Positions 1 to 64,000 of a DNA stretch of 64,000 nt are shown one piece after another (within the stretch, counting starts at the first letter, position 1; each line of letters starts with the position of its first letter). A model generated the notes under the pieces. It was given only the letters and a program-made list of their open reading frames with translations. It was not told the origin of the DNA and ran no database searches. The stretch is from Microthyrium microscopicum (taxonomy: Eukaryota > Ascomycota > Dothideomycetes > Microthyriales > Microthyriaceae), in assembly GCA_010405405.1 (NCBI GenBank), contig MU004234.1:1693563-1757562 (forward strand). Direction: 5' to 3'. Made by a program: the position numbers and the translations under genes.

Positions 1-603
1 ATAACGCGTCACGACATCTGTCTGCGCCGTCCTCTTGAGGAAATTCACCATTGCGTCTGCAACCATTGTGAATCCAGCAGGCCACGACCGTACCGCCATA
101 GCAGTCATATGGCCCAGCCGTGGTACACCCGCCGTCCCCGCGCGCCATGGCCCTGCACTTGCAAAGAGTCCCACCGCCGACATCATCTCGTGAGGTAGTA
201 CGCGCGCACAAGCCAGCGCATACGGCCCTCCACCTGACCCACCAAGCACAGCAAAGCGCTCGATGTTGACATGGTGTGCAAACTCGAAGACATCAGCCGG
301 CCAATCGAGTATTTTGCGGTTAGGCTGAAATGTGCTGAGGCCGAAGCCTGGACGGTCAAGAGCGAAGAGCCGGATGTTGCGCCGATGGGCTAGCTTCGTG
401 ATGGACCCAGCTTCGAGCCGTGAGGAGGGGAAGCCGTGGAAGAACAGGAGTGGGTAGCCGGTGGGTGAGCCATACTCTGCGAAGCCGAGAGTACGGCCAT
501 CGGGGAGTGTGAGGGTCTGGTTCTCGAGATTTGGTTTCGACGTGTGGATGAAGCGCGGTGGAGATGAGGATAGCGAGCGGGTGAGTGTCGTAGGGATTTT
601 CAT
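1..603 (-). CDS. Alpha/beta-hydrolase fold protein, 5' part only (runs off the window start)
   Basis: The minus strand is open from an ATG at 603 down to base 1 with no stop, giving 201 residues of a longer protein. After about 25 residues rich in Ser and basic residues (possibly a short targeting leader) comes the usual start of an alpha/beta hydrolase: LPDGRTLGFAEYG, the oxyanion-loop motif HGFPSSR, the DRPGFG strand-turn, and the nucleophile elbow GGSGGG at about residues 129-134, where Ser would be the catalytic nucleophile. The catalytic Asp and His lie outside the window. The substrate cannot be told; relatives include epoxide hydrolases, esterases and many uncharacterised hydrolases. 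The gene is divergent from trpC and shares a promoter of about 310 bp with it. No intron is visible in the part seen. Confidence 0.85.
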   Translation of the reverse strand, partial: MKIPTTLTRSLSSSPPRFIHTSKPNLENQTLTLPDGRTLGFAEYGSPTGYPLLFFHGFPSSRLEAGSITKLAHRRNIRLFALDRPGFGLSTFQPNRKILDWPADVFEFAHHVNIERFAVLGGSGGGPYALACARVLPHEMMSAVGLFASAGPWRAGTAGVPRLGHMTAMAVRSWPAGFTMVADAMVNFLKRTAQTDVVTRY

Positions 604-916
604 GGCGCCGGTAGAACCAAGAACAATTAAAGCATTTTGAGCGATCAATGCTGACAGCTGTATTGCTTACAACTTTTCCTCCAGAATGTGAAGCTTTTCT
701 TAGAGTTGGAGTTGTTGATGTTTGTTGTTCATGAAGAAGGAGAAAGAGAGCAAAAAGCGTGGCTACAGGGATATCCCTGTCTTTAGCTGGGACCCCTGCC
801 ACTTGACGCATTCAAGGGCGAATTTCGAGAGTTATTGGAACTTTTTGACATCCAATCGCCCGACTTCGCTTCATAACAATCACCATCAAATTTCGTACTA
901 TCGACTTGATCGTGAG
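604..916. promoter_or_regulatory. Shared divergent promoter region between the hydrolase and trpC
   Basis: About 310 bp separates the two divergent start codons (603 minus, 917 plus). The trpC frame stays open upstream to an ATG at 722 or before, but the family's usual N-terminus begins near 917, so this stretch is read as 5' UTR and promoter. No specific operator was identified. Confidence 0.5.
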
Positions 917-3258
917 ATGACTGTTACAATGCCTGAGCTTGATCTGGTTGATCATTCACCTCAACAACCGGTAGCGAAAGCGCCCATTGCCACCGCCTCA
1001 AATGTCATCCTGATCGATAATTATGACAGTTTCACCTGGAATGTATATCAATATTTGGTTCTTGAGGGCGCCACTGTAACCGTATATCGAAACGATGAGC
1101 TCACGGTAGAAGAGCTTGCTAGCAAAAATCCTACCCAGCTCGTTATAAGTCCTGGACCAGGACATCCAGATACCGATGCTGGTATTAGTAACGATGCCAT
1201 TCGCCATTTCGCAGGCAAAATACCTATTCTAGGCGTGTGTTTGGGCGAGTAAGTACAGATCCTAACAATCGATCAATTGATGCTCAATGGAACAGGCAAT
1301 GCATGTATTCGGTGTTTGGCGGCACAGTTGATGTCACTGGGGAGATTTTACATGGAAAGACGTCTCAGTTGGCTCATGATGGGAAGGGATGCTATAATGG
1401 TTTGCCACAGAACCTTCCGGTCACCAGATATCATTCTCTAGCTGGGACTCATTTGACTTTACCAAGCTGTCTCGAGATCACTAGCTGGACAAACAGTTCT
1501 GATGGCGAAACTAAAGTCATTATGGGCGTAAGGCATAAAGAATACACCATCGAAGGAGTACAATTTCACCCGGAGAGTATTCTCACAGCTGAGGGTCGGC
1601 CAATGCTTTGGAACTTCTTGAAGCTTCAGGGTGGTACTTGGGCAGAGAGTGAGCAACTAGCGAAGCGAACAACGACAGTGAAATCCTCAAGTGGCGCATC
1701 ATCTGGCAAGAGAAACATACTTGAGGATATCTACGACCACCGAAAAGCAATGGTTGCTGAACAGAAACGGATCCCATCACAGAGACCAGAAGACCTTCAG
1801 TCTGCATATGATCTCAATCTCGCTCCACCACAGATTTCGTTTCCAGATCGTTTAAAGCTATCTCCATATCCGCTGTCGTTGATGGCCGAAATCAAGCGAG
1901 CTTCACCATCAAAAGGCGTTATTTCGCTGTCAGCATGTGCACCAGCCCAAGCTCGCACATATGCTCTGGCTGGGGCCAGTGTTATCTCAGTCCTTACGGA
2001 GCCAAAGTGGTTCAAAGGTAGTATAGAAGATCTACGACTCGTCAGACAGGCGTTGGACGGAATGCCTAATCGGCCAGCAATTCTACGGAAAGAGTTCATC
2101 TTTGACGAATATCAGATATTGGAGGCTCGATTAGCTGGCGCAGACACGGTACTCCTAATTGTGAAAATGCTAGACCAGGCTCTTCTGGAAAAGCTTTACA
2201 GATACTCTCAGTCGCTAGGAATGGAGCCCTTGGTCGAAGTGAACAACGTGGAAGAGATGGAAATTGCTGTGCGCCTAGGGTCAAAGGTCATCGGCGTCAA
2301 CAACCGCAATCTTACCAACTTCGATGTCGACCTCGAAACCACGAGTCGACTAATGAACTTGGTGCCCAAAGAAACGACTGTATGCGCTTTGAGCGGGATA
2401 TCAGGCCCAAAAGACGTAGAGCCATACCTAAAAAATGGTGTTGGTGCCGTTCTTGTCGGAGAAGCACTTATGCGAGCTCCCAACACTATGCAATTCATCC
2501 AAGAATTATTAGGATCAACAGTTCGAATCGCGCCACCAAGTACGGCACGTTTTTTAGTCAAGATATGCGGCACACGGACCGTAGAGGCAGCGCGAGCAGC
2601 CGTGTCAGCAGGTGCCGACATCATCGGCATGATTTTGGTGACAGGACGCAAGCGATGCGTCTCACAACCGGTCGCACTCGCTATTTCTGATGTTGTACAT
2701 GCGACCACAAAATCAACGGCTACGCATCCAGCACTATCAGCCAGTGCGGTAGCTAAGAACGCGTTTGAACATTCCTCAGGACATATCTACCACCCTGAGC
2801 GCGTCCTTCTCGCTGGTGTTTTTCAGAATCAACCACTCGAGTATATCCTTCAGCAACAACGCCTCCTGGACTTGGATATCGTGCAACTACACGGCTCAGA
2901 GCCTATCGAGTGGGCACAACTCATCCCAGTGCCAGTCATTCGAAGCTTCAAGCCGAATGAAATTGGTCTTGGTACCCGAGGCTATCATGCAGCACCACTC
3001 TTAGATTCTGCTGGTGGCGGGACTGGGAGACAGCTTGATTTGTCCGAAGTGAAGCAGACTCTGCAGAAAGACGACGGATTGCATGTCCTCCTTGCTGGTG
3101 GATTGACACCTGAGAATGTGGGCACAGTGCTGAAAGAATTGGGCGCGAGTCGGGACCAGATCATTGGCGTTGATACGGCAAGCGGAGTGGAAGTGAATGG
3201 CGAGCCAAATCCGGACAGGATTCGAGCGTTTGTTGCGGCGGCGCGAGCTGCTTTGTAG
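917..3258 (+). CDS. trpC: Trifunctional tryptophan biosynthesis protein TrpC (anthranilate synthase glutaminase / IGPS / PRAI)
   Basis: This protein of about 764 residues carries three enzymes of tryptophan synthesis. Residues about 30-225 are the class I glutamine amidotransferase subunit of anthranilate synthase, with [11 protein letters not shown] and the [11 protein letters not shown] oxyanion motif. The nucleophile Cys sits in GVCLGE/QC, exactly at the intron. A late HPES provides the catalytic His and Glu. The middle part is indole-3-glycerol-phosphate synthase ([51 protein letters not shown]). The last ~200 residues are phosphoribosylanthranilate isomerase ([37 protein letters not shown]). 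One 47-nt intron at 1249-1295 (GTAAGT...CAG) splits the amidotransferase Cys loop. The ATG at 917 matches the family's usual N-terminus; an in-frame ATG at 722 would add 65 unlikely residues. Confidence 0.96.
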
Positions 3259-4036
3259 GTTCGATGAATGTATGAATATTTGTCTAGGAATTCGATTTCC
3301 TTCCCAATGTTCGCAAAGATTGTATGACTGTCTTCAACGTCGATGACTTCTGCAACGGTGTAGCGTTTAGCTAAATCCTCGTGGATATACCGATTTCCGG
3401 AATAACCATTCGAGGCAAGACCTTTGCTAATCTTCTCATCGATGATGATAGACGTTTCCGGACATCACGATGCAAGGTAGCCTGAAGGTGTTTTGTTCTC
3501 AGATCAAGGTCTGCGAGAACATCTCGCCATCTCTCTGTGAGAACATCTCGCCATTCCTCTGAACGATACTCCAAATAAAGGGAGGAACCGTGATAACCAA
3601 AAGCAGCAGGATTTATCAGGTCGCGAATAACGCCAACCTCCCTTCCAGGCCCTGACAGCTCGGTCATCTTTCTTTGGTTCCAAAGTTATCTGCTCTCGAG
3701 TAAATTACATGATCTCTCGCAGAAAATACCGTACAGCGCCACTTCCCATCAGAGGCGTTGCATCTGAGTCCTCGCCCAATAGAAGCTGCTCCTTCCTACT
3801 TTAGTGAGAAGCACCAGGTAACAGTATCTCAACTTTCAGAAAACCTTCAGTCCCTCACTCCGTCGAATCCTCACTCTCTTGCTAGTTGTGTTGCACATTT
3901 AAACCTCCGCCATCCTCTTCTACTTCTTCTCCCCTACATCCTCCCTCCAACAAATGCTTATTGGCCACAAAATATCTACCTTGTAACTCAAACTTCTTTA
4001 TCCCTGCCTCGACCATCATCTCCCCTTGCAATCAAC
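3259..4036. other. Intergenic region between trpC and the BRCT gene
   Basis: This stretch of 778 bases holds the trpC 3' end and the promoter and 5' leader of the BRCT gene. Bases 3904-3953 are strongly pyrimidine-rich, a common feature just upstream of fungal start sites. The only other open frame is the doubtful minus-strand ORF listed separately. Confidence 0.5.
3371..3667 (-). CDS. Doubtful small hypothetical protein (98 aa)
   Basis: A 98-codon minus-strand frame begins at 3667, overlaps no other gene, and encodes a basic, Arg-rich product. It contains a small internal duplication (EWRDVLTE / RWRDVLAD) produced by a tandem repeat of about 24 bp around 3510-3555. No domain, signal peptide or membrane segment is visible and I recognise no family. 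It may simply be a chance open frame in the trpC 3' flank. Confidence 0.2.
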   Translation of the reverse strand: MTELSGPGREVGVIRDLINPAAFGYHGSSLYLEYRSEEWRDVLTERWRDVLADLDLRTKHLQATLHRDVRKRLSSSMRRLAKVLPRMVIPEIGISTRI

Positions 4037-5598
4037 ATGGCTCGCGGTAAGGGAAGTGGCTCCACACCTACTGGCAGAGGCCGACTTAGAGACTGTGTCA
4101 TTGCCTTCGCAGGTGACTTCGGTTCAGACCGCCCCAAAACCAAGCTCAAGATCTGGGTGGATGCGAACGGTGGCCTTTACGAGACCAAGATGACCAACAA
4201 AGTCACTCAGTAAGCACTCTACATCAACTGTCGAGATTATTTCTAACATTTGATAGCCTGGTCTGCTCCGGTGAGAACTACAAGACTGATGCTCCAGCTG
4301 TGAAGGTAAGTCATGATTTGGCTCCACAGCCGCACGGGGAAACGTGACTGCGCTGGGAAATAAGGCTCTACCTGAATGTTTTGTACTGATCCCCAACAGG
4401 AGGCTCGAATCATTGGCAATGTGTCCATTGTGAACATGGATTGGTTCGAAGACACCCTCAGTCAGGAGAATACAACTGGCAAACGACGCGGCGAAAAGAA
4501 GTACGAGTGGTCCAACATCTTGAAGGCCGAGAAGCAAAAGGAAAAGTCTCGCAAACGAGCTGAGAATGCCAAGTTGAAGGCGGACAGTGAGTCTTCAATT
4601 CCTATGCCTTTCCATCTGAGCCTATGTTGAATTTGGCAGTGCAGCGATTTGCTGATGGTTGTGAAAATGCTCGCTCTGACATATTTTCAGGTGAGTCCAA
4701 GTCCAAGCCCAAAAAGAAGGTGCTCATGGGATCCATGAGCAAGGAGGTCCTTGGTGCCTTTATGGACGATATGAAAGCCCAGAAAGATAAGGCCAAGGCG
4801 GATAAGGCAGAAGCTCGCAAGGCCCTGACTGCGAGCAAAAAGCGCAAGGCGGATGGACCAGCGTTCACCGTCGCTCTGGGCAAGCGTAGACGCCAGGCCA
4901 CTGTCGATACAGACAATGAGTCAGTGTCTGTTCTTGTTCAGAACAATGTGCAAGGTGAGCGTGACGATGAGATGCGAGCCAACTTTGACAACGAATTCGC
5001 AGAGGCCGGCATCCGATCGCCTGCAAAGAAGAAGCGAGCTCGCAGAAAGACTACGTTCGATAGTTTCGGGGGCTCAGTCTTGGTGCAAGAGAGTCCAAGA
5101 GCAAACCCAGAGAATTACATTCCAGCCCCGACCCCATACGATATCAGAAACGGACTATTGACAAAAGCTAACGATGAATGGGAATTTCCAGACAACCACC
5201 ACGTCTACCGGGACCCAACCACTAGCCTGGACTATGCAATTGTCCTCATCCGCGTTGACATGAAGTTCAACAAAGGTGCCGAGCGTATCTACATGCGCAT
5301 GTACGAGAGCAACTCGATCCCTTCCACTTACGCCATGTACTACCGCGAAAATCAACCGGATGGCACTGAAACTCCTCACATTGCTGCTGCAACAGGTTCC
5401 AACTTCCAGGATGCATACAAGAAGTGGCAGGAGGTCTTCAAGGACTACACTCATGTGGAGTGGAGTGACAAGCAAAATGCTCGCGTGATGCCTGGACAAG
5501 GACCACCAGAAGCGGTGTTCTTCACCAAGTCGACAGGTACGGAAGTGGTGGAGATTCCATTCCGATACATGCCAAATCAGCCTGGCGAGACTGTTTGA
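4037..5598 (+). CDS. BRCT and WGR-like domain nuclear protein (PARP N-terminal-like, no catalytic domain)
   Basis: Four exons (4037-4209, 4257-4305, 4400-4586, 4691-5598) give about 438 residues. All introns are GT-AG and keep frame. Residues about 15-105 form a BRCT domain: GDFGSDRPKTK, KVTHLVCS at the exon 1/2 junction, and IVNMDWFEDTL with the conserved BRCT Trp. A Lys/Glu-rich coiled, probably nuclear-localised linker follows (KKKV, KKRKAD, KKKRARRK). The C-terminal ~150 residues resemble the WGR domain of poly(ADP-ribose) polymerases (VYRD...YAIVLIRVD..., ATGSNFQDAYKKWQEVFKDYTHVEW), but the signature Trp-Gly-Arg itself is degenerate. No ADP-ribosyltransferase domain follows before the stop. 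A role in DNA damage recognition is inferred from the BRCT and WGR domains. The ATG at 4037 starts the natural BRCT N-terminus (MARGKGSG). Confidence 0.85.
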
Positions 5599-5928
5599 GG
5601 GAAGATTTGATGGGAAATCTCAGGCTGACCGAGATTATGTGCGGATGTTTTAGTTGATGGTCTCCTCGGATTTATATGCTCTTCTGTTGTGTTCATCAAA
5701 ACTTGACAGATAGCAGGAAAATTGAAATTGCTCTTGTACTATTTGACTGCTACTCTAGTGTGCTTAAATCGACGACAGTGTCCGTTATCGTGTGCGATCT
5801 CGAAGGAATATTAGCAATCGATTGATTTTGATTGTTTGGGCATAATTAGACTGTCATTTTACGTTCGACCGAGATTACGACGTGTGATATTCGAGATATT
5901 GTGTACCAAATAGTGATCAGTCAGAATT
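5599..5928. other. Convergent 3' intergenic region
   Basis: This AT-rich spacer of 330 bases lies between the 3' ends of the BRCT gene and the F-box gene. No further gene is seen. Confidence 0.5.
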
Positions 5929-8157
5929 TCAGATGTAGGTCAGTTTACTTCTCCTCACAAATTCATCCCAATTATTGATCAAGGCATCACACTCTTCTGA
6001 CTCTGGAAAATCAATACAGTCATACTCACCCAACGTCATGTCCTGATACTCATCATCTAGAACCGCGATTGCCGACTTCTTTGCCTTGCTTTTTGCTCTT
6101 AGCAGCTTGGGATCTTCAGGGTCATCAACCACGGTGCTCTCACTCCCACTGAGTGTGCATTCGCTTTCATGCACAGTAGCTGAGCTTCTTCTCCTTTTTC
6201 TAGGCCTTGACTCAAGCGGCTCTCTGGGCTTATGCAGCATATTGAGATGCTTGATTCCAGCATCAGAATCAAAACTGAGGCATACCAGCTTTCCATACCG
6301 ATCACTAGCCGCAGCACGCATGAGTAGGACTATCATTCGCTCATCTGCCATGGCTTGAACACCAACGCTGCCACATGGTCCAGGTTCATGGTGAATACCG
6401 ATATGCGGACTCAGCACGTGGTGAGCTGCCGCAGCTGGAGCACTCGAGCTATCTGACTCGGGCCAGAGCTTTATCTTGGTATACCGATACGGACTCGGTA
6501 ATTCTGGAACAAATTTATCTTCAGGTCGAGGGAATGTTGGCTGTGCACCAATTGGTCGAGGAGATAGTGGCTGTTTGTTCTTGACGTAGCGACTAGGCTC
6601 TAACATGGGAGTCTTATGCTCAGATGGTATGGGAGCAATGGAGCGTGATCCAGACCGCAGGCGTAGATAGGAGCGTTGCTTGGATACACCATTCTCAAAA
6701 ACAGTCTCTGTATCCTCAACAAGATCGATATAAGCGCTGGCTGCCACATTGTACAAGCGGTGCTTTGTGTGTGCCAGGATATACGGCCTCACCGGCTTCT
6801 CGTCAAGACCTTTAGCTGCCACTACATTCAACGCCTCTGGGTGAACCTGCCAAAATGCACGATCCTGTGATTTCGCAAACTTGGCGTTGCTTGTGGCGTA
6901 AATGTTGAAGGGATCATTTTCGGGCAATCTACCTCGATGCGCGCTGCTTTCGGATGCGCCCTCCTCTCCAAGGACGACATTCGTGATATAGAACGAGCGA
7001 CTGCTCTGACTTGCACCATGTAGCCACTCTTTGCGTGATTCCACAATCAACAGATCATTGGTGCGCTCGCATGCCTGAAGGCTCAAATCAATCCAGCCAT
7101 CATCAATGGGACCCTCACGGTGCTGACGACGCAGCATTTCGCCTCTACGCATCCGTTCTTTGCGTGGGTCGTCAACTGGAAAGGAAATACAATAATAAAA
7201 GCTAGTCCAGTCTACTTCGACGACATCGAAATCATCACAATTTGTTAAAGCATAGAAATGGCCTTCGTGGACCTTGAAAACTGCGGTTGAACCGACCTCT
7301 GAACCAACAAAATCGGTAAGATGGACTTTGAGGCTTTCCATCTTCTGATCCGCATATGGTAGAGTGGTCTGCGCCTCGGGTGGAAACGGCTTCTGAGGAT
7401 TTAAAGCGATGCCTTGAAGCACCCACTCCTGATGCCCGTGACTTCCAATATAAGAATGAGTTCCATAGTAAACGAAATCGGCGTCATTGCGAACGAAAAG
7501 CTTTCTCGAGCTGACAAGTTGTATAGCAGTCTTTCTCATCGGTGTCTTGTGCGAGTTGACAAAGACCTGCACAACGAGTAGCCATTCGTCATTGTTGATT
7601 GGATCCTGATATTTGATACTCAAAATATCTTCCGAGTAGTGTATAAGAGTTAAAGCATCTGCGTCTTCGACGAATTGAAAGCCATCCAGAACTCGTGTTA
7701 TGTGAAAGCTTTTTGATTCGCCCGTTTTCAAGGCGTCCAGTACGTGAATTGTGTGATCGTGCAGAAAGCAGACTACGCCTTGATTGTACACGAACATTTC
7801 TGCGGATCCGAGAGAAACGGCTATGCGTGGTATCCCTCGTTTTAGTGCCGCCCTGCGCCTGTAGATTCGTCGTACGACTTGTTGATAGTCCATTTCGCCA
7901 TCTGGTGTGTCTTCCATCGCTCGCCTTGTCTCTAGGGCATTCAAGGCGGTCTTCTGCTTGACCTTTAGTATATTTTGCTGGCAAGGCAGAGTTTTCTCAT
8001 TTATTTCTCTTACCTGGAGAATGTGGCGATTGAGAGTCCTGTCTGCACAAAGGGCCCGGAAGGCGCGGCATGTTGCTCCTAGGCTTACTAGATCTGATAT
8101 GTCTAGACACAGTCCTATATTGCATAGTACCTCAACTGGGAGGTATACAATTATCAT
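5929..8157 (-). CDS. Large F-box domain protein
   Basis: This single-exon gene encodes 742 residues. The N-terminus is an F-box (YLPVEVLCNIGLCLDISDLVSLGATCRAFRALC), the Skp1-binding motif of SCF ubiquitin ligase substrate adaptors. The middle (about residues 100-460) is rich in beta-type, WD/propeller-like strands with repeated hydrophobic-aromatic patterns (for example FHITRVLDGFQFVEDADALTLIHYSEDILSI), but no clear repeat unit could be defined. The C-terminal third is Pro/Ser/Lys-rich and probably disordered, with a basic cluster RPRKRRR and an acidic end. The substrate cannot be told. The gene is convergent with the BRCT gene. The start at 8157 places the F-box right at the N-terminus, as is usual for the family. 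Confidence 0.85.
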   Translation of the reverse strand: MIIVYLPVEVLCNIGLCLDISDLVSLGATCRAFRALCADRTLNRHILQVREINEKTLPCQQNILKVKQKTALNALETRRAMEDTPDGEMDYQQVVRRIYRRRAALKRGIPRIAVSLGSAEMFVYNQGVVCFLHDHTIHVLDALKTGESKSFHITRVLDGFQFVEDADALTLIHYSEDILSIKYQDPINNDEWLLVVQVFVNSHKTPMRKTAIQLVSSRKLFVRNDADFVYYGTHSYIGSHGHQEWVLQGIALNPQKPFPPEAQTTLPYADQKMESLKVHLTDFVGSEVGSTAVFKVHEGHFYALTNCDDFDVVEVDWTSFYYCISFPVDDPRKERMRRGEMLRRQHREGPIDDGWIDLSLQACERTNDLLIVESRKEWLHGASQSSRSFYITNVVLGEEGASESSAHRGRLPENDPFNIYATSNAKFAKSQDRAFWQVHPEALNVVAAKGLDEKPVRPYILAHTKHRLYNVAASAYIDLVEDTETVFENGVSKQRSYLRLRSGSRSIAPIPSEHKTPMLEPSRYVKNKQPLSPRPIGAQPTFPRPEDKFVPELPSPYRYTKIKLWPESDSSSAPAAAAHHVLSPHIGIHHEPGPCGSVGVQAMADERMIVLLMRAAASDRYGKLVCLSFDSDAGIKHLNMLHKPREPLESRPRKRRRSSATVHESECTLSGSESTVVDDPEDPKLLRAKSKAKKSAIAVLDDEYQDMTLGEYDCIDFPESEECDALINNWDEFVRRSKLTYI

Positions 8158-11100
8158 GGAGCTAAGTTCCTGACGTGTTCAGAAAGAAGAATGAAAGTAA
8201 AGAAGAATCAGATAGCCGGGGGCTTCCAAAAATATCATCAGGCTGAAGTTTATTGTTTCTGTGGGGGCCGTCATGCTCACTCCTTGTGCTCTTTATGTCA
8301 AAAGATGCAGAGCCTCCTCTTTGGCATCTTAGTGGTAATGGTAAAGAATCTCTCCTTCGGTCAGGCTGAGCCAAATCTGGTGATAGCTGGTCCACGAAGA
8401 AAAGGCGGACTGTTGCCCCATCCATGTTACAATGCCGGCTATTAGGCTCGAGGTAGCGCAGCTTTGCATTGGCTCTGAAGAAGTTTTAGGCCAAACGCGA
8501 CTGTTGGCATTACAAGCGTGGCAGTTGGAGTGGTGTCGTGTTGTTGTGCGGCTCGAGCATCATTGAGCTACCCAGCCATGGACCATTATGAACGCTGGTT
8601 CAATGTGAACACATGTCGTACAACCTTTCCGTTAAGGTGCATGGCCTTACGGAGCTAGAGGCTATTCTTGTAAAAGCACATGTGCATGTCATGCTGCTCA
8701 TGCATGAGGCTGAGGCTCAAAGGAAAAAGGATTTTTCCTTGAGCTGGTTTCACTGAAACCGGCCCGAAGTGCTCGAGCAGTACATACAGATACTTCTAGC
8801 CCAGTATGTAGTTTGAGGTGCAAATATCGCACATATCTTCCCCTCGTTGTGTCCAGATTTGATGACGATACTGCTTGTGGGCTAAAATCTAAATCATATG
8901 GATTGGCGGGCGACAACCCGTGCCAATCACGGCCCGAATCTACATGAGGCGGGACACAGCCAGCCTTTACTTCAACAGTACAGTAAGATGTGCTGCAATA
9001 GGTAAAGTGACTTGGTGTATCGTTCAGGACTGGACGTGATAGGAGTTTGGGAGAGCAGGGAGTTGGAGATATCCACTTAATCCGGACTAGTGCGGCTCTG
9101 CGATACGTACTAGAGGAAACGTTCGCGCCGCTCAGGACCCGGCCGATTCAACTTCTTTCATGTAAAGGACTACAGTACAACCTCGCTCATGTGAGCATCA
9201 AATCACGATCATATCGCTCCTTAGCCCTTCTATCTCCATCAAATCCTGCAAGAGTGTTACTGTCTCCCTGCATGTAGGTCACGACGCATGAACGCGTGCC
9301 CATGGTATCATACATAATTACGGCCAACTTCGACAAGGCAGACTCTGGGTATCGCTGGCCCGAGGCGCACGGTAATCTACAAGGTTCTGGTCAACAGTTG
9401 GAGCTTGTGGGCAAGCTCCGACGTTGGTAGCGCAGAGCCTCAACTTCCACGCTTGCGTTGACGCCCTTCGTACTGATTGCCACTTCCTCGCTGATATCTT
9501 CGAACTAAAGCTTCGTCGCGGTCAAGTCTCGGACTTTCCTTGGCCTTATCCTGCGGCCTTCTGCCGGCAAATAGACAACAAATGAGACCGGCATACTAAG
9601 CGCGTACAATCAGATATCAATCCGATCCGCACCGACGTCGGGGAATGCCAACTTATTCCTCGTAGTCAAAGACTTGCAGATCTTGATGTTGTCACCGTCA
9701 GTCGTCCTACAGTCGGTTCAGAGCTTTCGATTGTGTGCTACCTCGAGATATAGGCGCCATGATCTGCCTTCACTGACACATGTGCTGTGCTATCCTATAC
9801 CTTGCAATGGGCTGACAGTTCATTTGCGCGGGAATTTACTTCCGAAAACCCGACTGTACTGGGACACGATATTCCTAGGAATTCGGCCTTCTCTGTATGC
9901 ATCCACCAAAGTGGGTGTGAGCTATCCACCAGGTAGTGAAAGACTGACTAGCAATCGAGCTGCCGAGCTAGAAAACTAGCCGAATAACATGCTTGACCAG
10001 GTTTATATACTGAGGGGCAAAGACAATGCCGGTAAGTTGTGTTCCAGTCCAGGGACCTTGTGATTTGATGGGCGTATTGGTGTAGGGAAGTAATGATTGA
10101 TCGCGCTGCCAACCTATTCCCAAGAACTCCGTCTATAGTGTGTGGTGTTGCAAGTATCAATAATCGCTTGACTGAGGCCTTCTCCTACTCCTAAAATGGA
10201 ACCTAACAGCTCAGGAGTCGGGTAATGATAGCTCGGCTTAAGCCGAAAATTAAGCAAGCACAAAACATATAGAAAAGGAAAAAAGAGACATCCAGTCGCA
10301 GCATGCCGAATATGAGCTGATGGTCTAGAACTTCACTAGATCAAAGAAGAGCTACTGGTAGTATGATCAATCAAATTATGCTGTCCCTATACCATGTTGA
10401 TTGCAATAATATTCGGTCTGTAAGATTCTTATGTGTCTACTTCAACTTCGAATAGAATTTTCACTGTCATACAAAGCAGTGTTATGTTACTTGTCTGTCA
10501 AAGGTCAACTATCCTTGATATCGATCAAGTATCAACAATGCATAGCCTCAATAAAGCTCCTCCTGCGCAAGCATATCTAGCTTGAGTATCTACGATTTAA
10601 AGTCCCGAGGAGAACTTATTCTCCAATGCCACATAGAGGGGCTCGATTGACGCATAGTGTATGTATGCATCATCACCCCAGTCTTCGCTGCTTTTAGAGC
10701 CGCGTTCTGATTAGCGTGCTACAGCCTGATGAGAACCAAGGTACATTGCGTCTCTATTATGCGCTAGAAGCTTCGCATACAAGACAGACCACCCTAAAAG
10801 CCAATTGAAAGTCAAAAAAGGCGAGAACAGGTCCGATTTCTGCCGCCTCGCTTCTAGACTATATTCTAAAGCCTTGAATCGAAGCATTCATGCGCAACTC
10901 TCCTGTTATGTCCAGGGATAACCAACATCTTACAGGTACCAAGGTTCCTGTTGAGGTTGCCGTGCATGCATCTCCTTGATTCTACCAGTAAGAAGGTATC
11001 AGTGTCGACTCGGGGTAGGCTGAGTTTTGACATGCGTCGGCCTCCGTCATTCAATCACACCGAGCATTGTATCAAATGGAATGCCTCACTTTGTGTTTCG

Positions 11101-12631
11101 CTGAGAGTGCGCCAACTCACCATCTCAAATTTTCTCAAGATAAGAGATGTTAGCTTTTGATATCTTGAATAATATGACTTTATAGGCTTATTGAGAGCCG
11201 AAGCATGAATGCTGCAGTAGAAATCAATAGAGACCTTGATTTTATACAGGATTCAAATCCGTTTTCATCAATGCGTGCATCAAATATACCAAAAGGATGA
11301 TTTCAAAGACTCGAACCCCTGAAAGTCTCTCCTGGTACTGTGCGATTGATATCTACCGTCCTTTACATCCATGTACCTATCAAAAATATGCAACTTGATC
11401 GATTTATGTTGAACAAGAGAGATCACCGTCTTGGATCGGTCTTCTGCCTTTAGGGACTGGAAGAGTCATGGATTCGTAGCCAAAGCCAGGACAATAAATT
11501 CGGCATTTGCAATGCCAACAGATCTAATTTTGTCGACGGATACAAGGAGAAGCTGCAGAGCATGCTGCATGTCGATTGTCATTGTCAACTAGATTACCTC
11601 GAGCCTACTTGGTTACTTGGCAGCTTTCATATGCGCTGTATGGCTTTAGAATTTCATACACAAACTGTTTACTGAGGCTAAAATCATGTAGACGACATTG
11701 CATCTCGCGGCGCGATAAGTGGCGATTGAAATATCAATCATACATGACGGCCAATCCATCTTCCTTGTTGTGTCTTTGGATGCTACAGAGGCCCTTAAAA
11801 TATGCAGATGATGACGAGATTCAGCGCTGAAGGCTGAAGGTCGTATATGTGACAGGTATGGCTTTTAATCAGGGATATCTCAAGATCTAAGACTCGGAGG
11901 AGATTAGAGCTACGAAGTTCAAATTGGGAGTCGATCTGCCTGTATCTGAAATTCATCACTACCTAAGTGCTTCTCTTTTGGTACGCTATGAATGTGTGAA
12001 CCAACAAATTGCACCTTCTCCACAAAGAAATGAACCCAAGTAGACGTATGCAACCTTGGAAGAGGTTGTGAATTAGTATCAGCCAAATGTTCAGTACCAA
12101 TCAGTTATCTGCAAGTTTCGGTACTTCTCTGATTTTCGGTAGGAACAGATTTTGAACAAACGAGTCTTTAAGAATGCATTCGCTGCCTGTGTGCTCAACA
12201 TCATCACATCACGGGCACTGTAGCCGTAGTCGGTAATTATATTCACCTCAAATACTCTCATTGAATCCAACGACTTATCTAGAGTATCTAAATGTGATCC
12301 TACTAATATGCCTGTGTTGGTGAGCTACGTGATATGTACTATGGTTAACATCAAGCACGGTACCAATCTTTGAATAATGAGTCCACAGCTCATATAAATC
12401 TAAGATGGCTCCAAGTATGGAACCATTTCTTCAGCAGAACGCAAATCAACACCGCCTTCGTCCCAACTAACCACAGTGACGGTGTTATAGTATCACACCA
12501 TTTGGACATATTCGCCTTCACAATAGCAAAGGTTGATCCCGCCAATCTCTGGTCAAACGTTCGACACAAGAATAATACCTCTTGTTCGCTACCTCGTTGA
12601 GTGGCCAGGCCTGTTCATTATCGCTAGAGAT
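8158..12631. other. 4.5-kb gene-free region
   Basis: The longest gene-free stretch of the window. Only short chance frames (under about 100 codons) with no recognisable similarity are present on either strand, and none could be joined by plausible introns into a known family. No terminal repeats, transposase motifs or tRNA were recognised. It may be a decayed repeat region or hold non-coding transcripts. Confidence 0.5.
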
Positions 12632-14008
12632 ATGAACTCGCTTCCTCAAGAAATCATCGACAGGATAGCCATTTTCGTGGAGGCTCCGACCTACGACGAC
12701 AACAGTACATCCTGGCATCCCAATGGCGACCAAGAATCCAGAGCTCGACTTGCAAATCTACGTTTAGTCAACTATAGATTCTGCCAGGGAGCCGCCATCC
12801 GTCTCTATCGTGTCGTTCACATGCATGATCGTCGCCCCAAGCGGCTTGAGGAATTGTGTGGAAGCAGATACAAGAGCAACGTCAAACAAATATGCCTCCG
12901 GTTTTGCTTCTCTAACTGGACACCAGACATATTGGGAAGTACGAGAAAACTATTATGCTCGTTGTCTACAATCCCGTCAATCACTGCACTATACATCACA
13001 ATTTTTACGCGGCGTCTCACCTGGGGCTGGCCGTATAATGAAGCAGAAGACATGAGGATGAGCGCAGCATTGACGACGATCTTCGAACAGTTTTCTTCAG
13101 GCCAACTAAAGAAGGTCTGTTTGCGTTTGCCAGGCGTGGCTGAAGTACCCTGGGAAGGAGGTCCATCGATTCTGGTGGCAGTGTTTGGAAAGCTTCGGTC
13201 CTTGAATCTTCAGATTTGTCCTCACGAGCGAGGATTTATTACTACCAACAAGCCAGTTGGATTTGAATGGATTGGTCTGGCTAGGAATCTGGAGTCTCTC
13301 CGACTACAATCAACAGCGGGATCATCCTGGACAGACATGAAATATCTTGACACCAAGCACCTATGCCGCCTGCACACGATAGAGTTAGTCAACATGAAGG
13401 TGACTGAAGCTCAACTGACGGGAATCATCGTTAAGCAAAACCAATACACTCTCAAGGATATCACTCTTGCTGAGATGGCATTAACACACGGATCATGGAA
13501 AACACTTTGTCTGGCAATGTGTAAACTACCCAATCTCATCGAAATGGATTTCCATGACAACGGGTACTTCACCTCGGAACATCTATTCAGATTTGCCATG
13601 TACCGCAAAACAGACGACGAGGAAAACAATTTTTTTCGCAGACACCACGACCACGACATGGATTACGAATTTACCTACGACGATGACTATGAAGACGATT
13701 GTGCTCTCGGCGATCTTCAACGACATGTCAATGCTAACCGGCGGAGAAACAATCTTCTGCAATACAGGAAGGAGAGATACCGGTTTGTGAAAGAAGTGCC
13801 GTTCAAGTTGTTACTGCCGGAGGATTATACCCTCACCGACGAAAATGCGGAAAAGGAGCTGGCATATGCTGAATATATTAAGAACGAAGACACTGAGGAG
13901 CTTGAGGGCTATACTACTTTGTCTGACGAAAGACCAATAGTCCTGCTGGACGCTCCTAAGTATCTGGATTATATAAAGGATGCGGCGTTGGGTCATGAAA
14001 ATGAATGA
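12632..14008 (+). CDS. F-box-like / LRR-like protein
   Basis: This single-exon frame gives 458 residues from the ATG at 12632. The frame continues upstream to 12533, but the F-box-like motif MNSLPQEIIDRIAIFV begins at this Met, so it is the better start. The body has the leucine-spaced pattern of fungal F-box proteins with degenerate leucine-rich repeats (LRSLNLQICP, LESLRLQ, LHTIELVNMKVTEAQLTGII, LKDITLAEMAL, LPNLIEMDFHDNGYF). Around residues 355-390 is a low-complexity Asp/Glu/His-rich stretch. A role as an SCF substrate adaptor follows from the family, and the target is unknown. The gene stands alone after the long gene-free region. Confidence 0.75.
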   Translation: MNSLPQEIIDRIAIFVEAPTYDDNSTSWHPNGDQESRARLANLRLVNYRFCQGAAIRLYRVVHMHDRRPKRLEELCGSRYKSNVKQICLRFCFSNWTPDILGSTRKLLCSLSTIPSITALYITIFTRRLTWGWPYNEAEDMRMSAALTTIFEQFSSGQLKKVCLRLPGVAEVPWEGGPSILVAVFGKLRSLNLQICPHERGFITTNKPVGFEWIGLARNLESLRLQSTAGSSWTDMKYLDTKHLCRLHTIELVNMKVTEAQLTGIIVKQNQYTLKDITLAEMALTHGSWKTLCLAMCKLPNLIEMDFHDNGYFTSEHLFRFAMYRKTDDEENNFFRRHHDHDMDYEFTYDDDYEDDCALGDLQRHVNANRRRNNLLQYRKERYRFVKEVPFKLLLPEDYTLTDENAEKELAYAEYIKNEDTEELEGYTTLSDERPIVLLDAPKYLDYIKDAALGHENE

Positions 14009-14730
14009 CTTATTGTTCATCTAGAGCGCTGTTCTCTTCTTGACTCTGCTATTGGCTATCAATTGTACATCATGAGAACGTATAGGAATGCACGGCACTG
14101 GAAGCATGGTTGTCCCCCTGACCACGTTCAATTGTCATGAACATGCCATGAGGCTCAGAAAATTGGGCGGACTTAGGAAAATGGTAGAATAAAAATGGAG
14201 TCAACTAAGATTAGGATCGCTCGTGCTTCAGGGTGATGTGGCAGCCATGTTCATGAGGCTGAATGCGGTGATCGAATGCCTGTACGAACTATTCATTCAG
14301 CGAACATAAAATATGCAGCTCGTTGGCCGAAGAGCTAGGATGTTATTATCATTGAGAATGTTCATTGGTATCTATATCGTATCATTAAAAGGCCACGACT
14401 GACCAGCTGACCAGCTAATGCTGCAAGACTCACCCAGGATGAGAGAGCCTGCATCAGCCTTACGAGATGTGGACAAGTATACACACGAGTCAGATGGCCC
14501 ACTTGCATATATTGAGGCCCTCGCTTCTCACCGAGCTTCTAACGTATACTTTGTGCTTCTTCAGCCTGATGCATAAGTTATCACACTTCTCAGTACGCCA
14601 ATGTGGACCCCAACCATCTATCACTTGCTTCGCCTGCCTGGCGTTCTTTGCATAGACTGTGGTCTAGAACACGATAGGAATGTAGCACGACTAAACATGA
14701 TCGTACATCACCCTGCTTTTCTTTTTCGTC
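14009..14730. other. Convergent intergenic region
   Basis: Some 720 bases between the 3' ends of the F-box-like gene and PIF1. No coding frame worth reporting was found; 3' UTRs are expected here. Confidence 0.5.
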
Positions 14731-17356
14731 TCAGCACACGAAATCATCCAGATCCGATAGGTCATCGAATAATGCGTCGTCCGGATCCGGTATCGAGCGT
14801 GCGCTCGGCTTTTTAATCGTCACTTCTGGTTTGGGGTATGCACCAGGCACTGCTTGACCAGTTTGTGTCGCTGTCAGCGGTTCAGCAGTAGCAGCTCTCG
14901 CTTCCTCGATACTAGAGAGGCTTGCGTAGAAGCGACGCACCGAGTCATGAGCCATAACTTTTGCTGGATCAAACCCGATAACTTGGAGGCCAGCCATGGT
15001 TGTAGCGCGACTGAGGGCAACATAGGCCTGCCCACGTTCAAAGGCACGAGAGAGATTGACTTTGACTCGCTCCAACGTTTGGCCTTGAGCTTTGTGGATA
15101 GAGAGAGCCCAAGCAAGAATCAGAGGGATTTGTGATCGAGATGCTTGAACTTCACCATTGGGAAGCTCAACGGACCATTGCTCACGATGACAGAGAAGAT
15201 CGCGAGTTGTACCATCAGCGATAGCAAAGCGTACGACAGGAAATCGGCTTGAAGCTCCAGTGCCAGCGAGGTCCACGATAGTCTTTCCTGGCTTTTGCTG
15301 AGGAGCAAAATCGGCAGGAACTTGTGAGGCCAAGTAGGCTTCGTCGTCATCGTGATAGTTGGCCCATTCCGATTCTGACATAAAACCGATGACCTTTCCT
15401 AGACTGCCGTTGACAAGCGTTTCGTCCATGTTCTTGATGAGCATGACCTGTGCACCTTTCTTGAGTGTAATGCGTTCGGGTGCCATAACGTTGGATAGTA
15501 GCTTATCGCGGAATTGTTTCTCAGTAATGGTGCCACCATCTCTAGCCTCAAACACACGGCTATCTCCAGAGAGACTAGTCAGACGTTGTTGATTGGCAAC
15601 ATCGACTTCGCGGCGGGTCGCAAATAGTTCAGTGGCGTCGATATCGTCTGTAAATGTCAGGTCGCGATTGAGGGCCTTGAATTTGGCAATGGATCGTGAA
15701 TCAAGGCGGCCTTCTCGCATTTGGTTAAGCATGCCAGCAAATTCTAGGGGCGGGTTAGCAGCAAGATCAGCGAGAGCTCCGTTCACACTTACCAGGATCT
15801 TTCTGTCTGAAGACTTTATGCAGGGCAATTGTGTTGTGGATGGAAGTATTCCAGCTGTTGGCGTTGAACGCGAACTTTGCTTGTTTTCCACCTTCAGGTA
15901 CTGGAGGAAGCTGAAAGAAATCACCGGTTATGATGAGCTGAATGCCACCAAAGGCTCGACCGTTGTTTTTCATGGTTCGAGCAATAGCTTCGAGTTTGTC
16001 AAAGAGATCGCCATCCACCATAGATACTTCATCGATAATGAGGACTTTGGTTCGCATCCACCTATGTCGAGCTTTCTGATTCTTCTTGATCTTTTTCACC
16101 AGCTCAGGTGCAGGCTGGTTACCAAGTCCAATTCCAGAAAAAGAATGAAGTGTAATGCCTCCAATGTTACACGCTGCAAGTCCAGTAGATGCTGTGATGG
16201 CAACGCGATCGGCCTCCTTCTTGTACTTAGTGCGGAGAGCGGCAATAATCTCACGAAGTAAAACGGATTTTCCAGTACCAGCAGATCCAGTGAAGAAAAC
16301 ACTCTTACCCTCATCAACAACCAGATTGAGAACCGCTTGTTGCTCATCACTGAGAAAGATACGATGGACACGAGCCTTCTTTTTATTTTCAAGCGCAATA
16401 GCAGCACTGCCCTCAGTCTCTGTGGTTTTGATTCGCTTTTTGTTTTGCTCCCGGATTGAGTTTTTCTGTTTCTTCAAACCGCTCGCACTCAAGTCCCATT
16501 CATGGACTTTTCGAGGTGCGGGTGTCGCGAACTTAGCTGCGGCTCTCGTTGCGGCTGAAGACGCAGCTGTTGACGCGCTTCTGGACGAAGCACTGAGCTC
16601 TTGCTTCGATTGCTCTTCAAGCCACGGTAGATGTCTTCTCTTAGCGGGACGCTCGTTGACATCTTTCTTTTCCTTCGGAGTTTGTGGTACTGCGCTAGCA
16701 CCATTCTGGCCCTGGTAGCGGTATGAGTTGATAGCAGGATGGGAGTTAAGTGACTGATAATGATCCAAGGGTGAAGAAGACCATGGAATGGGATCAGATT
16801 TATCTCTAGGTGATATCTTATGCTGACTCTTCGGTAGAAGATGCGAGAGATCTGGGTAACTGACTGGATCTTTGGCCGTTATCTGCTCAACATCAAGGTC
16901 ATAGTCGTCATCGAAATCGTTCTCATTGAAAGCATAATCGTCGGTATGTTTGGCTATGGAAGGATTTCTAGATGTTGCGGTTGTTGAAGTGGGAACAGAG
17001 GGATAAAAGCCATCTTCGAAACCACCGGATGTTGACAAAGCCTTGGCTAGGCCACTTGAGTTGCGCTTCAGACTTGATCTCGACGTTGGGAGCGTGGTAG
17101 CAGCTGGGCGCTTGGAAGAATTGCCAGTGACGGGGTTGAGAGGTTGGGCCGGCTTGGTCACGAAGTTGTTAAGTTGTGACGATAGCTTGCCACCTGCTGG
17201 TGATGCCTTCTCAGCTGCTCGGTGGAACATGGTTGATCGACGAGAGGAGGAATACGAGTAGCGAAGAGGGGAAAAGCGCGTAGCGTGGAATGCTGGACGT
17301 GGTGCGAGTCCTATCAGCCGGAGGACTGGCAAGCTCCAAGAAGGACGCAGGAGCAT
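14731..17356 (-). CDS. PIF1: PIF1-family 5'-3' DNA helicase
   Basis: Two exons (17356-15793, 15743-14731) joined over a 49-nt intron (15744-15792) give about 858 residues. The N-terminal ~350 residues are a disordered Ser/Pro/Lys-rich region. The helicase core follows, with Walker [33 protein letters not shown], Walker [19 protein letters not shown], the GDFFQLPPV motif, VFRQKDPEFAGML (created by splicing), [15 protein letters not shown] and [10 protein letters not shown], all typical of PIF1. Family members unwind G-quadruplexes, remove telomerase and maintain mtDNA. The ATG at 17356 begins a basic, Arg/Ser-rich sequence ([16 protein letters not shown]...) that looks like a mitochondrial presequence; a second in-frame ATG at 17230 (MFHRAAEK) would give a nuclear form. 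The frame is open to 17542, but that extra part reads like translated pyrimidine-rich 5' UTR. Confidence 0.94.
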
Positions 17357-18615
17357 GCAGCAAAGAGCGATAGCGACAGCAAAAGTGATCAGATGGGAGA
17401 AAGAGAAAAAGAAACAATTGGTATCGCAGTCACAATTCATGGGCATCAAGCTCCATTGACGGACATTTAGTGGGAGATGTGGATAGATTATTTTGAGGAG
17501 TTGTAGTTGTTGGGAGATAGACCAGACGCGTCGCGCGGTCACGGGAAAGCCATTAAAGTGACTAAGCTACTTTTGCACTAGCGTACAGAGCTCTCTCTGG
17601 CCCTTTTCAAATACTTTCTCTCTAAATCTTCATGGTGTACATTGGAAACGAAAAGAGAGAATGAATTTTGGATCGAAATGACAAAAATAGCAGGAGGCGG
17701 AACTACATTGCTTTCTTGCACAAAGCTCACGGCCTCTGGTGGTACTTCAGCCTGGAATCCCTTCCAACAACTTGAACAAAAGGTATTTTGATCGCGATCA
17801 CAGAACGGCTCCAGTGCTGTAAGAGTCACAAATTGGAAAACAATTGGATTCTACTCGATACTGCGTTGCCTCTGCTTCTTTGAATGCACACGGAGTCATG
17901 GAGAAAGTGCTGCGGCGCCATCCTGATATCATGATTCCTTTACAAGAAACAACTTGAAGTTTTATGGTAGACTAACCGGTCTTCCGAAACGGACACCGAA
18001 TAGACTTACTTCAGTCCAAGTCAGATACCTGTATCCTCTCTATCTTCCAGGGTGCTCGAGAAGATGGTAGACAATGGTACTTTGCAGTATTTAAATATCT
18101 TGAATACCGTACTATGACTCCACACTGATCAGCCACGGTCCCTACTTCTACCCCTCCCACTTCATGACTATTACATTGACCACTTCATCATTTATACATC
18201 CAACAACATCCTCATATCAACTGCTTATCTCAGATGCAATAGCTGCTTTATCCTGCCACTTGAGCCAGGCTACACCTTTCCAAACGCAAGCTTGCTCCTC
18301 CCAAATCGCCAGGTTGCGATCCCGCAACTACTCCTTACTTCTGAAGCCATCGCCATAGCCCAATGCATACTTTCGTCTCTACCTTGACTGACAAACACAC
18401 CGATATCGTCTGGCCAACCCTCATACCTTTATCCATTACAATATTACGGACCTGATTTGGTAAGAATCCCCTATGTCAAACTACGATTCTTGAGGGGGTC
18501 CCGTTGAATTTGATGGGTGTTATATGGTTTTACCACGAAAAGACCTACTCGTTTTCCTGCTGCGTGTCGGCTTTGTAGTTGTGATTTCATACTCACATAT
18601 TTCAGCGTTACCAAT
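17357..18615. promoter_or_regulatory. Divergent intergenic region of PIF1 and the GTPBP1-like gene
   Basis: About 1.26 kb holds both promoters. The minus strand just upstream of the PIF1 ATG is pyrimidine-rich (17380-17430). Bases 18140-18360 on the plus strand are CT/CA-rich, a typical fungal leader. No additional gene could be supported; an 83-codon minus frame at 17578-17829 has no recognisable features. Confidence 0.45.
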
Positions 18616-21080
18616 ATGGCACCACGAAACGTTGACTCTACGCCTCAAAATCGTAGAAAAGGTGAAGCTGTAAGTTCAATTGCCACCCCCAGTTCCCGCT
18701 TCCACCAGCTTCGTTGCGTGCCATCCGCCAAGTTGTGTTATGGCATAAGTTATCTCCCATCGAGGTCTTGGAAGGATATGTGAAATATCGAAAACGATGA
18801 GAATCAGAAACCATGCTCTTTGTAAGCTGCCATGGTAGACATCGCGTTTGACATGAGCATGCCATTTATTTTGTCGATCCGTTGGGAATCTTGGAAATGA
18901 TGCCAATTATTCTGCCTGTCAGGATCTTTTATGCTAACGCTGGTACGAATCAGGCTTTGAGCGAATTCGCCGACTTTGTTGAGAGACAGCAAGCTAAACG
19001 TCGACCTGTCGGCCAGACTCAACAACCCATTGAAGATGAGGACCACGACGAGCTTGCCATACTGGACCAGCTTGATTTAGGAGACGATACTCGCGCCATT
19101 CGGCTAAAAGAAGTTCTCACCGATCCAGACCCAAGTACTGTTGAAGACAGCAAAGCTCAGCTCGTAGAGTACATTAAGATTCGGATAGAAGAAGGAAATG
19201 GTGAAGCGCTCATGGACGTCGGCTTAGAGGAAAATGGCGATTCAATGGGATTTGACCGAAAAACATGGGACCTCGCACTAGAACGCTTAAAGGATGCTGC
19301 TCTGCTGCTCAAGGCCGATTTCAAAGTTCTTCTTACAAGAAATGTAGGTGGAGACGTGGAAGTTGGTTCGCTGAATGAGGCGGACACTGCTTGTTCTGGG
19401 AAGATCATATTACGACAACGGCCAGCTTCCATCAATGAAGTTATTGAGACGCGAATAGCTGTGGTTGGCAACGGTACTTACCTGCAGGCTTTCCTTCTTG
19501 AACTCGTCGCGCTAACAATATGTAGTGGATGCTGGAAAAAGCACCATGCTCGGGGTTTTGGTCAAAGGAGGTAAGATAAATACCTAGTGCTTGACATTGA
19601 TACACCAGACATCTTGATGACTAACTTCTTTAAGGTCTTGACGACGGAAGGGGAAAAGCTCGTGTCAATTTGTTTCGACATAAACATGAAATTGAGAGCG
19701 GACGAACATCCAGTGTCGGCATGGAAATCATGGGATTCGACACGAAGGGAGAGATTGTCACATCTTCTGTTCCAGGAAGAAAGTTGTCTTGGGAAGAGAT
19801 CGGCCAGCGATCTGTAAGTTCACGAGCCTTTTCTCTACAATGTGCTAATAAATTCAGGCAAAAGTGATTTCCTTTACTGATCTCGCTGGCCATGAGAAGT
19901 ACCTACGCACCACTGTCTTTGGTCTTCTATCCTCTGAGCCAAACTACTGCCTTCTCATGGTAGCAGCAAATAATGGACTCATTGGCATGTCCAAAGAGCA
20001 TCTTGGTATAGCATTGGCTCTCAATGTTCCTGTAATGGTAAGCTTTATATCACCATCTCTTCCGTCACCCTCTGGATGCTTCGATCTAATAATTTCCAGG
20101 TTGTCATTACAAAAATCGACATATGTCCACCGCAAATCCTTCAGCAAACTATCACCCAGCTCACAAAGATACTGAAATCCCCTGGCGCGCGCAAAATCCC
20201 CGTCTTTATCAATGACCGTACATCTTGCGTCAATACCGCCACGCAGTTCGTCTCTCGACGGATATGCCCCATATTCCAGGTCTCCAACGTGACCGGCGAG
20301 AATCTTGACCTGGTCCGCACGTTTCTCAATATCCTACCACATCATGGCAACTACGACGCGACTGCGCCGTTCGAATTTCATGTCAACGACACCTTCTCCG
20401 TACCATTTGTTGGCACCGTCGTTTCAGGCGTTGTACGTTCTGGCCTTGTACACGCCGGTGACTCTGTTCTCATCGGCCCAGACTCAACCGGCGCTTTCAC
20501 AACCACCAGAATACGCAGCATTGAACGCAAACGCATCAACGTCACAGCCTGCGCAGCCGGACAGTCTGCCAGCTTTGCTCTTCGCAATATCCGCCGACAG
20601 GATGTGCGAAAGGGCATGGTCGTTCTACACAAGCCTGACCCAAAAACAGGTACTGCTGGAGAGAAAGCTGCTGCTGCTGCCGCCGCAGTGCCAAAAGTGT
20701 ACCGTGAATTCGTCGCTGAAGTGTTGATCTTGAGCCACGCTACTACAATCAAAACCAAGTACCAGGCAATGCTTCATGTTGGCCCAGTATCTCAAACATG
20801 TGGGATTATTGACATTGATCGTTCCTTCATTCGAACTGGAGATCGAGCTTTAGTGGCTTTTCAGTTTGTGCAAAGACCAGAGTTCTTGGCAGTTGGTGAT
20901 CGGATATTGTTCCGTGAGGGACGTACGAAAGGCTTGGGTATTGTCAAGAGCCTAGGATACGACCCTGCGAAGCCATTGAATCCGGAGCTCGCGAAAGAGC
21001 GTACACAGCAGGCGAATGGTACTGGATCTACCGCTGGTCAGACCCGTCCAAAGGGCAAGTCTGCTAATGCGGGAGCCTGA
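18616..21080 (+). CDS. GTPBP1/GTPBP2-type translational GTPase (elongation factor-like)
   Basis: Six exons (18616-18669, 18954-19473, 19526-19570, 19635-19813, 19858-20037, 20100-21080) give about 652 residues. Residues about 190 onward are an EF1A-like GTPase. The G1 loop GNVDAGKST is assembled across an intron. Next come the GTPBP1 family signature [18 protein letters not shown]3 DLAGHEKY, the [20 protein letters not shown] helix and G4 TKID. EF-Tu-like beta-barrel domains II and III follow ([28 protein letters not shown]-like strand, [13 protein letters not shown]). The C-terminal tail is Ala/Thr/Lys-rich. Relatives act on ribosomes and in exosome-linked mRNA decay; a role in fungi is largely inferred. 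Intron 1 is long (284 nt) and splits off an 18-codon first exon starting MAPRNVDS. Confidence 0.93.
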
Positions 21081-21761
21081 ATTTTCTCTCTTTCATGTTT
21101 AGATATTGTGTTTGTGCTCTACGACTTGTCAATACGGTGTTTTGGTTATTACACATACCCTGCTTTGCAGACTCCTGAATATATCGAGCGTTCACTGTTC
21201 AGTATGTATATCAGGTTCTTTCCCATACTGCATGCCTACAGCAGAAACTTGCAACTACTGCATAGAGAAAATGTGACATCTTTGTGATACAACACCAGTG
21301 ATAGAGTCAATTACTTGATACCGCAAAAGACAGCTTCCTGTACAGAGAGCTATGATTCAAAACGTCGTCTCACCGTCTCAGAAGAATGTAATCTTTTGGC
21401 CACCAGGACTCCGGGGTAGCCCGCATTATTTAACAAACTTAATTTTGATCCCTCGTGATCTTCAGGCAATGCTTGGTGGTCTTACTCTCAGCCTTGTAGA
21501 AGAGAAGGGCTAGGCTGAACCGAGGCACATGCGGTTATACATCCCGATTGCCCCTCCTGCTTTCCATTGATTCAGATTATGCTACCAATTTTTGACTGCT
21601 TGTATTGAGCGGTAATCAACAGCATTGGTACGATACGAGGCCGGAGACACCATGATATAGAGCATAGCGGAAGAGATCCTCGATCCACCTCCCTCCCATA
21701 TATCACTATCGAGCCCAAGAGATTACTAGGATTGCAATAGAAGTACCTCTGCATTGCCAAA
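21081..21761. other. Intergenic region
   Basis: Some 680 bases between the GTPase stop and the HAD gene start. It contains the 3' UTR of the former and the promoter of the latter, with no other gene seen. Confidence 0.5.
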
Positions 21762-22725
21762 ATGGCGCCAAAAGTTCTGGTATGTATCTTCGAACTCCAA
21801 TCTCTTGATATTGATTTCGTCATTTCTAACGATTGCTAACGAGTTTTAGCTATTCGACATAGGCGGTGTCTGCGTAAGCCTCTCCCACCACTATAACAAT
21901 CGCAATCTCACCGTCTAGGTCGTCTCCCCCTTTCAAGCCATCCTCGACTATGAAATCGCGAACGGCATCCCACCTGGCTACATCAACGCAACCATCCAAG
22001 CCCGCTCACCCCACGGCGCCTGGCAACAACTCGAGCGCGGCGAACTCATCCTCGACGATGCCTTCTTCAATACCTTCGGTGCCGAGCTCAACGACATGAC
22101 ACACTGGCGCAACTACTGTCGCAAAGCCGCCGCGGTCCCAAAAAGCCAAACAACAATGCAGGGATTACTAGTGGAGTATGGTGCGGATTCACAGGGCGTG
22201 CTGCGCAAGCCGATTATCGACTCGAAGACGATGTTTTGGAATATGATGCGCATGAGCAGACAGCCGGATCCGTGGATGTTCCCGGCGCTGGTTAAGTTGA
22301 AGAATAGTGGGCGCTTTGTGATTGCTGCGTTGTCGAATACGATTGCGTTTCCGAAGGGTGTGATGGATGAGACTGGGGCGGTGTTTGAGTCTGGGTTGAA
22401 GAACGCTGCGGGTGAGGCGGTGGGTCAGATTCGGGACTCTTTCGATACGTTTGTGTCGAGTGCGCATGTTGGGTTGCGCAAACCACAGCGGGAGATCTAT
22501 GACCTCGCTATCGAGGAATCGAATAAGATCGCTGCGCAGAAGGGCTTGGGAAAGGTCGAGGCCAAAGATGTGCTGTTTTTGGATGATATCGGGACGAATC
22601 TGAAGGCGGCCAAGGCCATGGGTATGGGGACCATCAAAGTGACGCTCGGCAAGTCGAAAGATGCCGTCCGCGAGTTGGAGAAGGCGGTAGGCATGAGTTT
22701 GATAGACGAGTCCAGTCGACTGTAG
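21762..22725 (+). CDS. HAD-superfamily hydrolase (sEH N-terminal/ACAD10-like)
   Basis: Three exons (21762-21779, 21850-21873, 21919-22725) give about 282 residues. The first two exons are only 18 and 24 nt but complete HAD motif I: MAPKVL|LFDIGGVC|VV, with the nucleophile Asp in FDIGGV. Later motifs are in order: motif II Ser in AALSNT, motif III Lys in HVGLRKPQREIY, and motif IV in VLFLDDIGTN. A helical cap lies between. The FDIGGV form, in which the usual second Asp is Gly, resembles the N-terminal phosphatase domain of soluble epoxide hydrolase and the ACAD10 HAD domain. The substrate is unknown. The gene is convergent with BUD32, with stop codons only 46 bp apart. Both introns are GT-AG (70 and 45 nt) and preserve frame. 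Confidence 0.88.
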
Positions 22726-22771
22726 ACAAACCAATCCACACCATGGAACATAACATCCTGATTCCAACTTC

Positions 22772-23497
22772 TCATCCAAGCATGCTCTTCTTTCTCCCCC
22801 TCTGCCTAACCTCATCCAACTTCTTAACCACACCCTTCGCCCCTTTATACCCATCCGCGTATACCCTCAAAACCTCCCCAAACAGTCCCTCCGCCTGCGG
22901 ATGTGTACTCACAAATGCTCGCTCCAACACATATAAATCAACCGCCCGATCCTCCTCCTGCACACTCATAACCGCAAGCCCAAAATCAATCACCACCACA
23001 TCGCCCTCCAGCCCCTCCTCACTCTCCACCATGACATTACTCGTCGTCAAATCGCCATGAACCACACCAACACCATGTAACTGTGCAATCGCCTTTCCCA
23101 TCCTCCCCATAAGTCCCTTGACCTCCAATCCCTCACTACTCCCAACATCATCTCCATGAGCCTTCAACCACCCATCCAACGCATGTCTCACCGTCCGTCC
23201 AGCAATCCACTCCAGCGCCAACCACCCCTTCTCCCAATCAGCACCCAAGACAGCAGGCACGCGTACACCTTCTCTTGCACAGCGGACGAGGACGCGAGCT
23301 TCGGCGAGGATGCGGGCGCGCGTGAGACGGGCGTCGAGGGATGCGTGGCGGTATGTTTTTGGGGGACGGATTTTTAGGGCGGTGGGGGTTGAGGGGGTGA
23401 GGAAGGTGGTTTTGTAGACGAGTGCTTCGGCGCCTTGGGTTATGAGGGTTAGATCTGATGGGTTGAAGGGCGACGGCGGGATGTGGATGGTGGACAT
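22772..23497 (-). CDS. BUD32: BUD32/PRPK atypical kinase of the KEOPS complex
   Basis: This single-exon gene of 241 residues matches the compact RIO-like kinase of KEOPS/EKC, which supports N6-threonylcarbamoyladenosine (t6A) formation on tRNAs and telomere maintenance. Visible features are the N-lobe TQGAEALVYKT in place of a classical Gly loop, the ATP-binding Lys in ALKIRPPKTYRH, the family block LDARLTRARILAEARVLVRC, the catalytic loop VVHGDLTTSNVM, and DFGLA. The family motif for the linker to the last helix, RAVDLYVLERAF, is followed by a basic tail RQRGRKKSMLG. Length and domain order are as usual for BUD32. The gene is convergent with the HAD hydrolase, from which it is separated by 46 bp. 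Confidence 0.95.
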   Translation of the reverse strand: MSTIHIPPSPFNPSDLTLITQGAEALVYKTTFLTPSTPTALKIRPPKTYRHASLDARLTRARILAEARVLVRCAREGVRVPAVLGADWEKGWLALEWIAGRTVRHALDGWLKAHGDDVGSSEGLEVKGLMGRMGKAIAQLHGVGVVHGDLTTSNVMVESEEGLEGDVVVIDFGLAVMSVQEEDRAVDLYVLERAFVSTHPQAEGLFGEVLRVYADGYKGAKGVVKKLDEVRQRGRKKSMLG

Positions 23498-24972
23498 TTT
23501 GAGATGGTGTGGTTGTTGTTGTTGTTGATGGGGTGGAGATGTGTTGTGCTGGTGTTGAGGATGGCAGTTTTTGTGTGGGGTCGGGATTGAATTGAGAATT
23601 TTGGGGATACTTTTATTTTGAACAAATCTATGATTAAATTACTGGATATTGAAAATGATCTAGTTTCAGTTGTAACGATCACTTCTTGTATCAGGCTTTT
23701 TAAGGGGACCAACTCGACATAATCCACGTTTGAATCAAAAACAACCTGAATGTGAACACTACTACTGAGTACCTACTATATAGTATTCAATGTCTAATCA
23801 TTCTTAGGTAACTTGAAAATGAACCAATTTCTCCACAACTATACCTTAAAGATTTGTTTCTGCCACTACGGTAATTTCGCGGTCTATCTGATCGAGATTT
23901 CAGGAGCAAAACACTTCGACCAGCCAGTAGAGTATTCTGGCGTTGATGTTTCTAGTACCGCAACAAATGGAACATGTTTGTGGACCCACTTACGACAATT
24001 CACAAGACATCAATGTCGTACAATGAATAACCTGCCCCCCGTTGACCGCTTTTGCAGACAATCGATGAGCGATCGCAGAAACTGCGAGTGGTTGTCCTAG
24101 TGAGCTCGAGCACAAGCGGTGATTGAACCGCGATCAGAAACTGAGCCAGTCAAACAGTCAACATTCAACTGAAGAGGAGAATACCTCGCATTCGCTAGAA
24201 AGAGAACAAAGCAGAGTGAAGTAGGTACCGTAATGGGTTCAGGAGTGAAATTGTTGTTCAAAGCTTGCTGATCAACTTTTCCTGCCCCTCAACCATACCG
24301 TATCCTTTCTGACACGACAGCTTGACACCTTCTCTCTCTCTCCAATTCGCTTCCTTGACCATCATCATCAATCCTTCATCAGTTGATCAGCCTGGGACGA
24401 ATTGACTCAACTGTAGTGCTAGTAGTTGACAATATCAGCGACAGATCGCTCAAAAACACCCCTGGACGCGCGGACAAAATAACCGGCCCGCGCCCATCAG
24501 CCACGATATTTACCATCCTCTTTTCGAGGCACAAGGTTGATTTCTGTCATCTTCGATAGATTGTAGCCTGTTCTATTCGTTCAGCTAGAGATCAAAGTCT
24601 TGGTGGCTCTCATCGACGCTGTAGAGGCCACAGATTGCGATCTCCACACTGAAGAGTCAATTGGCAGTCACGACACGAGTTCCATCGCAGGTGCTCTACT
24701 ACAGACTACAGTAGGTAGTTAACCTCAGCCCCTGCTGTACAACTTCACTTCAGATACAGCTTCAATCATCCTCCAAGCGAGATGACAACTAGTTGAGTGT
24801 TCGATAAGTATCCGCCGCTTTGCTCACCATCCACTCTGTACTCAACCAAAGACATTCCTGGCACCCATTGACTCCAATTACTCATCTTTCGACATTCCAA
24901 GGGACAACTACTATTTTCAACGCCTGATGTTTCACACACCGGCTGCTATTCACACACCAAAGGCTTAAGATT
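23498..24972. other. Intergenic region upstream of the orphan gene
   Basis: About 1.5 kb divergent spacer. Bases 24290-24370 are CT-rich with short CATCAT and CTCTCT runs, consistent with promoter and 5' leader of the gene at 24973. A 95-codon plus frame at 23813 has no recognisable features and was not called. Confidence 0.45.
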
Positions 24973-27046
24973 ATGGCACAGAAGCCAACTGCTGCCCTCC
25001 CAGACTACATCTCGCTCAATTCTCCTGATCATCTCAGCCCAGCTCCGACCATGAACAGTCAAACCTCCAATCCAAACGAGTATCCTCAACAGTTTACTAC
25101 AGCAAGCTGGGAACTCTTATTGCAAGATGCCATGACCAACTCAGGCACTGGCCTAAAACTCAATGAGGTGAAAGCGCCGATCTCTGATCATCCCATGACA
25201 GACGCTCCGCCCGAAAGTAAGCCCACAGCGACAAAGGATCCTAGACTAGCTGCTCGAGAGAGTTCCGCCGGAGCACAGAATACAGGTGATCATCTGGCTT
25301 TTATTGCCAATGATACACAACGTAAGACCTCGAATGGGGCATCCAACGGCGATTATAACATGTCAGATGTCAATGCTACCGCGGGCGCAGAGCGTGCCGA
25401 ACCACCAAAGCTAGAATCAATACCTCAGTTTATGCTATTTGGAAGATCGGAAGACGAACTAGACAATGTCATCTCCAAAAAGAGCCTGCTGCAAATGCCC
25501 GACATGGTCCTACGCCGACTAGCTGCTAAAGGCGAGATCAGTGGCCCTTCTATCACGATGAAAAACTACTCACAGGCGCCTTCTATGATACGTATGAAAG
25601 GATATCTCGACAATAGGAAATATATTCCCTTCAAACCACGAACACCACTGCAGTACATGACGCCAGGCGGGGCTGTCATTACATGGGAACGTGTGGCTTT
25701 CAAGCCAGAAGAAGCATTAAGAGCCGTACAAGTCACTCAAGAGACAGAAAAATTGTTGGAGGCCGAGATCGATCTCTACTTCTTTGCGAAAGATCTCAAC
25801 TATGACGACCTTCGCAAAGCCTCTATGGACAATATTATATATCAATATCCGAAGAGCGTAAGAGGGATTTGGACACTGGTAGAACTTGTGTTTACAAAGG
25901 CACACAGCGCTGACGATAGACTTCGACGACATATCATCGACCTTATTGAAGCTAACCGTAAGATATCCCTTTCATTCATCCCAAATAATTTACGAGTCGA
26001 AACTAGACTTACGTCCCATCCGCTCTGCTAACCACATCTTCTACGCTCCTCCTTATCCATGTCAATACCTGACAGCACAGCTCATGAGAAGTCTATGCTA
26101 ACCATGTCCAGGCAAGGAACTGACCTCACTACCTCCCTACGTCCAAACCATGCTGCGATATGTCACGACGAAGACCCAGCTTGGCCAGACACTATTAGAT
26201 GCATTCGTTCGTGGCGCACAAGATGCCCATAAACAAGTAGCCGAACTAAAGACGCGAGAACAAGCACTCAAATCACAAGCAAAGAACACTGCAAATGAGA
26301 AGGAATCTGCACGTCCTCAAGAGCCTCTTATGCGTTCATCTCCACCCACTACTCCCCGAAACTTCACCGAAGAACATTGGCCGCGTAACGTGCTGCATTT
26401 CTCGGAACTTCCTAAGCTCGCAAGCGCTATCAATGAACAATACCTGCTGGTGGCGCTCCGGTAAGACATTCACTACACTGGCTATCATCAGATCCTATGA
26501 CGACCAAAAAGCTGGCTGAAATGTCTTGCTAACATTCTCAGATCTGGCTACGGCACATTAGTCCGCAAAGGTCACGAGTATCAGCGTAACAAGTTATTCC
26601 AGATTACTCCCGGCGAGTTGCTAGTCTGCGAACCGCTTAGACCTTCACAAAATCCCAAAAATGTAATGGTAGTCAACGGCAAAGGTGAACGCGGCGATAT
26701 CCTCAGCTCTCTCGTTCTCCCAGTGGACGTGTCTCTTGGCATGCCCCAAAAAGTGGCTCACGGTAAGATTATCCCTACTGTGTGCTTGGTATCCCATCGG
26801 CTATCCAACTTCCTATTGACAGCGATGGCCTCTTCGCAAGCATCTCCTTGTCTCTGAATATGTGCTAATGGAACGTGCTCAGAATGGGAGCAACTATCTT
26901 CAGAGCCCCCTTCGCGTCTAGGAGATATGCGCGACCGCGAACGTCGAGAGTCCAGAGAATTCAAGACTCCTGGCATTCCAGACCGCGAACAGCGTATTTA
27001 CCACCAGGACCGTCGTCGGTCTCGATCTCCAGGCGGCCGAAACTAG
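24973..27046 (+). CDS. Conserved-looking fungal protein of unknown function, four exons
   Basis: Four exons (24973-25957, 26112-26460, 26542-26762, 26883-27046) with GT-AG introns give about 572 residues. I do not recognise the family. The first ~155 residues are low-complexity, Ser/Thr/Asn/Pro-rich and probably disordered. Residues about 165-345 look folded and mostly helical, with a segment (EIDLYFFAKDLNYDDLRKASMDNII) reminiscent of the helical part after a BTB domain, although no BTB core is present. A second folded part follows across the intron (VLHFSELPKLASAIN, SGYGTLVRKGHEYQRNKLFQ). The C-terminus is charged and Arg-rich (RDRERRESREF... RRRSRSPGG), recalling RS-type or RNA-binding tails. 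A nuclear RNA-related role is only a guess. The frame agreement across three introns argues that it is a real gene. Confidence 0.75.
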
Positions 27047-28010
27047 AGGGATAGGCCATGGTGATGAAGATATTCTTAACTTTGCATTCTTAGCGATACA
27101 ATTTTATAAAAAGGTGACGGGAATATATGCTAGGGTGGTAGAGACGAAGATGTTAGAGTCGAAGATTCTAGAGCCGAAAATGCGAGAAACGAAGAACGAA
27201 AAAGGGACGTGTATGGCATCTGCAGTATGATTTGCCGATTAACTTACCTGAATTTATCAAGGTAGTAGATGAAGAATTAATACACAATTGTAGTTGACTT
27301 CCATGTTTCTCTAACTGGTGCTCTCGCTAAACAATTGCATACACCGCCGTCAGAATCCTCATAGAGTTGTTGCTTAGAGTAGAGTACTACACAGGTACTA
27401 GCAAGTTCCCGAGATATAGCATTAAATAGGGAAGAAAAACAAGTCCCCTGAATCAGGCTGAATCTCAGCCTTTTAGATATTGTGCGTGAATCCTTCAGCC
27501 TTGCCAAGACTGATTGATTGCTGCCGATCAGGAACCATCTCCAATCACCTGCGTTACGAAATAGATCATTGCTAGTGAATTTTGCTGTGTTCGTGCTTGT
27601 TCAGACATGCACTGGTTGTACCAAAATCGACAGTGAACACGCAAACACTTGTACAATGGGCAATCTGCCGACATGGAGAGAGTAAGTTAGCAGCAAAGGA
27701 CCATTGGCAAAGTACCATGAGTAGATCAAAACTAGAGTGTTTGAGCAAAATCGATTGGAAAGCAAAGCAATTGACACTCGATAATAAAGTCTGGTAGATA
27801 GTAAGGTACATTGCAGAAAGGAGAACGCAATACGTCCTGTCCTGTCATCAAACCTCCAAGCAGTTAAACGCCAATCCCCAGTCCCATACCATCCATGCCA
27901 CGCATAAGGGAGTATTACCATAACATCGTAAGCCGCAGCGCATACAAAAGCACAATACAAGATGACAAGCAAGAACCCCGCGTCTCGTTATCAGTCCAGG
28001 CAGAAATAAA
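27047..28010. other. Intergenic region
   Basis: This is a convergent spacer of 964 bases. Around 27130-27215 a GA-rich stretch repeats the pattern AGA(G/C)NCGAAGAT imperfectly, which looks like a decayed short repeat. No gene is seen. Confidence 0.45.
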
Positions 28011-29437
28011 TCAGACTTGAGTAGTCTGCGCCACTTCCTCCGTAGTTCGTACTCGACTCTTACTCCGACTCTCCTCTTCCGCCGATGCCGTCGACAAATT
28101 CGAGCTCAAGCTACGACCGCGTTTCTCCCTCGGTTTGACCTGCACGGCTTCCCAAGTCGTGGTCTCCTCCTCACTTTCTTCGCCTTCGTATCGGCCCAAT
28201 ACCTCTTCTTCCTCATCCCATTCGTCTTCCAACGCATCTGCTCGATCACCAAGCCAATAACGGGCCCGTTTACGAGCGCTGAAATCGGCGCTCTGGCGAT
28301 GTCTTTTCTTCGAATCTGGCGTGGCTGCTATTAGATCATCGTCATCATCATCTTCGATGTCAGGGAAGGTTGGAGAAAGCGCGCGGATGTAGAGATAGCA
28401 GACGCGCTTGCGGGCCTTGTTGAAGAAAAAGTAATGGAGACTCCATAGGGCGATTTCTTCGTCGTCAAAGGGGTTTTCGTCGGGCTTGTAGCTGTAGATT
28501 TCACAATCGTACAGATCCATTTCGTCGTTGATGTAATTCCACATCCCTGGAAGAGATATTGTCAGCAAATGAAATATCAATAATCCGTGAATCGAGGAGG
28601 GTCGCGCTCCCATCAAGAGCATTGGTAGACCTTGCAATTGCTGGGAGGGCGCTCTTTTCATGTGAACTTACCTGGACCCCACATAGCACTGCCACCAGGC
28701 GTCTGCAAACCTCTAGGAATGCGCGCTGAATGTGCGCTGTATACTTTTGAGTCCACACTACTCATCACATCATTAAGTCTGCGCTCGTGGCAGAAGTCAG
28801 ATGGTCGTAGCACACTCGAAAAGTCATAATCTGGATGGCTCGCATTTAAGGTAGCGATCATGTATGAATAAGTGCGCCTGTTCGAACCCTGGCTCAATGT
28901 ACCAAAAGGCGACGACTGCGAAAGATTTGAGCTCTTAGCAAAGATCTTAGCTTGCGGTGCCGAAAGTGACGCAGCCAGTCGGAGAAGCGACTCGTGTTTC
29001 GATTGTAAACTGGTGTCGATCTTTTTGTACAGTTTCTTATCGGCTTTGCCGGCTTTGGTAGTGTAAAGATCGCATCCTCCGACAACACGGGTGCCATCGC
29101 TCTCGAAGCTGAGAGCCGAGCTGACATCTTCGAAGGTTCGGAGTGATATATACTACTGCTAGTTAGCAACGAGTTCCATAAACAAGTCATGTCGTCAGAT
29201 GCATCATCGCCCAACAACTACGGCATGCGCTGGCTAATGCTTCCGGAGCCAACCAGTATGCTTTACTTCCCAGCCCTTACTTCTCATCGGATCCGTATGA
29301 AAAGGATTGTTTCATCGAATTCGATGGCAAGGTTGGTGCTTTATTGTTGTGCAGGCAATAGGAGCCAATGTAGCTAATGGAGACAGGGGAATGATGCGCC
29401 GCGAATGTCTCGGAAAGGCTTGGGTGTTTACCTTCAT
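28011..29437 (-). CDS. MAF1: MAF1, repressor of RNA polymerase III
   Basis: Three exons (29437-29432, 29152-28672, 28546-28011) give about 340 residues. Exon 1 holds only ATGAAG; a 279-nt intron ends at TAG and exon 2 continues YISLRTFEDVSSAL, so the joined N-terminus matches the family's usual MKxIxL start. Family blocks are VVGGCDLYTTKA with KADKKLYKKID, then SRRTYSY-type SNRRTYSYMIATLNASHPDYDFS, and the C-box MWNYINDEMDLYDCEIYSYKPDENPFDDEEIALWSLHYFFFNKARKRVCYLY. A Ser-rich linker between the A and B boxes is the usual place for TORC1/PKA phosphorylation control. The C-terminus extends the core with about 115 acidic and then basic residues. MAF1 shuts down tRNA and 5S transcription under stress. 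The start is chosen from the only ATGAAG|GTAA in suitable position. Confidence 0.93.
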
Positions 29438-30594
29438 TGCGACGTTGTACAGAAATGTTTCGCGTTGGTCGTTTGCCGGATCGTTTGCCGGATCGTTTGT
29501 TTCCGCAAGGACTACAGCGTAGCAGGGAGGTATTTGAAGGGAATGGTAGGCGGTTGTCGTGATGCGCGAGCGTTCGTAACGGAAGATAGGAGTCTTGGCA
29601 GCAGGTCTCGACGGGCTGGCAAGTCGCGGGAATCGGCTAGACGATTAGTCTAGCAGTCGACGGAAGACATGTCAGATGAGTAAAAAGTAGAGAGTGTAAG
29701 TGAAGGAGAAGTCAACGAAATGACTTGGGGAGGAGATGTTGTTGTATGTGCTATCACAAGGGGAAGTTAGGTGACGACAAGATGGTCACGTGAGTAGGCT
29801 GTGGTTCAATGTTCGTGATGCGACAACAGCGAATGATTGGAGGGATAGCGTTCCAGGCAACATGCAAGCAATTGCTGAGAAGTCGAGAGACAAATGCGCT
29901 AGGATAGCGTGGTGGATAAGCGTTATTGAGTGGTTTTGGGTACTGGTCATACCATGCAATGTGCATGTCCCATATACAGGCTAAATGCCCTGGTGTTCCA
30001 AGAGTGGGGTCCAATGCGGGCTCAGTGCCATCCTCTGTGGCAGGCAATCAAAGCAGCAACGTGCACGAGAAATGAAAGTTCATAGGCAATGGGTCTGTGC
30101 AAGCTATACTTGCATCGCAATTGAGCTATCTGCTTCTGTTTTTGAGAACGATTTCATTGCTTCGTCTAGCATCATTAGCGCATAGTCCTACAAGGCTCCT
30201 TACTTCTCTAGAAGCCCTTATTCTACACACCACCAAAGTACATGATCCTACAACATGTACTTCAGCAGTATTTGTTTCTCCACCGCACGCCGTGGGGACC
30301 GAGTCTCAATCGAATCGAGGGTTTGTGGTGTATGATTGTTGTGGTCGGAGCATCGTCATCCCCGGTATTTCAAGCAAACTGGTTGTCGATTACGACGTGA
30401 CTATAGGATCCCAGAGCTCCGGAGATTTTGTTCGACAGCTTGGTGGATCTGCGACAGAGGCGTATTAGCATTAGTCTGGCGACTAAACATCTGTCGTCCT
30501 CAGAATCCAGCGAATGGGGCGTGACGTGGATGAGATGGCCTTGCGGCTCTTGGCTCAAGATATATTTTGTAGGGCATGATTGACTTCAGCAAGC
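29438..30594. other. Intergenic region with a short tandem repeat
   Basis: About 1.16 kb between MAF1 and the AP-1 sigma gene. Near 29468-29500 the 12-mer GTTTGCCGGATC occurs twice in tandem followed by a partial copy. Small frames on both strands lack any recognisable family. This region should hold the MAF1 promoter and the sigma-adaptin 3' UTR. Confidence 0.45.
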
Positions 30595-31247
30595 CTACAT
30601 AATCTTGGTAACGCCTTCATCCTCGGCCTGATGGCAATGACGGGGAACATCAGCACTCATGGACTCCCAAGGGGTGCAATGACTTGATCAAGCAGGCTGT
30701 TCACGTACCTCCATATCTTCAAGTCCATCTTGCTGGCTTATACAGCGCAGTACATTCTTCTTACTGCTCTCTTGTAGTTCACCGGCGAGTAGGAGTTCGT
30801 CTAGGATGAAGTAGGCTTTTTGGAAGTTGAAGATGATGTCGAGTTCGCAGACGTTTCCGTAGTACTTGTCCATCTGTTCGACGAATCGGTGGACAATCTC
30901 AAGTGTAATGAGCTCATTGTCGGTAGATTCGCACCCAACAATGAAGAATAGGGAGGCGTAGCGACGATAGACAATTTTGGTATCTGAAGAAGTCAGTCAA
31001 GGTGTGGTTGTAGGCAGCATATTCGCACCTTTGTACTCGAGAAAGTTGCACATGCGCGTTCTCCGGGCCAAGACCAATTGAGACACATCTTTGACAATCT
31101 TGGCCTTGTCTCTGGGAGAAAGTGTGGTGAACCATTTGGCTAGGCGCTAAAATATTCCAGTCAGTGAGAGTGTCTTGGCTAAAGCTGCTTGAGAAGACTC
31201 ACCACCTTGCCCTGACGAGAGAGCAGAATAAGGTACTTGATAGCCAT
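30595..31247 (-). CDS. APS1: AP-1 adaptor complex sigma subunit
   Basis: Four exons (31247-31203, 31146-31029, 30983-30709, 30627-30595) give 156 residues, the normal size of a sigma adaptin. The start [21 protein letters not shown], the block [28 protein letters not shown] and [30 protein letters not shown] are diagnostic of the longin-fold small subunit; sequence details favour AP-1 over AP-2 sigma. The last exon is only 33 nt and supplies an acidic tail ([10 protein letters not shown]) like that of filamentous-fungal homologues; reading through its donor would instead end in VREQPA. AP-1 sorts clathrin cargo between the trans-Golgi and endosomes and recognises dileucine signals partly through sigma. 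Confidence 0.94.
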
Positions 31248-31637
31248 GTTGCGGAGGTGAGGAGGAAGTTGTGAGAGGGAAGCAGGCAGCTCTCGGGTCT
31301 TTCAAGGTTGTCTTCAAAATGTGGTGAGCTTTGAATTGGGCCTGGAATGGGGGACCAAAATCACCGATGCCGCTATATCCAGGGTTAGGGCGGATCCCAC
31401 CTCACGTAATCGGATGGGCGGCCTCATCGACTTTAACTTCTGCCCCTCGAATCACTCCAAAGTCCAAACGGACCTGTTGGTATAATAGAGTACCCTTACC
31501 AATCATTCTCTATACTTAAACCCAGTAGTTGCTTCAGTTTACTGCCCCAAAGCGCATTGCGATTTCGAAATAATTCTTCATTGCCTTTGCGAGCCTGTCA
31601 ATCCAGAGCATGAGTCCCAGATCTTAAAGTCAGCACA
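31248..31637. promoter_or_regulatory. Divergent promoter region of APS1 and the GCL modifier gene
   Basis: A spacer of 390 bases separates two divergent start codons and must contain both promoters. No specific factor site was identified. Confidence 0.45.
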
Positions 31638-32708
31638 ATGACTTCAGCGACTCCAAACCCAGCAGCCATGAACATCATACTATCCACGTCGTAAGTATAT
31701 CGTTATGCTCCCAGATTAGCCAGTGTCTAAGTCTGCAGTAATATAATGGGCAATGGCCCTTCAATCCTTGCCCGAAACTCATCAAAATCCAACGCCGGCA
31801 AGTCGCATACCGCATCCCGCCCCCGATCTATACACTAACACCCATAAGAACTCACCGCTAGCCTACGCGCAAACTTCGACTCCGCCAATACCTCCTCTCG
31901 AAACAGCTGGACCACACAAGAAGACGCAAAACTCCTAGTCCCTACGCCCCGACCTACGCCTGGTCTCGCCGAAGACCGCGACGCCTACGACATCACTGTC
32001 AAACTCTTCTACCTTCCACACACACCACCTACAGCACGCTGCCAACATACCCGCGACGCCCTGCAATGCGTGCTCGACGAATTACATATAACTCACGTCG
32101 ATCTACTTATCGTCAGTTTCCCCGGGATTACCTTTGACGCCGACGACGAATCAGACGACTTGGAGGAGCTCACTCCAAACTCCACCGTATCCGGCAGCAC
32201 CTCGCCTGTCACCAATGGCACATCATCCACAGATCTACCGACAAATGATACGCCAGAACATATGGACTCGGTAGTCCGGACCTACCGCACATTGGAAGCT
32301 CTACACGATGCTGGTGTGACGCGCGCAATTGGGTTGAGCGAGTTTGGCACGCAGCGGCTAGCCCATGTGCTGGCAGCAGCACGAATAGCCCCGAGCGTAG
32401 ATCAGATCAATGTGCGAGATTGCTGTGTTGTGCCACGGCCCCTGATAGTGTACGCGAAGGAGAAGAAAATTGAGCTGTTAACACATAATGACTGCACAGA
32501 CATATTGCCTGAAGGTACTCTGCGGGAGCTCTTGGGGCCAGGCGAGACAGGCGCGGGTGTACTGGCTGCGAAAGGCAGCGCGGTTGGGCCAGGTCTGCAT
32601 GGAGAGGTACGGCCGCTATGGGTGGTGAAATATACAGCAGTGGTGAAGAATCGAGGCGTAGTGGAGAATAAAGGGTACTTCGCTGCTGCGGATCTGGTGC
32701 CGACTTAA
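31638..32708 (+). CDS. Glutamate-cysteine ligase regulatory (modifier) subunit, aldo/keto reductase fold
   Basis: Three exons (31638-31690, 31739-31801, 31862-32708) give about 320 residues. The N-terminus MNIILSTSNIMGNGPSIL, then LRANFDSAN after intron 2, matches the fungal GCLM family. The aldo/keto-reductase-like barrel follows (DAYDITVKLFYLP, LQCVLDELHITHVDLLIVSFPG, VRTYRTLEALHDAGVTRAIGLSEFGTQRLAHVLAAARIAPSVDQINVRDCCV). An acidic Thr/Ser-rich insertion sits after VDLLIVSFPG. GCLM binds the catalytic subunit and lowers feedback inhibition by glutathione in the first step of glutathione synthesis. The donor of intron 2 (GTCGCA at 31802) is weak; it is chosen because it is the only one that joins the two conserved frames, with branch CACTAAC before the acceptor. 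Other members of the AKR superfamily are a less likely reading. Confidence 0.82.
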
Positions 32709-32885
32709 GGATGAATAGATTGGTACCATGAGAATGAGAGGTGGACATTTTGATTATCGGTTTATACATCTAGCATTTTACAATGGCGTTAGCAATTAGC
32801 ATCCACTATACACACAAATGTACAAAGCACTTCCCAATGCGTTCTATACTGTACAAATTTCGCTCAATACACACCTGACCCACCA

Positions 32886-35226
32886 CTAAGGCCTCACACT
32901 CTTAGACCTAGTCGTCAACTCGCTCAAGAATCCCATATACTCCGCCCGAATAGCCTTTCTTTGCGGCTTGTTTTTCGCCGCTCCTTCAGATTTGCCCATG
33001 TGAATCGCCGCCTTCTTCGCAGCAGCACTCGCACTCCTCAGCGCAGCCTTCTCCGCCGCCGCCCGCCTAGGATCCGCCTCCACCCACTCCGTATGCTCTT
33101 TCTCCCGTAGCTCCTGCCTCTCCGTTTGAGCTTTCTTCTTCGTCTCCCAGTGCTTCTTAAACTCCTTATCCTGATCCCTTGTGCGCGGACTACCACGTTT
33201 GCGCTCCATCTTAATATCCTTCCAGCCCAGCGGGCGCCAAACCGGCTTTGGATCTTCCGGCAATTTTCTGTGCACGCGCTGTGCTTTGCTGAGGCGCGGC
33301 TTGATGTCTTCGTCAATGGCATCGTCGCCAATGTAGTAGTCTTTGCCCATGTCATATTCGTCATCGGGGTCTTTGGGGTCCCAGGCTTGCCGGTTCTTGG
33401 CGTACCAACTAGGTGAGTGAAAGACGTATTGGTCGCGGCCCATGAGGGGGCCCATGGACTGGTGCGTCGTGTTTTCGGGCCAGCCAGTGGTGAATTTGCG
33501 GTCGACGGGGTCGACCCAGAAGATGTCGATGGGATCGCCGGGAAGATTTGTTGAGACTTCGGTATCGCTGGGCGCGGCCGTGGCGTCTGGTGCTCGGTAC
33601 GGCTTGTAGCCGTCTATGGTACGCGCAAAGAGGTTTTGGGTGCGTGGGTTGAAACGAGGCGTTCGAACTTTTCTTCTACGCCCTGGATGGTATGTCGATA
33701 TGATACCGTCCAGGACTTGCTTCGCTTGCATTTGAGCCATTTTTCCGACGAGATCTGGCAGAGGAACGGTGACGCGAATGCCGTACTTTGCAGAGTATTC
33801 TGGTGTTTCAAATGGATACTTTTTGGCTTTTCTCAGCTCTTCTGCTAATTTGCTTCCGGTCTTGGATTTAGCAGCCGAGTCATTTTCCTTTGCGAGCTGT
33901 TGACTGTCCTTCCCATCTTCATTTGACTTGGCCTGACCATCTACCATAGAGGTCACGAAAGCTTCCACTTTTGCCGCAAGCTCTTCTTGAAATTCTTCGG
34001 TCATTACCAGTGTCGTCTCAAATTTCTCCGTCATCTCCGCACCATTTTCAGCCTTCACCTGGCCTGCTCTTTCTCGTCTTCCGACGTCTCTTCTTTTTCT
34101 TCCCGTTTCCTTGTTTATTTTACTCACTTCAAATATCTTCATGCCAATTTGCTTTTGAATCATGGGCTGCGCTGCTTTGCGGGCATCACCAACCTTCTTA
34201 ACCGCCGCCATTGCCCTGTACATCATTGTCTGCTTCTTATACCACCCTGACAGTGCTATCCTGACTTGTTCCAAGGCTTCAGGTCGTCTAAACCGCTTGC
34301 TACGTCTTCGTGCTTGCAGAATGATTTGAGCTCTCCTGATTTGTCTTTTGAGTGTTGACAGGGCGCCGTATTCTGCTTCAGCAGCCAATGCCTCGACCGC
34401 TTTCCATTGTGCAATATCCTCGGGATCCCCGTATTCGTAGGTCTCATTTAATTTGACAATTACTGTGGAGAGATCGCATACAGACGACCCTCGTTGGTCC
34501 ATCAATAATTTCTTGCGTTTGTCTTTGTTAGGTCCATGAGTTCCAAGTTTACGCCACCCGTAGTCACGAAGCATACGAAGCTCTCGAAGTTGAGTGAAGG
34601 CTAGCAAGGCGGCATCGGGGGAGGAGAAGTTTGCCACTGCGTAAGGTCGCCAGTTGTCTTTTCGGATTTTGGCAGGCACGGTTTTCTTGCCGTAGAACGT
34701 GAGAGAAGGAAGGGCTTCAGCAGGCTGAATCATAAGATTAGCAAATACCCGGACATCAGCAAGAGTAAACACATACGTCGATGTGGGCAGTCATAGAGTA
34801 TAGAACCTGGTTCGTCACGACATGCGAAAAGAGATATATGGATGAACTCCTAAACTCTTCATGTCTGAACATTCTAATCCCTCCTTTCACTTTGTGCTTC
34901 ACCTTGAACCCTTGGAGTTTTAATGTAGCCACGTCTCGCTTGTTGGCAGTGATGACTTGATTTTGATTTCGAACATCTTGTGTCCACAGCGGCAAGCTTT
35001 TTGACATTGGGGTACCAACGACATTGTTGAGAAGAGGTAGGTTGGGCACTTTTCTTCGCTCAAGAGCCTGTAGCTTTTTGATATATTGAAGGCGCCGTTG
35101 ACTTATAGGAAGGCCTTTGTAGAAGCCGGTATATGTACCAGCTGAGTTGTACTTGAGATGATGAAGGCCCAGAAATTTGGCCTGCCGGACCTTGAAATTG
35201 CGATGGGGATGGCGTAATCGAGGCAT
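32886..35226 (-). CDS. MHR1: Mitochondrial large-subunit ribosomal protein mL67 / MHR1-like
   Basis: Two exons (35226-34777, 34724-32886) joined over a 52-nt intron (branch TGCTAAT) give about 762 residues. Residues about 125-215 carry the MHR1/mL67 signature: SSSIYLFSHVVTNQVLYSMTAHID joined to PAEALPSLTFYGKKTVPAKIRKDNWRPYAVANF, then LREL-type RELRMLRDYGW. Yeast Mhr1 is a structural mitoribosome protein also linked to mtDNA recombination and transcription. The basic N-terminus (MPRLRHPHRNFKVRQ) could target mitochondria. The protein is far longer than the 226-residue yeast version: a charged, Lys/Glu/Arg-rich extension of about 540 residues ends in coiled-coil-like K/E/R stretches. It is divergent from the first 2EXR-like gene. 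Confidence 0.85.
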
Positions 35227-35566
35227 TATGGAGATGTTCGGAGGGAAAAGACTATGGTGACATGATGTAGAGGGCCAATTGAGCAGTTGTCGGAGCGCGA
35301 CAAGAGAATAAATCTGTCTAGATGAAAAGGGTGAAAGGGATCAGTCACGACATGAAGTTCAAGAAAAAGTTCAGAATGCCAAGGCTCACGAAGCTCTGGC
35401 CAACCACTTCGAGATCTTTGATTCAACTTCATCTCAACGTTCAACTTCATTTTAAATCAACCTTCGATCAACTCCTGCCTACGCGCAAATTCTGGTTGTC
35501 GCCCTTCTCCTGGCCTTGCCTTCATTCGATACCACAAGTACAAATTCAAGCTGTCCTCGAATCATC
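35227..35566. promoter_or_regulatory. Divergent promoter between mL67 and the first 2EXR-like gene
   Basis: This spacer of 340 bases includes 35377-35407, a block that recurs with few changes at 36571-36600 upstream of the second paralogue, so the duplicated unit includes upstream DNA. Confidence 0.5.
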
Positions 35567-36478
35567 ATGGAGTCCGAGAGAGATAGCTTCCCTTTGTTTA
35601 AAGCTCCATACGAGATTCGCAACATGATCTACGAATACGCTCTTCAACTAAGCGTGACTTTCACTTTCTGCCATACACATAAAGGCGATCCGAGGAAGCC
35701 CCATCAGTGGTGGTATGCAGAAGGCAAACCTTATATCGTCGCTTATGAGCTTACTCGGCTCACACCTGCACTCCTTTTGACTAGCAAGCAGATTGCGCAA
35801 GAGACCAGATCAATACTTCATTCCTGTCACAAAGTCATCAAATCCTCTTTTGAAGGTTCTAACATTCGCCTTGACCCGAGTCCGAGTCCTCTATTCCTCT
35901 CTCTTTGCGAATCGGGCCGCTTCGTCATAGACCTTTCAGGCGACTATCCACTCCAAGTTCTTGGAACAAGTCTCCAACCTATTCATTCTGCCGTTCGATC
36001 GGTAGTCCTCTCGCCTCGCTGTGTGTCGGGTGACGACTCGGGCGTTCTTGATCTGTGGGAGAAGGGTGTAGATCTCCAAAGCTGGACACGCTTTGGTCGC
36101 ATACTCTTCCAAATGCCCGCGCTCAAAGAGATTGAAATGCCCTTGTCAAGTAATCCATATTATTGCGAGTGGGCACCTTCCGAAGTTTGTCAAATGCTGG
36201 AGAGCGGAAAGCTTGAAAAGATTCGGTTCTTGTATGCGAAAGGGCAACGGCACGATCGTCACCGTCACGGCCCACCCTACACCACTGATGACCTGGTGCT
36301 GAAGTATTTAGCGATAGGGCAGCGCTTGCAGAATATTCAGACCGGAGTTCCGATCGGGGACTCGATTACAGTGAGGAGAGAAGCCGAGCTTCATGACACG
36401 CTGCACGAAGGCGCCTGGAACGACTGGCCTCGAGTTGACACCATTTTTACTCTGGAACGTCTTGATCAACCAGCATGA
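35567..36478 (+). CDS. 2EXR-like fungal protein, tandem paralogue 1
   Basis: A single exon of 303 residues from the ATG at 35567 (the frame is open upstream without an ATG). The N-terminal motif FKAPYEIRNMIYEYAL is the pattern seen in fungal 2EXR-type, F-box-like proteins, whose function is unknown. Features shared with the next two genes are the HQWW block, LLTSKQIAQETRSILHSCHKVIKSSF, DPSPSPLFLSLCESGRFVID and SVVLSPRC. Unlike paralogues 2 and 3 it ends shortly after the WPRVDTIFTLER block and lacks an acidic tail. The three genes point the same way and are separated by 240 and 826 bp, so local duplication is the simplest explanation. Confidence 0.78.
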   Translation: MESERDSFPLFKAPYEIRNMIYEYALQLSVTFTFCHTHKGDPRKPHQWWYAEGKPYIVAYELTRLTPALLLTSKQIAQETRSILHSCHKVIKSSFEGSNIRLDPSPSPLFLSLCESGRFVIDLSGDYPLQVLGTSLQPIHSAVRSVVLSPRCVSGDDSGVLDLWEKGVDLQSWTRFGRILFQMPALKEIEMPLSSNPYYCEWAPSEVCQMLESGKLEKIRFLYAKGQRHDRHRHGPPYTTDDLVLKYLAIGQRLQNIQTGVPIGDSITVRREAELHDTLHEGAWNDWPRVDTIFTLERLDQPA

Positions 36479-36718
36479 TTGGTACTTTCCTCATCCTTTG
36501 AGGTCACGATACGCGCCAAGGCCGCTGTAGTTGGCTCTCATCATCTCAGAGATCTTAGCCGAAAGTCCGGTGCCAAGGCTCGCGAAGCTCTGACCAACTC
36601 AATGCTGACATCACCTCTCGAATCACATTTATGATTTAGCATCATCAGCTTGCCATTCTCCTACATGTTATCAGTGTCGCCCTTCGGGCAAGCTTCCAGG
36701 TTGTTCTCAAGTATAACT

Positions 36719-37900
36719 ATGGAGCCCGTTCAAACTACCTCTCGTCTGCTCGATCTTCCTCTTGAAATCCGCCTCATTATCTACGAGCTCGTTCTTCTTC
36801 CACGAGTAACCTTCAGCATCCGCGATTACTTTCTACATCGTCGCGGCGAACCTCGTCCTAATCATTTTCCTTACAATTTCCCTGCTGAAGGTCGATGGTG
36901 GAAAAGTAGGAACAATAACCATATGGTCTCATACGAGTTTTCCTTGCCCATTCCTCCCCTACTGACGGCATGCAAACAAATTGCCGGCGAGAGTCAACTA
37001 GTGCTGCGTCACTATCATAAAGTCATCAAATCCTCCTTTGATCACGAAGACTTTATCGCGGACCCTAGTCCTCTTTTCCTCGCTATCTGCGATTCTGCTC
37101 GCTTTGTTATAGACACTACAGGCAACTTTTCAAAGCTCTATTTCGAGAGGTCTTTACAGCCAATTCGCTCCTCTATTCGATCAATCGTTATATCACCTCG
37201 TTGCCTGGCTGTTACTAGTCCTAGTACTCGCCAATTATGGATGAAAAGTCCGGACGAAGAATGGACCCCCTTTTCGCGCATGCTTCTCACCATGTCTGCC
37301 CTCGAGGAGGTAGCGGTCTCGATAGATGCCGGGGTCGGGGGACGTTGTGCTGAGATGGCTGCTATAGAAGTCTGTCAAATGGTCGAGATGGGGAAACTTG
37401 CAAAGGTTCGATATCTGTGCCGGGAAGAACAGGTCAACCGGGATCTGTTTGGCGGATCGACACGTTACTATGTCATGTCTATAATAGGTGAGGCGCAACG
37501 CTTGAGTGCTTTCGATTCACCTGCCAGCATCAAGCATCTCCTCAGAGTGGAAAGAGAAAAGATTCCTGTCGGTCCTCTACACCAACAGTGGATGGACTGG
37601 CCGGAGGGTGACAAAGTCTTTGTCCTAGAGCGCGACGATGGTCAACCCAGAGCAGATCAGTACGTGTATGACTCCGATGATGATTGGGAAGATTCCGAGG
37701 AAGATAGGGGAGAGTCCAGAGAAGACGATGAGGTCGGTTCCGAGGGACACATTGGAGTTCTCGCTAGGGCAGACTCCACTGATGAATCTGGTGAAAACCG
37801 CGAGGATGTCTCTGAATACGATTCCAAGGATGATTCCGAATATTCAGAGCAAGACTCCGAGGTTGACCCCGGGGAGCACGCAGACGATGACGACTATTGA
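36719..37900 (+). CDS. 2EXR-like fungal protein, tandem paralogue 2, with acidic tail
   Basis: A single exon of 393 residues from the ATG at 36719, chosen because MEPVQTT aligns with the starts of the neighbouring paralogues; an upstream in-frame ATG at 36665 would add 18 residues. The core LLDLPLEIRLIIYELVLLPRVTF, LLTACKQIAGESQLVLRHYHKVIKSSF, DPSPLFLAICDSARFVIDTTG and SIVISPRC is shared with paralogue 1. After WPEGDKVFVLER the last ~75 residues are almost all Asp, Glu, Ser and Gly (for example YDSDDDWEDSEEDRGES), a disordered acidic tail. Function is unknown. The family is often annotated only as F-box-like or 2EXR. Confidence 0.78.
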   Translation: MEPVQTTSRLLDLPLEIRLIIYELVLLPRVTFSIRDYFLHRRGEPRPNHFPYNFPAEGRWWKSRNNNHMVSYEFSLPIPPLLTACKQIAGESQLVLRHYHKVIKSSFDHEDFIADPSPLFLAICDSARFVIDTTGNFSKLYFERSLQPIRSSIRSIVISPRCLAVTSPSTRQLWMKSPDEEWTPFSRMLLTMSALEEVAVSIDAGVGGRCAEMAAIEVCQMVEMGKLAKVRYLCREEQVNRDLFGGSTRYYVMSIIGEAQRLSAFDSPASIKHLLRVEREKIPVGPLHQQWMDWPEGDKVFVLERDDGQPRADQYVYDSDDDWEDSEEDRGESREDDEVGSEGHIGVLARADSTDESGENREDVSEYDSKDDSEYSEQDSEVDPGEHADDDDY

Positions 37901-38726
37901 TTACGACTGCATTCATCGTCCAAATAAACAGCGATAGCTCTTTAGCGTAGTAACTCAGGCCCTGACGCGCTTCGAATAAGCCTGGGCGAAGTGAAGTCCC
38001 GTTTTACATGTCACGAGAGACCCAGTTCCATACCCACGACATACCATAGCACTCGATGACCCAGCACATTGATCCACCCCGAGAGCAATACGATATGAAT
38101 TACCAAAGATTTAGCCACACCGAAGTCAGCGGCTTCTAGGTATCATGCAGTATATACGACTGATATCCAGAACAGGAAAGCGTATTCCACTGGAATCAGA
38201 GGACTGGCGAGCACTCACGACCCTCGATGTAACTATAACATGAATTATGTATGGATTGATCGCATGATATTATAATTCCCGGTAATCTAATGCTACCAGT
38301 GCTTATCGCGACTCCTCTCACTTTTCTACCGTAGCTCCAATTATAGCACTGTGTCGTTGTCTTGTTGGTATGTGTGAAACAACGTAAGAGCTGATGATCT
38401 TGATGTTGCTTTGGCCGTTGGAAAAAATAAACGGAACCAGCTCGCGAACCCGCCAATGGATGATGATCTGGCGGCCTAGCCATACCTTGTCATACCCAAC
38501 CACCCAACCTCACCTCTTGAGAAGTCATTCTTTCTGTGCTCACCGCCTACAAAATCGAACACGCGTACTTCAATTCGAACCACCAAAGTCCTGCAAAACG
38601 ATAGACTAACATCGATACCGAAAATTGATAGCAAGTGCCCAATCGGAGGCCGGTCCAAGGGTCCATCAAAATATCTTCCAGCACACTTCGTAGCTTGAGT
38701 ACACCGCAAGTCATTACACTGTCACA
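37901..38726. other. Intergenic region between paralogues 2 and 3
   Basis: Some 826 bases with no convincing gene. Minus-strand frames here are short or antisense to paralogue 3. The AT content is higher than in the flanking genes. Confidence 0.45.
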
Positions 38727-39779
38727 ATGGAAGAGGATACAAGGACTTTCCCGTTTATGAAAATTCCTATCGAGCTCCGCATCATCATTTACGAACTTGC
38801 CCTTTTTCCAAGAGCAACGTTTGCGCTTTTCAGTCCAATGAGTGACGAAAAACATCTTCCAGAAGGACATGATCAATGGTGGTACAGCAAGGGGAAGCGT
38901 AAGGAACACGTATTGTCATATCAGTTTGCCCTTTCGCCATTGCTTCTGGTCTGCAAGCAAATCCACCACGAAACCAAGCCAGTAATGCGGTCTTATCACA
39001 ATACCGTTCAATCCTCTTTCATTCACGAAGACGTTATTGCAGAACCCCACCCCCTATTTATATCCATTTGCGAAAACAGTCGCTTTGTGCTGGACAGCTT
39101 TGGGAAGATCAACAGGAAATTTCTGGAGCAATCATTAGCACCAGTTCACCTTGCGGTTCGATCGATAATCATCAAAAGTCACTGTCTATTCCTCGACGAT
39201 GGACCCACTTCTCTGCTTTGGTCTGGAGATAATGACGCTCACTGGCTCCCTTTTACGCAAAGTTTGATTCGAATGCCTGCTCTTGAAGAGGTGGCTATAT
39301 ACGTACCAAGCGAAGAGGAAGGCGATTGGTATTGCAGTCAGGCCCTTCCAGAACTCAGTGAATTGCTAGAACTAGGAAAGCTTCGGAGGCTTTGGTACTT
39401 GTTCACAGATCCGAATATAGAAGCCGAGAACAGCGATTATCTTGAGAGGGCTTTGAGACCAGAAGTGCCCGAACCCCTAGAGGACTACTGGAAAGCCTGT
39501 GAAGAGTCGGAAAAGTCACCAGATAGATTCAGTTCGACTAGAGATGATCAGTTTGTGGAAGCAATCTGCGATGGATACAAGGATGGCTGGCAAGCACTTC
39601 GCTCTGCTTTTCGTCTTGAGCGTGTAGGAGAGCCGATTGGAGACAAGGCTGTTCTGGAGCTGTCTGACGGTTCGGATTCTGATGATCTAATGGATTGGGA
39701 AGACCAGTTTGAGGAAGAATCTGAAGAAGAATCTGGAGGCTATGACGAGTATGGCAGCGAAGACGAATTTGAAGGTTAG
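38727..39779 (+). CDS. 2EXR-like fungal protein, tandem paralogue 3, with acidic tail
   Basis: A single exon of 350 residues. FMKIPIELRIIIYELALFPRATF, HDQWWYSKGKRKEHVLSYQFAL, LLLVCKQIHHETKPVMRSYHNTVQSSF, PHPLFISICENSRFVLDSFG and SIIIKSHC follow the same order as in paralogues 1 and 2 but are more diverged (HKVIKSSF is here HNTVQSSF). It shares with paralogue 2 a short acidic tail (WEDQFEEESEEESGGYDEYG). Function is unknown; the shared tail suggests that paralogues 2 and 3 are closer in domain layout, or that paralogue 1 has lost the tail. Confidence 0.78.
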   Translation: MEEDTRTFPFMKIPIELRIIIYELALFPRATFALFSPMSDEKHLPEGHDQWWYSKGKRKEHVLSYQFALSPLLLVCKQIHHETKPVMRSYHNTVQSSFIHEDVIAEPHPLFISICENSRFVLDSFGKINRKFLEQSLAPVHLAVRSIIIKSHCLFLDDGPTSLLWSGDNDAHWLPFTQSLIRMPALEEVAIYVPSEEEGDWYCSQALPELSELLELGKLRRLWYLFTDPNIEAENSDYLERALRPEVPEPLEDYWKACEESEKSPDRFSSTRDDQFVEAICDGYKDGWQALRSAFRLERVGEPIGDKAVLELSDGSDSDDLMDWEDQFEEESEEESGGYDEYGSEDEFEG

Positions 39780-40098
39780 TGTTCAGTCTGGCAAGTCTCG
39801 CTTGAGATATATAGAGCGAGCACGGCGAGCGAACGAGAAGCCTTCTCTGAGACTACAGCGTTTTAGTCAATGGAGTTTCTCTCATGGGGAAGCATCAACA
39901 CTTGACAGATATGCCTAGTCGCCCCAGACAGTGACCTCAAATTAGTGCTACATTGACCGCTTCTGAGGACATATGATATAGGTTCTTGTTTGAAACATAA
40001 ACCAACGCGGAAAGACCTGTCAAATGCGATAAGTCAGCGAGCGATCCAAATCACATATCGGTATTTGCTTCAATGCTAAGTGTTCATTTTGTATGATT
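39780..40098. other. Convergent intergenic region
   Basis: This spacer of 319 bases lies between paralogue 3 and the end of the CR-type gene; nothing else is seen. Confidence 0.4.
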
Positions 40099-43000
40099 TC
40101 AGTTACGGCTGTTCTCTTTTAACTTCATCGCCTGCAGCAGAGTATTGTAATGTTGTCCAAATAGCTTCTCCGTACTTTTCTTGTCGATACAAGTAAAGTA
40201 GAACGGAAACTCGTACTCGGGGTCTTTTCCTTGATTCTCAGTTTTCAAAGCATCATCCGCCTTAGGGATATTTTCTTTTCCTCTGATCAATTGAGCGATT
40301 CTTTCTAATTCTAGTTTTCCCCCAGACGACTTCCGCACAGCCATATAGCGCAGGCCAAGCTGAATTCTCTCTGTACTGGCCAAGAACTTTTCAGTATCGG
40401 TCGCAGGGGTCAGCAAGACGGTGAGTATGAGCAAGTTCTTTCCTTTCTTCAACTGTTCTTTCTTCAACTGTCGAAGTTTGTCCCAAAAAGCTTTTTGCTT
40501 CACATTTGCACCATTGAACCATTGATTAGGATCTAGGGTGCGAATCACTCCCAGCACTTCAGCATTGCTAATCTTGTTCGCACTTGTTTTGAGCTTGTGG
40601 GTCATTAGTAGATCTCTGTGCTGGATCATGGATTTGAACCTCACCTGTATAGCGCAAAGTATAGAAGTTGTACCGTTCTCGAGCATGAAAACGACGTCCG
40701 GCCCAGCAAAGTTGGAAGGGAAACAAAACTTAGGACAAGGCTTGTCCTCGAACACATTTGTTATCCACTCCGTCAAGTCTAGTTTCTGATCAAATTGCAA
40801 ACTCGGATTTGGCCACGGAGGATTGTAGAGTCTGAAGTTATTTAGAGATCCGATGCAGATGCTCTTACTGCTAGGCTCGATCCACTGAGCTTCCTCAAGC
40901 AATCCTGTTATCGAAAGATTGCTCTCTTGGTTTATTGAACGCTTAATACACTGCAGTGGTTAGTGAAGAATTCGTGCTACAGAGAGTGTCACATACGGAT
41001 GCCAGGTACCACTCTGAAGCTTTTCCAAAGGCAGACGCATCATTTTGATTAAGGCTGAGCAAAGACTTCAAAACCTTGTTTCCTGCGTTCTCAGATGACT
41101 CTATATGCTCGATCACGGCGTCTACAGCAAGCTGCTCAGAGAGTATCTGTCTGACCTCTGTGGCATCTAGCTTTTCTACGTGTGCAAAGCCTTCTGTGAT
41201 AAGTTGTCCGGATTTTGTATCTTGTGCTATCCAGCTCCGGTGCATGAGATCGGCTTGTACAGCAGTCCAGTACAGATCGTCGAGGGCTTCCTGATAATCG
41301 AGGTCCTTTTCCAGCACGCACAGCCGCTCCTTGAGTCTTTTTTTCACCAGCTTTTGCACTTTGAATGATTCCTCGCGAATATCTTCCTCCCTTAATGGGC
41401 TGTTTGGATCCTGGAGAAACAGTGCAAACAAGTATTCAATGTACAAAGTGGACCAGCGGATGCGACCTCGAAAAGCGCGGGCTTGTCGAAACACTGTCTT
41501 TTCATGCGGTTTGATGCTTTGGATAAAGATCTCGACCATTTCTGTGATTGCCTGTTTCATGGCATTTTGCATGCTCGATGCGTCAGACGAAACAACCACT
41601 TCGTACCGTGGCTGGAGCCACCCTTTGACTCTCTCATAGCAATCGTCTTTAGTAGCTGTCACTCTCTCATAGCAATCGTCCTTAGTAACTGTCGCAGTAC
41701 CAAAAGAGAACACGCTCCGAAGAGCATGGTATGTTTTTTCAAGCAAGAATGGTTCCCCTCGTAAGGCCCTGATAGTGCTTCGATCTTCAGGCTGCAATTG
41801 TCCCACTTGTAATTCTGCTAGTACGAGATGACCAATACGAGCGATGAGTCGGCGAACGTGTGCCTTCATTAGAGAATCAAATACTTTCTCGGACGCTATG
41901 AGATGCATTTGCGAAGTGGTAACCGTATCTCTTCCGCGAAGGTGCTTATTAAGTCTGAAGGCTTTCTTACACTCGTTCAAAGAGAGGGATGTTCCAGTCA
42001 CCCGAACTCCAACATCCTTCGTAGGCTCCACGACAGTATTCCATTTGTCATTAGATACTAGCTGAATGACAGTCTCCTCAAGTAGCGATGACGGCGTGTT
42101 ATCAAACGATAAATGGGGAACATTTAGGTCACATTGCGCTTCATCAATGTGAATGTCAAACCTAAGTTCGTTCGACATCAAAAGGTCGTCGGAGGTCGTA
42201 AGCAAAAACCGAACTTTTAGCAGTCTGTAGAAGGGATCTAGGCCCGCAACGCACGAGGTCTGGAACAATAGCCATAGTCGTCGCGAATCAAGCTCTACGG
42301 TTTTCCCCATTCCAGCCGATTTGCGAATCTAAGAGATGTGGCTCTCGAAAACCCGAAAGATCTCGACGCGGTTTCGTATTAGGCGTGCGGCCGCGTCATC
42401 CAGTCCATATCCGGTTCGGAAATCCAAACGTCGTACTATCTGGGAGAAAAGTCTGGTATCTTCAGAGGCTCCTTCGCGCCGCGGAAGAAAAGGATCTTGA
42501 AGCGGATCGACGCTCGAATCAGTACTTCCAGCCACGAAGTAAAAACCCCATTTTTTGGCGATGCAATCAAAAACGACTTGTGTCTTTCCAGATCCGCTGA
42601 CTGAGAACATAATGTCCCAATCGCTGTCGACATTGACGGTGTTCAAATCTTCCATCGATGATTGTAAGAACGAACAGTCCGGTAAGCCCTTCTCTATGCC
42701 TGGACAAAGTAGACGGAACCAGAGGTCTACTTCATTTCTTACTTGAGTTCTATAGACGTCTTTTAAGAAGACTTCCATTCCACGAAGAAAAGGCGAGTGT
42801 TCATGGGCCCTCGCATTCGCATTCCCCCAAGTGAACGCTGGTTCTGATGCATTTCGTTCCAGATCAGGGATGCAAAATTCCTTTTTCAATGGTTGCGCCG
42901 GTAGGAAGCCTTGTTAGAGTCAGCCTAGGTAGGACCTGAAAAACGGAGACTGACCACCTGCAGTTGTCATAGCTTGAGACCGAGCACTGTACACTTTCTG

Positions 43001-43570
43001 GAGTAACGCCATTGTAGCAGAGCGGGTTCGAATGAAATTGACATCACGGCTGCTTGTATCTATGCTGAAGTTCCCCTCCTTCCACCTGTCGTATAGAAGA
43101 TCGTGATAGCCGTCGTTGTTTTCATTGTCAAGCTCCTGGGTCCATTGCCACATAGTAGCGAAGAGTTCCATATCGTGCCCGTAAACGTCCCAAATGATTG
43201 TCTCGAGGTCTGGGAAAAGCCATCGTCCAGAACGAGGTTGGCGCGTACGGGTGCTAGATCGGATACGAATGTCGCAGTAGAGTTGATTGCTGAGTATCAA
43301 GTTCAAGATCCTATCTACGCAAGGCGGTCAGTAACAGCATAATTGTACTAGAGATACTTTGACAGCAGTTCACGAAGCTAAAGGAATCGAGACGTGCTTG
43401 CTCATCGACATCAACTTACCATCAGTTGGTAGGCTCGAACACTGAGATCCACGCTTCATTGACTCCGGAAAATTATGTATGCACCATCTCCAGCAAAACC
43501 ATAATCGATATCTGTTAGTACCCAGTGGATACAAGTCGCGATATTCATCGAATGTCAGGATATCCGCCAT
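40099..43570 (-). CDS. Crinkler/RHS-type (CR) P-loop NTPase with C-terminal nuclease-like domain, interrupted by one in-frame TAG
   Basis: Exons are placed at 43570-43420, 43314-42955, 42909-40997 and 40950-40099. Exon 1 may be incompletely modelled. After a helical header comes a P-loop NTPase: Walker A VSGSGKT, KKWGFYF, the WLLFQ motif, Walker B-type IDEAQ, and VTGTSLSL. These elements, in this order, are those of CR (Crinkler and trypanosome RHS-like) effectors. A long helical region follows. The last exon has AGPDVVFMLENG...CAIQVRFKS, spaced like the Asp ... Q-x-K core of PD-(D/E)XK nucleases found at CR C-termini. A single TAG at 42331-42329 breaks the frame inside the NTPase, just before WLLFQ; frame is kept on both sides. 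It is either a disabling mutation or part of an unrecognised short intron. A 33-bp in-frame duplication lies at 41628-41693. The role is inferred from family only; no N-terminal signal peptide is visible. Confidence 0.65.
41628..41693. repeat. 33-bp tandem duplication inside the CR-type gene
   Basis: Two adjacent copies of a 33-bp unit differ at only two positions (CGTCTTTAGTAGC versus CGTCCTTAGTAAC). The unit length is a multiple of three and the product carries two copies of an 11-residue unit containing TKDDCYERV. The near identity suggests a recent event. Confidence 0.9.
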
Positions 43571-44658
43571 GATCTCCGAGGTTTGTAGGCATGGATAGTT
43601 GGGCACAAGATAGCATTATAAGGTTTGAGGCCTATCTTCCTAAATGTCTCTTTTCTCTTCCATTTGAGACTGCAGATTGGCTGCTATGTTTAGATCAGGC
43701 TGCATGATTCTACCTGGAGGTGGTCCACCTTTCGCCTTGTGATTTTGTGCTAGACTTGCCTGTTCCATCCTTGACTCGCTGAAGAAGTTAGCATCATGGT
43801 AACTAGTATCACATGCTCGTGAATACCTTTAAGTTGGGAGATACTTCCAATGGCCAAAGCATTTGCTGGGGTACAGATTGCGAACTGCCCCAGTGCTTCA
43901 CAGTAACCAGTGCTTCACAGCAACCAGTGCTTCACAGTAACCAGTGCTTCACAGTAACCAGTGCTTCACAGCAACCAGTATTATTGCTACAAATCCGAAT
44001 ACTTATAACTGGCATCAATTTGCAGACACTAGTCAATGCAAGCAAATCGGAAGGAGACTGGCTGATACGGTTCAGCTTGTTGATCGATAAGAACTCATTT
44101 TTGTTTCAATAGCGACCTACCGGCATATCTTAGGAAAGTCCATCAGCAATCATGCATAGATGACACGGAATCAAACCCATACATGTGCTCATCCTATCAT
44201 GAAATTCAAGATCCACTAAGAAGATGTTCAAAAGGACTCCGTCGTTGCACTTCTTGATTACCGATATTTCAATGAATCTGATATGTATTCTTTAAGATGA
44301 GCTAGAGCTCCCTAAGTCATCTAATAAGAGCTCTTCTTCATCTTCGTTCGAATCCGAGTAATAGTCCATTCTGATATCCTCATAGACATCCATGAGACAT
44401 CGAGGTCCAGTTGTCACTCTATTTGTTCAGCCTGTTGATGGTACAGAACAGCGTTTGATTAATGCGATCGGTCAAGGCATAAGGTGTGCACTATGTGGAG
44501 CTACCACTTGCTGGACTTCATAGGTTCATACTTCCAAATCCCGCCAGGTGCTCATTTACGGACCTGTAGAGACGGAAGGAAAGGTGCAGATGATTTTGAA
44601 GAGAGAAGTTTATAAATTTAGTTTACCCTATGTAAAATTACAATTTGGGTTTAGATAG
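43571..44658. other. Intergenic region with minisatellite
   Basis: About 1.1 kb between the start of the CR-type gene and the 3' end of katG. It contains the 17-bp minisatellite listed separately. A plus-strand frame of 99 codons at 43813-44112 is created by the repeat and was not called. Confidence 0.5.
43891..43980 (+). repeat. 17-bp minisatellite, five copies
   Basis: The unit CAGTGCTTCACAGTAAC is repeated five times head to tail, with one variable position (AGTAAC versus AGCAAC in copies 2 and 5), followed by a partial CAGTA. It begins about 320 bp upstream of the CR-type start codon. Confidence 0.97.
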
Positions 44659-46998
<2,340 letters not shown>

Positions 46999-47354
46999 TT
47001 AGATTTTAAACCGTGGCGAATAACAAACCCCACATTCGTCAGACTAGGATTAGGCAAGACCTGGTGCAGTTCAAGGACGGAGTTGCCCCGCAGTGCATGT
47101 GTGAGGTGCATGTTCTGGCTTGTTCTGGCTCAAATTGGTTGTTGATGCTCCTTCCTTGGCTGCGGCAGTTCCGTCAAACGCCGCATCCCGACCGAGAGAG
47201 CTCTTTCAACCGCGATTATATCTCTAGCGTCGAAACGCCTCTCGCCCGATCCATCCCACGCTAGCCCATTGACCAATCACGCCTATGGTTTTGCTGTAAT
47301 GACCACAGCATCAAAGAAGTTTATATTTTCTACAACCTCTTTCGTCTCTAGATA

Positions 47355-48381
47355 CCTCTGGTGTGCATTCTGAGCTTCAGGGGCCAGCTTTTGGACTTTA
47401 TTTTCTAAACTTAATTTCAGCCAATCAAACATCTGGCTGAGAGAAGTTCACGTGACGGCTACACGCAACAGTTGAAAAGCCCTGGCCCCGCTAGCTATTT
47501 AGTTATCTCAGAGACCCAGACTAATTGGATCGCATAGACGACCCTAATTAGGTAAGTATTATCAATAACCACCACCTCCCAAACCGCGATCCAACAGTCT
47601 AGGATCAGATCGCGGAATTTATGTGAGCAAACGCTTAGAAGGGTTCTTGGTTTTGGCTTCATTTGGGTTTATCTCATCAACAAAGCGTCTTTTCAGAAAT
47701 CTGAATATCTAGCAAAATACTTTAACAACCTGGCTTTTCAGCCATAGTAACTTTATTTCTATTACTCTACAGGCCATAGCTACATAAATTACCAAAAACA
47801 AGGCCAAAAACCTGCCAAACGCTTAGGAATTCACGATTTACCGACCCCCTAAAACTCTACGACGGCTAAAATTTTGATATTTTTTCCGCGCCTATAGTTA
47901 TTTGCCTTAATCTGAAAAATCCAAAACAAATACCAGAAAACTCAAATTTGGAAAGGTAGTAAAGTTATATTAGTTCAAAGAATTATTAATTTTCGCAAAG
48001 TTGACTATATAAAATCAAAACATAAACTTCAGGCCAAGATTCCTTACTTAATAAAGGGCTAATAAATAAGCCGTAAATAGATATAAGAAGCCAAGTTTAA
48101 GAGCTTTAAGTGCACCTCAATTTCGGAGAATAACAAGTTGTTGTTAATAAAGTATTGATGAGTTGAAGTTGTTATGTTTCAAAGCGTTTCTACTAACAAA
48201 AGGCGCGATGTGGTCTCAGACGGTAAAACAAGGATCCCCTTCATCACGTGCCGTGATAAAGGGATCCGTTTTACCTATCTGAGCTTCTGAGATAACTATT
48301 TAGCCAATTAGCACACAAGCTGGAAGGCTCAAAATCAAAATCAGAAAGTCTGACCCTGAAGCTCAGAATGCACACCAGAGG
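47355..48381. mobile_element. Non-autonomous DNA transposon (MITE-like), TA-flanked, 28-bp perfect TIRs
   Basis: The left end 47355-47382 (starting CCTCTGGTGTGCATTC) is the exact reverse complement of the right end 48354-48381. Each end is flanked by TA (47353-47354 and 48382-48383), as expected for the TA target duplication of Tc1/mariner-type elements. The 1,027-bp interior is AT-rich and has no coding frame. Inside the ends a second pair of related inverted segments (about 47491-47516 and 48276-48306, sharing AGTTATCTCAGA) and a large hairpin near 48214-48284 are seen. No transposase is present in the window, so it would depend on one elsewhere. Confidence 0.85.
48214..48284. repeat. Imperfect palindrome inside the TIR element
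   Basis: The left arm (TCTCAGACGGTAAAAC, then GGATCCCCTTCATCACG) and right arm (CGTGATAAAGGGATCC, then GTTTTACCTATCTGAGA-like) are nearly complementary around a centre at about 48248. The stem would be about 30 bp with a few bulges. Confidence 0.8.
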
Positions 48382-48983
48382 TACTTTGTTTTACTTCATC
48401 ATGAACGCGCCAGTATCAATGCTTTTTTCGTTGTCGGTTCTATCCGACCGACTGGTGGCAAGTAGGGCAAATCAGCAACCATTGAATCATGTCCTTGTCA
48501 TCATCTCACTCTCTGCTTGGACGATCAACCATTCTTAATTGCCGATTCATGTTGCCCAGGAAACATGTGAACTTAATGGGATCGTATGTCATTGTTGAAC
48601 AATTTATTGACTGGACTGCCATATAGGTCGACTGGTGTCTTCATACGCGCTGAATCAGAATATTCCTGTCGAACAAAAAGCATACATCAAGTCATACAAA
48701 CGACATATCTGAGCGTATTGGGTTGAACGCCTTCTTGGCCGCATGGCCTCACCAATACTATTGTATGTTTAGGATATAATTCCCTCTACTGCTTGTGGAA
48801 ATGTTATCACAGCTCAGGCAAGTACATAATTTGAAAAACAAGGCTTAATTTCTAGCTGTCAATATCAACACCTAAGCATGGGTAATTGACCTAGTATCTT
48901 CTTGAGAACCAGATATAAAAGAGATAAATGAGCAGATTAGGACAATCCACCTGTAGTAGGCATCAATCATATTCTCTTAATGT

Positions 48984-50018
48984 TTATCTAGGATCAACGA
49001 CCAACTTCACACCACTAACTCCCTTCTCCAGCTTATCCAGCGCAACCTGTACGCCCTTCAAACCACCCCCAATCTTCTCAATTGGCGGAGTAATCAGCTT
49101 GCCCTTCGCGAGCGCTTGCTCAAGATACTCATGAAAACTCCACGACATGAGCCCAGCATTCCTCTCTTCATGCAAGATAGCAGGCCAGGACATACTCTCA
49201 TAAGTTAATCCCTCCGGAATCTTGTCCTCGGCGCTCACCGCAACACCAAACAGCGTTCCACCGCCCTGCGCATCCAACACCTTCTTATTAACCAAAATCG
49301 TATCTTCCAGCGATATCGTATCCACAACCGCAACATACGGACCCCTCTCAATCAACGCTTTCGCCGTCTCCTCATCGCCCAGCGTATGGTCAACCACCGC
49401 CGTAGCACCTAATCCCGACACCCATCCCATATTCCGCGGACTACTCGTCGTGACAACCTCATAGCCCGCCTGAGCAACATACTGCACACTCAAACTCCCC
49501 AAACTCGACGACCCACCATAAACCAACACCTTCTCCCCCTTCCCCACCACCCCTTTCTCAAAATCCGGTTTCCCCAACCCCAACCTTCCCTCAAAGATGC
49601 CCACCACCGTCGTCAGATTCCCCGTCAACGCCGCGCCAGTAGCAATATCCACAGCGTCCGGAACTTTTGCCGCCGTCTCTTCACCGACTACCACAAATTT
49701 CTGGTATCCGCCATACTGGTTTCCCTGCTTGGGCGGAAAGTACATTGACGCAGCGACACGGTCGCCAACTTGAAAGCGCGTGACGCTGGATCCGATGGAG
49801 GTTACTGTGCCGCCGAAAGAGAAACCGCTGATGACTGGGTAGTTCAAGGGGAAGATGCCAAGTTTAGCGATTTTCCATTCCGCGGGATTCAGGGCGATGG
49901 CTTCGTTGCGGATGAGCAGTTCCTTGGGGCCTGGGGTATAGGTTTCTACGAGAATTATTTCAAGGGGGGCTTTTGCGGCGGGGATGATTATGGCTTCGTT
50001 GGGCGTGGTGGATGTCAT
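48984..50018 (-). CDS. Medium-chain dehydrogenase/reductase (zinc-independent, enoyl-reductase/quinone-reductase-like)
   Basis: A single exon of 344 residues. The N-terminal GroES-like domain shows the MDR pattern (NEAIALNPAEWKIAKLG, PVISGFSFGGTVTSIGSSVTRFQVGDRVAA). The Rossmann part has the NAD(P)-binding VLVYGGSSSLGSLSVQYVAQAGYEVVTTSS and ends LDKLEKGVSGVKLVVDPR, where GVSGVKLVV-type tails are typical. The structural and catalytic zinc ligands of alcohol dehydrogenases are missing, which places it with the fungal ToxD/enoyl-reductase-like group. The substrate is unknown. No biosynthetic cluster partner is nearby, so a secondary-metabolite role is not supported by context. Confidence 0.9.
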   Translation of the reverse strand: MTSTTPNEAIIIPAAKAPLEIILVETYTPGPKELLIRNEAIALNPAEWKIAKLGIFPLNYPVISGFSFGGTVTSIGSSVTRFQVGDRVAASMYFPPKQGNQYGGYQKFVVVGEETAAKVPDAVDIATGAALTGNLTTVVGIFEGRLGLGKPDFEKGVVGKGEKVLVYGGSSSLGSLSVQYVAQAGYEVVTTSSPRNMGWVSGLGATAVVDHTLGDEETAKALIERGPYVAVVDTISLEDTILVNKKVLDAQGGGTLFGVAVSAEDKIPEGLTYESMSWPAILHEERNAGLMSWSFHEYLEQALAKGKLITPPIEKIGGGLKGVQVALDKLEKGVSGVKLVVDPR

Positions 50019-50781
50019 CTTTGTGGTGGATTGGTTGGGGATTGTGATTTTGAGTATTGGATGGGTTTAGAGGGGAGTTGTTGGTTAGGTTCAGTTGTTT
50101 GCAGGATGTATGTAGTACTAGTAGCTGGAGCTGTGGAAGTTGATTGTTTGGTGAGAATATATGGAATTGAAGATATAAGCACTACTATAACACAACAGTA
50201 AGCATGTGGATAGCCAAGTTCGCAGGGAATGCAATATTAAGTTATGCCGACGGGGTAAAGATCTAGCCGCAGTGCTTTAAGTAGCAGTATGCTCTTGATC
50301 AACTTCAAGAATATTAGAACAACTCCAAGTATTTTCGGGTCCAGTTTGGGTAAACGAAAGGCTGGTCGTCGTCTCGCTTACAAACGGAGATCGATTGGAA
50401 ATGGAGATAAATGGAGATTGGGACGGAGGTAGTAAAAGGATCGTTATGGTGTGGAATTTTGACATTTGAAAGGTATTATTACCGCGACGCAACTTCCCGA
50501 TCTTTTTGGTATATTGACCCTAACCGTAGGATGCTTTCATTGTTGGCTGTTTCAAATATATTAACAAGCAATCCCTTGATGAGATACCAAGGGTACTAGG
50601 ACGACAGCCTCAAGTCTCGCCATTCTTTTACACGAATAATTTTGGTCTCTTTCAGTCACCAGGTATATAAATATTGACTCAAGTGTTTATTTCGTCCTAC
50701 AATCTAATCTTCAACTCCAAGCTATCCCCTGTGCCAAGTGTGGGCTTTTCGACACTCCGCTTGTGAACCACAGAACAGAAC
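50019..50781. promoter_or_regulatory. Divergent promoter region
   Basis: About 760 bp lies between the divergent starts of the MDR and DUF7136-like genes. A TATA-like element lies at 50664-50673, listed separately. Confidence 0.45.
50664..50673 (+). promoter_or_regulatory. TATA-box-like element of the secreted-protein gene
   Basis: TATATAAATA lies 109 bp upstream of the ATG at 50782, a fitting distance for a fungal core promoter followed by a short leader. Confidence 0.5.
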
Positions 50782-51576
50782 ATGATTCTGAGGAGCAAAC
50801 TCGTCTTCCTCGCCGTTAGCAGCTTGTCGATTCAGTCGTGCTTTGCGGCCAATCCTGTGGTAGTCCAGACAGACATTGTCTTTCCGAGGAACAACACCGT
50901 CTACAAAGCCGTACCTTCATTCCCCATCGTTTTCGCACTCACCAACTTTGCGGATGTTTGGCAATACCAACCAATTGTAGCCTGGCGGCTGCAAATATTG
51001 CAGCCAAATGGCAACAACATATTGGGTGAGCGAGGTGTAGTTGGATGGACGGACAAAACATCACATCAAATAGCTCCAGGACCACAGCTCGCTGTCAATT
51101 CCGCCTCTTCAATAAAGTCAAAAGGATCAGCAATGTACGAACTTCAATATGACTTCAGGATTGCTCCCACATTAGATGACTGTTATTATACCCGACTGTC
51201 TCCTGACTCGTTCTTTCAAGGTTCAATCTTCTTCAACATCAGTGATGAGACAGGCATTTCTCCCGATATTGTGGGCCCTGATGGATGCAGCTCACCATTA
51301 GGAGCAGTCGGATACACTGGGCCGAATGCAACAAAGTCACAATGTCCTGCTGTGACATCGCCGCGTCCGGATCCAGTTGCTTGCGCGTATAGGCTAAATT
51401 CCACATCATCCAGTCAGATTGCGGAAGCTATTAAAGATACGTCTGGTTGCAAAGCTATTAAATACGCCAGTTCTGATGTAAAATGTCCTAATGCAGTTTC
51501 TCACGGTCTAAGGCTCCAGCCCAGCAGCTTTGTTTCTTTTATAACTATGTTTGGTCTAATTCTTCCTCTCATCTGA
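50782..51576 (+). CDS. Secreted, probably GPI-anchored DUF7136-like protein
   Basis: A single exon of 264 residues. The N-terminal MILRSKLVFLAVSSLSIQSCFA is a signal peptide with likely cleavage after CFA. The mature start NPVVVQTDIVFPRNNTVYKAVPSFPIVFALTNF and a beta-rich body with paired Cys (DDCYYTRL, PDGCSSPLG, KSQCPAV, DPVACAYRL, SGCKAIKY, VKCPNAV) match the fungal DUF7136 family as I know it. Several Asn-X-Ser/Thr sites are present. The C-terminus is hydrophobic (SFVSFITMFGLILPLI) after a small-residue region, the pattern of a GPI-anchor signal. The family's function is unknown; a cell-wall or surface role is inferred. Confidence 0.8.
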   Translation: MILRSKLVFLAVSSLSIQSCFAANPVVVQTDIVFPRNNTVYKAVPSFPIVFALTNFADVWQYQPIVAWRLQILQPNGNNILGERGVVGWTDKTSHQIAPGPQLAVNSASSIKSKGSAMYELQYDFRIAPTLDDCYYTRLSPDSFFQGSIFFNISDETGISPDIVGPDGCSSPLGAVGYTGPNATKSQCPAVTSPRPDPVACAYRLNSTSSSQIAEAIKDTSGCKAIKYASSDVKCPNAVSHGLRLQPSSFVSFITMFGLILPLI

Positions 51577-52030
51577 GCGGGAAAGGAGCTGGATATGGGA
51601 TATGTTGTGATTATCACGCTTTGACAAGAAGATATGTTTCTGAAAGGATTGTAGAAGTCTCCATCAGTTGGCTGGCCACATGATCCTCCGGCTTTGCTCT
51701 GGCTCTGCTCCGGCTCTGCTCCAACTCCAGGTTCGCTCATCCACGATTGACATGCTTATTCACTGCTGACACCTCAATCCGGCGTTTTTCATGTCCAAGA
51801 ACGAATTCAGTGTTTCTATGGAGTGCTTATTCTGACACACTTACATCGCTAAACTGGTAGAAACATGAAAGGTGAGCTCATTATCAAAAACACCCCAAAT
51901 CTGTGTAATGCGCGCTACATATCAGATATTTGTTCAAGTCGTCAACTCCTTGGAGACCTTGTTGTTTAGAATGTACTACGACTTTTTCCACCTTTCGTTT
52001 AAGACCAGAGACGATTGTTGGAAAACCACT
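51577..52030. other. Convergent intergenic region
   Basis: A spacer of 454 bases. At about 51690-51722 the motif GGCTCTGCTCC is repeated imperfectly about three times. No gene is seen. Confidence 0.4.
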
Positions 52031-53530
52031 TCATCCAATCCTCACTGATATGCTTCCGCTCGTATTCTCCGCCGATATATTGCTATCGCCGTCCCCCTTC
52101 TCAGCAAGAATCTGCTTGAAGCCAGGTTTTGGATGAACATCCTTGATGATATCGACACCCTCACCGGTAACACTGAGAGAGCCAGATAGTGTCTGAGCCT
52201 GAATCTTGCCCTCCCATGAGCCAGGATATTGCAGTTGCATAGTACCACTTCGAGTCATGAACACGCTGCTTACAGCTCCAAGCTTCGCAGCCGTATCATA
52301 GACACAGCTGCGGATACTACCGCTCACGGTATCGATAGTCAATACACGCTTGGCCAAGTCGCCGGCGGTGTAGATATCAACGGTGACTGTACCACTGTTT
52401 GACTCTATGGTAGTCCTGTCGCCGAGAAGATATGTTCCGGAGATGCTGCCGCTGCGGGAATGCACTTGAGTGTTGAATGTCCGGGATGGGATGGAGGTGG
52501 TGATTGTATCGGCGTGGATGGTGCCGGAGACGCCACGGATAATGAGGACCCCATTGTGATCGGATTTGTCCGAGTCCTTGGGGTCGATGTTGACTTGAAC
52601 GGTGCCGGAAATGGTTTTCAGAGAGAGAAGGTCAGCGAGGGGGTACGAGCCGGTGATGGAACCTGATGTGGTTTCAATTTCGATCTTGCGGGAGTACAGG
52701 GCATCGGTTCCGCTGGTGACCCCACCTGAAACGCTGCGGATGAAGGTGTTGTGGGAGTTGAGCTTCAAAGACTCTTTCAGTTCGATCGGTAGAACTATTG
52801 TGTCAATGTTGAATGAGGAGATATTTGTTGATGGAGCGATGGAAATTGTTGCGAGAACCTCGATGCATGGTCGTACTCCACCGAGACGCTGGATGATTCT
52901 ATCCGACTCGAATGTAAGACCGGTGGCGTCATGTTTGATGCTGATGGCATTTCGTAGTTCTTCATGGCTAAGGTGAACCCGCAAACTTACAGTGACTGGA
53001 TCAGCGCCTTCAGGGGCTTCCTGTATGATCACTCGGCCAGCAGTCTGAATGAAGCCAAAACCTGGTCCATCATGTGACTTTCTACTGTAGTGCTGACCAA
53101 AGAAGAAGGAGCTAGGCTTGCTCTCGGCGTTGACATCAAAGACATAGTTTAGCTCTCCATCTTTGTATGCGATAGGGGCCGAATGGCATTGACTGAGAGC
53201 CATGGGCCTATGTTTTGGTGAGCCAATGCACCAGAACTAATGTTTATTAGCATTTCAGCGTTGGGGACAAGGGCTTGAGCTCACATTTGACAGATCGAAG
53301 TGTCGATTCGAGTGTCGAAGGAAGAATGTCAGTGCAAACATTCCAAAGACCATCCAGAAAAAGGCCTTGCACAGCCGAGCGCAGCGACCCCGTGGATGCC
53401 TTCGTCGCCCAGCCTCAGTATCGTATGGACCAGTTCGATAATGTTCTTCAACTAGAGCTTGGTTGACCAACTCAGACTCCAACAAGGCGGACTTCTCGTC
53501 CGAATGGACGATTGTTTGGTTGGGAGGCAT
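52031..53530 (-). CDS. Membrane-anchored beta-helix (DUF4097-like adhesin-type) protein
   Basis: Two exons (53530-53285, 53236-52031) joined over a 48-nt intron give about 483 residues. The first ~60 residues are hydrophilic and cytosolic in character, followed by one membrane segment (AFFWMVFGMFALTFFL) and a large C-terminal domain, so it is probably a type II membrane protein. From about residue 255 the sequence is a ladder of short repeats of the form (S)G(S/T)(I/V/M): TSGSITGSY, ISGTVQVNI, VSGTIHAD, RSGSISGTY, NSGTVTVDI, VSGSIRS, RSGTMQLQY, LSGSLSVTG, TSGSISVRI. Such ladders form parallel beta-helices, as in DUF4097-type putative adhesins. The function is unknown. Its start is divergent from the HET-domain gene across about 1 kb. 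Confidence 0.85.
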
Positions 53531-54559
53531 AAGGCTGAGAGAAAGGCTACGCTAAGAATGATGAGGGGTAATTGGTGGGGCCCAAACGGATCAGTCCCAG
53601 ACGTCACCCCAAATAAATGATTTCGGTGACTCTTTTTCGTTTGTTTGTCTTGAAACTGAAAGATATGGGAATTGAGGGTTTATCTCAAAACAAATGAAAG
53701 AGAGGGGCTTTAAGCAAAGGATTCTAGGCGACAGCTTACGGCCAGCAGCGATCAACAGACGACATCATCAAAGGCTGCCGATCCTTTCTGCATTCAGAGC
53801 GTTGGCCAGCATCACTATCGCCAACATTGATTCGCCAATTCCTCTGTAAAATTCTGAACAGTACACTTGAGTGCTATCAATTGTCAAGAATCTGATACTC
53901 TAGTTTCACGCTATACGCACAAAGCTTCTCGATCAACCATCAGTCCTTGGACACAAAGTGATGACCCGACCTTCTCAATCAGGAGCTGAGGCAAGAGCTG
54001 GAATATCCTATTTGGTGATTGAGAACCAGGGAATACGACAGCCCTATGGCCTTACCTTGGCGATGCTCGAAGATCTAACATGTTGTACCGTGGGTCGTAA
54101 TCGAAAAGCAGTTCAAGGCAACACAACTCTGCCATATATAATTATATCGACAGAAGCTGATGAGGGGTAGAATGATTTGATGGATGATCAAGGCATTAAA
54201 TGATTGATCTCGAGCTTGAGGATCACCATTATTGGCTTGACTAGCTACATCTTTGCTGCACCGCAATAGAGACCTTCCGAGCTGCCCAGCGAGTAAGATT
54301 CATCTTCACTCTTGACCGGTCCTGGCTTTGAAGATGTTTTGCTGCGCCTCGTGCCATCCACTTCATGCGGTGGGATGAAATAATGAGGCAACAAGCCTCA
54401 GCCTTGCTTACTTTTCAAAAACTGCATCAGCACTTTACAGCCTGAAAAGGCCAAAAGATTTGGATTACCTCTTGTATAAAATGCGGTGTCTTTCGTCGCT
54501 TCCATCTGAGAAACTGTACAGAGCTACCGTTCGTACCCGCAAGCCAATTCACTGTCAAC
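53531..54559. promoter_or_regulatory. Divergent intergenic region between the beta-helix protein and the HET gene
   Basis: About 1.03 kb between two divergent starts holds both promoters. A 70-codon plus frame at 53958 has no recognisable features. No repeat or operator was identified. Confidence 0.45.
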
Positions 54560-56977
54560 ATGGTACGCTTCACGGAAACAGATTCATTATGTTCGAGATG
54601 TAGCGGAATAGACTTTGAGAGGATCATCTTTGAATCTACGGCATCGCAGAGCCTTGGATCCTGGGAAAGCGTTCGAAGGCGTGCATATTGCTCATTCTGT
54701 CGCCTGGTCACTGCCGCTCTTGATGATTACCCAGATTTGGAGCCAGGCACTCGACTCATGCTCAGCAATGTCCTCGCATGGCATGAATCAATTATGACCC
54801 TATTCTATGATGGACAAAGATCTGAGGATTATTCGAATAGATTCGACCTGAAGGACAAAGCAGCAGACATATCTGGTCGGCCCGCCCAAAGTCTGGTTGT
54901 CTCTCGAGGTCGCCAGCGACTAGTAGAATTGCATTATGTCGCCTCTCATGAATCGGGAGACAGGAAACTGTTTTTTGGTCGAAGAGTCGACCAAAAACAG
55001 GTGAATTGGCCACTGCTTAAATCCTGGTTGCCTGAATGTGAAAGGTTCCACAATGGTCTATGCGACAGGCGAGGGAAGGCTGCACAAGATCTCCCAAAGA
55101 ACTTGAGAGTGATTGACATCGTCGAAGGCAAGATAGTCACAGCTCCCCCTCGCTGTCAGTATTGTGCAATGACTTATGTCTGGGGACCCATTCGCAGAGA
55201 AGGCACCCTTCTCAAGCAAAGCTGGCTCAAGAGAGATCACAAGGGCCGTGAATACGCGGATTTGCCTTCAGTGTTACCTCGAACGATCGCCGATTCTATG
55301 ATCGTCGCAGGCGCGCTGGGATTTCGATATCTCTGGAATGATTCCTTGTGCATCGTTCAGGGCCCAGAAGATGCTCCTCAGCACAAAAATAGCCAGATTT
55401 GGAGAATGGATGCAATATACAGCTCTGCAGCTCTCACCATCGCAGCAGCTACCGGCAGTAATGCAGATTCAGGTCTTCCAGGAGTCAGTCTTCCAAGGAG
55501 GATCAAACAGATATCGGAAGTGGTTGATGGCATTCGATTTGCTGTGCCATTTCCCAATTACGATATCATTCATGACGACCGAAGTCTGATATGGAACACC
55601 CGAGGATGGACAATGCAAGAAAAGCTGCTTTCTAAGAGACTGCTACTCTTTACCGATGAACAGGTCTACTTTAAGTGCTCAAACGCGATTTGGTCCGAGG
55701 ATACTGCATTAGAGATAGGAGCAATCTCAAGAGACAAACGGCGGCGACCCGACCCTTTTCGATGGGTATCAGATCGCACAATACCCAAGACACCAAACAT
55801 GTTAGACCAGTTCATTTACAAATTTCGATCTGGAAATCTTTCTGATGTTGACTTGGAGTTAGAATTCCTCCCAAACTACATGTCTTTGATACAGGAGTAC
55901 ACACGTCGCACGCTCAGTAACTCTTCGGATGCGGTCAAAGCCATACAAGGTATTTTGAACACGCTTGATGCAGACGAGTACTCCGGCATTCCGCGTAAAT
56001 ATCTTCCATCTGCTTTACTATGGCAGCCGAAGCCTGGCAGCAAGGCCACCATTATACCTCCCTCAGGCACTTCTGCTCCATCATGGTCGTGGGCAGCTTG
56101 GAATTTACCAAAAGGCTGCACTTGGTACGAACGAGACTACAGATCAACAACCTGTGATGTAACACTGACGGATCCTGCTCCGAAGCCGCGAAAGCCATTT
56201 GACTTTTCTACAATGTATGTATTTGAACGGCAGGCAGAGGAAAGGGGTCCTTCAACTGTGATAAAACACAAATCTTATGGGCCCAAGGAAGAAAATCTTC
56301 CGCATCCAAACTGGCCTCCATTTCTGGCTCGTCATCTAAATCAGGTTGATCACATTTTCTGTTTTCATACACTATTCTTTCGATTCTCCATCGGTGACAG
56401 ATTGAAGCAATATTCTCCCGGTGCCAGGAATATTGATTGTGTTGAACTGTTCGAAATCACTGATGCCCTGGACAATACTGTCGGCGAAATATGGATCTCA
56501 GGAAACGAAGCTTTTCGTGATGGTAAACAGCCTAAAGATTTTATACTTCTGTCATTCGGCACCGGATTCGAACGAGCTACACTGCCCCAGCTCTATGTCC
56601 CACAACGAACTGAATATGTGCAGGATGATACACATGTCAACTACACTCAGCCAGATAGAAGCGGACTAAACTTTTCGCACAATACCGGCAAGAGCTCTGA
56701 AGACATGTTCGCCAACAACCTTCTTGCTCCTTCAAATCTAAACTTAAGGCCCTTGTCAGCTTCAGGAGTTTCTCAGACACCCTCGACTTTGACTTCATCT
56801 CAGTCACCACCAAAAAGACCTGTACAGGTCAATATTCCACCAAGCCAATGGATAGTGGGAAATATGATGCTGGTGGAACGCAGCGAAGGAGTTGCAAGAC
56901 GCGTGGCTTTGGGGAAGGTGATCAAGAGCGCACTTGAGAAGAGTAAATGGAAAGATTCTTGGGTACACTTAGCATAG
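54560..56977 (+). CDS. HET (heterokaryon incompatibility) domain protein
   Basis: A single exon of 805 residues. The N-terminus contains Cys pairs (CSRC, YCSFCRL). The HET domain spans about residues 205-375: YCAMTYVWGP, LPRTIADSMIVAGALGFRYLWNDSLCIVQ, WRMDAIYSSAALTIAAATGSNADSGLPGV, and later WNTRGWTMQEKLLSKRLLLFTDEQVYFKC. This order is diagnostic of the fungal HET domain, which triggers programmed cell death on non-self recognition in known incompatibility systems. The C-terminal part is typical of the common 'HET-only' class, with a Ser/Pro-rich stretch before a helical end; no NACHT, STAND or repeat domain is attached. Whether this gene acts in incompatibility cannot be told from sequence, since such genes are numerous in ascomycetes. 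Confidence 0.93.
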   Translation: MVRFTETDSLCSRCSGIDFERIIFESTASQSLGSWESVRRRAYCSFCRLVTAALDDYPDLEPGTRLMLSNVLAWHESIMTLFYDGQRSEDYSNRFDLKDKAADISGRPAQSLVVSRGRQRLVELHYVASHESGDRKLFFGRRVDQKQVNWPLLKSWLPECERFHNGLCDRRGKAAQDLPKNLRVIDIVEGKIVTAPPRCQYCAMTYVWGPIRREGTLLKQSWLKRDHKGREYADLPSVLPRTIADSMIVAGALGFRYLWNDSLCIVQGPEDAPQHKNSQIWRMDAIYSSAALTIAAATGSNADSGLPGVSLPRRIKQISEVVDGIRFAVPFPNYDIIHDDRSLIWNTRGWTMQEKLLSKRLLLFTDEQVYFKCSNAIWSEDTALEIGAISRDKRRRPDPFRWVSDRTIPKTPNMLDQFIYKFRSGNLSDVDLELEFLPNYMSLIQEYTRRTLSNSSDAVKAIQGILNTLDADEYSGIPRKYLPSALLWQPKPGSKATIIPPSGTSAPSWSWAAWNLPKGCTWYERDYRSTTCDVTLTDPAPKPRKPFDFSTMYVFERQAEERGPSTVIKHKSYGPKEENLPHPNWPPFLARHLNQVDHIFCFHTLFFRFSIGDRLKQYSPGARNIDCVELFEITDALDNTVGEIWISGNEAFRDGKQPKDFILLSFGTGFERATLPQLYVPQRTEYVQDDTHVNYTQPDRSGLNFSHNTGKSSEDMFANNLLAPSNLNLRPLSASGVSQTPSTLTSSQSPPKRPVQVNIPPSQWIVGNMMLVERSEGVARRVALGKVIKSALEKSKWKDSWVHLA

Positions 56978-57232
56978 ACTCTCATGACGGACTGAGAGTC
57001 AAAGTCGAAAGTCAAGATGGTATGCCTATCATCACTGCGGTCATGCTTTGAATGTGTTCCTATTTGTACTCGATTCTTCTACATATACGAATTCTGGGAG
57101 CCTCAAGTGAGTTTCCGATGAATCACTCCAAGCCGCATGCTATGTTGGGCACCACCTTTAAGAAAAGATTTTACAAAGTGACGGTAGTCGTCTATGGATA
57201 TCTGAAGCATGTGTGGAGGTGTGACCCTATTC

Positions 57233-58995
57233 TTACTCTTCCAGAGTGATTTTCATCAATGTCTTGTTTCGCGATACCTGCAATAACTATTAGCTCAGCT
57301 CAAAAGAAAGGCAGGATCACAAAACTTACAGCTCCTCTCATCTTTTTACCAAAGATATACACGGGAATAGTCAAAGCAGAGAAAGCCAGATTCAAGACGG
57401 CGAGTGTGTAAAAGACCTTCTTTGCGCCAACTTGAGTGAACCAAGTTGGAACAAACTCGAGAACTAGGAAGCTGAAGAACGCTCTGAAAAGACTCGTCGC
57501 AACGAAAGCTTCTGTTGAGCTCTTTTGTAAAGTGTCGAAAATATACGTGAAGCTGGCGGCACTGGCAAATGGTGATGCTGCGTTGAAGAATAATCCTAGG
57601 CCAACGATCTTTGGAACAGACGCCTGCTCGGCATAGGCTGGACCGAGCAATACAAAGCCTAAAGTCGATAATACCACAGCCGGAATCATGGCCAGTAGAC
57701 GGAACTCGGGCTCATAGATTCCGCCATTTCGTCGAGCTAGGAATTTGATCAACCAGTCGATCAAAAGGCCGGAAGCAACCGAGAAGATGAAGGAAACAGC
57801 GCTCCCTGGTAGACCGATATATGCAAGCTGATCAGGTGGCAAGCTGTATGGCGGAAATGCCAATACTTGAGTGTGAATTGTTCCCACAACCGAAACCCAC
57901 GCGCCAAAAGCGCCATGAACGATGGTGGCGAAGATGACTGAAGGGAACGCAAGAAGGGGAAATGGCTTGAAGAAAGCTTTGATAAAGCTAGTCTCCGAAA
58001 ACCGGCCGTGCCATACTTTCAACAGTTGTCGTCGAGTGGGTGGTGCTTCGGTAACAGCTGGGAGAGTGTCGGGTGTGGTTGACCGTGAAAGGGCGAGATC
58101 TTCCACCTGGACCACATGCATCTTCTCTTTCTCCAGGTCAAACTCCACAGTGCCGGAGAGAGCCTTTGCTTTTTGTTTGGCATTGTATGAGGTTCGGTTG
58201 AACGTCGTCTCATATACGAAGAAATAGATTGCAAGGGCAATTGGGATCCATACTCCAAAACTGATAATGAATGTGTACTTGAGGCCGAGCTTGTCAATGA
58301 TATTGCCGGAGATGATATGACTGTAGTCCTGTTAGTTTTGATTCATTTCATGTGACTGTAAGTTTCACTCACCTCGCGTCTGCTCCAACAACATTTACAA
58401 TTGCAGAAAGTGCAACGAGCGTCCCGCGTTCGTGAACATAGATCATATCCGCAATCACTGGGGAGATGAGCAATTCCAAAGGAGAAGCAGCCAGACCACC
58501 GATTACAGAAAGTCCTTGATAGTATGCCAGGCTGTTCGCGAAGTATCCAGTCAGTGTCCAGACCAGAACGAGCCCGCTTGCCAGAACGAACTGTACTCGC
58601 TTGCCCCATATTGATGCCGCAGCGGAAGAGATGAATAGAGTTATTGTTCCAGTTATAAGCCCAGGTGGTCGTAAGATCTTGGTGACTGTTGGAAAGTCTG
58701 TGTGAAATTGAGTTGCGATAAGTCGAACACCAGTTCCCAGCATGCCTTGTATGCCAGATACTGCGATAGAGGAGACCAGAAGTACGAAAAACAGCCTGAC
58801 TTTTCTTTTGTAGGTCCAGTTCAGAGGGTCGTTCAGCGAGTCTGTTGGTTGTGGTTGTAAAATTATATCTCCCTTTCTCTTCAAGTGGTCAAACTCTCCA
58901 ATAAGTCCATCATCTCGATTTGATGCTTTGGAATCCAAGGGAACAGTCCCTGGAGGTCGAGGCGTGAGCCTATCTTCCAAGATTCCGAAAGCCAT
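57233..58995 (-). CDS. Major facilitator superfamily transporter (DHA1-like)
   Basis: Three exons (58995-58373, 58320-57330, 57277-57233) give about 552 residues. The acidic N-terminal cytosolic part ends with DPLNWTYKRKVRLFFVLLVSS, the motif typical of the DHA1 drug:H+ antiporter and HOL1-like group. About twelve hydrophobic segments follow, with a central hydrophilic loop (KALSGTVEFDLEKEKM...TRRQLLKVWHG) between helices 6 and 7. The acceptor of intron 1 is taken at CTACAG (58321), which restores the frame into SHIISGNIIDKLGLKYTF. A 15-codon last exon supplies the C-terminus; reading through its donor would instead end in VSFVILPFF. The substrate is unknown. The ATG at 58995 is preferred over an upstream one at 59061. 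Confidence 0.88.
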
Positions 58996-61307
58996 TGTGA
59001 GCCAGCACAATGAATCTATTCGTGATAGATATGGAGGTTGGTTCCGTATTGCAACTGCCAAGGACAGCTGAAGCAGAGAATCAACGGCACTTCAGAAACA
59101 GATTGGAAGTCTGCTTGCAGCGGTATGTATACCGGGAGAACTACAGACGTCAACTCATACTCCGTGGAAACATTGTGTGCTGCTTCATGCCAGCTATTGG
59201 ATCAAAATCAAATCTGGGGTGGGAATAAGATGGAATCATCGCTATTATTATGGCATAAAGGTACTGCCATGATGACCATATTTTCCACACAGGAAACTGA
59301 GACGAAATGCCAAGGTCGAGACATTCACCGTTCGTTGATTTGACAAGTATTTCAATTTGAGTGCGAAGGAAACGTTTTACTGGGTTAGTAGGACACGAAA
59401 GTTTAGTACGCGTGGTGAAGTAGTTACGGTCTAAGCGTAGCTTTGTTTTGTTATGCATGAGGAGGGTTTGGAAGATTTCAAACAACGTCATGCGGTGGTA
59501 AGTTCATGGAAGATGTGTTGGATCAAGCTACTTTTATTTTGGAGAAAAGTATTATTTCGCGTCGAGAATTTGCAGCTTGAACCCACGATTACTTCATAGG
59601 CAATTGAGCAATAAGTCATGATAATAATGAGTTACAATGATATATGATGTGGTGGATATTGGGAGAGAAGTTGTAACGATGTGTTTCGAAGATCAACTTT
59701 CACCCCTGTGCAAACTTTGAGGGCTATAACGACGACTTTCCCTTTTGAGTTTCTGTATGCTAGGTCGAGAACTTCATGGGACTTTTGCAGAATGCAGTGT
59801 ACAATAATAGGGGTCGATGTTCATGTGATCTGAGCTGGTCTATTTTAGTACCGGAATGTCGATGTCTATGTCTGATAATCATGTAACACTCTGCAACACA
59901 GTATCAACTTCTAGGCTTGCTATTTTTATCGCTTAGCTGGCTTCGTAGGAGTCCCAGAACGTCTCGAGTACCAGTGTATGCGATATGTGATCGAGACTGT
60001 CACAAGCCGCCAGAGAAAGACTAATGAACATTAAAGAACTTCTTCCAGCGCCGCGGACTATTACCAGAATAGGTAAGTTGAAGTCCCAAAACACAATAAG
60101 AAACAGACCAGCTAGTAGATTCCTCAAGGGAAACTGAAACCGGATCTCTCCCCCGTCGAGACCATGAATAGGACGAGAAAATGGTAAGCCGAAGAATAGA
60201 TTATGGCCTGCATGACCACATTTTTAAGCTAGAGGGTCTTTTCAAAGTTCCCAAAGAAGTTCATTTTCAAAGTATAAACTGGTAAGACCATCTATCAACA
60301 AACGAACCGAAGGATAAGGAGACGAATGTTACGAAACTGGGCATAGCTTAGCCAAGTCAGTATGAATCCAGTCACTGCTACTGGTAAGTTCTCGGAAGAT
60401 GTGAACGTCGAGACAGAATGTGGGGGGCTTGGAGAAAATCAAGAACCATATAATATTCAGTTACAGTCGATGTAACCATCGAGAACCGAATCTGGCTCGT
60501 TGTCGAATTGCATTTTGAGAATTGAGTGGCTGCGTGCTGGGAGACCTGACTGGCTCAAACAAGCGAATTCTTAATTAACTCGACATCTCATCAATAGATA
60601 TAACGAGTCGTAAGCTCTATGCCCGATTTGAACCGCATTTCTGTGGTGAAAGTGCTACAATGCTTCAGTGACTGGGTACAGTTTTGAGGACAATGTCACG
60701 CAGGAGGCTAAAGCGCAATGTCTTCCCTTTTCCACCATGTACCCCATATAGATCTTACCGCTGGAGAGCATGTCTTGCCAGACCTTGGCATACTCTACGT
60801 ATCCTTCATAAGCCTTTAAGCTCATTTGTTTGTCTGACGATTGCTTCGCTATCTCGTAGTTGATGGCGAAGTTCAGCTGAAATCACTCAACTCTGACGTG
60901 ACCAGGCTGCGGATCCGCCAGTAAGGAGCAAACAGTGGCTTTTTCGCGGGAAGATAGATGACTTGGCATTGCAATATCAAGATCTTTTGGTCAGCTGGAC
61001 AAAGACTAGAAAAGTGACTCTCATTGCGGCTCAAAAAGGAAGGATGGTGGGGGTGGTCGCGGTGATGGAAGCGGGAGAAGATTCCATGGTGGGGAAAGAA
61101 AGCTTCCTCCTTGTCCATCAAACAATTTTCTCGCCCGCTTCCTTGCTCCAGTACTCTTACCTCACCATTCACCCAGTCGATACTTTGTTTTCTCTCAGAT
61201 TTAATAAGCCGTAGCTTGCCGTGTCTATCCTCGGAATCCCTTTTGCTTGTATCTGAGCGCACTTTGCTCATCCTCTTCCCCTCCATCACATACAACTCAT
61301 CAACACA
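58996..61307. other. 2.3-kb intergenic region
   Basis: This region lies between the divergent MFS and spermidine synthase genes. No frame on either strand shows a recognisable domain; a 165-codon minus frame at 60873-61370 overlaps the SPE3 start region antisense and has no family features. It is AT-rich in parts (59500-59660). Promoters of both genes are expected. Confidence 0.5.
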
Positions 61308-62331
61308 ATGGAACAAATCACACACCCCACAATCAAAGGTCTTTCTCCCAAGCATATACCCAATCACCAAGAAATAGCACTAACATACTCTTCAGATGGC
61401 TGGTTCCGCGAAATCAGCGACATGTGGCCCGGCCAAGCCATGACCCTTAAAGTCAACAACGTCCTCCACCACGAAAAATCCCAATATCAAGATGTCCTCC
61501 TCTTCGAATCCACCGACTACGGCACCGTCCTCGTCCTCGACAACGTCATCCAATGCACCGAGCGCGACGAATTCGCCTACCAAGAAATGATCACCCACCT
61601 CGCCATGAACTCCCACCCTGACCCCAAAAACGTCCTTGTCATTGGCGGCGGTGATGGCGGCGTACTACGTGAAATCGTCAAGCATGAGATTGACGAGGCC
61701 ATCCTCTGCGATATCGACGAGGCAGTGATTCGGCTCAGCAAGAAATATCTGCGCGGCATGGCAGTGGGCTTCGAACACCCAAATGTGACGGTACACGTAG
61801 CAGACGGCTTTGAGTTTCTCAAAAACCACACCAACGCATTCGACGTGATCATCACCGACAGCAGTGACCCCGAAGGACCAGCAGAGAGTTTATTCCAAAA
61901 GCCATATTTCGAGCTTCTATACGCTGCGTTGCGGGAGGGTGGTGTGATAACCACGCAAGGTTGTAAGCCCCCCTGCGCCCCTTTCTGCGAAATTCTCCCC
62001 TCTCCCAGACCGATTGTCCTAACTTCGTCTTGTAATTACAGCCGAAAACCAGTGGCTGCATCTAGACTTGATCAAGAACCTCAAGAAATCCTGCCGCGAA
62101 GTCTTCCCCGTCGCTGAGTACGCCTACACCACCATCCCGACTTACCCTAGTGGACAAATCGGCTTCATGGTCTGCTGCAAGGACGCAAGCCGCGATGTGC
62201 GTAAGCCGGTACGCAAGTGGAGTGTGGAGGAGGAGGAGCGGCTTTGCAAGTACTACAGCGCAGATATTCACGAGGCGTCGTTTGTGCTGCCTACGTTTGC
62301 GCGTAAGGCGCTGCGTGAGGCTAGCTCATGA
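61308..62331 (+). CDS. SPE3: Spermidine synthase
   Basis: Two exons (61308-61962, 62042-62331) joined over a 79-nt intron give about 314 residues. The enzyme transfers the aminopropyl group of decarboxylated S-adenosylmethionine to putrescine. Visible motifs: [45 protein letters not shown] (putrescine and gate-keeping loop), the nucleotide-binding [15 protein letters not shown], the acidic [16 protein letters not shown], and the catalytic Asp region [18 protein letters not shown]. The splice rebuilds [15 protein letters not shown], and the C-terminal half includes [17 protein letters not shown]. Length and order are normal. It is convergent with the acuK-type gene. Confidence 0.96.
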
Positions 62332-63087
62332 TTGGATGGAAGTCAGAGAGACACGTTTGAAAGAGAGGCTATTGATACCAGTGTAAGGGGGGAATGAATG
62401 TTAAAATAGGCGTAATCATGTAATAAATCGACAGGCATGAGCTGCCTGGCTGCATAGATATACGAAAAAACCGGGCATGGTGCGTAGCGAGCGGGTTGGT
62501 CAGAAAAATCCAGATTTACAGCTTCACGAATATACTTAGCATTCGATCATCAGTGTTCCGCCATCTCGTCCTTGGAACCCGAGTATCACCGGAAAAGAGA
62601 AAGCAGATGTTTGGAATAGTAGATTCACACGCCTCTCAATTCTCTTCTTTACTTTGGTGTCAACAAACAGCCACTCCTAACTTCGCGCATTCAAACAACC
62701 ACCGACGAACAAGCGCCTTTTACAGGAATTGATCCCAAAGATCTATGCACAATAAAAAGCAAAAACAAATATGTTGATTCCAATGCCCATGATGATTTAT
62801 TCCCATTCACTTTTTGATTTTTGCCCAAGTCGCCGTCCGTGTGATGAATAGCCTGCGCCAGATGAAGCCGAACCATGGACAAGACCGTGAAATGATACCT
62901 AGCTAAATGCAAGAGTCTCGAATTATGAAGAATAAGAGTATGATGACAAGGGACGAAGAAGATAAGAATATGTTGATGGTTACTTTGTGGATGTAAGACG
63001 TGGTCTGGTTAATTTTTCAAGGCCGAGGCTTGTTCTTTTGTGAGTGGTGGGAGTGATGGTGCTTCCTTGAGTATGCTTTGAGAGAGA
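62332..63087. other. Convergent 3' intergenic region
   Basis: About 750 bases between two converging stop codons. It is AT-rich with no gene seen. Confidence 0.5.
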
Positions 63088-64000
63088 TCATGGGTTGATG
63101 ACAGGCAAGAACTACGTCGTGTAAGCAAAGATCTAAAGCGACTTGCGACAGTAGGAGTACTTACGTTCATAACAATCAGCTGCGGGACCTCGAAATTATC
63201 TCGTCTCACATTCCAGCAGTACATGCAATCAACCACTCCTTCCTTCTCGCCCAAGCGGACGAAATCTCCTTCACCAGCAATACTGCTATTTGCTATAGAA
63301 GATGCGTCACTAGGTTCCGGCTTGACTGACCCTCCATCATGTTTGGAGGGCTTGCCATCTGCTGCAGCTTCTGCGGCGTCCAAGTCTGCTTGAGTCTTGT
63401 ACTTGAGAAGTTTGCCTCGCCTGAGTGCCATTCCCATGGCATCGCCAAAGGCTAGCTTGGCGAAGTCCTCGTAGAATTCTACAACAGATTCCTGAGCCAT
63501 GATTTCTGCGATGAAGACGTTCTTAGGGAGCCCGGGGGCGCTGTTCGTATGTTGGCTTGTTGAGCCTTGATTCATGTTGCCATTGCCATTGGAGTCCGGT
63601 TCCGCGCTGGGTCGCCGAGTACCTCGGGCACTATTGCTTCCTGTCGTTGATGCTCCTGTCGATGATGTGCCTACGTGGTTGGCATTGAGATTTGGCTTCT
63701 TGCCTAGGAGCACATCTTTACTCCAGCCAGTGAGGATGACAAACTCTTGACTGACTGCGACAATTGCGCCGTCGCGACGCGTAATCACCGTGGGAGTGCC
63801 GTACGCTTTGATGAAATCATCATATGCAAACAGTTTTCGCTGAACCCCTATTTCCATGAAAATGAGGTCTTTTTCTGTGAGTTGCTGGGCGAAAGTGATT
63901 AGTGCTGGTCTGATTGCTGCAAGCGCCTGAGCAATTCTTTCTGTATGGTTTTTGTTGAAGTGAGTTTTGATGTAGTTCAACAAACGATGGAATCCTGCAG
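63088..64000 (-). CDS. acuK: acuK/ERT1-type gluconeogenesis transcription activator, C-terminal part (runs off the window end)
   Basis: The minus strand is open from base 64000 to the stop at 63088, with one 53-nt intron (63112-63164). The part seen is the C-terminal two thirds of an AcuK/Ert1-type Zn2Cys6 activator of gluconeogenic genes: LLNYIKTHF, FMEIGVQRKLFAYDDFIKAYGTPTVITRR, a PAS-like core AIVAVSQEFVILTGWSKDVLLGKKPNLNAN, FIAEIMAQESVVEFYEDFAKLAFGDAMG, LLKYKTQADLDAA, and the terminal CMYCWNVRRDNFEVPQLIVMN joined by splicing to FLPVINP. The splice is supported because family members end near VMNFLP; reading through would add an unrelated tail of about 50 residues. The Zn-cluster DNA-binding domain lies beyond the window. 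Low-complexity Ser/Asn/Gly linkers separate the blocks. Confidence 0.88.

What the first reader, a model, noticed from the sequence alone, without database searches (positions are those of the whole stretch)
40099..43570. CR (Crinkler/RHS-like) NTPase-nuclease gene in an ascomycete accessory region
Seen: Walker A VSGSGKT, KKWGFYF, WLLFQ, IDEAQ and VTGTSLSL in the order of the CR-class P-loop NTPase, followed by a C-terminal segment with a GPD ... Q-x-K pattern like a PD-(D/E)XK nuclease. Known: CR proteins are a eukaryotic effector class thought to descend from transposon- or conflict-related NTPase-nuclease pairs, best known from oomycetes, trypanosomes and some fungi. Inference: this is a diverged member, next to tandem paralogues, a minisatellite and a DNA transposon. 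No recognisable LxLFLAK-like header or signal peptide is present, so a secreted role is not supported; an intracellular or selfish role is as likely.
Basis: partly seen in the sequence, partly recalled or inferred. Interest (0 to 1): 0.8.

Follow-up and report, generated by a model that had tools for sequence, protein, structure and literature searches.

The report
Interrupted fungal Crinkler-type (CR) gene
A fungal gene of the Crinkler/RHS class, an energy-driven switch joined to a DNA-cutting-type domain, whose reading frame is broken by one stop codon and whose predicted cutting site is altered, so it is most likely a recently disabled copy of a known kind of gene.

Summary
On the minus strand (43570 to 40099) lies a gene of four exons in consistent frame. 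A profile of six fungal CR-type proteins (window and nearest relative left out) matches 3 of 411 window ORFs, exactly the three central ORFs of the finding, collinearly (E 4.8e-9, 3.4e-5, 6.8e-6; next 0.6). One of the six carries the Pfam Crinkler header. P0001, the nearest relative found, hits only this place in the 36.9-Mb genome (E 6.7e-18, 2.3e-7). CR-class membership is supported by sequence.

Corrections. None of nine in-frame GT-AG introns removing it has both a good donor and a branch site, so the copy is probably recently disabled. (2) The nuclease motif is GPD...Q-V-R, not Q-x-K; six of six relatives reaching this part have Q-x-K. (3) The 'tandem paralogues' are 2EXR-like genes, and the 'DNA transposon' is probably a repeat 3.8 kb away beyond katG. 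Neither the NTPase fold nor a PD-(D/E)XK fold was confirmed (models at pLDDT 41-42). New member of a known kind; probably a young pseudogene.

The parts
43420..43570 (-). exon 1 (ATG at 43570; 50 codons plus one base); no recognised header domain
   Evidence: Donor GTAAGT, frame joins exon 2; no Pfam match
43315..43419 (-). intron 1, 105 nt, GTAAGT...CTGAC...GCGTAG
42958..43314 (-). exon 2 (118 full codons plus three split-codon bases); no recognised domain
   Evidence: open frame; only two Pfam hits far below cut-off
42910..42957 (-). intron 2, 48 nt (or 45 nt from a donor at 42954), branch-like CTGAC/CTAAC, non-canonical AAG acceptor
   Evidence: weakest of the three introns
   Evidence: profile matches on both sides of the TAG; BLASTP to P0001 E 2.9e-9 before and 3.4e-20, 7.0e-5 after it
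42581..42601 (-). Walker A, VSGSGKT (followed by Q where 7 of 7 relatives have R)
42536..42556 (-). CR signature KKWGFYF (W and Y invariant in 7 of 7 relatives)
42329..42331 (-). in-frame TAG stop codon
42260..42274 (-). WLLFQ (W and Q invariant in 7 of 7 relatives)
42134..42148 (-). Walker B-like IDEAQ (D invariant in 7 of 7 relatives)
41978..42001 (-). VTGTSLSL, sensor-like strand
41628..41693 (-). 33-bp tandem duplication inside the coding sequence, a multiple of three
41078..41386 (-). region equivalent to the winged-helix-like part of P0001 (residues about 446-545; approximate borders)
   Evidence: BLASTP 35% over 168 aa; P0001 model
41009..41029 (-). FGKASEW; the G stands where P0002-P0007 have E; P0001 has FGKAAEW
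40951..40996 (-). intron 3, 46 nt, GTATGT...CTAAC...CTGCAG; the alignment with P0001 ends here and the P0001 record ends 13 residues later
40099..40950 (-). exon 4: C-terminal REase-like segment and stop
   Evidence: its ORF matches profile positions 726-809, E 6.8e-6
40639..40704 (-). GPD...Q-V-R, aligned to GPD...Q-x-K of relatives

Best explanation
This is an ascomycete gene of the CR (Crinkler-RHS) class, the only copy found in its genome: a P-loop NTPase, then a probable winged helix, then a REase-like C-terminal segment. It has no recognisable header or secretion signal. In this genome it is most likely a recently disabled copy, because one in-frame TAG cuts the NTPase between the Walker A half and the Walker B half, and the lysine of the nuclease motif is an arginine. 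Proposed working of the intact ancestor (inference from the family as described in PMC5289972): the NTPase acts as a switch that controls the C-terminal nuclease or its grip on DNA, with the winged helix as the DNA-contacting or autoinhibiting part, acting on invading or rival DNA inside the cell that makes it. Shown here: family membership by sequence profile, domain order, the stop, and the Q-x-R motif. Inferred: DNA as target, the switch, loss of function, and its recency.
For: A profile of P0002-P0007 matches only the three ORFs of this gene among 411 in the window, collinearly at profile positions 211-239, 325-442 with 577-665, and 726-809. P0002-P0004 were found with the window's NTPase stretch as query, so the NTPase part of this test is partly circular; the C-terminal ORF (6.8e-6) and the late part of the 461-codon ORF (12.9 bits) were in no search query and are independent. 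The window's two Pif1 helicase ORFs, which have a P-loop, are not among the matches. P0001 against the whole genome gives only this locus (6.7e-18 and 2.3e-7). Of 40 columns invariant among the relatives, 30 are kept (no control was run for this count). P0002 carries the Pfam Crinkler header at 7.6e-16 and the same NTPase-REase body. The stop: the spacing R..W is 32 counting the stop against 22 to 56 in seven relatives; none of nine in-frame introns has both a good donor and a branch site; the one that ends at the TAG with a plausible length (39 nt) would also remove two phenylalanines that are invariant in seven of seven relatives. Recency: one stop and no frameshift in 1,087 codons means neutral divergence since loss of about 2% or less (P of at most one stop is 0.20 at 2%, 0.005 at 5%).
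Against: The rest of the frame, the splice sites and Walker A and B are intact, which is also what a working gene with an unrecognised intron or read-through would show. No RNA data. The reads were not available, so an error at the TAG is open. Q-x-R need not be inactive: a lysine follows two residues on (QVRFK). Neither the NTPase nor the REase fold was confirmed: both models are poor and Foldseek gave no match below E 1. The profile match of the NTPase middle is weak without P0001 (2.4 bits). No database hit with the window itself as query reached E 1e-3. P0006 as a single query did not find this locus, or any other, in the genome.
Confidence: 0.68

Rival explanations
1. The gene is working: the TAG is removed by a short non-canonical intron (for example 39 nt ending at TTAG) or is read through, and the product is an intracellular CR protein.
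For: A CTTAG acceptor does sit at the TAG, and a 39-nt in-frame candidate exists; everything else is open; the gene's other introns include short ones of 46 and 48 nt.
Against: The 39-nt candidate scores 0 of 4 at the donor, has no branch site, would remove two phenylalanines invariant in seven of seven relatives, and would bring the R..W spacing to 19, below the 22 to 56 of the relatives (spacings; the 19 is arithmetic). Read-through has no support.
Confidence: 0.16
2. The TAG is an assembly error or a private allele of this isolate; the species carries a working gene.
For: Only one disabling change in 1,087 codons.
Against: No direct evidence either way: the assembly is contiguous (36.9 Mb in 20 contigs), but base accuracy is unknown and reads were not available.
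Confidence: 0.1
3. A generic STAND/AAA P-loop protein, not CR; the C-terminus resembles REases by chance.
For: P0001 has sub-threshold AAA_16, ATPase_2 and nSTAND6 hits; a winged helix after an NTPase also occurs in Orc/Cdc6 and NLR proteins (titles, domain knowledge recalled).
Against: The C-terminal ORF matches the CR profile on its own (6.8e-6) at the right place, and the W-G-F-Y-F and W-L-x-x-Q signatures are shared.
Confidence: 0.04
4. A secreted Crinkler effector.
For: A CR relative with the Crinkler header exists (P0002).
Against: No Crinkler header in this gene, none detected in the whole genome (controls silent, so weak); no hydrophobic start by eye; broken frame.
Confidence: 0.02

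Closest known systems
CR (Crinkler-RHS-type) proteins with NTPase + HTH + REase C-termini (Zhang et al. 2016, known to me through section 11 and the Figure 1 legend of PMC5289972)
   Same: P-loop NTPase followed by a probable winged helix and a GPD...Q-x-(K/R) segment, in that order
   Different: No recognisable header; K to R in the catalytic motif; frame broken by TAG
Hypothetical proteins of Agaricomycetes, P0003-P0007 (Sanghuangporus, Exidia, Lyophyllum, Tricholomella, Auricularia)
   Same: Same order of NTPase and REase-like segment
   Different: G-x-G-K-T-R and Q-x-K intact; E (F-E, W-E or L-E) where the window and P0001 have F-G
P0001 (584 aa, ENA, organism not named)
   Same: Nearest relative found: 35% over 168 aa, 26% over 177 aa, 28% over 174 aa; shared FGKA-x-EW motif; its record ends near the window's intron 3
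   Different: No stop inside; nothing of the C-terminal exon is in the record, so its catalytic motif is unknown
P0002, Acaulospora colombiana, with Pfam PF20147 Crinkler header
   Same: NTPase and GPD...QVK body
   Different: Has the ubiquitin-like Crinkler header

Membership tests
CR (Crinkler-RHS) class | CR-type P-loop NTPase (Walker A followed by W-G-F-Y-F, W-L-x-x-Q, D-E-x-Q), sequence level | tested here: met
   partly circular, see Best explanation; fold not confirmed
CR (Crinkler-RHS) class | REase-superfamily C-terminal segment after the NTPase, sequence level | tested here: met
   C-terminal ORF matches profile positions 726-809 of the relatives, E 6.8e-6; that these segments are REases rests on the class description, not on a test here
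CR (Crinkler-RHS) class | Catalytic D...(D/E/Q)-x-K | tested here: not met
   D and Q kept, K is R in the aligned column; 6 of 6 relatives that reach this part have K
CR (Crinkler-RHS) class | PD-(D/E)XK fold of the C-terminus | tested here: inconclusive
   mean pLDDT 41.7; helix 62-70 and strands 89-95, 98-108 lie in blocks of mean pLDDT 54-69; no credible PDB match
CR (Crinkler-RHS) class | HTH between NTPase and REase (common architecture) | tested here: inconclusive
CR (Crinkler-RHS) class | N-terminal header (ubiquitin-like or other) | tested here: inconclusive
   No PF20147 in exons 1-2; other header types have no profile here
CRN secreted effector | LFLAK/Crinkler header for delivery | tested here: not met
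   whole genome also silent (controls silent too)
Working protein-coding gene | Uninterrupted frame | tested here: not met
   TAG at 42329-42331, no convincing intron; transcript not testable here
RHS protein (PF07999) | RHSP Pfam profile | tested here: inconclusive
   No match in the pieces or genome (controls silent)

The most novel reading that the evidence does not exclude
This gene and P0001 represent a CR subfamily with a rearranged active site (F-G-K-A-x-E-W where the others have x-E; in this gene also Q-x-R with a lysine two residues on) and no secretion header, used inside the cell as an NTP-gated guard against invading or rival DNA, with a stop codon that is spliced out or read through.
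Probability: 0.08. Interest if true: 0.65.

Novelty: new member of a known kind. Interest (0 to 1): 0.3.

Why it matters
CR proteins are best studied as oomycete effectors, yet the class also occurs in free-living eukaryotes (PMC5289972), where its role is open. A headerless, freshly interrupted copy in an ascomycete is a small data point for the birth and loss of these genes outside oomycetes. The uninterrupted relative P0001 hints that the subfamily is alive elsewhere. For this fungus the gene probably does nothing now.

Tried and rejected
Tandem paralogues: the three genes at 35456-39779 are 2EXR-like, unrelated. Mobile element: the 4,871-bp stretch 39780-44650 has one other match in the genome, of its part 44087-44334 (73% to C5:396387-396649), outside the gene. 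No inverted repeat of 30 nt or more flanks the gene; the only flanking pair of 14 nt or more in 39700-44700 is one of 14 nt at 86%. RIP: indices ordinary. Codon use as a sign of foreign origin: not usable; my exon 2 frame was wrong (4 stops shown) and the Pif1 entry was partly out of frame (13 stops). One search repeats the stop-gain fraction with the right frames (4.6% against 4.5%); one search used the older figure and an assumed indel rate that I do not use. In one search, and in notebook entry 1, the TAG was misplaced by 3 bases; searches are right. Viral contigs: 1 and 65 stretches matched patterns, none a relative by tblastn. Genome contigs was never scanned (searches failed). Protein searches: the whole 656-residue stretch found nothing at 1e-3 among 7,996 scored; the narrower region gave four at E up to 10 among 4,675, best 7.6e-3; the profile search listed four among 7,997 scored, three of them new and one a seed, the other three seeds not being listed. 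PF07999 and PF20147 gave nothing in the genome, with silent controls, so no conclusion. P0006 gave nothing in the genome, not even this locus, so further diverged CR genes there cannot be excluded. NCBIfam and PADLOC: only weak matches (for the window pieces Csx23 5.9e-4, dGTPase 0.016, cg0963 0.13; for P0001 Cas11e 2.5e-3 and others), taken as chance. PDB by sequence: nothing or E 0.56. Fold search of the C-terminus: not usable at this confidence; REases were not listed, which excludes nothing. Papers: one search found none; I saw the rows shown (20 of 3,266, 20 of 31, 12 of 12, 12 of 91, 5 of 5, 15 of 899). No title or abstract start there is about CR genes of ascomycetes, but listed ascomycete papers that hold the word Crinkler (for example PMC3538342) were not opened, so I claim no absence in print. 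Zhang et al. 2016 is not held.

Full report
Gene model. The gene runs on the minus strand from an ATG at 43570 to a stop at 40099-40101. Exon 1 (43570-43420) joins exon 2 (43314-42958) across a 105-nt intron with GTAAGT, CTGAC and GCGTAG. Exon 2 joins exon 3 (42909-40997) across a 48-nt intron with a weaker donor and an AAG acceptor (a 45-nt alternative shares the acceptor). Exon 3 joins exon 4 (40950-40099) across a 46-nt intron with GTATGT, CTAAC and CTGCAG. Lengths sum to 3,273 bases, 1,091 codons, in one frame. The introns are predictions; there is no transcript.

The stop. I listed every GT...AG stretch of 20-150 nt that would remove the TAG: 19 in all, 9 of them in frame. Their donors score 0 to 2 of 4, and only two have a branch-like site, both with donors of 0 or 1 (one search gave the same list). 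The 39-nt one that ends at the TAG would also take out VEIFRVFESHIS, in which two phenylalanines are invariant in the seven relatives. Counting the stop as one residue, the distance between the conserved R before it and the conserved W after it is 32; in P0001-P0007 it is 22, 27, 27, 23, 30, 29 and 56. No extra stretch that looks like an intron is visible. The simplest reading is a true premature stop. With 4.6% of single substitutions making a stop, and one stop and no frameshift in 1,087 codons, the loss of constraint is unlikely to be old: at 5% neutral divergence seven stops are expected and the chance of at most one is 0.005; at 2% it is 0.20.

Family. The first search with the 656-residue stretch (X at the TAG) found nothing. 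Restricting it to residues 92-345 gave four proteins at E up to 10 among 4,675 candidates: P0001 (7.6e-3, ENA, unnamed), P0002 (Acaulospora colombiana, with the Crinkler header PF20147), P0003 (Sanghuangporus weigelae) and P0004 (Exidia glandulosa). None reached 1e-3, so this list alone proves little. Their alignment as a query gave three more (P0005 Lyophyllum, P0006 Tricholomella, P0007 Auricularia). I then built a profile of P0002-P0007, without the window and without P0001, and searched the window's 411 ORFs of 60 aa or more. Three matched: 42332-42913 (4.8e-9), 40102-40959 (6.8e-6) and 40946-42328 (3.4e-5); the fourth had E 0.6. Of 600 shuffles the best had E 1.0 (0.39 in the earlier set). 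With P0001 added the 461-codon ORF reaches 3.3e-12 against 0.56 for the best shuffle. Because P0002-P0004 were found with the window's NTPase as query, the NTPase matches are partly circular. The C-terminal ORF and the late part of the 461-codon ORF were in no query, so their matches are independent. BLASTP of the pieces to P0001 gives 2.9e-9, 3.4e-20 and 7.0e-5; exons 1, 2 and 4 give nothing of note. P0001 against the 36.9-Mb genome finds only this locus; P0006 finds nothing there.

Motifs. Of 40 columns in which all relatives present (six or seven) agree, 30 are kept in the pieces; of the ten others, three have no aligned window residue and seven differ. Telling changes are R to Q directly after SGSGKT and K to R in Q-x-K; six of six relatives that reach this part have Q-x-K. 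Before the REase segment, P0002-P0007 have an E (F-E, W-E or L-E) where the window and P0001 have F-G and then an E four residues on (FGKA-x-EW), so that change belongs to the subfamily and not to decay. PD-(D/E)XK labels for these motifs are recalled knowledge plus the class description in PMC5289972; they were not shown by structure.

Context. Downstream of the gene, on the plus strand at 35456-39779, lie three 2EXR-like genes. Upstream lie a 17-bp minisatellite, a stretch of about 250 bp with one diverged copy elsewhere in the genome, and katG (44659-46998; named by my reading of the translation, no family search). Beyond katG is a repeat with 52-bp inverted ends with another repeat nested in it; no ORF of 95 aa or more lies in 46990-49000. 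Nothing found ties the CR gene to a mobile element.

Literature. PMC5289972: section 11 read in full and passages. PMC6131194: passages, saying that CRNs occur in several fungi and, after Zhang et al., in free-living eukaryotes. PMC9815663: passages, reporting the Crinkler domain at N-termini of fungal NLR proteins. PMC3914424: one passage, not informative here. Zhang et al. 2016: not held, known through the others.

Verdict. By sequence a member of the CR class, in an ascomycete, probably recently disabled. That the organism is an ascomycete rests on the HET and 2EXR genes and recalled knowledge of their distribution.

Noticed in passing
47353-48383: Element with 52-bp inverted ends (83% complementary); related copies of its outer parts on contigs C1, C6 and C15, and copies of inner parts on C12, C8, C4 and C14. 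It looks like a short MITE with a second repeat nested in it; the inner repeat is bordered by CTATTTAG on both sides, an 8-bp duplication as hAT-type elements make (hAT label recalled).
   Followed up: partly
44087-44334: Stretch between the CR gene and katG with one other copy found in the genome, 73% identical, at C5:396387-396649.
   Followed up: no
54446-56977: Long open frame with a HET (heterokaryon incompatibility) domain, E 1.2e-24.
   Followed up: no
35456-39779: Three tandem 2EXR-like genes on the plus strand, the last two ending in acidic low-complexity sequence.
   Followed up: partly
40102-40959: Weak match of the C-terminal piece to PADLOC Csx23 (5.9e-4, 52 residues), taken as chance.
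   Followed up: no
50767-51576: DUF7136 protein, E 1.8e-22, with a hydrophobic start by eye, perhaps secreted.
   Followed up: no
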